Source: a virus
Virus record (IMG/VR): IMGVR_UViG_3300030101_002780
Coordinates: 1-31,092 of that record
Reading direction: 5' to 3' (one strand)
DNA length: 31,092 bases
The notes below the pieces were generated by a model that was given only the letters and a program-made list of their open reading frames with translations, was not told the origin of the DNA and ran no database searches. Numbering within the stretch: the stretch's first letter is position 1; every line of letters starts with the position of its first letter. The position numbers and the translations under genes were made by a program. This document shows positions 1-31,092 of the stretch, piece by piece.

Positions 1-42
1 ACTTGTGAAATTTGCTTTTGGTGGAAGTCCAATGTAAGCCAT
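1..42 (-). CDS. Partial tail-fibre-like gene start (MAYIG N-terminus)
   Basis: An ATG at 42 opens a frame reading MAYIGLPPKANFTS that runs off the left edge. The M(A/S)YIG opening is shared with the fibre gene at 29952-31064, so this is probably the N-terminus of a virion-attachment or fibre protein. It lies just downstream of the structural gene at 51-401 on the same strand. If the window ends are joined, the frame closes after only 17 codons (three more codons, then TAA) and the next gene is the fibre at 31064. If the window is a fragment, this would be the start of a full-length fibre gene. Confidence 0.55.
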   Translation of the reverse strand, partial: MAYIGLPPKANFTS

Positions 43-50
43 TTAAACTC

Positions 51-401
51 CTATGTAATTTCTAATATTGATAATGTTGCATCTATTTTAGCTGATACTG
101 AACAATCTATTTTTATAATATCAGTTGCCTGAACAACAACCTTGCCCCCTGTCAATAATTCCAAACTCGAACCCTTTGGAATTGTTACATCAGAAGCTAA
201 TAATACTGTTTCGTTTGTTTCTGTATCTGAAGTGTCTGATACTAATTGAACAGAAGCAGTTACAGATGTTGTGTGAATATTACAAAGAACTAATCCAATG
301 ACTACTGTTGTTGTAGCATTTGGAACTGTGTAAAGTGTAAGTGGAGACCCAGCCGAAGATGGCATCGCACCATTTGTTTTAACTTTAAAAGTATTTGCCA
401 T
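51..401 (-). CDS. Small virion-associated protein, probable tail or tip decoration
   Basis: A 116-residue protein rich in Thr, Ser and Val with alternating hydrophobic residues, suggesting an all-beta fold. It lacks a signal peptide or membrane segment. ATG start with a clear AAGGAG Shine-Dalgarno sequence just upstream. It sits between the small fibre-like gene (411-725) and the partial MAYIG gene, downstream of the J-like tip protein, so a role as an accessory tail or adhesion component is inferred. I recall similar short beta-rich proteins in this position in marine phages but cannot name a family. No catalytic motif is visible. Confidence 0.6.
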   Translation of the reverse strand: MANTFKVKTNGAMPSSAGSPLTLYTVPNATTTVVIGLVLCNIHTTSVTASVQLVSDTSDTETNETVLLASDVTIPKGSSLELLTGGKVVVQATDIIKIDCSVSAKIDATLSILEIT

Positions 402-410
402 TTATTCTCC

Positions 411-725
411 TTATCCTAAAGCTATCGCTAGTGGCAGTGCATTTGGATCAGTTTCAGATATTGTTCCTGTTACCGACATTGTGCTAGTGATTGCATTTGA
501 TGAAATATTAACTTGAAATAACTCAATATTATCTGATCCATCGTTAATTTTAACTTTTAAAACTCCTGATGTGCCATTATCTACCCACATAGTTCCTGTT
601 GCAACAGATGATGGTGCTGAACTTCCTATGTGCATAGTGTTTAAAGCACCTAAAATGCCATTTAATTCGCTACGAAACGAACCAAAGGATTGATTTGCTA
701 AAGTGACATCTGAAACTTGTGACAT
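411..725 (-). CDS. Small tail-fibre-like protein
   Basis: A 104-residue protein starting MSQVSDVTLANQSFGSFRSE, followed by a segment with GTMWVDNGTSGVLKVKINDG at about residues 44-63. The W-D-N-G...LK...DG pattern resembles the short repeats at the start of many marine phage tail fibres, where a surface-attachment N-terminus precedes a variable receptor-binding part. Here only the N-terminal type of domain is present, so it may be an adaptor or a reduced fibre. It lies directly downstream of the J-like protein. AGGAG lies about 11 bases before the ATG. Role inferred from composition and position. Confidence 0.55.
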   Translation of the reverse strand: MSQVSDVTLANQSFGSFRSELNGILGALNTMHIGSSAPSSVATGTMWVDNGTSGVLKVKINDGSDNIELFQVNISSNAITSTMSVTGTISETDPNALPLAIALG

Positions 726-747
726 AATTCTTTATACTCCTATTTGA

Positions 748-3678
748 TTAAATTTTCAAGCCCACTCCTTGAGCCTGATAATCAAAAGTCTTGTTAATAA
801 TACTATTACTACTATTTTTAAATACAATGTCAAACCCTGTTTTTGATTTGTTGCTTATCACAAAGAAGTCTCCTGAAGATAAATCTTGTCCTGTGACTGT
901 AATATTTGGTGTTTGAAAAAATGCATTTGTGTATGATATTGATTTTGTTGATGTTCCTGAAGCCACATCATCTCCTGTCTCTGATCTTTTTTCTAACACT
1001 AATTTTGCCTGTAATCCTGTTATTATAGGTCTAGCATTATTATTTGATGATGTTAAAACTGTTCTAAATTTAAAAAATCTTCCTTTAAAAGTTCCTTGTT
1101 GTGATATTGTAGAAAAGCTAGTTATATTGGCCAAACTTGTGTCATCTGCACCTATTTGAATTATTGCAGAATTATTAGTTGGTGCGTTTCCATCAAAAGG
1201 TGCTTTTGCATTATCGAATAAAGAAGCACCTCTTCCTGAATCAAATAAATCGTATGGGTCTCCTGACTCCATAGTTATTTGTATTTGAAAGGTTGCATCA
1301 TAAATTGCATCCAAAGAAAAAGTGTTGTCAAACAGATAATTTCCTGATCCTGTTATATTATTTGCAAGTCCTCCTGTATCAAATAAAAAACCACTTGTGT
1401 CTGCATCATCAAAATCTCCTGACCTTGCATCAAATAAAGTTAATGTATCTAATGTTATTGCTGGTGTTCCATTGCTATCTTCTGTTTTAAAAGTGTTTGT
1501 AAAAGTTCCAGCAAAGGCAGTTTCTTCATTTGCAGTTGATATGTCCTTAAATGATTGCAAAGCAGAAACATTAGAATTTATAATTGCAGGATTAGCAGAT
1601 TCATTTCCTAATTTATCTACTGCTTTTATATACAAACTATAAGGTGGTTTTATTGCATTGATTGTGACACTGTTAGATTTTCTTCTTGGGACTTGAACCA
1701 GATTAGTTGTATTAAACCAAGCAGTTGACCCTGATCCCATTGAGTATCTTATTTCATAAAACTCAATATCTAAATCAGAAACAGGAGTCCATGATAGTTG
1801 CATTTGGTTTGAACCAACCATAGAAATATTAAAATCAGAAACATCTGAAGGAGTGTCTGTTGCACCAACTACAAATCTAGTAGCAGAAACAAAAGTTGAT
1901 CTAACATTAAGAGCATTTTTTGCCCTTACTCTAACTTGATAAGTTGCACCATCAATTACATTTAACACTTGATAATCTCTTGTTTTTCCTTCTCCAACTA
2001 AAACAAAATCTTTAGTCACTGCATTTCCATCTTTGTCTAAAGTTTGTTTTACTTGCACTTCATAACCCTCAACAAATCTGTCAGGAGATGCACCCACAGT
2101 TATTAACAATCTTGTTAAGACAGTTCCATCTGAATATTCAATAAGATCATCGTCTAAAGTAACACTTGCTGGTGGAGAAATAGAAAAAGGATTAGGTAAA
2201 TTAGTTGTTGGAATTGAAGGTTGAACTGTTTTAGATGCCCATGAATATATATTATCTTGATGTTCTATTAAAGATAACCCCATTGTAAAATCTTGATTAA
2301 AAGTTGCTCCTAAAACTCTAAATGCTTTTGCAGAAAACCCTAAAGTACTGTGAGTTATATTCACAATATCTCCTATAGATAAATCGTAGGCTTTGGCACT
2401 TGCATTTAAAGTTAATTTTTTAGCTTGTCTTGATCTTCTTAATATAATTTCTGCCATTTCCTCTGCTTGATAAGGTGAGGTTAAAGTTTTAAAATCAAAT
2501 CTTCCCTCTAATAAAAAACCTCCATCCTCTGTTTTCATTGTTGCGTGTTTATCAGCAGTGGCATATCCACTGTCATCAATTGCTGGATATTGAACTTGAT
2601 CGACTTGAAAGTTACGATCAGGGTTCACAAAACTTGCTATCACTCTGTTATATTTGTTATTTTTATTTTCACTTTCTAATTTTATTCCACCAAATATATC
2701 ATCTTCAGTTAAAGATATTGATGCTGACCCTGTTGTTTCAATAATTAATTTATATTTTCCAGCAGTGTAAGGTAAAAAACCTCTGCATCCTTGTATTAAT
2801 TCTCTAATATTATCTATTACCTTTTTTGATGTATCAAGCACTGCATTTGTGTCAAATATATTTATATCACTTCCTCCTGAATAAGGTGTGACTTGAGTTA
2901 TACAAACTTGTGATGCGTCTCTGAAACTTTGCAAATCAATATCAGCAGTTGCTATACCTTTTCCATACCTTTCATTTCTTAAATAATCTAAAATACAAAA
3001 CGCTGGATTGGTTGAATATGTCGGAGAAGATTCATTTAAACTTGCATCTAAAGTAACTATTTTTTTTCCTTGAACTTTTGCTTGTACTTTTGGAATTGAA
3101 GAGAATGCATCTTGATTCCAAGTAAATCTTAAAGCTAAATAAGAAAGTCCTGATAATTTATGATTTGATGTCCAGCTTGATAATGTTGATAATAAACTTG
3201 ATGCAGATTGTCCATCAGTACCAAAATGAGGCTCAATTGTTATTAATGATTCTGCACTAGAATTTTCGTCATTTGGATCTGCTTTAAAAAAATTAGTATC
3301 ACTTGAGGCCACAGTTCTTTGAGTATTATCAGCCATAGCTCCTGAAAATGTCACTACTTTATCATCGACTCTAATTTCGCTTATTGCATTTATTTCTCCT
3401 TCTGACATTACTAAAGCAACATATAAATATCTGTTATCTGTTCCTGAAGTTTCTATAAAGACTCTTGTTCCTCCAACCAGTCTTTCTCCATAAACTATTG
3501 GTATAGATGCATCATTTGATTGTTTGTTAACTAATATTCCTTTTTCAGATTGGTCAAACTCATCATCTCCAAAGTCAGGAATATCTGGTATATCAATTAA
3601 CCAACCGATAACCTTTTCAACAATGTCCATCACAAAGTCTATGGCATCATCAATTAAATCAAGGGGATTTGGACACAT
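748..3678 (-). CDS. Tail tip / host-specificity protein (lambda J-like)
   Basis: The largest gene, 976 residues. Residues ~55-75 (IPIVYGERLVGGTRVFIE) match the conserved entry of J-like central tip proteins. The middle (~200-480) is tip-scaffold-like. Two fibronectin type III-like segments lie at about 495-690 (one contains YEVQV...TYQVRVRAKNA, the next LSWTPVSDLDIEFYEIRYS). The region at ~735-830 holds recurring LFD motifs, and the C-terminus (~890-976) is a beta-rich module ending near FDYQAQGVG, likely host-contacting. Located at the end of the tail module as in lambda-like phages. Two bases separate it from the upstream GNAT gene. Expected to form the trimeric tip that contacts the receptor and opens the tail. 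Confidence 0.85.
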   Translation of the reverse strand: MCPNPLDLIDDAIDFVMDIVEKVIGWLIDIPDIPDFGDDEFDQSEKGILVNKQSNDASIPIVYGERLVGGTRVFIETSGTDNRYLYVALVMSEGEINAISEIRVDDKVVTFSGAMADNTQRTVASSDTNFFKADPNDENSSAESLITIEPHFGTDGQSASSLLSTLSSWTSNHKLSGLSYLALRFTWNQDAFSSIPKVQAKVQGKKIVTLDASLNESSPTYSTNPAFCILDYLRNERYGKGIATADIDLQSFRDASQVCITQVTPYSGGSDINIFDTNAVLDTSKKVIDNIRELIQGCRGFLPYTAGKYKLIIETTGSASISLTEDDIFGGIKLESENKNNKYNRVIASFVNPDRNFQVDQVQYPAIDDSGYATADKHATMKTEDGGFLLEGRFDFKTLTSPYQAEEMAEIILRRSRQAKKLTLNASAKAYDLSIGDIVNITHSTLGFSAKAFRVLGATFNQDFTMGLSLIEHQDNIYSWASKTVQPSIPTTNLPNPFSISPPASVTLDDDLIEYSDGTVLTRLLITVGASPDRFVEGYEVQVKQTLDKDGNAVTKDFVLVGEGKTRDYQVLNVIDGATYQVRVRAKNALNVRSTFVSATRFVVGATDTPSDVSDFNISMVGSNQMQLSWTPVSDLDIEFYEIRYSMGSGSTAWFNTTNLVQVPRRKSNSVTINAIKPPYSLYIKAVDKLGNESANPAIINSNVSALQSFKDISTANEETAFAGTFTNTFKTEDSNGTPAITLDTLTLFDARSGDFDDADTSGFLFDTGGLANNITGSGNYLFDNTFSLDAIYDATFQIQITMESGDPYDLFDSGRGASLFDNAKAPFDGNAPTNNSAIIQIGADDTSLANITSFSTISQQGTFKGRFFKFRTVLTSSNNNARPIITGLQAKLVLEKRSETGDDVASGTSTKSISYTNAFFQTPNITVTGQDLSSGDFFVISNKSKTGFDIVFKNSSNSIINKTFDYQAQGVGLKI

Positions 3679-3680
3679 AA

Positions 3681-4136
3681 TTATAACCTTTTTGTAAATA
3701 CATTTCCTATTGTTTCGAATTTTAAGAAATTATAAAGTTTTTCTACTTTAGCTGATTTAATTCCTACACTAGATCCAGGTCTGAATTCTTTACAACCTTT
3801 TTCTCTTGCCCAATCTGTTGAAGCATTAATAAGTCTAATAGGAACTCTAATACTTTTTCTTTTTTCAGGAGTAACATATAACAATAAATCAAAACAAAAT
3901 AAATCATCTCCAAAAAAATATTTACTTAAATGAACAATCATCATTCCAATTACTAAATCATCTTCTACTGCAACAAAGCCCATAGCTTTTTCTGGTTTAT
4001 CAATTAGAACATCTGCAAATCTTTTTAACTTTTCTCTGCTGTAAGATAGATTTTGATAAGCACCTTCTTTGTGCATCTTATCTCCAAGTTCTATCATTTG
4101 TGGAAAATCTTTTCTTTGCCATTGTCTTATTTGCAT
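3681..4136 (-). CDS. GNAT-family N-acetyltransferase-like protein in the tail-tip operon
   Basis: A 151-residue protein with a GNAT-like arrangement: N-terminal MQIRQWQRKDFPQMIEL, a central beta segment (FVAVEDDLVIGMMIVHL, ~54-70), a strand FDLLLYVTPEKRKS (~84-97) and an RK-rich acetyl-CoA pyrophosphate-loop-like segment ahead of a helix. The canonical Q/R-x-x-G-x-G/A loop is degenerate. Start and upstream stop overlap as TAATG, so translation is coupled to the tip gene at 4136-4702. GNAT-like genes between tail-tip genes recur in marine phages, but their substrate is unknown. It could modify a tail or host protein, or a small molecule. Confidence 0.7.
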   Translation of the reverse strand: MQIRQWQRKDFPQMIELGDKMHKEGAYQNLSYSREKLKRFADVLIDKPEKAMGFVAVEDDLVIGMMIVHLSKYFFGDDLFCFDLLLYVTPEKRKSIRVPIRLINASTDWAREKGCKEFRPGSSVGIKSAKVEKLYNFLKFETIGNVFTKRL

Positions 4137-4702
4137 TATTCTCTACCCCATTTTATATCTTGAACAGTTAAAGCTGAAAATTCCATCCCTTTATCTGTTG
4201 AAAAAAATTTTTGTTGAGAGTTAGGATTTGTTTTTCTACCTGACTTTTTATCAAAATCTGCCCAATGAGACACAATTGTGTAAATAATATCTGTTTCTTT
4301 ATCTGATTCAGTAATCTCGTATTTATCAATTTGACCATCATATAATAAAAAAGGGTCTGCAATTAAAGTGTTGCTATCACTTAACATCCCTCTGAAAATT
4401 TTAACAGGATCATTCACAACATTTTCAGCTAAAGTTATTGATATAAATGTTTGATTAACTCCTGATATTCCTAACCTTAAAGAAGACCTTGTTATTCCTA
4501 CTTCTTCTGTGAATTGAGAGACATTTTGTAAAAAAGCAGTTGGAGTGTAAGTTGTGGAACTTCCTGATATTGAGCTTGTCAATTCAAACGAACAATCTGT
4601 TATATTTTGAGGAGATGAAAAACCAAACGTTATAAGATGAACAGGCCTTAATATATTAGTCGCTAGTTGGTTTTTTAGTGCTGTTGTTAAGGCTCTCGTC
4701 AT
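4136..4702 (-). CDS. Tail tip / baseplate hub-like protein (DUF2163-like)
   Basis: A 188-residue protein. The N-terminus (MTRALTTALKNQLATNILRP) followed by a region about 'LHLITFGFSS...YTPTAFLQNVSQFTEEVGI' and a motif about an applied displacement (NVVNDPVKIFRGMLSD, then DGQIDKYEI) resembles DUF2163 / lambda gpL-type tip proteins, which link the distal tail to the J-like protein. It lies between a distal-tail protein and the GNAT and J genes, the expected position. The start overlaps the 3' end of the 75-aa gene by 47 bases. Assignment rests on motif pattern and synteny. Confidence 0.65.
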   Translation of the reverse strand: MTRALTTALKNQLATNILRPVHLITFGFSSPQNITDCSFELTSSISGSSTTYTPTAFLQNVSQFTEEVGITRSSLRLGISGVNQTFISITLAENVVNDPVKIFRGMLSDSNTLIADPFLLYDGQIDKYEITESDKETDIIYTIVSHWADFDKKSGRKTNPNSQQKFFSTDKGMEFSALTVQDIKWGRE

Positions 4703-4883
4703 ATTTTTCGTAAGTTGTTCTGTTTATTTTCTCACTTCCTTTTATCATAACATAACTGAAACTGCTATCAGGAGTTTTATATTGCTTTAAATCATTTTTA
4801 ACAATATTAATTTCAGATTCATCAACCACTTTTTCTACTATAAAATCAGCATTAATCCAATGCTTAATCAGGTATTTAGCCAT
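4656..4883 (-). CDS. Small tail-module protein, unknown function
   Basis: A 75-residue protein (MAKYLIKHWINADFIVEKVV...), charged and probably alpha/beta, with no signal peptide, membrane segment or catalytic motif. It is coupled to the upstream distal-tail gene by a TAATG overlap at 4883 and overlaps the downstream tip gene by 47 bases. Its position between the distal tail protein and the tip protein suggests an assembly or tip component. I do not recognise a family. Confidence 0.55.
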   Translation of the reverse strand: MAKYLIKHWINADFIVEKVVDESEINIVKNDLKQYKTPDSSFSYVMIKGSEKINRTTYEKYDESLNNSTKKPTSD

Positions 4884-5503
4884 TATAATGCTTCTTCAAC
4901 ATCCAATTCAAATTTATATAAAATATTTCCATCTTTATCAGCACCTACTTGTCCAAATTCTTGCATATCATTTAAAAGATAAACTGTGAATGGCACATTG
5001 TTATAAGTTATTGCTTCGTTATTTGCTAAAGCATTTCTTAATGGTGGCTCGATAGTTATTGTACTTTCATTTGATGAACTCGTCACATCTGAAACAATCA
5101 TATAAACTTTGTCGTGACTAGCAAATTTAATCACATCTCCAGCTTTTAAAACACCTGACGCATTTGAAGAATGTCCATCAATGTCGATTGTTGTGTCCCC
5201 AGCTGTGTGAACTCCATTAACTAATAAAGTTCCTGTTTCTGTTCCTCGTGTAGATGAAATTTCAGGTGGAACTATTGTAAAGTTTTCCTTTCCTGATCTT
5301 TGTTTAATAATAAAAGACATAAGTTCTCCATAAATATCTGATCTTTTTCCAGTTATTATATTTGCAGTGAAACCAAATTTTTGACCATCAATTTGTCGTG
5401 ATAACTTTTTTCCATTAATTGATTTAGATATTAAAGTTTTTTGTATAGTTTTAATTGATGCTACTTGAAATTTAGAATTACTTATTGGGAATGCACCTGA
5501 CAT
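4883..5503 (-). CDS. Minor / distal tail protein
   Basis: A 206-residue protein immediately downstream of the tape measure gene, coupled by TAATG at 5503. The N-terminus (FPISNSKFQVASIKTIQKTL) followed by a beta-rich DGQKFGFTANI segment resembles lambda gpM/distal-tail-like proteins that form the collar between tube and tip. An inserted segment at ~95-175 (GTLLVNGVHTAGDTTIDIDG...AGDVIKFA) looks like a small beta-barrel insertion. Role follows from the conserved order tape measure, distal tail, tip, J. Family-level naming is uncertain. Confidence 0.65.
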   Translation of the reverse strand: MSGAFPISNSKFQVASIKTIQKTLISKSINGKKLSRQIDGQKFGFTANIITGKRSDIYGELMSFIIKQRSGKENFTIVPPEISSTRGTETGTLLVNGVHTAGDTTIDIDGHSSNASGVLKAGDVIKFASHDKVYMIVSDVTSSSNESTITIEPPLRNALANNEAITYNNVPFTVYLLNDMQEFGQVGADKDGNILYKFELDVEEAL

Positions 5504-7437
5504 TAAATTAAAGCCTCCCTACCTCTTTCATTTACTGACTCGTTTATTATTCTAGATATTGTTCCTCTTCTTGCAACTAATAATTCATCAAAACCTCTTG
5601 CATCAACTGTTGTTATATTAAAGTTAACTGTAGTTGATCCTCCTGAAGTTCCTCTTGCATTTTGAGTTATTTGTCCTGTTTGGTTTGGTACAAACAATTC
5701 TGGCCCTTTTTCTCCAACAATAACTGGTTGACCTTTTGATACTGCACCACCCTTATGAAAGAAAGGAAGTCCACCTCCTCCACCTCCACCCATAGCCATT
5801 AAAACTGCTTGAAGTGCAATCTGTCTTTTTAATGATCTTTCAATGTTATGGTTGGTTGTCAATTCATCTTTTTTAAATTTATTTAATATTTTTTGCTGAA
5901 TAATAAACTGAATAAAAGTTGCTAACACTTCTATTAATATTCTTTGTGCAATTTGTTTCATAGTGTTTTCTAAATCTTTACCTAAAACAATTGACTCTGC
6001 AATTCCTTTTGAGAGACTTTTTATTCCTCCAACTATTCCTTTTGCAATAGTTTGGTTTATATTTTCAAAATCTTTTTTAATAATATCAAGAACACCCTCA
6101 CCAATTTTTGTTAATTCTACACCTAAATTTTTAGTTTCTTCAGTTGAACCTTTTAGCTTATTAAGGAGTTCCTCAACTTGTTTTTTTGAAATTAATGCTT
6201 TTGCTTCTAAAGTGTCTAAAAACTTTCTTAAATTACCAATATTAACATTTGTTGCATCTGCAGTGTTTTCTAATTCTTTTTTCAAATCTGATATTGGTTT
6301 TCTAAGTCTTTCAGAAATTGCTAATAAATCTTCATTTTGTTTTTGTATTTTTTCAAAACCTTCCTTGCTTACAAGTTTTAAACTTCTTCTTGTCTCTAAT
6401 ATTTTTTGATTAAATTCTGCAAATTGTTGTAAAAATTCTCCTAGCTTAAATCTTATCTCATCTAAAAATCCACCAATTGCTAAGACTAATAATTTACCTT
6501 TTCCTCCCAACATTAAAAAACCAATTATTCCAAAAGTTCTTATAGTTTCAGGTAGTGTTTGTAGAAAATCAAATAAGTTTCCAATTGAACTAAAAACAAA
6601 TGAAAAAACAGGCTTAATAGCTTGTATAATAACTGCTGATCCAATTATTATCTCTTTAGTTGCTTTTATAAGTCCATCACTTAAACTTTTTCCAACAGAT
6701 GCTAAAACTTCAGAGTTATCCTCTATTAATTTATTAACCTCAACTAAACCTTGTTTAACAAAATCAAAAAACCCAGCTTGAGCTGTTTCTAATCTAAACT
6801 TAAATAATTTATCAGAAAGCATTGACAATGTTCCAGCAAGTGTTGTTGATAACACTTCTGTTGCTTTTTCAAATTCTCCACCTTTACCAAACAATTCTCT
6901 GAATCTTTTTTTAGTTTCTTCTACTGTCACTGTTGCACCAGCTTTAAATCCTAATAAGGCTCGAACACCTCTTTCTCTAAATAAGTCAGCTGATCCAATA
7001 CCTGAAGAGAATGACCTTTGTATTTGTTCAGCAGTAGTTCTAAAATCAAGTCCTGTTACAGATGCCACGTTTCCTGTTAATTCTAATATTTCTTTTAACT
7101 CTTCTGCATTTTTTGTGACAACTGCTAAGTTTCCAGCACCAGCTTGTATTTCTTCCAAAGAGAAAGGAACTTTAGATGCAAAGTCTATTAATCCTTGAAA
7201 GGCCTTGTCTCCCTCTTGGACTCCTTTAAATAAAAAAGCAAATCTTAATCTTAATTGCTCTACAGTTGATCCAACATTCAATATTGATTTAATTGCAAGT
7301 CCACCACCAATTCCAATGATGGCTGATTGAACAGAAAATACTGCACTTCTTAAATTTGTAAGTCCAGCTCTAACACCAGCAAAGGCTTGTTTAGTTTTAT
7401 CCTTTGCTAATATATTAAGTACTAAATTCTGTGCCAT
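5503..7437 (-). CDS. Tail tape measure protein
   Basis: A 644-residue protein directly after the tail assembly chaperone. The N-terminal ~230 residues contain helical segments typical of tape measures (FRTTAEQIQRSFSSGIGSAD). Hydrophobic stretches lie at ~265-330. The ~350-440 part is coiled coil. The C-terminus carries the characteristic HKGGAVSKGQPVIVGEKGPE...FVPNQTGQI pattern after a run of seven glycines (~550-556). Using the usual ~0.15 nm per residue, a tail of roughly 95-100 nm would be expected. ATG overlaps the frameshift-product stop (TAATG at 7437). Position and C-terminal motif make the call strong. Confidence 0.9.
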   Translation of the reverse strand: MAQNLVLNILAKDKTKQAFAGVRAGLTNLRSAVFSVQSAIIGIGGGLAIKSILNVGSTVEQLRLRFAFLFKGVQEGDKAFQGLIDFASKVPFSLEEIQAGAGNLAVVTKNAEELKEILELTGNVASVTGLDFRTTAEQIQRSFSSGIGSADLFRERGVRALLGFKAGATVTVEETKKRFRELFGKGGEFEKATEVLSTTLAGTLSMLSDKLFKFRLETAQAGFFDFVKQGLVEVNKLIEDNSEVLASVGKSLSDGLIKATKEIIIGSAVIIQAIKPVFSFVFSSIGNLFDFLQTLPETIRTFGIIGFLMLGGKGKLLVLAIGGFLDEIRFKLGEFLQQFAEFNQKILETRRSLKLVSKEGFEKIQKQNEDLLAISERLRKPISDLKKELENTADATNVNIGNLRKFLDTLEAKALISKKQVEELLNKLKGSTEETKNLGVELTKIGEGVLDIIKKDFENINQTIAKGIVGGIKSLSKGIAESIVLGKDLENTMKQIAQRILIEVLATFIQFIIQQKILNKFKKDELTTNHNIERSLKRQIALQAVLMAMGGGGGGGLPFFHKGGAVSKGQPVIVGEKGPELFVPNQTGQITQNARGTSGGSTTVNFNITTVDARGFDELLVARRGTISRIINESVNERGREALI

Positions 7438-7945
7438 TATCTGTGCCTTGATTTATTCATAGCTTGTTGTTGCTCTTCTTGTTCTAATAAAAGATAGCCT
7501 AACCAATGGTTATATTCCCATATTTCCATTTGTAAAACATCTTGTAAAGATATTTTTAACCTATCAGCTACAATAAAACAATTTTTAAATTCAGGATCAG
7601 ATTTTAGTTTTTTTTTACTTCTTCAGGATTGATAGCTTTTACCATCTCGGTTGCTATCCTTGAAAGGACATCAGAATCTACTTTGTGCATCAAAGCTAAT
7701 TTATCTTCTAAAGTAAATAATTTATTGCCATCTTTATCTAGTCCTTTCATAACTAGAATATCAGCAAGAATACTTACATCATTAAGATTATCTGACTTTT
7801 TAAAAAGTTTATTTTTTTCAGATAGGGTTATAGGATTCCAATAAATAACACTAGGATTTCCAGCCTCGTCTTTCCATTCCTCCACCTCTAAATGTTGAAC
7901 ACCTAAAGATTCAAAATGAGATTTTGCAGAGTCTATTAACTTCAT
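7437..7945 (-). CDS. Tail assembly chaperone, -1 frameshift product (gpGT-like)
   Basis: The zero-frame chaperone (7945-7607) shifts -1 at A AAA AAC. The base at 7607 is then re-read as the first base of CTA, and the frame stays open for 56 codons to a TAA at 7439-7437 that overlaps the tape-measure ATG (TAATG). The product is 113+56 = 169 residues. The added part includes DVLQMEIWEYNHWLGYLLLE and a Q-rich end, resembling the C-terminal T-domain of lambda-type chaperones, where a W-rich helix follows the linker. The open frame fills exactly the 7437-7604 gap, which has no other gene. By analogy with lambda, the longer form recruits tail tube subunits to the tape measure. Confidence 0.8.
7604..7945 (-). 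CDS. Tail assembly chaperone, zero-frame product (lambda gpG-like)
   Basis: A 113-residue protein between the major tail protein and the tape measure gene. It is mostly helical after a beta N-terminus (VQHLEVEEWKDEAGNPSVIYW). Such proteins coat the tape measure during tail tube assembly. The last codons (GTA AAA AAA AAC TAA) contain a slippery heptamer, and a -1 shift there opens a second domain (see the entry at 7437-7945). ATG start. The zero-frame product should be the major form if the site works as in other tailed phages. Confidence 0.8.
   Translation of the reverse strand: MKLIDSAKSHFESLGVQHLEVEEWKDEAGNPSVIYWNPITLSEKNKLFKKSDNLNDVSILADILVMKGLDKDGNKLFTLEDKLALMHKVDSDVLSRIATEMVKAINPEEVKKN
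7607..7613 (-). promoter_or_regulatory. Programmed -1 ribosomal frameshift site (A AAA AAC)
   Basis: On the minus strand the zero-frame codons GTA AAA AAA AAC TAA contain the heptamer A AAA AAC, a known efficient X XXY YYZ slippery sequence, at the extreme 3' end of the chaperone gene and directly ahead of its stop. Nine A residues in a row (7608-7616) could also promote transcriptional slippage. I did not identify a strong downstream pseudoknot by eye. Confidence 0.75.
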
Positions 7946-7954
7946 AAAGTCTTA

Positions 7955-8341
7955 TTAGACAGTACCTCGAGTTAATGCTCCTGTGCCTTGAAATGTAACT
8001 GATCTAGTAACTACTGCATCCATTCCATTTGTAACTGACATTCCTGTAACAATTCCTGATCCACTAAAACTTTCATCTCCTGACGTGTCTCCTTCAGGTA
8101 ATAAGATAAAAGCAATAGAACTTCCAACTGTTAAAGTTTGTTGTGGGGAGTCAGTTTCATCGTAGTTCATGTCTAATGATCCACTAAATGAAGTTCTCCC
8201 AGCTACGAATGATTTTGTTGCATCAGATAATTCTGTATCTTCTACAACATCAGCAGTAGTTTCAAGTGTGAATCCAGATAGTTCGCCTATCGCAGTTCCA
8301 CCAGCTTTAACTACACCTTCTTTTCCGTGATGTGTTGCCAT
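7955..8341 (-). CDS. Major tail (tube) protein
   Basis: A 128-residue, beta-rich acidic protein (MATHHGKEGVVKAGGTAIGE...) immediately upstream of the tail assembly chaperone. It has the TSFSGSLDMNYDETD and GIVTGMSVTNGMDAVVTRSVTFQGTG segments typical of short siphovirus tube proteins: strands with a late VTRSVTFQGTG strand like other small major tail proteins. Its length is typical for the compact family. The first bases overlap the 3' end of the 53-aa gene at 8311-8472. It should be made in many copies to form the tail tube. Confidence 0.8.
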   Translation of the reverse strand: MATHHGKEGVVKAGGTAIGELSGFTLETTADVVEDTELSDATKSFVAGRTSFSGSLDMNYDETDSPQQTLTVGSSIAFILLPEGDTSGDESFSGSGIVTGMSVTNGMDAVVTRSVTFQGTGALTRGTV

Positions 8342-8472
8342 TTGCTATCCTTCTTTGGTTGTGGTTTATTTTCTTTTTCTCGTTTATAGCCAAGTTCTAA
8401 AAAATTATCAAGCTGTGTTTCGTTGATAATTACTTCGTGACCATCTTTGTATAATTTTATATCTTTTGCCAT
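8311..8472 (-). CDS. Small head-tail region protein, 53 aa
   Basis: ATG at 8472, stop TAG at 8313-8311, overlapping the start of the major tail gene by 31 bases. The N-terminus (MAKDIKLYKDGHEVIINE, then QLDNFLELGY) resembles that of the 66-aa gene at 10169-10369 (IKLTNGTKTITRS...MRGY), and both end in lysine-rich tails. Short proteins with a KxxxxDG/NG turn followed by a helix ending in GY are frequent in phage head-tail regions. Function unknown. Its reading frame is clean and fills the gap between 8341 and 8472. Confidence 0.6.
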   Translation of the reverse strand: MAKDIKLYKDGHEVIINETQLDNFLELGYKREKENKPQPKKDSKWQHITEKKV

Positions 8473-8486
8473 AAATCCTTTTACTA

Positions 8487-8660
8487 TTATTCCTCGTTCT
8501 CGTCAATATCTTCATCTTCCCAATCATTATCTTCTTCATCATCAACCACATTGTCTTCATCATATTCTCTGTGGTTATCGACAAGTTCTCTAATATCTTG
8601 AGTCAACTCTTCAATTTTATCTAATTTTTTATCTATCTTATCTAAATTTTTATCAGCCAT
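8487..8660 (-). CDS. Small acidic coiled-coil protein, 57 aa
   Basis: An ATG at 8660 (a second in-frame ATG at 8663 is also possible) opens 57 codons ending at TAA 8489-8487. The first half is a KLDKI/ELTQDI heptad-like helix. The second half is almost entirely Asp/Glu/Asn (EDEDIDENEE end). AGGAT lies just upstream. It lies between the tail terminator-like gene and the 53-aa gene. No known family. The strongly acidic tail may bind basic virion proteins or act in assembly (inference). Confidence 0.6.
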   Translation of the reverse strand: MADKNLDKIDKKLDKIEELTQDIRELVDNHREYDEDNVVDDEEDNDWEDEDIDENEE

Positions 8661-8668
8661 CATTTATC

Positions 8669-9106
8669 CTATGGGGTTGCACTATCGTGTTCATAAATAA
8701 CTCTGACTACCATACTGATAGCACCATATGGAAAGAGTGTACCAGCATCAGTTTCTAAAGATATAACCTCTGTGTCTAATGCTTTGTTGTTTCTAGTTAT
8801 ATCAGTTTCAAGAGCTGTTTCAATGGCACTTGCTAAATTATTTCTTGCAGTATCTATATTATCTTCACTACCTTTCACATATCCTGTTATTAAAAATTCT
8901 AAATTATTTATTCTAGTTTTTGCACCACTTCCAAGTTCGGAGTCCTCTTTTGTTTCCTCTTGGGTTTGTACTAAAACTGCTGGATATTGTGATTGAGCTA
9001 ATTCCTCTAAATTAAAAGGTTGACGTGTTACCTTTCTCACTGCTGGACTTGATATATTAGTAATTGTGGTTGTAATATGACTTGCTATATCTTCTCGTTT
9101 ACTCAT
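8669..9106 (-). CDS. Tail terminator / tail completion protein (gpU-like)
   Basis: A 145-residue protein. The N-terminal helix MSKREDIASHITTTITN, the segment YPAVLVQTQEE and the C-terminal strand ISMVVRVIYEHD match the general plan of tail terminator proteins (N-terminal helix, central sheet, final strand with R-V-x-Y). It sits between the head-tail connector genes and the major tail gene, the standard place for gpU-type proteins that cap the tail and join it to the head. The start overlaps the upstream gene's stop (9103-9106). Confidence 0.65.
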   Translation of the reverse strand: MSKREDIASHITTTITNISSPAVRKVTRQPFNLEELAQSQYPAVLVQTQEETKEDSELGSGAKTRINNLEFLITGYVKGSEDNIDTARNNLASAIETALETDITRNNKALDTEVISLETDAGTLFPYGAISMVVRVIYEHDSATP

Positions 9107-9561
9107 ATCTTCATCCTTTTAATTTCTTTTTTCATAAATTGTTCAAATGTTCTTTTTATTAATTTTTCTGTTTTTAAGTTATATGCAAAGAATTTTCTAA
9201 CAGGAAGTTTACCTTCGCCTTCATTATGCCACAATGCTTTTTTTGCCTCTGTTTGACTTCTGAAAAATACTTGTGCTTTATTTTTATTTCTTATTTTTGA
9301 GTCAATTGATTGTAGCATTCTGTTTGTGTCTTGAAGATTAACAACTGTCTTACCTTTCTCTTCAGCATATTGAGGACTGTAAGGAACAAATTTTCTTTTA
9401 TTAAAATCTAAACCTTTGTCAGTTCTTGTGATAATTATTTCTTTTAATTGTACTCCAGCTTGTTCTAAACCCTTTGTGACAATATTTGGAAACCTTTTAA
9501 AAAATTTATTAAATCGTTTTCTTACGATTGGCAGATTAGATGTGACTCTTCCACTTAACAT
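9103..9561 (-). CDS. Head-tail joining / tail completion protein (HK97 gp10-like)
   Basis: A 152-residue, very basic protein. It has an N-terminal helical region (IVRKRFNKFFKRFPNIVTKG) followed by QVQLKEIIITRTDKG-like text, and a central VNLQDTNRMLQSI segment where HK97 gp10/phage virion-morphogenesis proteins carry the 'L-x-D-T-G-x-L' motif. The WHNEGEGKLPVRKFF segment corresponds to the 'HQ-G-x-x-R-F' motif of that family. Placed between connector and tail terminator, and coupled by TAATG at 9561. Confidence 0.75.
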   Translation of the reverse strand: MLSGRVTSNLPIVRKRFNKFFKRFPNIVTKGLEQAGVQLKEIIITRTDKGLDFNKRKFVPYSPQYAEEKGKTVVNLQDTNRMLQSIDSKIRNKNKAQVFFRSQTEAKKALWHNEGEGKLPVRKFFAYNLKTEKLIKRTFEQFMKKEIKRMKI

Positions 9562-10046
9562 TATCTGTTTAATCTTCTGTAGCCATGCAAAGGCTCTCTT
9601 TCATTCACTGCTATTGTTTGATTTGCATCTGTGTCGTATTCAACACCATCTTCTAAAATTGATTGCATTTCTTTGTTATATTGTGAATTATAAAACTCAA
9701 TCATTCTCTCGAATCTATCCTTGTCAGCTTCAGGTCTAAATTTAGTTAATGCTGGTAAATAAAATCTTGATAAAAATAAATAAACACCAGCTCTTTCAAA
9801 TTGATCTAAATTAACTTTAGTATTTTCCATCTCTGCAGTGTTAAGAACTGTTATATCAGTGTAAACATTTGTTTTATAAACAGGCCACCATCTTATTCTA
9901 AGTTCTCTTAAAATATCATTTGTTGTTTGTGCTAAAAAATTTGTTGTTTCTGTTGCAGTTGTTGAGATACCAAAATCAAAAGCATCAGGCTGATATTTTA
10001 AAACATCAGCAGTTGTTATAACGTTTGCTCCTGTGTAATTAGCCAT
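9561..10046 (-). CDS. Head-tail connector / adaptor protein
   Basis: A 161-residue mostly helical protein (MANYTGANVITTADVLKYQP...). The helical repeats NFLAQTTNDILRELRIRWW and FERAGVYLFLSRFYLPALTK, with the position just downstream of the capsid gene and before the HK97 gp10-like gene, match gp6/gp15-type adaptors that bind the portal ring after packaging. Family not certain by motif. The call rests on helical composition, size and gene order. Confidence 0.6.
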   Translation of the reverse strand: MANYTGANVITTADVLKYQPDAFDFGISTTATETTNFLAQTTNDILRELRIRWWPVYKTNVYTDITVLNTAEMENTKVNLDQFERAGVYLFLSRFYLPALTKFRPEADKDRFERMIEFYNSQYNKEMQSILEDGVEYDTDANQTIAVNEREPLHGYRRLNR

Positions 10047-10049
10047 AAA

Positions 10050-10172
10050 CTACTTCCAAATTAAATATGCAATAATTAAAACTAAAGGTATTGAGTACAT
10101 TGGATTATTTTTTGCTTTAACCCATGCCCACTTTGACCATTTCTTTGCTTTCATCATTATAATTTTGTTCAT
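10050..10172 (-). CDS. Tiny single-pass membrane or tail protein, 40 aa
   Basis: ATG at 10172 overlaps the upstream stop (ATGA at 10172-10169), stop TAG at 10052-10050. The product has a basic, Trp-rich N-terminus (KAKKWSKWAWVKAKNNP) followed by a hydrophobic stretch (YSIPLVLIIAYLIWK), predicting an N-in single-pass membrane peptide. It occupies the gap between the capsid-associated small gene and the adaptor gene. Function unknown. Confidence 0.55.
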   Translation of the reverse strand: MNKIIMMKAKKWSKWAWVKAKNNPMYSIPLVLIIAYLIWK

Positions 10173-10369
10173 TTCTTTTTCCTTGTTTTTTTCTTTTTTG
10201 GTTTTAATTCAACCACTTTATCAGAAATATCTTTTACTGTCGTTTTTTTTATTTCTTTTTTCACAGAATCAACAGGAGTATATCCTCTCATTTTAAAATG
10301 ATTAAGGTTTGCTTCATATTGCTCTTTTGATCTTGTTATGGTTTTTGTTCCATTTGTTAATTTTATCAT
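10169..10369 (-). CDS. Small lysine-rich capsid-adjacent protein, 66 aa
   Basis: The N-terminal half (MIKLTNGTKTITRSKEQYEA, then MRGYTPVDS) is globular, followed by a strongly basic tail ending in KKKKTRKKK. It is the first gene after the major capsid gene, separated by a strong hairpin at 10386-10413, and has AAGGAG upstream of its ATG. The N-terminal pattern resembles that of the 53-aa gene at 8311-8472. A head-internal DNA-contacting or head-completion role is possible (inference from location and charge). Confidence 0.6.
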   Translation of the reverse strand: MIKLTNGTKTITRSKEQYEANLNHFKMRGYTPVDSVKKEIKKTTVKDISDKVVELKPKKKKTRKKK

Positions 10370-10385
10370 AAAATTCTCCTTATAA

Positions 10386-10413
10386 TTATCAGGGAGATTT
10401 CTCTCCCTGATAA
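10386..10413 (-). terminator. Strong hairpin after the capsid gene (attenuator or mRNA-stabilising)
   Basis: Two perfectly complementary 12-base arms (TTATCAGGGAGA / TCTCCCTGATAA) with a 4-base loop, in the 52-base gap between the capsid stop and the next gene. On the transcribed strand the loop reads GAAA, a stable GNRA tetraloop. No run of T follows, so it is more likely a partial terminator or a 3'-end stabiliser for capsid mRNA than a full stop. Confidence 0.75.
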
Positions 10414-10421
10414 AAGTACGA

Positions 10422-11279
10422 TTATTGGATTGATGAATCTACGTTTAATTCAACACCATAAGTATCGTTAAGTTCTCCAACTCCATATACTGCAGAAGCC
10501 ACAATTTCGTCAGCTCTTAAAGACGCATCTCTTTGAGTTTCGATTTTTAGGTCTTGCATCATAGCGAGTGCTAAAGCATCTCTATGGAAGATTGCACCTT
10601 TGTAATCTCCTGTTGTACCTGGATTATTACCTGAACTATCAGCTAGGTTTGATGTTTCAAAAATTGGAACACCAGCTACGTTTCCAACAAAGCCTGTGTT
10701 TAAAGCCTCGTTAGATTTTTCAGTATCTCTACCAACAAATGTGTTAGTTAACCCACTTTTTAGGTCAAACGCATTTAATGGATGAAATACACCAGCTAAA
10801 TCTGACATAGGTACTGCATTTTTTCTTAAGATTGCTACTGCATTAAATACATTAGCAGAACTTAAAACTGCAGTTCCATCTCCAACTTCTTGAGAGAAAC
10901 CATCGAATAACGCAGTTAAATCTGTGTCAATTTTTTTTGCTATCGCTTCTCCAAACAATCTACCAATATCTCCAGCAACGTTTCTTGGTGCTGAGTTTCT
11001 TGCTAAATCAGTTAGAGTTGTCATAATACCAACTTCACTTGCTGTGATAGTCACAGAAGATGGGTTGATTGCAGTGTTAGATAAATCAGTTGCTTCACTT
11101 ACTGCTCCAGCAGAAACTGCCGAGTAGATTGGAACTTCAACTGACTTTCCACCACCAGTTATTGCATAGTTTCGTACTAGAGGTCTCATTGTTGATTGCT
11201 CTGATGCTACGAATAATGCTTCTGCTACAATCTCAGTATAGAGTTCCGAGAGTGTAGAACTTGTGCTTTCGTTTGCCAT
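10422..11279 (-). CDS. Major capsid protein (HK97 fold)
   Basis: A 285-residue protein following the scaffold gene. Features consistent with an HK97-fold capsid: N-terminal helix (LSELYTEIVAEALFVASEQSTM), segment RPLVRNYAITGGGKSVEVPIY, spine-helix region (IGRLFGEAIAKKIDTDLTAL), a hydrophobic loop FVGNVAGVPIFETSNL (~195-210) as in 'G-x-P-V' loops, and a C-terminal region KIETQRDASLRADEIVASAVYGVG. There is no N-terminal delta domain or protease nearby. A separate scaffold gene takes that role. AGGAC lies upstream of the ATG. The hairpin downstream may boost stability of this highly expressed message. Confidence 0.88.
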   Translation of the reverse strand: MANESTSSTLSELYTEIVAEALFVASEQSTMRPLVRNYAITGGGKSVEVPIYSAVSAGAVSEATDLSNTAINPSSVTITASEVGIMTTLTDLARNSAPRNVAGDIGRLFGEAIAKKIDTDLTALFDGFSQEVGDGTAVLSSANVFNAVAILRKNAVPMSDLAGVFHPLNAFDLKSGLTNTFVGRDTEKSNEALNTGFVGNVAGVPIFETSNLADSSGNNPGTTGDYKGAIFHRDALALAMMQDLKIETQRDASLRADEIVASAVYGVGELNDTYGVELNVDSSIQ

Positions 11280-11294
11280 TTTATTTGTCCTTTA

Positions 11295-11990
11295 TTATTT
11301 ATTGTTTAAATTTATTTGAACAGGACTTGAATCTCTTTTTTTGCGATACTCTGCATATTTCTGACGATCTTCTGCCTTGCTCATGTCTAAGTCCTGAATA
11401 TTAAAAGGTTTTACAGTTTTCCCCTCGATGCTACTCTGACTCCCTACTCCAGACTTCGACCCTTGCGAGAAATGTGGGTTAGCATCTAAAAACTCCTTAA
11501 CTCTTTCTTCAATCGTAAGTAGTTCTCCTCTTTCGTTATAACGAATATTAGAGTTTTTGTCTAGTACCTCTGTGCGATTATCATCGTTAAGTTTAATTTC
11601 AGATTTAAGTAAATCAACAACTTGTTGTGGGTTTACTGCATTCATCTTTGATGCAACAGACAATACTGAATTATCAACCCTTTCTTTTTTTATTTCTGTT
11701 TTATATTTTAGGATTTCTGATTCTTTTTCAGCAATTCTTTGTTGCATTAGCTTTTCTATTTCTTGTTTAGATTTGGCCTCTTTCAATTCTTTTTCTTTTA
11801 AGGCCTCCTCCTCTTTTTTCTTTATCTCAGCTAATTGACTTTCATATTTCTTTTTTTCTGCTTCTAATCTTTGAGATATAATATTGTTAACTTGATCTTG
11901 ATTAAAAGTTTTATTTTCTGTTTGTGTTGTTTCTTGCGTTTCAGCAGTTTCCACTTTAGGCTCAACTGCTTGTGTTGTTTCTTCTGACAT
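11295..11990 (-). CDS. Head scaffolding protein
   Basis: A 231-residue, highly charged protein. It has a disordered acidic N-terminus, a long coiled coil (~30-120, many K/E repeats such as EIKKKEEEALKEKELKEAKS), and a small basic C-terminal helix (QKYAEYRKKRDSS...). This architecture and its position directly upstream of the major capsid gene are typical of phage scaffolds, which organise the procapsid and are then removed. No protease is encoded nearby, so removal may not need cleavage by a phage-coded protease. Follows the Mu-F-like gene with a short gap. Confidence 0.8.
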   Translation of the reverse strand: MSEETTQAVEPKVETAETQETTQTENKTFNQDQVNNIISQRLEAEKKKYESQLAEIKKKEEEALKEKELKEAKSKQEIEKLMQQRIAEKESEILKYKTEIKKERVDNSVLSVASKMNAVNPQQVVDLLKSEIKLNDDNRTEVLDKNSNIRYNERGELLTIEERVKEFLDANPHFSQGSKSGVGSQSSIEGKTVKPFNIQDLDMSKAEDRQKYAEYRKKRDSSPVQINLNNK

Positions 11991-12000
11991 ACATTCTCCT

Positions 12001-13029
12001 TTATATTATTAGTTGTCCGTCTTTGTCATACCAATCAGGATTGACAAATGACCATTGATGACGACAATTATATCCTCCTCGAACAATAAAAGGACTTCCT
12101 GACTTCTTGCCTTTCCATCCTCTACTCTTCCAAAGATTAATCACTTCATCAATTGTGAATAGTCCACCTTTTCTTTTATCATAAGAGCCATTTCTTACAA
12201 GCCTACAATGTTCTCTCGTTGTAGGGATGTTTGACCCTTGATATTTGACATACGTCAACCCAGCATCTATGGACTTTGCAAGGTTAAGTTGTGCATCAAA
12301 TTCTCTTAATCCATCGTTTAATATTTGCCCAGCATACCTTTTCATATTCTCTCCATTACGATCTGACGCAAACTTTGATTGTAAGGTTTGAACATTAAGG
12401 TCTAATTTCTGCCTTATTTGTTTTGCCTTTATTGAGTTCCTTCTTAATTTTCTTAATCTCACCTCATCTCTTTTAATACTTTTAACAAGCCTGTTTATAT
12501 CCTCATCCTTTGATGATGCATAGATACCATTGATTGTTTTTCTTAAATCATCTTCTAACTCCACAAATTCAACACTTGTCAAAGTGGATTGATATATTTT
12601 CTCTGATAATTTTCTTGTAAATGTGTTTGATACATCTTTAAATTGAGTAAATGATTGTCTTTTTAAATTTGTTATAAGTGTTAAATCAGCATTTGTTAAT
12701 TGTTGAAATTCAACAGGAATATTGCCTATAGTTCTAAATGCTTTCTCAACCCTTTTAGCTTGTTTGTTATATCCCTCTCTAACAACATTATCTGCCCAAG
12801 CTAAATATTCTTTTTCTAATATTGCTCTGATTTTTGGTTGCATGGCCACTGCAATTTTTAAATCAAATAATTGTCCTCTGTCGTTTATTGGTAGTGATCT
12901 TCCAGCAAGAGATGTAACTTGCTTTTCTATATTATCTAAAACTCTTATTAATGATTCGTAATATTTAGCTTCTGCTATTTCAATAGATCTAATTCTATAT
13001 TCTGAAAAATCTTGAACTATATCTGACAT
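12001..13029 (-). CDS. Minor head protein (Mu gpF / SPP1 gp7-like)
   Basis: A 342-residue protein after the portal gene. A helical N-terminal region (~1-240) is followed by the C-terminal head-morphogenesis domain. Its hallmarks here are THREHCR-like text (TTREHCRLVRNGSYD, ~278-292), a FTIDEVINLW helix and a terminal GGYNCRHQWSFVNPDW segment. The C/H residues match the conserved metal- or fold-stabilising positions of the Mu F-like family. These proteins are injected or portal-associated and support DNA packaging and ejection. ATG start three bases after the portal stop. Confidence 0.8.
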   Translation of the reverse strand: MSDIVQDFSEYRIRSIEIAEAKYYESLIRVLDNIEKQVTSLAGRSLPINDRGQLFDLKIAVAMQPKIRAILEKEYLAWADNVVREGYNKQAKRVEKAFRTIGNIPVEFQQLTNADLTLITNLKRQSFTQFKDVSNTFTRKLSEKIYQSTLTSVEFVELEDDLRKTINGIYASSKDEDINRLVKSIKRDEVRLRKLRRNSIKAKQIRQKLDLNVQTLQSKFASDRNGENMKRYAGQILNDGLREFDAQLNLAKSIDAGLTYVKYQGSNIPTTREHCRLVRNGSYDKRKGGLFTIDEVINLWKSRGWKGKKSGSPFIVRGGYNCRHQWSFVNPDWYDKDGQLII

Positions 13030-13032
13030 TCA

Positions 13033-14448
13033 TTAAACTTCCTCTTCCTCTACTTCTTGATCTTCTTCTTGAGGCTCTTCTTGTGTGAACTGTCCTACTT
13101 CTTTATTTGCATCTATCTCATCAAATATTAAACCTAATTTTTCATCGTCATCAACAACTGCTCTTGCAATCTCTTTATCTATTTCTTTATTCAAAGTAAC
13201 AGATGGAACACTTATTGATTTTGCTTGTTGATAAAAAACTAAATCACTTGCATAATCTCTAATATTAAAACTATCAGGATAATTTATTTCTCCATCAAAA
13301 TTTGCATTTTGATATTCTGCATAACATTTAAATATTTGTTCTTCAGCTAATTGTAAGTTATCTGCTTTCTCTGATAATCTTGCATTTAATAATTCAAACT
13401 CTGTTTGCAGAGCAACCCCTGATGTTATTTGTGTTTTGGTTGTTCTGACAGCTCCTGTGTGTGCAATCCTGTTAATTGACTCAACTTTATTATTTATTGA
13501 GTCCATAATTGCAACAAGGTTTTGACCTGATGGTTGTAATAAATATGGTTTTAAATTTGAGTCCATCTCTTCAGGCATCTCAATAACTGCACCAGCTCCA
13601 GCACTTGCATTGACTCCTCCTGTTTTAACTAATGATGGATGATTTGTTAATCGTATTAATTGTTCTATTTCTGAAAATTCATTGTAGATAGCTTTTTGTA
13701 AATCAGCAATGTCAGTTAGGTCAGATTGACCAATGCCTCGTTTATGGGACTTTGCATTGTATAAAATAACTGCTGGTATTTTGCCAATCTGATTCTCGGC
13801 AGTATCTATCAATTGTGGGTCTTTGCCTCCATCTTCAACATATACTGTGTCGACTCTATCCTCATACCACATTCTGATATAAGTCCCACCATCCTTATCA
13901 ACCTCTTCTCTAATCTTTAAATAATCTAAAACATATTTACCATTTAATTGTCTTTTAAAATTCCAATCTAATATATTTTCAGGAGTTATTATTGATAAGT
14001 AAGGTCTTATTTCTTGATTGATTTCTTCTGCCTTTGTTGTTGTTTGTATTTTTGGTTTGTCTAATATTAACATTGAATGCCCATAAATTGAGGCATAGTT
14101 TTGTGCTTGTTTCATTACAGTTGAAAAATTATTACCATCCAAATCTGCATCTTTTAAAAAAAATTCTAAACTTGATTCATCTGCCATCGTTCCAAAGTCT
14201 CTACTTGCTTTAACTCTAAATAAAAATGATGAATAAATTTGAATAATATTTTTACAATGATTATCGCAAGGAGTGTTTGCAAGTCTTTGATTAAACTCAT
14301 TATCAAGTTCTAAATTATATCTGTTCAAGTATTGACCCACCATATAATCATAACCACCATTATACGATCTAATATAATATTCCCAATTTGTAATATTTTC
14401 TTGGTAATCTTTATGAGTGTCTAATGCTTGATTTCTAGAGTATGCCAT
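13033..14448 (-). CDS. Portal protein (SPP1 gp6-like)
   Basis: A 471-residue protein between the large terminase and Mu-F-like gene. It has the long N-terminal helical wing, the segment EIRPYLSIITPENILDWNF...LKIREEV (~145-185) and the stem/clip region around residues 235-345 with conserved-looking helices (IADLQKAIYNEFSEIEQLIR, ISSGVALQTEFELLNARLSEKAD), and an acidic C-terminus of E/Q. Dodecameric channel at the head vertex for DNA entry and exit. Order terminase-portal-minor head-scaffold-capsid is canonical. ATG start. Confidence 0.87.
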   Translation of the reverse strand: MAYSRNQALDTHKDYQENITNWEYYIRSYNGGYDYMVGQYLNRYNLELDNEFNQRLANTPCDNHCKNIIQIYSSFLFRVKASRDFGTMADESSLEFFLKDADLDGNNFSTVMKQAQNYASIYGHSMLILDKPKIQTTTKAEEINQEIRPYLSIITPENILDWNFKRQLNGKYVLDYLKIREEVDKDGGTYIRMWYEDRVDTVYVEDGGKDPQLIDTAENQIGKIPAVILYNAKSHKRGIGQSDLTDIADLQKAIYNEFSEIEQLIRLTNHPSLVKTGGVNASAGAGAVIEMPEEMDSNLKPYLLQPSGQNLVAIMDSINNKVESINRIAHTGAVRTTKTQITSGVALQTEFELLNARLSEKADNLQLAEEQIFKCYAEYQNANFDGEINYPDSFNIRDYASDLVFYQQAKSISVPSVTLNKEIDKEIARAVVDDDEKLGLIFDEIDANKEVGQFTQEEPQEEDQEVEEEEV

Positions 14449-14449
14449 A

Positions 14450-15694
14450 CTACCTTTGTTTTATATTCCATCGTTGAGGCTTATATGAAAGGTTTTGTGT
14501 GATTAAAGGTTTAACTATTTCTGTTAAGTATCCAATCGCATCGTTCATATGATCGTAGCCTTCTTCCTTGTCAGGAATATTTGTGTTTTCCTTGTATATT
14601 TGTCTTTGTAACCCTTTTATCATAATTTTGCAAGATGGCGACACAAAAATAAACCTTCTACCATCTGCTGACTTAAGTCTTGAGTTAACAGAATTTACTC
14701 TGTCCCTTATTGGACTATGTTTAAATTTGCATTTAACTGTAAACCCAGCATTCTGCAATATTGTTAAGTCAGTTCTTCCACCAGCACTTGTTTTTCTTTG
14801 TCTACAAGCTGGATCAGGATAAATAAATATTTTAGCTTTGCTTCCATATCTGTCTCTTATTTCTTGCACCATTTCATCTGTATTACTTCCATAAATAACA
14901 ATTTCATCAACAAAATGTATTATATCCTTATCTATTTGTGAAACACAGGCACTCATTGGATCAACGTTAAAATCAAGACCAATATGCAAAGGTTTAGATA
15001 AATCTAATTTTTTCTCTTTAACGTTTTCAACAGCATGAAAGTTATAATAAACAGCACCAGCATAATTTTCAAATGTACCCTCAAACTCTTGTCTAAATGT
15101 TCTAATATCAATATCTTGTTTGGCCTGTTCAATTTCTTCTGCACTAACCATTCCTCCTTGCAAGGTTGTGAATTGAAAGCTATCCCACTCCTTATCTTTT
15201 TGTTGTCCTTTTAAATACATTCTGTACGACCAATTACCAAACCCCTTTGGAGACCCACACATAAGAACATCCCCTTCTGTGTCAGATACAGAGGCTCTCA
15301 AGACCTCTGTCCAAGCCTTTTCATCAATGTCAGCAAATTCATCAAGTATTAAAAAATCTATTCCAACTCCCCTCAATGAGTCATAGTTTTCACATCCCTT
15401 TAATGTTATAGTACTTCCTGTTTTTCTTATTGTGATTGAAAGGTTTGTCTCGTTAATAGTGTCAATCCAATTAAAATCAGATAACATATTTTTTAATTTG
15501 ACCCAAACAATCTCACGAGCCATCTTAAAGGTTGGTGCAACATACCATATATTCTTTTTAACCTTTGTTGCATATTTCATCATTTCAGTAATACAAAGAT
15601 ATGTTTTACCAAATCTTCTGCCTGATACTAAAACCCTGAATCTTTTATTTGATTGACTTACTTGATATTGAGGTTTTGTGAGATTGATCTTCAT
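14450..15694 (-). CDS. Terminase large subunit
   Basis: The preferred start is ATG at 15694 (a TTG nine bases upstream at 15703 is also in frame), giving 414 residues. ATPase: Walker A-like SGRRFGKT at 24-31, Walker B FLILDEF at 114-120, coupling motif CGSPKG at 146-151. Nuclease: D241 (HIGLDFNVDP), D294 (FIYPDPACRQ) and D385 (DHMNDAIGYL), as in RNase H-fold terminases. It powers DNA translocation into the head and cuts concatemers. Located directly upstream of the portal gene. The start overlaps the 80-aa secreted-protein gene by about 50 bases. Confidence 0.92.
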   Translation of the reverse strand: MKINLTKPQYQVSQSNKRFRVLVSGRRFGKTYLCITEMMKYATKVKKNIWYVAPTFKMAREIVWVKLKNMLSDFNWIDTINETNLSITIRKTGSTITLKGCENYDSLRGVGIDFLILDEFADIDEKAWTEVLRASVSDTEGDVLMCGSPKGFGNWSYRMYLKGQQKDKEWDSFQFTTLQGGMVSAEEIEQAKQDIDIRTFRQEFEGTFENYAGAVYYNFHAVENVKEKKLDLSKPLHIGLDFNVDPMSACVSQIDKDIIHFVDEIVIYGSNTDEMVQEIRDRYGSKAKIFIYPDPACRQRKTSAGGRTDLTILQNAGFTVKCKFKHSPIRDRVNSVNSRLKSADGRRFIFVSPSCKIMIKGLQRQIYKENTNIPDKEEGYDHMNDAIGYLTEIVKPLITQNLSYKPQRWNIKQR

Positions 15695-15887
15695 TACATC
15701 CAAATTTTATATAGATCTTATTGTTATTAATATCTTCTCGACCAATTTCAATAGTTTTTTCTAAAGCCATTGCATAGCCTTCAACCATACAATCATATTC
15801 ATCTTTAAAAACCTTATCAATTTTAAAGGGAGGCATACACTGACCAGCGACAGCACTGCACATTATCATCGTCAATACAAAATTCAT
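15645..15887 (-). CDS. Small secreted Cys-containing protein, 80 aa
   Basis: Signal-peptide-like N-terminus (MNFVLTMIMCSAVAGQC, cut probable after AVAGQ or nearby), then DEYDCMVEGYAMALEKTIEIG and FGCNED. Three cysteines, at least two in the mature part, suggest a disulphide-bonded periplasmic protein. It overlaps the terminase start. I recall similar small exported proteins with a 'YDC...GY' pattern in marine phages, always unnamed. Possible roles (lysis, exclusion, envelope interaction) are inference. Confidence 0.6.
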   Translation of the reverse strand: MNFVLTMIMCSAVAGQCMPPFKIDKVFKDEYDCMVEGYAMALEKTIEIGREDINNNKIYIKFGCNEDQSHKTSISSKSIK

Positions 15888-15899
15888 AGGCCACCATAA

Positions 15900-16124
15900 T
15901 TAAGGATATAATAACATTTCCTTTGCTTCCTCTTTTAATTGTTTAATTTTATCGTCTTTAGCAGTTAATTCTATTTCTTTAAGATTTATTATTGCTTTTA
16001 AAGTGTCAATTTCTTTTTTTAATATTTTTATTTGGACTTCTAAATCGTTTTCACCTTTGTCTCTTATTTCATTTTCAAATGTTTTATCTTCTGCTAATAC
16101 TTTTATTACATCTACTTTGTTCAT
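15900..16124 (-). CDS. Coiled-coil protein, 74 aa
   Basis: Nearly all predicted coiled coil: heptad-like EIDTLKAIINLKEIELTAKD and further charged helices. No membrane segment. Its ATG at 16124 overlaps the upstream stop (ATGA), coupling it to the 77-aa gene. It lies in a run of small genes between the terminase subunits. Function unknown. Confidence 0.55.
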   Translation of the reverse strand: MNKVDVIKVLAEDKTFENEIRDKGENDLEVQIKILKKEIDTLKAIINLKEIELTAKDDKIKQLKEEAKEMLLYP

Positions 16125-16354
16125 TCTAGTATAAGTTTTTTAATTGATTTAGATCCGTCGACGTTTGACTCAAGCTCGGCCATCGACTTTATGCACTGGT
16201 AAACGACATTATTATTTTTATTTGTTCTCATTGCAACACGTTTTCCTTTAAGGCACATTGACATTGAGGGTTTACCTGACTCAGGATCAATTTGTATTCT
16301 ATGTTCCTTGATCTCTCCATTCACAATCATAAGTAGTGCAATAATTAACTCCAT
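16121..16354 (-). CDS. Small exported-type protein with two Cys, 77 aa
   Basis: N-terminal hydrophobic stretch MELIIALLMIVNGEI could be a signal peptide or anchor. Then SMCLKGKRVAM and VVYQCIKSM, giving two cysteines in the presumed periplasmic part. Coupled to the upstream membrane protein by a TAATG overlap at 16354 and to the downstream coiled-coil gene by ATGA. Shares the 'hydrophobic start plus paired Cys' pattern with 15645-15887 and 17102-17344. No named family. Confidence 0.55.
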   Translation of the reverse strand: MELIIALLMIVNGEIKEHRIQIDPESGKPSMSMCLKGKRVAMRTNKNNNVVYQCIKSMAELESNVDGSKSIKKLILE

Positions 16355-16734
16355 TAGTGAGCTCCATTTCCGTTAGCTCTGACCTTATCTTTTAAATCTT
16401 CAATATCAGCAAGTGCTTTGTCTAATTGATCTCTTAAAAATTCAATATTAACTTTGTTTGTCATATTCATTTCTTGAGTCTCTTCCATTTTTTCAACAGA
16501 CTTGTATAAATCTTCAATTAAAAAATGTTGCTCCTGATCGGTTGGCACTTGTTCAGACTTCTTTAACAAATCATTCTCAAACAACTCACGTGAAGTCTCT
16601 AACGATACTAACCTTGCAGTTAATTCTGTATATGCAAACACACCCATTGCCACCAGCACTATTAAAGATGCTACTGTTTTCATAGGCATTTGCACTCGTG
16701 CCTCTTCTCCAATATTTAAAGGTTTATTACTCAC
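16354..16734 (-). CDS. Membrane-anchored coiled-coil protein (possible spanin-like)
   Basis: A transmembrane segment TVASLIVLVAMGVFAYTELT near residues 20-39 of the ~126-residue product is followed by a long coiled coil (RLVSLETSRELFENDLLKKS...LDKALADIEDLKDKV) projecting outward. I prefer the GTG at 16734, which overlaps the upstream TGA as GTGA. A longer TTG start at 16749 is in frame but less likely. Inner-membrane anchor plus periplasmic coiled coil resembles i-spanins, but no lysis gene is adjacent, so this stays a possibility only. Confidence 0.55.
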   Translation of the reverse strand: MSNKPLNIGEEARVQMPMKTVASLIVLVAMGVFAYTELTARLVSLETSRELFENDLLKKSEQVPTDQEQHFLIEDLYKSVEKMEETQEMNMTNKVNIEFLRDQLDKALADIEDLKDKVRANGNGAH

Positions 16735-16802
16735 ATTGGCCTCACACAAAAAGCTAAAAAGACAAATCCTAATATCAACATTCCTGTAAAATAATAATTC
16801 AT
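16731..16802 (-). CDS. Tiny hydrophobic peptide, 23 aa
   Basis: ATG at 16802 with GGAG about nine bases upstream, stop TGA at 16733-16731 overlapping the next gene's GTG. The product (MNYYFTGMLILGFVFLAFCV...) is essentially one membrane helix. It fills the gap between 16749 and 16808. Translational coupling and SD support it, but a product this short is weakly supported. Confidence 0.4.
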   Translation of the reverse strand: MNYYFTGMLILGFVFLAFCVRPM

Positions 16803-16807
16803 AGTTT

Positions 16808-17065
16808 TTATCTCCATGCTTTAATACTCCAATATGCAGGACTCAAAGATTTTTGACCACGCACTTTTTTAAGGACTCCACCCATCCTTGCTAAAAAAGA
16901 CCTTCTTCTTGCTGGGATATGTTTTTTAATAGACATTTCTTTTGACCCAAAGTTAACCTTTTTTATTCTTCCTGACGATCTATCTCTAACAAAGACTTTA
17001 AATTTTTTAACATCCCCTCGAGATGGTTTATTTAATTTAACAGTTCTTCCCTGATACTTTGCCAT
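16808..17065 (-). CDS. Small basic marine-phage protein, 85 aa
   Basis: A very basic protein. The central part KKFKVFVRDRSSGRIKKVNF followed by KEMSIKKHIPARRRSFLARM matches, from memory, a family of short proteins in marine phages with 'KVNFGxxxMxIxxxxPxRRxSFxAR', whose other members carry cysteines near the end that are missing here (RMGGVLKK replaces them). A virion or DNA-binding role is possible but unproven. ATG start. Next to the cluster of small exported proteins. Confidence 0.6.
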   Translation of the reverse strand: MAKYQGRTVKLNKPSRGDVKKFKVFVRDRSSGRIKKVNFGSKEMSIKKHIPARRRSFLARMGGVLKKVRGQKSLSPAYWSIKAWR

Positions 17066-17101
17066 ACAATTCTTTTATCATAATTAAAATATATTTATAT
17101 A

Positions 17102-17344
17102 CTATAATTTATCAGGGTCTTGCATACAGATATGTCCCTGAAAAGTACCACTGCCATCGTTCAAATACCATGATTGGCCTCTTGGATCATCCCAACTATG
17201 TTTAGCGATTGCCTCTCGATGTGCGTCAGCAAAATCTAAACACTCCATCAAAGTCATAGGTCTAGAAAATTCTAGAACTTCTTTTATTACTTGCCCATCA
17301 AATGAGAGCAATAGTAAAACTAAATAATGAACAGGCTCTTCCAT
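17102..17344 (-). CDS. Small secreted-type protein with two Cys, 80 aa
   Basis: Start chosen at ATG 17344, overlapping the upstream stop as TAATG (a longer frame from 17371 exists but breaks this coupling). Hydrophobic N-terminus EEPVHYLVLLLLSFDG, then MTLMECLDFADAHREAI and GTFQGHICMQDP, giving two cysteines, and a W-containing SWYLNDGSG segment. Resembles, from memory, small exported proteins common near terminase genes in marine phages. No function known. Confidence 0.6.
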   Translation of the reverse strand: MEEPVHYLVLLLLSFDGQVIKEVLEFSRPMTLMECLDFADAHREAIAKHSWDDPRGQSWYLNDGSGTFQGHICMQDPDKL

Positions 17345-17550
17345 TATCTTGCAATTCTTCTCGGTCTCCACTTATTGCAAACATAAGTATCTCGGACTCC
17401 TTTTGTTCTAAATATTCCACAGAACATATGCTTTTGAGAGAACATACCACAGTTTCCACATGAGCCTCTATTTTGCGAGGGTCTATAATCCTGTGGCATT
17501 TGATATGGAATAAACTCTCCATTTGGATAAAACATTGATCGCTTGTTCAT
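17344..17550 (-). CDS. Small Cys-rich (zinc-ribbon / iron-sulphur-like) protein, 68 aa
   Basis: Begins MNKRSMFYPNGEFIPYQMPQ and carries RGSCGNCGMFSQKHMFCGIF...TYVCNKWRPRR. The four-cysteine spacing (C-x2-C-x8-C-x~13-C) suggests binding of a metal ion or a small cluster. This pattern is familiar from short proteins next to small terminase in marine phages. Coupled to both neighbours by overlaps (ATGA at 17550, TAATG at 17344). Metal identity not predictable from sequence. Confidence 0.65.
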   Translation of the reverse strand: MNKRSMFYPNGEFIPYQMPQDYRPSQNRGSCGNCGMFSQKHMFCGIFRTKGVRDTYVCNKWRPRRIAR

Positions 17551-17696
17551 TTTCCTTGTCCTTGATACTTCTTAAATGATCTGCGTTTGTTTTTATTCAT
17601 AGAACTGAATTTAGGTCGCCTTCCTATTGATGTTCTATTTTCTGTGCGAGTGTATTCAATAACCTTTCCATATAGATTACCTTTTTTTTTAGCCAT
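17547..17696 (-). CDS. Small basic protein, 49 aa
   Basis: ATG at 17696 with nine A residues following GCT (Lys run), stop TGA at 17549-17547 overlapping the next ATG. Product has a conserved-looking core RTSIGRRPKFSSMNKNKRRS ending KKYQGQGK. I recall similar 'RTSIGRR...SSMNKxKRRSFKxYxGQG' proteins in marine phage genomes near terminase, without known function. Very basic, so a nucleic-acid or virion-associated role is plausible (inference). Confidence 0.6.
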   Translation of the reverse strand: MAKKKGNLYGKVIEYTRTENRTSIGRRPKFSSMNKNKRRSFKKYQGQGK

Positions 17697-17705
17697 TTGT
17701 GACTA

Positions 17706-18071
17706 TTACACTTCTTCTGCTTTTGCGTCTATAATTAAAGGCAAAGGCTCAATAATAGATTCTGTTTGAGTCCTATCTTTAAATCCTAGATAATTTTTAC
17801 TTAACCATATTTGCATATTGGTGTTATCTTTTTTAATTGCTTTGTCCCACATCTTTTTTCTTAAAGATGCCTTTCCTTTCTCTTTAGATTGTTCAATTAA
17901 ATCGGCATAATTCCTTTTTAATGTTCTTGCAGATACTCCAAGCACACTTGCTATCTCATAATCAGGACACCCAATAGATGCTAGGTTTTTTAATATTTCA
18001 ACATCTATAATTATTTTAGGTCTACCCTTGTTCTTTTTCTGTTCTTTTGTATTTGCCTTATTTTTGTCCAT
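17706..18071 (-). CDS. Terminase small subunit (HTH)
   Basis: 121 residues from ATG at 18071 (TTG at 18077 also in frame). N-terminal basic arm with GRPKIIID, then an HTH: LKNLASIGCPDYEIASVLGV and SARTLKRNYADLIEQ. C-terminal half KGKASLRKKMWDKAIKKDNT, then MQIWLSKNYLGFKD, the hallmark of HTH small terminases that recognise packaging sites and recruit the large subunit. Large subunit gene lies ~2 kb downstream with small genes between. Overlaps the end of the methyltransferase gene by 14 bases. Confidence 0.8.
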   Translation of the reverse strand: MDKNKANTKEQKKNKGRPKIIIDVEILKNLASIGCPDYEIASVLGVSARTLKRNYADLIEQSKEKGKASLRKKMWDKAIKKDNTNMQIWLSKNYLGFKDRTQTESIIEPLPLIIDAKAEEV

Positions 18072-19269
18072 TTTCAAGTACTGCCTTATTTCCTGTCCAC
18101 TCTTCCCATCTTTTTACAATTACATCACAAAATTTAGGGTCAAGTTCTATTGTATAACACGATCTGTTTAATTTTTCACAAGCAATCATTGTGCTACCTG
18201 ATCCTCCAAAAGGCTCGTAGACAATATCTTCTTCTTTAGAACTGTTCTTAACTGCCTTAACGACTAATTCAACAGGCTTCATAGTTGGATGCAATTCTGA
18301 TCTTTTAGGTCTATTAAACTCCCACACAGATGATTGTTTCCTATCTCCATAATATATATGAGAACTGCCCTCAAACCATCCATAAAAAATAGGCTCGTGA
18401 ATATAATGATAATCAGATCTTCCTAAAACAAAGGTGTCTTTTTTCCATATAATATTACAAGAATGGTGCAAACCAGCTTTATTGAAAGCCTTTAAAACTT
18501 GCAAAGAGTTCCTTTCTCCAAAACATATATAAACAGGAGAGCCTTGTTTTGTTATATTTTTTGCCGATAATAAAAAATTTTCAAGAAACATCTCAAATTG
18601 GTCATCAGACATATTATCATTTTTAATATCTCTTCTTTTATTTGGATCGTGATCAACACTTCTTGTCCACCAACCATAATTAACATTATAAGGTGGATCA
18701 GTGAATATCATATCAGCTTTATTATCATTAAATAATTTTTTAGATATTTCTTCTTTTGTACTGTCCCCACATATAAGTTTATGTTTTCCAAGTATCCATA
18801 TATCTCCAAGTTTTGTTATTGGCTCTTCAGGTGCTTCAGGTACTGCATCATCTTCTGTTTCTCCTTGTTTTTCCTCAAATAATATTTTATTTAATTCGTT
18901 ATCATCCATCCCTGTAAGGTTTAAATCAAAGTCTTTATCGTTTAACTCTTTTATTTCAGTTTCAAGTAATTCATAATCCCACTCGGCTTCTTCATTAGTT
19001 CTGTTATCAGCAATTCTGTAAGCATTAATTTTTTCAGGACTTAATTTATCTGCAATAAGTACAGGCACTTCTTTATAACCTAAAGTTTTAGATGCTTGAT
19101 ACCTTGTGTGGCCAACAACAATAATTTTATCTTTATCAACGACAATTGGTTGTTGGAAACCATACTCTTTTAATGACATAGCAACTTTATCAATTGCTTT
19201 TTTAGATAACTTTCTAGGGTTATTTGGATAGGGTTTAATATCCTCAATTTTTAACAATTCAATGTTCAT
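18058..19269 (-). CDS. ParB-like domain / DNA N6-adenine methyltransferase fusion
   Basis: 403 residues. N-terminal ParB/Spo0J-like domain (KIEDIKPYPNNPRKLSKKAI ... VGHTRYQASKTLGY at ~52-65), linker, then methyltransferase with catalytic DPPY at 191-194 and SAM-binding FGGSGS at 354-359, followed by TIELDPKFCD. DPPY before FxGxG is the beta class arrangement, with the target-recognition region in the ~210-330 interval. Likely methylates adenine in phage DNA for protection from host restriction or for packaging or replication control. No matching endonuclease is seen nearby. Target site unknown. AAGGAT upstream of ATG. Confidence 0.88.
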   Translation of the reverse strand: MNIELLKIEDIKPYPNNPRKLSKKAIDKVAMSLKEYGFQQPIVVDKDKIIVVGHTRYQASKTLGYKEVPVLIADKLSPEKINAYRIADNRTNEEAEWDYELLETEIKELNDKDFDLNLTGMDDNELNKILFEEKQGETEDDAVPEAPEEPITKLGDIWILGKHKLICGDSTKEEISKKLFNDNKADMIFTDPPYNVNYGWWTRSVDHDPNKRRDIKNDNMSDDQFEMFLENFLLSAKNITKQGSPVYICFGERNSLQVLKAFNKAGLHHSCNIIWKKDTFVLGRSDYHYIHEPIFYGWFEGSSHIYYGDRKQSSVWEFNRPKRSELHPTMKPVELVVKAVKNSSKEEDIVYEPFGGSGSTMIACEKLNRSCYTIELDPKFCDVIVKRWEEWTGNKAVLENGQK

Positions 19270-19270
19270 A

Positions 19271-19579
19271 TTATCCTTTTATTAGTTTAGTTATTTCTTT
19301 AAATAGTTTTGGATTTTGTGTGAATATTTTTGTGTAACCATTACCAACTGCAATTGCAATAGGCTCTTCTCCACGATCATTTACATTTATATTTTCGTAA
19401 AACATTATAATATGAAAAAACTCGTGAATAATTGTGTTAAATAAATCAATTCCATTTAATTTGTTGTGTATCACTAACAGATTTTTTTCAGTTTGGAAAT
19501 AGCCATCTAAACCTTTTAAATTTTCAAACTTAAGTTTTATTTTTCTTCTTCCATATCTTATAGATTGTATTTTGTTCAT
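19271..19579 (-). CDS. Minimal HExxH metallopeptidase-like protein, 102 aa
   Basis: HEFFH at residues 52-56 within NTIIHEFFHIIMFYEN, and E71/E72 (DRGEEPIAIAVGNG) as a possible third ligand, in the manner of ImmA/SprT-type minizincins. N-terminal beta-rich segment RRKIKLKFENLKGLDGYFQT. Coupled by TAATG to the 44-aa gene at 19579. Related small phage zincins are known but their targets are not. Cleavage of a regulator (such as the XRE protein at 21506) is a speculation based on ImmA. Confidence 0.7.
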   Translation of the reverse strand: MNKIQSIRYGRRKIKLKFENLKGLDGYFQTEKNLLVIHNKLNGIDLFNTIIHEFFHIIMFYENINVNDRGEEPIAIAVGNGYTKIFTQNPKLFKEITKLIKG

Positions 19580-19713
19580 TATTGTTTTGTTTCAACATCT
19601 GATTCTATTATGGCCTGATATATTTCTAACCTTGCTTTTAATCTAGCATTTTCTAAAGATAACGCAATTATTCTGCGTCTTGCATATTTAAAAATTCTTA
19701 AAATAGCCTTCAT
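19579..19713 (-). CDS. Small basic helical protein, 44 aa
   Basis: ATG at 19713 overlaps the replication gene's stop (ATGA), stop TAA at 19581-19579 overlaps the next ATG (TAATG). N-terminus MKAILRIFKYARRRIIALSL is a basic amphipathic helix, followed by ENARLKARLEIYQA, probably a short coiled coil. Coupling to both neighbours supports expression. Function unknown. Confidence 0.5.
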   Translation of the reverse strand: MKAILRIFKYARRRIIALSLENARLKARLEIYQAIIESDVETKQ

Positions 19714-20531
19714 TCAACATTTTGTATAATATGTTCCTTGTCATATCTATCAATTTTAAACTCTTTGCCATCTTTTTTAAAATAATCAAAGTGGTCTTCA
19801 GAGTGTCTGTATATATATCCTAGTTTTTCCATTTTCTCTCGTAAATTTGGCATATCAGGTTTTTTTTGATCAGATTCCTTTATTTCCCACCTTCTTTGAT
19901 TTAACCAAGTGCTAAAATGAGGAATGAATGTGTTTTCAACACCCTCAATCTGTTTATTATAAATATCTCCAATGTCCTCCAAATCCATATTAAAAAATTG
20001 CCAAGTTTTTTGATAAGTTTGATGAGCCTTAAATTTTGAGCCTTTTTTAATATTTAAGTAACTCCATAGTCTTTCAAAGGATGGATCGTAACCCTTATTA
20101 TTACTACTAGGAGTAGGACTAGGTATAGGACTAGGAGCCATACTTTTGCCATTAGCACTTTTATTCCACCTTATTTCTGCACCAATACTGCCACTTATTG
20201 ATTTTTTAAGGTACTTATTTTTTAAATAATCATACTCTCTGATCAACCTTTTATGAGTCCAAGCATCCTTTTCATCCTCACATTTAAAAAATTCTTGAAG
20301 AATGTAATCCACTTGTTTTCTGCATATATCATCAATGCATTGGCAAATCCTGTAAGCTGATTCGGATGTGAATGGTTTTGTGTTTTTAGTCCAAGCAAAG
20401 CATAATAATCTAATATAAATGCCAACTGCCTTATTTGTTAAATGTACAGTTTCTGCACTGAAAGTATCTGTGAATAATTGCAATGCATGAAATTTATCTG
20501 TCGTCCTTTCCTTTGTCATAAAATAACTCAT
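19710..20531 (-). CDS. Replication initiation-type protein (DUF1376/YdaU-like)
   Basis: 273 residues. N-terminal ~110 residues fit the DUF1376 winged-helix pattern (FHALQLFTDTFSAETVHLTN, KAVGIYIRLLCFAWTKNTKP). A Pro/Ser-rich linker (~130-145, including SPIPSPTPSS) is followed by a C-terminal domain (FERLWSYLNIKKGSKFKAH...WLNQRRWE). Such two-domain proteins are found as phage replication initiators or helicase loaders. Two possible starts, ATG 20531 and ATG 20519. It overlaps the nuclease gene. With no polymerase or helicase in the window, host machinery is probably recruited. Confidence 0.7.
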   Translation of the reverse strand: MSYFMTKERTTDKFHALQLFTDTFSAETVHLTNKAVGIYIRLLCFAWTKNTKPFTSESAYRICQCIDDICRKQVDYILQEFFKCEDEKDAWTHKRLIREYDYLKNKYLKKSISGSIGAEIRWNKSANGKSMAPSPIPSPTPSSNNKGYDPSFERLWSYLNIKKGSKFKAHQTYQKTWQFFNMDLEDIGDIYNKQIEGVENTFIPHFSTWLNQRRWEIKESDQKKPDMPNLREKMEKLGYIYRHSEDHFDYFKKDGKEFKIDRYDKEHIIQNVE

Positions 20532-21012
20532 TCCTTTCTAGTTCGTTTATTTTTATGTTTGTTTCTTCTAACAGTTCATCTTCTGTCCCATACAGATGAT
20601 TAAACAATTTTTTATTTAAGTGTACTGAATTGTTGCCCATATTATGATGTTGTGGACAAAGTGGGATTGTTTGAGAGTGTGGAGGCCTTAATCCAAACCC
20701 TGTGTGCTTTCTTATATGATGGATAACAGGCTCGGAGTATCTTCCTTTTTTTAAACAAGCTATGCATCCAATTTGTCTTAATTTATCAAACCTGACCTTT
20801 TCGCTTTTTTTCATTTCCTCATATTCTCGTTGCCTGTTTCTATCAATAACTTCAAAGTGTTCTTCTTTAAGTTCGGTCATTTGTTTTACATATTTTTCAT
20901 ACTCAATTCTAATAATATGGTCTTTTTCAAAAGTGTCTTCATAAGCTAACTCTTTGTTTAACTTAAACTCTAAATAACTAATTATCCTCGAGTACTTTTT
21001 TAATTTTGTCAC
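20494..21012 (-). CDS. Ref-like / HNH-type nuclease
   Basis: 172 residues from GTG at 21012 (no clear SD). N-terminal ~75 residues are helical and charged. The C-terminal domain has C83-x2-C86 (IGCIACLKKG), HH at 98-99 (PVIHHIRKHTGFGLRPPHS) and CPQHH at 119-123, the arrangement of Ref-type RecA-dependent nucleases. Likely cuts DNA in recombination or replication structures. It sits next to the replication gene on the same strand and overlaps it by 38 bases. Confidence 0.78.
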   Translation of the reverse strand: MTKLKKYSRIISYLEFKLNKELAYEDTFEKDHIIRIEYEKYVKQMTELKEEHFEVIDRNRQREYEEMKKSEKVRFDKLRQIGCIACLKKGRYSEPVIHHIRKHTGFGLRPPHSQTIPLCPQHHNMGNNSVHLNKKLFNHLYGTEDELLEETNIKINELERNELFYDKGKDDR

Positions 21013-21265
21013 AATGCGATGAGATACTGTTTACTTCATTAATTATCTCTGCTCTCGTAAATGTTGACTTATCATCTGAAAGTTCAATCAAAGTCCCAAG
21101 CCTTATCATTCTTAATAAACGTTTAAAGGCTCTTCTAACGTGCATATCGGACATATCTGAAACATATATCCACTGGTCTTTTGATCTAGAATAATATTGT
21201 TCTTCAGGTGTTGATTGTTGAGTTTCATCTGTTTTTGGTAAGTCTAAAAAATCTTCTCCACTCAT
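20978..21265 (-). CDS. Early protein, unknown function, 95 aa
   Basis: An acidic N-terminus (DLPKTDETQQSTPEEQ) then a helical region VRRAFKRLLRMIRLGTLIEL, which may be DNA- or protein-binding, and a polar C-terminus. AGGAG precedes the ATG. Overlaps the nuclease gene by 35 bases and the gene upstream by 4. No family recognised. Confidence 0.6.
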   Translation of the reverse strand: MSGEDFLDLPKTDETQQSTPEEQYYSRSKDQWIYVSDMSDMHVRRAFKRLLRMIRLGTLIELSDDKSTFTRAEIINEVNSISSHCDKIKKVLEDN

Positions 21266-21528
21266 AAAAGTTTCTCCTGATTACTGTTATCTTCCTTATA
21301 TGGCTTCCAATCAAAATCTACAAGCCTATATTTTTTTCCATTAAATTTACTTGTAAAAGACTCATCTGTGTATGATTTAGCAGATTTTAATTTTTCGTAA
21401 GGGATAAACATATATTCAGATCCGTGAGTTATACCTAAAGAAGTTTTTTGTCTTAATGCTTTTTTATAAATATAATCTCTTACACTTACCTTACCAAGCC
21501 ACACCTTATCTACTTGAACTTTGATCAT
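21262..21528 (-). CDS. Early protein, unknown function, 88 aa
   Basis: A basic, probably beta-rich protein (VWLGKVSVRDYIYKKALRQK, KKYRLVDFDWKPY) with no membrane segment. GGAG lies just upstream of ATG. It overlaps the repressor-like gene by 23 bases and the next gene by 4, so it is in the same early leftward unit. No family recognised. Confidence 0.55.
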   Translation of the reverse strand: MIKVQVDKVWLGKVSVRDYIYKKALRQKTSLGITHGSEYMFIPYEKLKSAKSYTDESFTSKFNGKKYRLVDFDWKPYKEDNSNQEKLL

Positions 21529-21856
21529 CTGTTATCTCCATTTCTTTAGTTAATAATAAAGGCTCAAGACTTGCGTTTTTATTTTTAAAAATTGTAGGAT
21601 CGACCATACAACTTGGCGAGACATCCAAATAAAAATATAAAACAGAAACTTTTAATCTGTTAGCAATTTGCTTTAATCTAAAAGCAGTTAAACCATTTAT
21701 TCCTTTCTCATACTTCTGAATTTGTTGGAATGTGACTCCACAACTTTTTGCAAGTTTAGTTTGAGTGAGATTTAATTCTTCTCTTCTTGCTTTTACCTTT
21801 TTTCCAATTTGTATATTAAAATCAGATGCACCTTCGCTTATACTTCTGTCATTCAT
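21506..21856 (-). CDS. XRE-family transcription regulator (repressor-like)
   Basis: 116 residues with a classic HTH at ~17-75: IGKKVKARREELNLTQTKLA, VTFQQIQKYEKGINGLTAFR, LKQIANRLKVSV. No catalytic or S24 autocleavage domain follows; the tail is short and acidic. First gene of the leftward unit, directly next to the control region that carries a palindrome (21952-21969) and a leader hairpin (21882-21907). Likely represses or activates the divergent promoters. AGGAT upstream of ATG. Confidence 0.85.
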   Translation of the reverse strand: MNDRSISEGASDFNIQIGKKVKARREELNLTQTKLAKSCGVTFQQIQKYEKGINGLTAFRLKQIANRLKVSVLYFYLDVSPSCMVDPTIFKNKNASLEPLLLTKEMEITDDQSSSR

Positions 21857-21881
21857 TATTTATCCTGTAATTGATTGTTAA

Positions 21882-21907
21882 GTGGTGGGAAATCGGACAC
21901 CCACCAC
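21882..21907. promoter_or_regulatory. GC-rich hairpin in the repressor leader
   Basis: Arms GTGGTGGG (21882-21889) and CCCACCAC (21900-21907) pair perfectly around a 10-base loop in a very AT-rich surrounding. It ends about 25 bases before the repressor-like start codon and so would lie in that gene's 5' leader if transcription starts upstream. Neither side has a T-run, so it is not a standard terminator. Confidence 0.6.
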
Positions 21908-21951
21908 CATTAACTAGAAAGGGAGAGTTATATGATTCGCTAAAGAAAAAA

Positions 21952-21969
21952 AATTGATAACCCTCAATT
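21952..21969. promoter_or_regulatory. Operator-like inverted repeat AATTGA-N6-TCAATT
   Basis: A perfect 6-base dyad with a 6-base spacer (TAACCC) in the divergent control region, spaced as in XRE-type operators, with an extra AATTGA half-site 83 bases to the left at 21869-21874. In AT-rich DNA such repeats arise by chance fairly often, so confidence is modest. Confidence 0.4.
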
Positions 21970-22115
21970 AAGTTTTTATCCGACTCTTTCATTAATCACA
22001 ATATATATTTGTAAACAACCAAATGGCGAGTCTAAATAATTATTCTTATATGGCACTATTATTCATTTATTAAATTAAGGGCAAATAAGCCCCATTTTAT
22101 GCGATTATTAAGGAT

Positions 22116-22144
22116 TTGACTATTAATTAAAAAAAAGCAATGAT
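22116..22144 (+). promoter_or_regulatory. Candidate sigma70-type promoter for the rightward early operon
   Basis: TTGACT at 22116-22121 (one mismatch to TTGACA) is followed after 17 bases by AATGAT at 22139-22144 (four of six to TATAAT). It would start transcription near 22151, shortly upstream of AAGGAG (22159-22164) and the GTG at 22170. The -10 is weak and the call is by eye. Confidence 0.35.
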
Positions 22145-22169
22145 TCGTTATAACTAAAAAGGAGTAAAT

Positions 22170-22448
22170 GTGAAAACAGATACAAATAATAATTTAATTA
22201 AAGTTGGCTCTTTAATTAAAATAGATAGTGCTATGGGTAGAGAGTACCCTGACTATTGTGGTGGTCGTAAAGGTGTTGTTGTAAAAATAGGAAACAAATA
22301 TTGCAAGGTAGAATGTTCTGCTAGAAATGGTGCAATCAATGTTGAGTTCAAACATTTAACAATTATTTCTAAAGATACATTTGATAGCTTTGATAGTAAT
22401 TGGTTAAATTTCTTTTATATAAAAAATCCAAATATATTAACTAACTAA
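22170..22448 (+). CDS. First rightward early protein, SH3/KOW-like, 92 aa
   Basis: GTG start, five bases after AAGGAG (an overlapping ATG at 22168 is followed by TGA, so GTG decides the frame). The central part VGSLIKIDSA ... GGRKGVVVKIGNKYCKVECS has the look of a small SH3- or KOW-like beta barrel, as found in RNA- or protein-binding modules. Possible role in early host takeover or transcription control is inference from position. Confidence 0.6.
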   Translation: MKTDTNNNLIKVGSLIKIDSAMGREYPDYCGGRKGVVVKIGNKYCKVECSARNGAINVEFKHLTIISKDTFDSFDSNWLNFFYIKNPNILTN

Positions 22449-22460
22449 GGAGAGAGCATA

Positions 22461-22658
22461 ATGAAAGCTAAAGATATAAATGTTTTTAAATTGTTTTCCA
22501 AAACTTTTAAGGACAGGCCAATGTTTAACTTTATAGGGTTTGGAGAATTAAAACTTATGCCTAAAGTTAAAAAACCAATTAGACAAACCCAGCCTAACAT
22601 TATGGCTGGAAATGTGGTGCAATTCTTAAAAGAAAAACAAGCGAGGTCAAATGGATAA
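22461..22658 (+). CDS. Early protein, unknown function, 65 aa
   Basis: AAGGAG lies ahead of ATG. Basic protein (MKAKDINVFKLFSKTFKDRP ... KPIRQTQPNIMAGNVVQFLK), without membrane segment or motif. Overlaps the next gene by 8 bases, so translation is probably coupled. No family recognised. Confidence 0.6.
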   Translation: MKAKDINVFKLFSKTFKDRPMFNFIGFGELKLMPKVKKPIRQTQPNIMAGNVVQFLKEKQARSNG

Positions 22659-23163
22659 GTTTATTAAGGACAAAATTTATGCTGGATCAATAAAAGAGAG
22701 AATACAAAAAAATATTGATATGGCTAAAGAAGTTGGAGAAACTTTAACTTGGGATCAATCAAAAAAACTTTTAAGAGAAATAGATAAACAAGAAATATGG
22801 GTAAACGACACATATCAGGTCAATATATTAAGAGGTAAAGATTGTGATCATTTAGTTCATAATAAATCTTTAAAAGGTAAATGTGATTATATTTCAATAA
22901 AGACACATAACAAAGAAGCCATAAGAGATTGGAGACACTTTCAACAAATTAAAAACGAATTGTGTGGAGAAGAAAGAGAGGCCATTGAGATATTTCCAGC
23001 TGAAAAAAGGCTGGTAGATACTGCAAATCAATATCATCTATGGGTTTTGCCTATTGGAGAAAGTATGTGTTTTGGTTTCACAACTCGAAAAGTAGATTAT
23101 ACTGAAAGACTAGGTGGCCTTAATAAAGCTGGACAGAGAGGTTTAAATGATTCTATTCGGTAA
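22651..23163 (+). CDS. DUF7694-like early protein, 170 aa
   Basis: The segment ISIKTHNKEAIRDWRHFQQI followed by KNELCGEEREAIEIFPAEKR and LVDTANQYHLWVLP matches, from memory, the DUF7694 pattern (DWR-x-x-Q-x-I-K-N-E ... EA-x-E-x-x-P-x-x-x-R-L-V-D-T-x-N-x-Y-H-L). This domain is common in phages, with no known function. GAGG lies five bases ahead of ATG. The next start overlaps its last codons. Confidence 0.75.
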   Translation: MDKFIKDKIYAGSIKERIQKNIDMAKEVGETLTWDQSKKLLREIDKQEIWVNDTYQVNILRGKDCDHLVHNKSLKGKCDYISIKTHNKEAIRDWRHFQQIKNELCGEEREAIEIFPAEKRLVDTANQYHLWVLPIGESMCFGFTTRKVDYTERLGGLNKAGQRGLNDSIR

Positions 23164-23287
23164 ATTTGTAATTAATAACAAAAAATGGAAACAAGACCTT
23201 AAAATCAAAAGCCTATATTATAGAACAGAAATAGTTATTTTTATAATAGCTTTTATTTTAGGTTTTATAATCGGAGTAATAATATGA
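23147..23287 (+). CDS. Small C-terminally anchored membrane protein, 46 aa
   Basis: ATG at 23147, stop TGA at 23285-23287 overlapping the next ATG (ATGA). Basic N-terminus (NKKWKQDLKIKS) then a single membrane helix IVIFIIAFILGFIIGVII at the C-terminus, so a tail-anchored inner-membrane protein. GAGAGG lies upstream. It fills the gap between 23163 and 23284. Role unknown, possibly early membrane effect or exclusion. Confidence 0.55.
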   Translation: MILFGKFVINNKKWKQDLKIKSLYYRTEIVIFIIAFILGFIIGVII

Positions 23288-23496
23288 GTGTAAAAGATAA
23301 AAGATTAGATTTTATAACTAAAATTTCTAAAAAAAGAAAATGGTCTTTTGGAGACAGTAACCCCTACTTTGATGAGGTTTATACCCATATGCCAAAGATA
23401 GAGGCCAATGATCTAAATGAGTACAAATGCAAACTAAAGGAAAGGAAAAAAAATGAAAAAGATCGGTTGCTTAATATTTCTTTTATTCCTGACTAA
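23284..23496 (+). CDS. Early protein, unknown function, 70 aa
   Basis: GGAG upstream of ATG. Highly charged (MSVKDKRLDFITKISKKRKW ... LKERKKNEKDRLLN), mostly helical. It overlaps the following lipoprotein gene by 44 bases. No recognisable motif; function unknown. Confidence 0.55.
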   Translation: MSVKDKRLDFITKISKKRKWSFGDSNPYFDEVYTHMPKIEANDLNEYKCKLKERKKNEKDRLLNISFIPD

Positions 23497-23758
23497 TTGT
23501 GCTTATAACCCAGTGATTGATACTGCTGGGAGAAGTGGCACATTTGATGAGGATAAGGCCAAAGAAATAACAAATGACTTACAACATTGTAAGACTCTTG
23601 CCAAAGATAACACAAACACTCTTTATGAAGGTGGCAAATATTTTTGGAATTATTATGTTAGAGCCTACACTTTATGGATAAGTCCTAAAGCAGAATATAA
23701 CTATAAAAAAATCTATAAAAATTGTATGACTAACAGAGGTCATTCAGTTATTCATTAG
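23453..23758 (+). CDS. Small lipoprotein
   Basis: Signal peptide MKKIGCLIFLLFLTN followed by lipobox cysteine C16 (LTNC) and Ala at +2, predicting lipid attachment and probably outer-membrane localisation. The mature part (~85 residues) has AYNPVIDTAGRSGTFDEDKA and two further cysteines (C46, C91) that could pair. AAGGA-type SD upstream. In an early operon, such a lipoprotein could act in superinfection exclusion. A role in lysis (outer-membrane spanin) is an alternative, less likely given distance from the lysis genes. Confidence 0.78.
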   Translation: MKKIGCLIFLLFLTNCAYNPVIDTAGRSGTFDEDKAKEITNDLQHCKTLAKDNTNTLYEGGKYFWNYYVRAYTLWISPKAEYNYKKIYKNCMTNRGHSVIH

Positions 23759-23768
23759 AAAGGACAAA

Positions 23769-24059
23769 ATGGATAGATTAAAAAAATCTGACCTTATATT
23801 TAAAGGAATGATTGTCAATTTTTTAGAAAAACCTGAATCTAAATTATTAGATCAAATTATTGGCAGAAAGTTCCAAAATATAAGGCTTGAGAGAAACATA
23901 ACTGTTGAGGCAGTTGTGGAAGACAACAAAGAATACTTTAACTCAACTCAAGATTTGTATAAGTTTGAGAGAGGTATTAAAACCAATGGGTCAAGGTTAT
24001 TTGCACTCGCTAAATATTATAAATATAATATTGTGCAATTAATCGACTCACTTAACTAG
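23769..24059 (+). CDS. XRE-like DNA-binding protein
   Basis: 96 residues with an HTH-like region at ~31-93 (IGRKFQNIRLERNITVEAVV, STQDLYKFERGIKTNGSRLF, LAKYYKYNIVQL). It lacks an effector domain. With the leftward XRE protein at 21506 it forms a pair of regulators on both sides of the control region, a Cro/CI-like arrangement. GAAAGGA upstream of ATG. Confidence 0.65.
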   Translation: MDRLKKSDLIFKGMIVNFLEKPESKLLDQIIGRKFQNIRLERNITVEAVVEDNKEYFNSTQDLYKFERGIKTNGSRLFALAKYYKYNIVQLIDSLN

Positions 24060-24067
24060 GAGGAAAA

Positions 24068-24874
24068 ATGTCAACAATAACAAGTCTAGACAAACATGGA
24101 AACACTTTAGAGTTTAATCCATATGAAAAAAAATATAGATACAAAGTAAATGGAGAAGTTAAAACAGGATGCACATCAATAATTGATCCTCGTTTTGGCA
24201 AAGCTGGGCTTATGGGTTGGGCAAAAAAACTACCCATAGAAGCACTTAAATGGCAAATGAGGGATGATGGTAAGCCTATTGATGAAATAGAAGCCTATAT
24301 ATCAAAACTTAAAACAAAGGTTGATGAACTTTCAATAAAGGATGCTAATATAGGAACTATGATGCATACTCTTTGTGAAGATTATATAACAGGAAAAAAG
24401 CCTGTCGCACCAACCACAGAACCATTAAAAACAATGTTCCCCAAGTTCACTCAATGGTGGGATAATATGAAAATAGAGGTTATTGAAACTGAAAAAACAT
24501 ATTATTCTGAGGAGTTAGATGCGTGTGGGACAGTTGATTTAATTTGTAAAATGAATGGCAAATTAGGATTAATAGATTTTAAAACATCAAAAACTATTGA
24601 TTATGCTAATTATGTAGTTCAATTATCTGCCTATCGGAAAATGATTATGGATAGCACAGATTATAAAATAGAATTTTTAGGATTAGTTAATATTCCTAAA
24701 GATGCAGGACTTCCAATTAACTTTAGGAAGATTAAAGTTAAGAATGATTATTTACAAGCCTTTAAATTGTGTAAGCAATTATTGGACTTTGAAAATGATT
24801 ACTCTAAACAATTAAGTGATTGGAAGAAGTTAATAAATAAACAAAAACGAGAAAAACAAAAACAGAAACAATAA
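24068..24874 (+). CDS. RecB-like PD-(D/E)XK nuclease
   Basis: 268 residues. Motifs: H100 (GTMMHTLCEDY, with E104), D157 (CGTVDLIC), D170-x-K172 (GLIDFKTSKT) and Q185-x3-Y189 (VVQLSAYRKM). This is the H...D...DxK...QxxxY order of the RecB/Cas4-like exonuclease branch. N-terminal ~60 residues include a TGCTSII-like segment; the C-terminus is basic (KQKREKQKQKQ). Likely acts in recombination or DNA processing with the following gene (24883-25350). AGGAGG precedes ATG. Confidence 0.82.
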   Translation: MSTITSLDKHGNTLEFNPYEKKYRYKVNGEVKTGCTSIIDPRFGKAGLMGWAKKLPIEALKWQMRDDGKPIDEIEAYISKLKTKVDELSIKDANIGTMMHTLCEDYITGKKPVAPTTEPLKTMFPKFTQWWDNMKIEVIETEKTYYSEELDACGTVDLICKMNGKLGLIDFKTSKTIDYANYVVQLSAYRKMIMDSTDYKIEFLGLVNIPKDAGLPINFRKIKVKNDYLQAFKLCKQLLDFENDYSKQLSDWKKLINKQKREKQKQKQ

Positions 24875-24882
24875 GGAAAAAC

Positions 24883-25350
24883 ATGACACAACAACAACAA
24901 ATGCCTTTTTGTGGACTTACATTAAAAATGTATTCTACAGGCAAACAAGCACCAAGTATGGAATATCAAGCCTCGTCAAACAAGGCACAGTTCCAATGCA
25001 CCTTAACAAAAAGAATGTATGGTATCTTTGACATTCAAAAATGGCTTAACACACCTGAAGTTCAGGCTTATGTTAGGTCAGGACATATGTTGAAGTGGGG
25101 TAGCAAAACAGAGCAAGGAGATGCAAATCAATATAACAATGGTATGCAATTGATGGTCACTTGCTATATGGTTAAACCTTTTCAAAAGAAAGGAACTAAC
25201 TTTGCAAAACCTATAGGTCAAACTATGCCACAAGCAACACCAATGGCCAGTGATCCAATGGATGATCAGTTGCCTCAAAGTGAGGTTGAATGGGCAAAGG
25301 AGAGTCCTACTGATTTTAACCCTGATCAATACGAACAAGAGTTAGGTTAA
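24883..25350 (+). CDS. Candidate ssDNA-binding / recombination partner protein, 155 aa
   Basis: An N-terminal beta-rich ~105-residue domain (CGLTLKMYSTGKQAPSMEYQ, MQLMVTCYMVKPF) then a Gln/Pro/Met/Asp-rich linker (PIGQTMPQATPMASDPMDDQ) and an acidic end (DFNPDQYEQELG). OB-like core plus flexible acidic tail is the plan of phage SSBs, and it lies directly downstream of the exonuclease. The usual DDDIPF tip is absent, so this is a suggestion only. AAGGA upstream; overlaps the next gene as TAATG. Confidence 0.5.
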   Translation: MTQQQQMPFCGLTLKMYSTGKQAPSMEYQASSNKAQFQCTLTKRMYGIFDIQKWLNTPEVQAYVRSGHMLKWGSKTEQGDANQYNNGMQLMVTCYMVKPFQKKGTNFAKPIGQTMPQATPMASDPMDDQLPQSEVEWAKESPTDFNPDQYEQELG

Positions 25351-25712
25351 TGCCTAGTTCTAATATCGATGCTCTCACTTTCGATAGGCAGAAGATAAAT
25401 ATTCTTTTAGATAAAAAGTCAAAAGATTTTACTGATGCCTACGATACCTTAACAGATATTGAAGATAGAGTTAAAGAACACAATGCAAGTCTTTATTTAA
25501 GTCATAAGAATGACACTGTTAAAAAATCGGTAGAGGAAATAAAAGCTCTTATAACAACTGACTCTGTGATGAGAGATTTGGTTAAAGAATTAAACCAAGC
25601 TAAAAAAAATCATCTTAAAACAAAAACAGAGTGGGATAAATTAAAAACTAAAATTATGCTTTTACAAAGTGAGTTAAAGCAAAGTTTAGAATTTAGCTCA
25701 ATGAGTCAGTGA
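25350..25712 (+). CDS. Coiled-coil early protein, 120 aa
   Basis: Mostly helical and charged: MPSSNIDALTFDRQKINILL at the start, then heptad-like KKSVEEIKALITTDSV and LVKELNQAKKNHLKTKTEWD. Last gene of the rightward unit, coupled to the upstream gene by TAATG. A convergence hairpin (25718-25737) follows. Function unknown. Confidence 0.55.
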   Translation: MPSSNIDALTFDRQKINILLDKKSKDFTDAYDTLTDIEDRVKEHNASLYLSHKNDTVKKSVEEIKALITTDSVMRDLVKELNQAKKNHLKTKTEWDKLKTKIMLLQSELKQSLEFSSMSQ

Positions 25713-25717
25713 TAATT

Positions 25718-25737
25718 TGTGGGGAGAAATCCCCACA
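25718..25737. terminator. GC-rich convergence hairpin (bidirectional terminator candidate)
   Basis: Arms TGTGGGG and CCCCACA with a 6-base loop, placed exactly between the converging early (+) operon and the late (-) unit. It lies between two stop codons (25710-25712 and 25739-25741), so it does not interfere with coding. Both sides lack a long T-run, so termination efficiency is uncertain. Confidence 0.65.
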
Positions 25738-25738
25738 C

Positions 25739-25975
25739 TTAATGCTTGGTAATATCAAGTCCACTTATATCAGTATCTTCTCTTATTAATTCATAAGTGT
25801 AATTATAATCAACAACTCTGACATCATCATATTGAGTTATTTCTCTAATTGTGTTTTGAACTCTTGGAAAGGTTGGAATATGATCAATAAATTTTAAACA
25901 TATCCAATGGCCATAAGGACTATACCTTGACTCAACTTGAAGTTCTAATTCTGTTATAACTGCATCTACCATCAT
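25739..25975 (-). CDS. Last leftward protein, unknown function, 78 aa
   Basis: Begins with two Met codons (MMVDAVITELELQVESRYSP). Beta-rich, with a YDDVRVVDYNYTYEL segment. No signal peptide or membrane segment. It is the last gene of the leftward unit, next to the convergence hairpin. No family recognised. Confidence 0.55.
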   Translation of the reverse strand: MMVDAVITELELQVESRYSPYGHWICLKFIDHIPTFPRVQNTIREITQYDDVRVVDYNYTYELIREDTDISGLDITKH

Positions 25976-26004
25976 TCAGATATAACATTATTAAAAAAGG
26001 ATTA

Positions 26005-26382
26005 CTACTTCTTACGCATAATATCAGCACCCTTAAGTCCATAAATCGCACTAACGACACCTATGAAAATTGCTTGATACCAATATGGTAGGTTTTTAAA
26101 ATATTCAAAAAATAAATCTAATTTATTACGTATTTCAGGATCGTCAGAGAACACAGACCAACCCAATAAAAGAATAGGCAAAGATACGAGAACAAGGACA
26201 AATTCGTCTTTCCAACCATTGTCATTACTTTCAATAACTTTTGCTTTGTATTCAATCTCGCCTTTCGCCATTTGCTCTGCGTGGTGCATTTGAGCATCTG
26301 ACATTAACTGTTTAGTTCGTTGTTTGTTTTGATAAATCTTTGCTCCTGTCTTTACACCCAGCGATAATAAATTCAACCACAT
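26005..26382 (-). CDS. Holin (GTA-type 3TM holin-like)
   Basis: 125 residues. A charged ~55-residue N-terminal part (VKTGAKIYQNKQRTKQLMSD, ...AEQMAKGEIEYKAKV) then two clear membrane segments, ~61-78 (FVLVLVSLPILLLGWSVF) and ~101-118 (WYQAIFIGVVSAIYGLKG). The order matches the GTA_holin_3TM-like family, in which the N-terminal part can also form a short helix. It should permeabilise the inner membrane so the M15 endolysin (28355-28834) can reach the cell wall. The endolysin is encoded ~2 kb upstream. Confidence 0.7.
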   Translation of the reverse strand: MWLNLLSLGVKTGAKIYQNKQRTKQLMSDAQMHHAEQMAKGEIEYKAKVIESNDNGWKDEFVLVLVSLPILLLGWSVFSDDPEIRNKLDLFFEYFKNLPYWYQAIFIGVVSAIYGLKGADIMRKK

Positions 26383-26384
26383 AA

Positions 26385-26678
26385 TTACTTTTCCTGTATT
26401 TTTTCTATAAGCATATCAATTGTGTGTTTAGCTTTGTTTAAATCTTGGATCTGCTCTTTTATATTTTTATGCTTTAAATTATATCTAGATATGTATTTTA
26501 CCACTTTGGTTTGACAAGCATTGAGATTATTGTCCATTGCATAATCTAAAGGTTGGATTTTTAGCTTCTTATACCAATCCCCTCCCACTTGCTCTGAAAA
26601 AGCAGAATCACTGCTCTGCGTGGCTCTATGGCTCTTTAAAAGGGTATTTTTAAGTTTATTTAGCTTTGAAGTACTCAT
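26385..26678 (-). CDS. DUF3310 protein (T7 gp1.7-like nucleotide kinase candidate)
   Basis: 97 residues from ATG at 26678, chosen because it overlaps the phosphoesterase stop as ATGA (a TTG start at 26696 would be longer). The C-terminal part has GGDWYKKLKIQPLDYAMDNN, KVVKYISRYNLKHKNI and LNKAKHTIDMLIEKI, which is the DUF3310 pattern (HY-x-x-x-x-I-Q-P-x-D-Y, KYI-x-R-Y-x-x-K, DL-x-K-A). In T7, gp1.7 has nucleotide-kinase activity. Whether that activity exists here is unknown. Confidence 0.78.
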   Translation of the reverse strand: MSTSKLNKLKNTLLKSHRATQSSDSAFSEQVGGDWYKKLKIQPLDYAMDNNLNACQTKVVKYISRYNLKHKNIKEQIQDLNKAKHTIDMLIEKIQEK

Positions 26679-27376
26679 ACGAGTTTTTTTATCCAATCTC
26701 CATTATTATTAAGTACCATAGGGAGTAATCTAGGTACACCATTTAATATAATTCCACAACCCAAAATAAACCTTGTTTTAAAATTCTTGGCATAGTTGAA
26801 GGCCATAGACTTCTGATTAATTAAACACCCAACATTCATTGCAAAGAATAAGTTATCAGGGTTTGCCCAATAGCTTATCAAAAACTTGGTGTGATAATGG
26901 CCTTGTACTGCCGACATACCCATAGTTTGCGATACCTTTAATATATCTGCTGACCTTCCATGAGTAAAAAAGCATCTTTTTCCATCTGACATTGTGAGAG
27001 TTAAATCATCAACCCATCTCCATTTTCTAGTTCCTAAAAATTCTCCATATGGTTTAAGAAATGCTTTTGACATTCCAAATTTTAAGGCTCGTCTATAAAC
27101 TAAACTACTATGATTAGAGTCCACTTCTACAACTTCAGGAAATATATCTTCTAATTGTTTTATATATTCTTTTGCTTTATCTAACTCGTGTCCAGCAGAA
27201 TACAAATCAGGATTGTGTTCGTGCATTGATATTGCGTGAAAATCTAACAGATCTCCAATATTAACAATCATATCAGGTTTAAATTGTTTTTTTATTTCTT
27301 TTAAAAATATTATGGAATCCTTATGTTGATAAGGCAGATGCATATCGCTGATAATTAAGATTTTTTTATTAGCCAT
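26675..27376 (-). CDS. Calcineurin-like metallophosphoesterase
   Basis: 233 residues with all metal-ligand motifs of the family: D11-M-H13 (ISDMHLPYQH), G41-D42 (IVNIGDLLDFH), N88-H89 (VEVDSNHSSL), H139 (FFTHGRS) and G159-H160-Y-H162 (VQGHYHTKFL). Likely a phosphodiesterase acting on nucleic acid or nucleotides. The substrate is not predictable. A hairpin (27373-27389) includes the ATG. It stands between the basic mini-protein cluster and DUF3310. Confidence 0.85.
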   Translation of the reverse strand: MANKKILIISDMHLPYQHKDSIIFLKEIKKQFKPDMIVNIGDLLDFHAISMHEHNPDLYSAGHELDKAKEYIKQLEDIFPEVVEVDSNHSSLVYRRALKFGMSKAFLKPYGEFLGTRKWRWVDDLTLTMSDGKRCFFTHGRSADILKVSQTMGMSAVQGHYHTKFLISYWANPDNLFFAMNVGCLINQKSMAFNYAKNFKTRFILGCGIILNGVPRLLPMVLNNNGDWIKKLV

Positions 27377-27389
27377 AGTTCAACTATGG
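27373..27389 (-). promoter_or_regulatory. Hairpin covering the phosphoesterase start codon
   Basis: Arms CCATAGT and ACTATGG with a 3-base loop pair perfectly. The start codon lies within the stem on the transcribed strand, and no clear Shine-Dalgarno sequence precedes it. This could lower or control initiation (inference). Confidence 0.4.
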
Positions 27390-27397
27390 GTTTACTA

Positions 27398-27583
27398 TTA
27401 ATTCACTAAAATGTAAAGGAGTTGACCTAGAACAAGCAAACCAACAACACCAAGTCCATATAAAATTCTGTCAATATCTTGTTTCATATGGTGCAGATGG
27501 TTTTTAATTACGAGATCGAGTTTTTGATTAACTAATTTAATCTTACCATCTAATTCTACAAATTTTTCTTTTGATGTTTTCAT
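27398..27583 (-). CDS. Small membrane-anchored coiled-coil protein, 61 aa
   Basis: A helical N-terminal region (FVELDGKIKLVNQKLDLVIK) with heptad-like repeats and a C-terminal hydrophobic segment (YGLGVVGLLVLGQLLYILVN) that should span the membrane. The layout is the reverse of an i-spanin and the size is small. It is coupled to the upstream 83-aa gene by TAATG at 27583. Possibly a lysis accessory protein or a fibre/entry factor; unproven. Confidence 0.55.
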   Translation of the reverse strand: MKTSKEKFVELDGKIKLVNQKLDLVIKNHLHHMKQDIDRILYGLGVVGLLVLGQLLYILVN

Positions 27584-27834
27584 TATTTCTTTTTACGAGT
27601 TTTTCTTCTTAAATCAAGATCATGTTTTCGTGAGCCACGTAAAAAACTGTTGACCCTTCCCATACTCCAACTGGCCATAGAAGTTTTAGGTCTACTTCCA
27701 CTTCCTAAAAAAGCACCTTGTCCTCTTCTATAAACTTTTTTTAATGTTCCGAGTGTTATATTTTTTCTGCTTTTTGCCTTGTTTCTTAAAATTGATATAA
27801 CTCTTGATGATAGTGGTTTTCTTCTAACTGCCAT
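27583..27834 (-). CDS. DUF5824-like basic protein, 83 aa
   Basis: KKVYRRGQGAFLGSGSRPKT and SMASWSMGRVNSFLRGSRKH match, from memory, the DUF5824 pattern (K-x-Y-x-x-G-x-GA-x-x-x-x-x-S-R-P ... W-A-x-x-R-V-x-S-F). The end LDLRRKTRKKK is strongly basic. Function unknown; in large marine phages such proteins are small and associated with structural regions. First of a cluster of tiny basic proteins. Confidence 0.65.
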   Translation of the reverse strand: MAVRRKPLSSRVISILRNKAKSRKNITLGTLKKVYRRGQGAFLGSGSRPKTSMASWSMGRVNSFLRGSRKHDLDLRRKTRKKK

Positions 27835-28007
27835 TATTTGTACCTCGCAACAAACATTGATCTTGGTATTCTTTGACCTTTTTTATAAGCATCTGACATA
27901 GCTCTGATAAGACTTGCTCTTTTTGATCTTTTTGCACCTTTAAGGCCTGATAAATATTTTTTAGGAATTTTTGTTTTTTTATCTTTTGCAACTTTACGTC
28001 TTTTCAT
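27834..28007 (-). CDS. Tiny basic protein, 57 aa (KYLSGLKG type)
   Basis: ATG at 28007 overlaps the upstream stop (ATGA at 28007-28004); stop TAA at 27836-27834 overlaps the next ATG. Core IPKKYLSGLKGAKRSKRASL and YKKGQRIPRSMFVARYK resembles short marine-phage proteins I recall with the 'KKYLxGLKG' motif. Fully basic, probably nucleic-acid- or virion-associated. It fills the gap in the gene track between 27834 and 28004. Confidence 0.6.
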   Translation of the reverse strand: MKRRKVAKDKKTKIPKKYLSGLKGAKRSKRASLIRAMSDAYKKGQRIPRSMFVARYK

Positions 28008-28186
28008 TTTCCAACACTCCTCATAGCTTTATTATGAGCAGATTTAAAAGTAGCACCTTTTTTCATAGCATTAGCCATAGATCGCATATGCTTTAACGAG
28101 TGATGTCTTGCGTGTGCTTTCATAGTCTTTTGTTGTCTTGCTTTAAGACCTTTAATAATTCCTGTGATTGATGCTACTTTAACCAT
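28004..28186 (-). CDS. Tiny basic His-rich protein, 60 aa
   Basis: MVKVASITGIIKGLKARQQK followed by KAHARHHSLKHMRSMANAMK and AHNKAMRSVGK. Basic and His/Lys-rich with a H-x-x-HM...M...G...AH...A pattern I recall from marine phages. Stop-to-start with the following tiny gene is immediate (TAAATG). Role unknown, plausibly nucleic-acid binding. Confidence 0.55.
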   Translation of the reverse strand: MVKVASITGIIKGLKARQQKTMKAHARHHSLKHMRSMANAMKKGATFKSAHNKAMRSVGK

Positions 28187-28255
28187 TTACTTCTTCTTAT
28201 TCTTTTTCTTTTTCTTTTTTTTCTTCTTAGGTTTCATACTATATCCATAAGCCAT
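28187..28255 (-). CDS. Tiny poly-lysine peptide, 22 aa
   Basis: ATG at 28255, stop TAA at 28189-28187, directly abutting the next start. MAYGYSMKP followed by a run of thirteen residues that are all Lys except one Asn. Short but in a tightly packed, same-strand gene run, and the run of AAR codons is maintained in frame. Could be a DNA condensation peptide or an mRNA-level element rather than a protein. Confidence 0.45.
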   Translation of the reverse strand: MAYGYSMKPKKKKKKKKKNKKK

Positions 28256-28256
28256 A

Positions 28257-28346
28257 TTATTTTCTCGCTTTCTTTTTCTTTTTCTTTTTACTCATAATAG
28301 CTTTTTGTAAAGCTGGTGGTAATTTCTTTTGTTTCTTTGTAAGCAT
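28257..28346 (-). CDS. Tiny basic peptide, 29 aa (LPPALQKAI type)
   Basis: ATG at 28346 with AGGAG five bases upstream, overlapping the endolysin stop region; stop TAA at 28259-28257. MLTKKQKKLPPALQKAI followed by a Lys-rich tail. Similar 'KKQKKLP-x-x-LQ-x-x-I' mini-proteins are common in phages, with unknown role. Good SD and tight spacing support expression. Confidence 0.55.
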   Translation of the reverse strand: MLTKKQKKLPPALQKAIMSKKKKKKKARK

Positions 28347-28354
28347 ATTATCTC

Positions 28355-28834
28355 CTAGTTTTGCATTTTACCATCTGACCATTTTGCATCAGGTAATCCA
28401 TTTGTATATGATTTGCCATCATATGTTAATACTTGTTTTCTATTAGAGCCATCTTTATATGAAACATGAATCCAACCTGAGTTAGCTTCTCCTGTATAAA
28501 ATTCTAAAATGAGTTGGTCAAAATCTACATTGTTTTCAATCCATAAAGCTACTTGTAAATTAGACACTCCTATAACTTCCATATCAACTGCTTCCCCAAG
28601 ACAATGTTGTGATGTTGCTTTGCTACCAATAGCTTCTGATAATTCAGGGCTTCTATATCCTGATGTAATAGTTACAGGCTTATCAAACTTTACTCTTACA
28701 GGCTCTAATACTTCATAACAAAGATCGCCTAAGTTTTTAATCTCTCCACTACCAGCTTTATTTTTAATACCTTTTCTTGTAGCTGTTTGAGATTTTTCCA
28801 TCTCCTCTAATGTAAAGTGTTTTGAAAGTTGCAT
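28355..28834 (-). CDS. Endolysin, peptidase M15 (D-Ala-D-Ala carboxypeptidase / L-Ala-D-Glu-like)
   Basis: 159 residues. N-terminal MQLSKHFTLEEMEKSQTATR followed by VTITSGYRSPELSEAIGSKA, then zinc-binding motifs SQHCLGEAVD (H77, D84) and GWIHVSY (H123). These are the M15_3-type ligands (SxHxxGxAxD, W-x-H-V-S). It cuts peptide bridges in peptidoglycan. No N-terminal signal, so export depends on the holin (26005-26382). The presence of both indicates active lysis of a Gram-negative host. Confidence 0.88.
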   Translation of the reverse strand: MQLSKHFTLEEMEKSQTATRKGIKNKAGSGEIKNLGDLCYEVLEPVRVKFDKPVTITSGYRSPELSEAIGSKATSQHCLGEAVDMEVIGVSNLQVALWIENNVDFDQLILEFYTGEANSGWIHVSYKDGSNRKQVLTYDGKSYTNGLPDAKWSDGKMQN

Positions 28835-28843
28835 CTAAACTCC

Positions 28844-29143
28844 TTATGGTTTAGGATATTTTGTTTTAACTGCCTGTCTTTTTTCTTGTAATTCAGTAAG
28901 TGTATCGCCACCATCTAGTAGTGCGTGAATACAATCTTCATGTGTTGGGTATTCTGATTGTCTATTTCTTTTCCATTCTTCAGCATCATATTCAGCTTGA
29001 ACTTCAACCATTTTAGCTTCTATGTCAGCTTTAGAAATAGGTGTTGTACCATTGTGCCAAGTAATTTCACAAGTGTTAATATCTTCTCCATTTACAGATA
29101 CTTCTGCATTAGGATTAATTTTAAGTATTGCTTTTATAATCAT
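28844..29143 (-). CDS. Fibre-associated small protein, 99 aa (XkdW-like)
   Basis: ITWHNGTTPISKADIEAKMV and EVQAEYDAEEWKRNRQSEYP, then a HALLDGGDTLTELQ region match the small proteins found next to tail-fibre genes (XkdW-like). These are probably fibre chaperones or attachment factors, related to DUF4376/tail-fibre assembly proteins. Overlaps the upstream gene as ATGA. Role inferred by family pattern and position. Confidence 0.6.
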   Translation of the reverse strand: MIIKAILKINPNAEVSVNGEDINTCEITWHNGTTPISKADIEAKMVEVQAEYDAEEWKRNRQSEYPTHEDCIHALLDGGDTLTELQEKRQAVKTKYPKP

Positions 29144-29649
29144 GATTCTATTTCCATAGCTGTTATTGTTGATGTTGTAAATACTGTTGAATTAACACCT
29201 CTCCTATTTAAATAACAAGTCCCACTACCAGCTTCGGATAACCATTGTAATTTATAAGTTGTTGCAGATGTAGTGTTTGGAGAATCAAGAAAATTTGTAC
29301 TTGCATTATACATCACAGAATTTGCAGTTACTCTAAATAAATTAGCTGGGTCTACAATAGCAGTAGAATCTCTTAATAATCGTATTTTATCACTTCTTCC
29401 GTCTGAACTGCTTGATGTACCAATATCAAACATTAAAAATATTTTATTACTAGATGATGCTGGTGTTATCGAAAGTGTCATACCACTAATATCAACATAA
29501 GATGAAGAAGAAGTGCTTGTTGAATCTGTTTTTGTAGTACTCACAACTTGCAAAACTTTTCCAGCACTAACCCCTGTTAAATTCGCACCACTAACTGCTG
29601 GTAGTGTTCCTGTAAGTCCTTGTGTTGCGTTTAATTTTATTAATGGCAT
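29140..29649 (-). CDS. Tail fibre-like protein, 169 aa
   Basis: LNATQGLTGTLPAVSGANLT (residues 6-25) is a typical fibre entry repeat, followed by a beta-rich receptor-binding-like domain (YVDISGMTLSITPASSSNKI ... GTCYLNRRGVNSTVF). Thr/Ser-rich composition. Adjacent to fibre chaperone-like genes and the large fibre (29952-31064). Probably a tail-side fibre or its C-terminal receptor-binding part. Confidence 0.7.
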   Translation of the reverse strand: MPLIKLNATQGLTGTLPAVSGANLTGVSAGKVLQVVSTTKTDSTSTSSSSYVDISGMTLSITPASSSNKIFLMFDIGTSSSSDGRSDKIRLLRDSTAIVDPANLFRVTANSVMYNASTNFLDSPNTTSATTYKLQWLSEAGSGTCYLNRRGVNSTVFTTSTITAMEIES

Positions 29650-29658
29650 AATTTTATC

Positions 29659-29949
29659 CTAACTTGGTTTTGTTGGAAACTCAACTGCTTCAACTTCTTC
29701 AACAGTTGTTAATCCATTTGTTATATCTCTTAAATCTTGTCTGTATTTAGTTTGCTCTGCTGTCATAGTATTATCAGATGCACCCCACCAATCAGTTTCT
29801 TGTAATAGACTATTTCTTTTTTGTCTTAAATCAGCCATTGATCTATCAAAAGCACCATCATTCCATGCTTTTTCTTTAGCTTCTAACTGTGTTAATTCAG
29901 TTCCAGTTATTTCAATTAATTCATTATTAACATATTTAAATCTTGCCAT
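29659..29949 (-). CDS. Tail fibre assembly chaperone-like protein, 96 aa
   Basis: LRQKRNSLLQETDWWGASDN and TKYRQDLRDITNGLTTVEEV carry the LRxxRNxLLxxTDWWxxSD...YRxxLRD pattern of phage tail assembly chaperones (Phage_tail_APC-like) that aid fibre folding. Position directly after the large fibre gene supports this. ATG start with a normal spacing. Confidence 0.75.
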   Translation of the reverse strand: MARFKYVNNELIEITGTELTQLEAKEKAWNDGAFDRSMADLRQKRNSLLQETDWWGASDNTMTAEQTKYRQDLRDITNGLTTVEEVEAVEFPTKPS

Positions 29950-29951
29950 AA

Positions 29952-31064
29952 TTATTCCTGTCCATATAATTTAAAAGTTCCAGCTACTATATTTCCTGAT
30001 GCAACTTCAAAACGAAGTCCTGTACAAGCTGTATCGCTAAAATCTGAACCACCAATTGACCAGTTACTAACGTAATTATTATTTGCGTCAGTATAATGAA
30101 CTTCACCATATAAAAGTCTTTTTTTAGTTCCTCTCATATCAAAAAATTGTAATTGACCATTTGCAGTTTCATTTGACCCATTTCCTATTCCAGACTTATT
30201 TGGTCTATAAAATGATGTTCCTGAATCATAAGAATCAGACATAGTGCCATCGGTTCTTATTTCTGAATAAGCAAATCTATAATCTGAGCCTCCAGCTACA
30301 TGACCTCCAGTACCACTTCCAGTAAAAAATGTAACTCTAATATCTGTACCATCTACTGAAACTCTCATTCCTTGAAAAACAAGTAAATAATTATTATAAG
30401 TATCTGTCATAACATCAGTCATATCAAAAGATGATACCCCACTACTTATAGTTTGTGTTGCTAAAAGAGTATTTCTTCCACCACCAGCATCAGCAAAAGA
30501 TAATTGACCTATTCCTGTAGTACCTGAACCTGATACAGAAGCTACTTTTAAAACTTTATCTGCTGTGACGTTTCCTGTAGGAAAAATTAATTCATAAGAT
30601 TGACCTGAACTATGTGCTGGGCTAGATAATTTTATTCCATGAGAATTTTGAGAACAGTTTAATTGTATAGTTCCATTTTCTGAACTGCCGTCTCCTTTTA
30701 CTGTTAGACCAGCAGAAGATGAATCTGATATTAAATTTAATTTGCCTTTTGTGACGGATGAATCTGCAACTGATGAAGCTACACCTACGTCTAGTACATT
30801 TCCATATACCATAATGAAGTCAATGCTATCTGATGAAGATAAAGTTCCTGATGATGGTAAAAAAGTAATTGTTGAGCCTGATACAGAGTAAGATGTATTT
30901 GGTGCTTGAATTACACCATTTAGTGATACCAGCATATGATTAGCACTCTCAGGGCTAAAATTTACTGAATTATGTTGTAGAGTATAGGAGTTCGTACTAG
31001 ATGTTGAAATATCATCTAGCTTAATAAAGTTTCCAACAGTAGGTGTCTTTCCAATATAAGACAA
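29952..31064 (-). CDS. Tail fibre protein (MSYIG N-terminus)
   Basis: 370 residues from TTG at 31064 with AGGAG seven bases upstream; an ATT codon precedes it and no ATG is in range, so TTG decides the start. MSYIGKTPTVGNFIKLDDIS opens a Ser/Thr/Asn-rich fibre. N-terminal attachment repeats (~20-100) are followed by SADSSVTKGKLNLISDSSS-like joints and a beta-rich C-terminal domain with GGSDYRFAYSEIRTDG, NETANGQLQFFDMRG and SNWSIGGSDFSDTACTG, likely a receptor-binding head. It shares the M(A/S)YIG opening with the partial gene at 1-42. Confidence 0.8.
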   Translation of the reverse strand: MSYIGKTPTVGNFIKLDDISTSSTNSYTLQHNSVNFSPESANHMLVSLNGVIQAPNTSYSVSGSTITFLPSSGTLSSSDSIDFIMVYGNVLDVGVASSVADSSVTKGKLNLISDSSSAGLTVKGDGSSENGTIQLNCSQNSHGIKLSSPAHSSGQSYELIFPTGNVTADKVLKVASVSGSGTTGIGQLSFADAGGGRNTLLATQTISSGVSSFDMTDVMTDTYNNYLLVFQGMRVSVDGTDIRVTFFTGSGTGGHVAGGSDYRFAYSEIRTDGTMSDSYDSGTSFYRPNKSGIGNGSNETANGQLQFFDMRGTKKRLLYGEVHYTDANNNYVSNWSIGGSDFSDTACTGLRFEVASGNIVAGTFKLYGQE

Positions 31065-31092
31065 TGTGAACTCCTATAATTTATTCTTTTGG

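Follow-up and report, generated by a model that had tools for sequence, protein, structure and literature searches.

A predicted -1 frameshifted tail assembly chaperone in a pelagiphage-related virus and the divergence of shift signals among its homologues

A virus related to marine Pelagibacter phages carries, within a siphovirus-type tail module, a gene (7945..7604, minus strand) that we take, with a probability of about 85%, to encode a G-type tail assembly chaperone from which a longer GT form is predicted to arise by a -1 slip at the heptamer A AAA AAC. The homology of the locus to tail assembly chaperones, the conservation of its shifted frame and the selection on its slip site are direct observations. 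A frameshifted G/GT tail chaperone is a long-known phenomenon of long-tailed phages; what is new, besides an annotation gap and a predicted long tail in named relatives, is that homologous lineages differ in their shift signals and that one of them, to judge from its junction sequences, probably shifts by +1. The window, by which we mean the whole stretch of DNA analysed, spans 31,092 nucleotides and belongs to a virus record of 32,962 bases (IMG/VR IMGVR_UViG_3300030101_002780).

Results

The tail genes of the window are read from the minus strand in the order Neck1-like protein, terminator, tube, the 113-aa chaperone gene, tape measure, distal tail, minor tail and J-like protein. The genes surrounding the chaperone locus are:

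748..3678, minus strand: central tail fibre J-like protein with fn3 (phrog_31, E 1.4e-75; Pfam fn3)
4136..4702, minus strand: tail protein in the minor-tail-L position (phrog_2048 tail protein, E 1.4e-27)
4883..5503, minus strand: distal tail protein (phrog_1302, E 1.1e-24)
5503..7437, minus strand: tape measure protein, 644 aa (Pfam TMP_3, E 5.8e-11; phrog_973)
7955..8341, minus strand: major tail (tube) protein, 128 aa (phrog_1407, E 5.5e-12)
8669..9106, minus strand: tail terminator, 145 aa (phrog_4204, E 6e-10; Pfam Phage_tail_terminator_7, E 1.2e-7)
9103..9561, minus strand: tail completion/Neck1-like protein (phrog_26, E 9.5e-8)

In HTVC202P and HTVC112P a gene in the minor-tail-L position carries the annotation minor tail protein L. 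An acetyltransferase gene (3681-4136; phrog_1249, E 1.4e-23) lies within the tail operon, between the minor tail and J-like genes. Elsewhere in the window, 18058-19269 encodes a 403-aa protein whose translation, judged by eye, has a ParB-like N-terminal and a DNA-methyltransferase-like C-terminal part.

Between the tube and tape measure genes, the chaperone locus is made up of the following elements:

7604..7945, minus strand: G, putative zero-frame tail assembly chaperone, 113 aa plus TAA (phrog_344, E 7e-4; AlphaFold fold nearest 2OB9)
7437..7607, minus strand: T, 56-codon -1 extension plus TAA (open in 83/83 close relatives; profile match to HK97 gp14)
7437..7945, minus strand: GT, predicted 169-aa fusion (phrog_16513 tail assembly chaperone, E 1.1e-8)
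7607..7613, minus strand: slippery heptamer A AAA AAC (invariant; last base C in 67/67)
7610..7616, minus strand: second heptamer A AAA AAA, overlapping the first inside the A9 run (third base of Val110 always A)
7603..7618, minus strand: invariant 16-nt block GTAAAAAAAAACTAAA, slip site plus stop (66 distinct sequences)

The 113-aa gene ends in GTA AAA AAA AAC TAA, with a run of nine A at 7616..7608 and the stop at 7606..7604. Read in the -1 frame from 7607, exactly 56 codons are open before a TAA at 7439..7437 that overlaps the tape measure ATG (7437) by a single base, giving TAATG. It was on these features that a preliminary description of the sequence had built its proposal of a 169-aa fusion, and the heptamer (7613..7607), the length of the open frame, the overlap and the arithmetic of the predicted fusion all stand. 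Just upstream the -1 frame is closed by a TGA, so that it opens only 16 nt before the zero-frame stop, and between this TGA and the conserved core it holds no ATG, GTG or TTG; a shift within the A-run is thus the only evident entry into the extension.

A screen of the gene ends of the window for in-frame XXXYYYZ heptamers whose -1 frame stays open far beyond the stop found three, the chaperone included. At the gene end of 10169-10369 an A AAA AAG (10199) is followed by a 47-codon -1 extension; HTVC026P lacks this site, its next small gene starting normally with an overlapping ATGA, and ordinary coupling is more likely here than a second frameshift. The third heptamer, at 26690, was rejected since its -1 frame merely overlaps the next gene.

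Close relatives of the locus, hereafter lineage A, number 83, comprising 80 homologues from a scan of viral contigs together with HTVC026P (92% identical to the window), HTVC202P (78%) and one Pelagibacter bin (93%). GTAAAAAAAAAC TAA is retained in all 83, along with an extension whose length varies between 52 and 56 codons; wherever the sequence reaches far enough to tell, this extension stops at the tape measure start or a few bases away from it. In every one of the 83 the other two frames of the extension region contain at least three and at least five stops. A slippery site near the end of G is thus followed throughout by an open shifted frame leading towards the tape measure gene; the preliminary description had named lack of conservation of this gap in relatives as one part of what would tell against its proposal, and the gap is conserved. 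Across 508 nt and 66 distinct sequences GTAAAAAAAAACTAAA is the longest invariant run (16 nt, vs 8 nt for the next longest), and the slip blocks of HTVC026P and HTVC202P are identical to that of the window. The dN/dS is about 0.07 for G and about 0.23 for the extension in its -1 frame. Over hundreds of relatives, including those of the lineages described below, slip site and extension are conserved, although the sequences in these and the following site counts are related and the counts are not independent events.

The identity of G and T was assessed by family, fold and profile comparison. Residues 3-152 of the fusion match phrog_16513, a tail assembly chaperone family, at E 1.1e-8 as against 0.0034 for G alone, so that including the extension strengthens the match to a family in which the T part is represented; the match of G alone to the tail assembly chaperones of phrog_344 is weak. 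AlphaFold models, whose alignments were built without rows from phage records, give G as a hairpin-plus-helices fold (pLDDT 77) and T as helical (pLDDT 89). Among solved structures Foldseek ranked the HK97 tail assembly chaperone 2OB9 first for the G model (probability 1.00, E 0.012, TM 0.56-0.60), and both models match one annotated tail assembly chaperone, that of Rhodobacter phage RcRhea, the T match being weak (E 0.13). Searched against 708 six-frame ORFs from the window and the lambda and HK97 tail regions, a T profile gave significant matches solely to the extension of the window and to HK97 gp14 (E 6.7e-9), with lambda T at a non-significant E 2.1; a profile made without lineage A still recovered the extension of the window at 2.9e-18, and hhalign aligned the extension with the T domain of HK97 gp14 at a probability of 95%. 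The locus therefore combines a position between tube and tape measure genes, a G domain related to chaperones by family and fold, and a T domain homologous to a known one. No sequence match of G to HK97 gp13 or lambda G was found, nor any match of G in the PDB by sequence; Pfam returned no model above cut-off for G or T, the sub-threshold hits being implausible, and the PDB sequence matches of T (designed repeat proteins and other implausible ones) are probably compositional.

The likeness of the extension to T domains of the gpGT type, claimed in the preliminary description, thus holds for HK97, and identification as a tail assembly chaperone draws support from gene order, family and fold matches, T homology, conservation and the silent-site constraint described below. 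Its Trp-rich helix fared less well: T is helical in the AlphaFold model, but it has only two tryptophans, of which the second alone (in NHWLGY) is invariant across lineages.

Several known systems invite comparison. In HK97 the gp13/gp14 gene likewise lies between tube and tape measure with a homologous T in the -1 frame, and its structure 2OB9 is nearest to the G fold; it differs in a T extension of about 95 aa rather than 56, in its shift site, in a G part without detectable sequence likeness and in an additional small gene, gp15, that precedes the tape measure gene. Lambda gpG/gpGT resembles the locus in its position before the tape measure gene, a -1 shift near the end of G and a C-terminal T extension, but neither G nor T matches significantly in sequence, lambda T is 144 aa as annotated, and the lambda slip site is G-rich. 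In HTVC026P, HTVC202P, HTVC112P and HTVC111P both G and T have homologues, and the gene order is unchanged, the latter two phages differing in an A AAA AAG heptamer and belonging to a lineage that mostly has an upstream GAGG. Roseobacter phages CRP-811 and CRP-821 and Sinorhizobium phage phi3LM21 have homologous chaperones whose T follows A AAA AAC in the -1 frame, though with A6 or A7 in place of A9; the CRP lineage keeps the upstream GAGG, and in phi3LM21 the slip site lies one codon before the stop.

Three further lineages were found from HTVC112P (B), Roseobacter phage CRP-821 (C) and marine virus AG-345-A17 (D). The T frame is -1 in 82/82 B loci and in 80 of the 82 C loci and +1 in 79 of the 81 D loci, while the four exceptions (two in C, two in D) are contigs truncated within T. 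The final Lys codon of lineage B is AAG in 65/65, against 19% of Lys codons there, and a change at this base is not silent in the -1 frame. Lineage C has A AAA AAC with the last C kept in 66/66, while the two bases before the heptamer are free (GAA, GCA, ACA, TTA or GTA) and the A-run goes down to six. Because the A-runs of these Roseobacter-phage relatives reach no more than A6 or A7, what is shared is the heptamer rather than a long homopolymer. At an upstream Glu site a GAG codon that creates GAGG is used in 54/59 sequences of B (35% elsewhere), 63/64 of C (45%) and all of D (9%); Shine-Dalgarno stimulation of both -1 and +1 shifts is known (PMC5009743), and the GAGG would on this pattern act as a shift stimulator in these three lineages. 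Lineage A has GAA at the matching Glu in 51/57, and a search upstream of its slip site for GAGG or another Shine-Dalgarno-like stimulator found none. Nor was RNA structure found downstream of the site in lineage A (z -0.35 for the window, mean z -0.15, consensus -0.6 kcal/mol), leaving a structural stimulator there without support; in lineage B structure is no more than mild (mean z -1.66). Scanning the window for Rfam families and tRNAs returned nothing.

In lineage D (the AG-345-A17 type; L088:2911-3448 and L251-L330) T is in the +1 frame and the junction reads TTR AAA AGN. The TTR closes the +1 frame, as TRA, just before the AAA, with a conserved GAGGCTAAAGCC upstream. This junction fits a slip by +1, probably on AAA A.

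Discussion

The silent-site constraint in lineage A and the comparison between lineages make -1 ribosomal frameshifting the most likely route to the fusion. The last base of the heptamer is C in 67/67 distinct sequences and never T, although replacing it by T would change the amino acid in neither frame (AAC/AAT for Asn, CTA/TTA for Leu) and although the gene elsewhere in this lineage uses AAT in 380 of its 454 Asn codons (84%) and the extension prefers TTA for Leu. Such a constraint favours slippage by the ribosome over slippage during transcription, as a polymerase should be indifferent to the base after the run. The C kept in lineage C, where a T would be equally silent, and the AAG of lineage B likewise point to selection at the level of decoding. 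The preliminary description had allowed for the latter, in which the polymerase would add one A at the A9 run so that GT is encoded in frame, or both mechanisms would contribute. The run on which it relied is indeed present and invariant in lineage A; it is the longest homopolymer in the genes of the window and lies at the frame junction with the roughly nine or more A or T of slippage of the Thermus dnaX type, a length described in review as efficient in bacteria (PMC5009743). In E. coli, moreover, A AAA AAC promotes shifting less strongly than A AAA AAG does (PMC5009743), and lineage A is without the GAGG of its cousins. Val110, whose third base lies outside A AAA AAC, is GTA in every distinct sequence of lineage A, against 55% GTA among the other Val codons of the gene. 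This constraint may, however, come from the overlapping heptamer A AAA AAA as well as from polymerase slippage, the two explaining it equally well, and the homologues manage with runs of A6 or A7. Transcriptional slippage, alone or as a contributor, we accordingly regard as unlikely.

Ribosomal frameshifting has also to be set against readings in which no fusion is made. A small independent gene for T, started inside or near G, might be imagined in a short region between two genes, but it would want a start codon, and the stretch from the closing TGA to the conserved core contains none of the usual three; the -1 frame moreover opens exactly around the slip site, and the same domain is annotated in HK97 as a -1 frameshift product. 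We consider such a gene very improbable and reject a start of its own for T. That G is the sole product and the open frame arose by chance is scarcely credible: a single long -1 frame could occur in AT-rich DNA, but the frame is kept under purifying selection in 83/83 close relatives, and three other lineages have homologous T domains in shifted frames.

By frameshifting at A AAA AAC, most ribosomes would terminate at the TAA (7606..7604) and release the 113-aa G, while a minority would slip back by one base with their tRNAs on the Lys and Asn codons, bypass the stop and add the 56 residues of T to give the 169-aa GT. In lambda the G part binds the tape measure and the T part the tail tube subunit, both proteins are absent from the virion, and the ratio of G to GT is about 30:1 (PMC5009743). 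Carried over by analogy with lambda and HK97, the G part here would coat the tape measure protein and the T domain would recruit tail-tube subunits, with the efficiency of slipping setting the ratio of the two forms.

The presence together of G/GT, tape measure, distal tail and terminator genes leads to the prediction of a long non-contractile tail; at about 1.5 angstrom per residue the 644-aa tape measure would correspond to a flexible tail near 100 nm. A published count of 40 cultivated pelagiphages has 37 podophages and a single siphophage (PMC10504331). The siphovirus-type tail module (748-9561) sits in relatives that are named with the podovirus suffix P, and its gene content predicts long tails in phages whose names mark them as podophages; electron microscopy of HTVC026P was looked for and none was found in the papers searched.

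A wider picture may be offered tentatively, and as a whole we hold it to be rather unlikely. The pelagiphage lineage would have dropped the Shine-Dalgarno-like stimulator of its cousins, the G:GT ratio being set instead by A9 with its two overlapping heptamers and by polymerase slippage; the chaperone of homologous marine phages would have switched its site, its stimulator and its direction, from -1 to +1; and 'podophages' of the HTVC026P and HTVC111P type would build long tails.

In the GenBank records of HTVC026P, HTVC202P, HTVC112P and HTVC111P the T extension is unannotated. Hypothetical genes lie antisense over it on the minus strand in two of them, gp41 of HTVC112P (L083:3406-3552) and gp45 of HTVC111P (L084:3406-3558), and both are probably spurious. 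The locus described here thus corrects the annotation of tail genes in marine Pelagibacter phages. At the same time the four homologous lineages provide a natural series of shift signals suited to measuring what each element contributes: A9 with A AAA AAC, GAGG with A AAA AAG, GAGG with A AAA AAC, and a probable +1 site.
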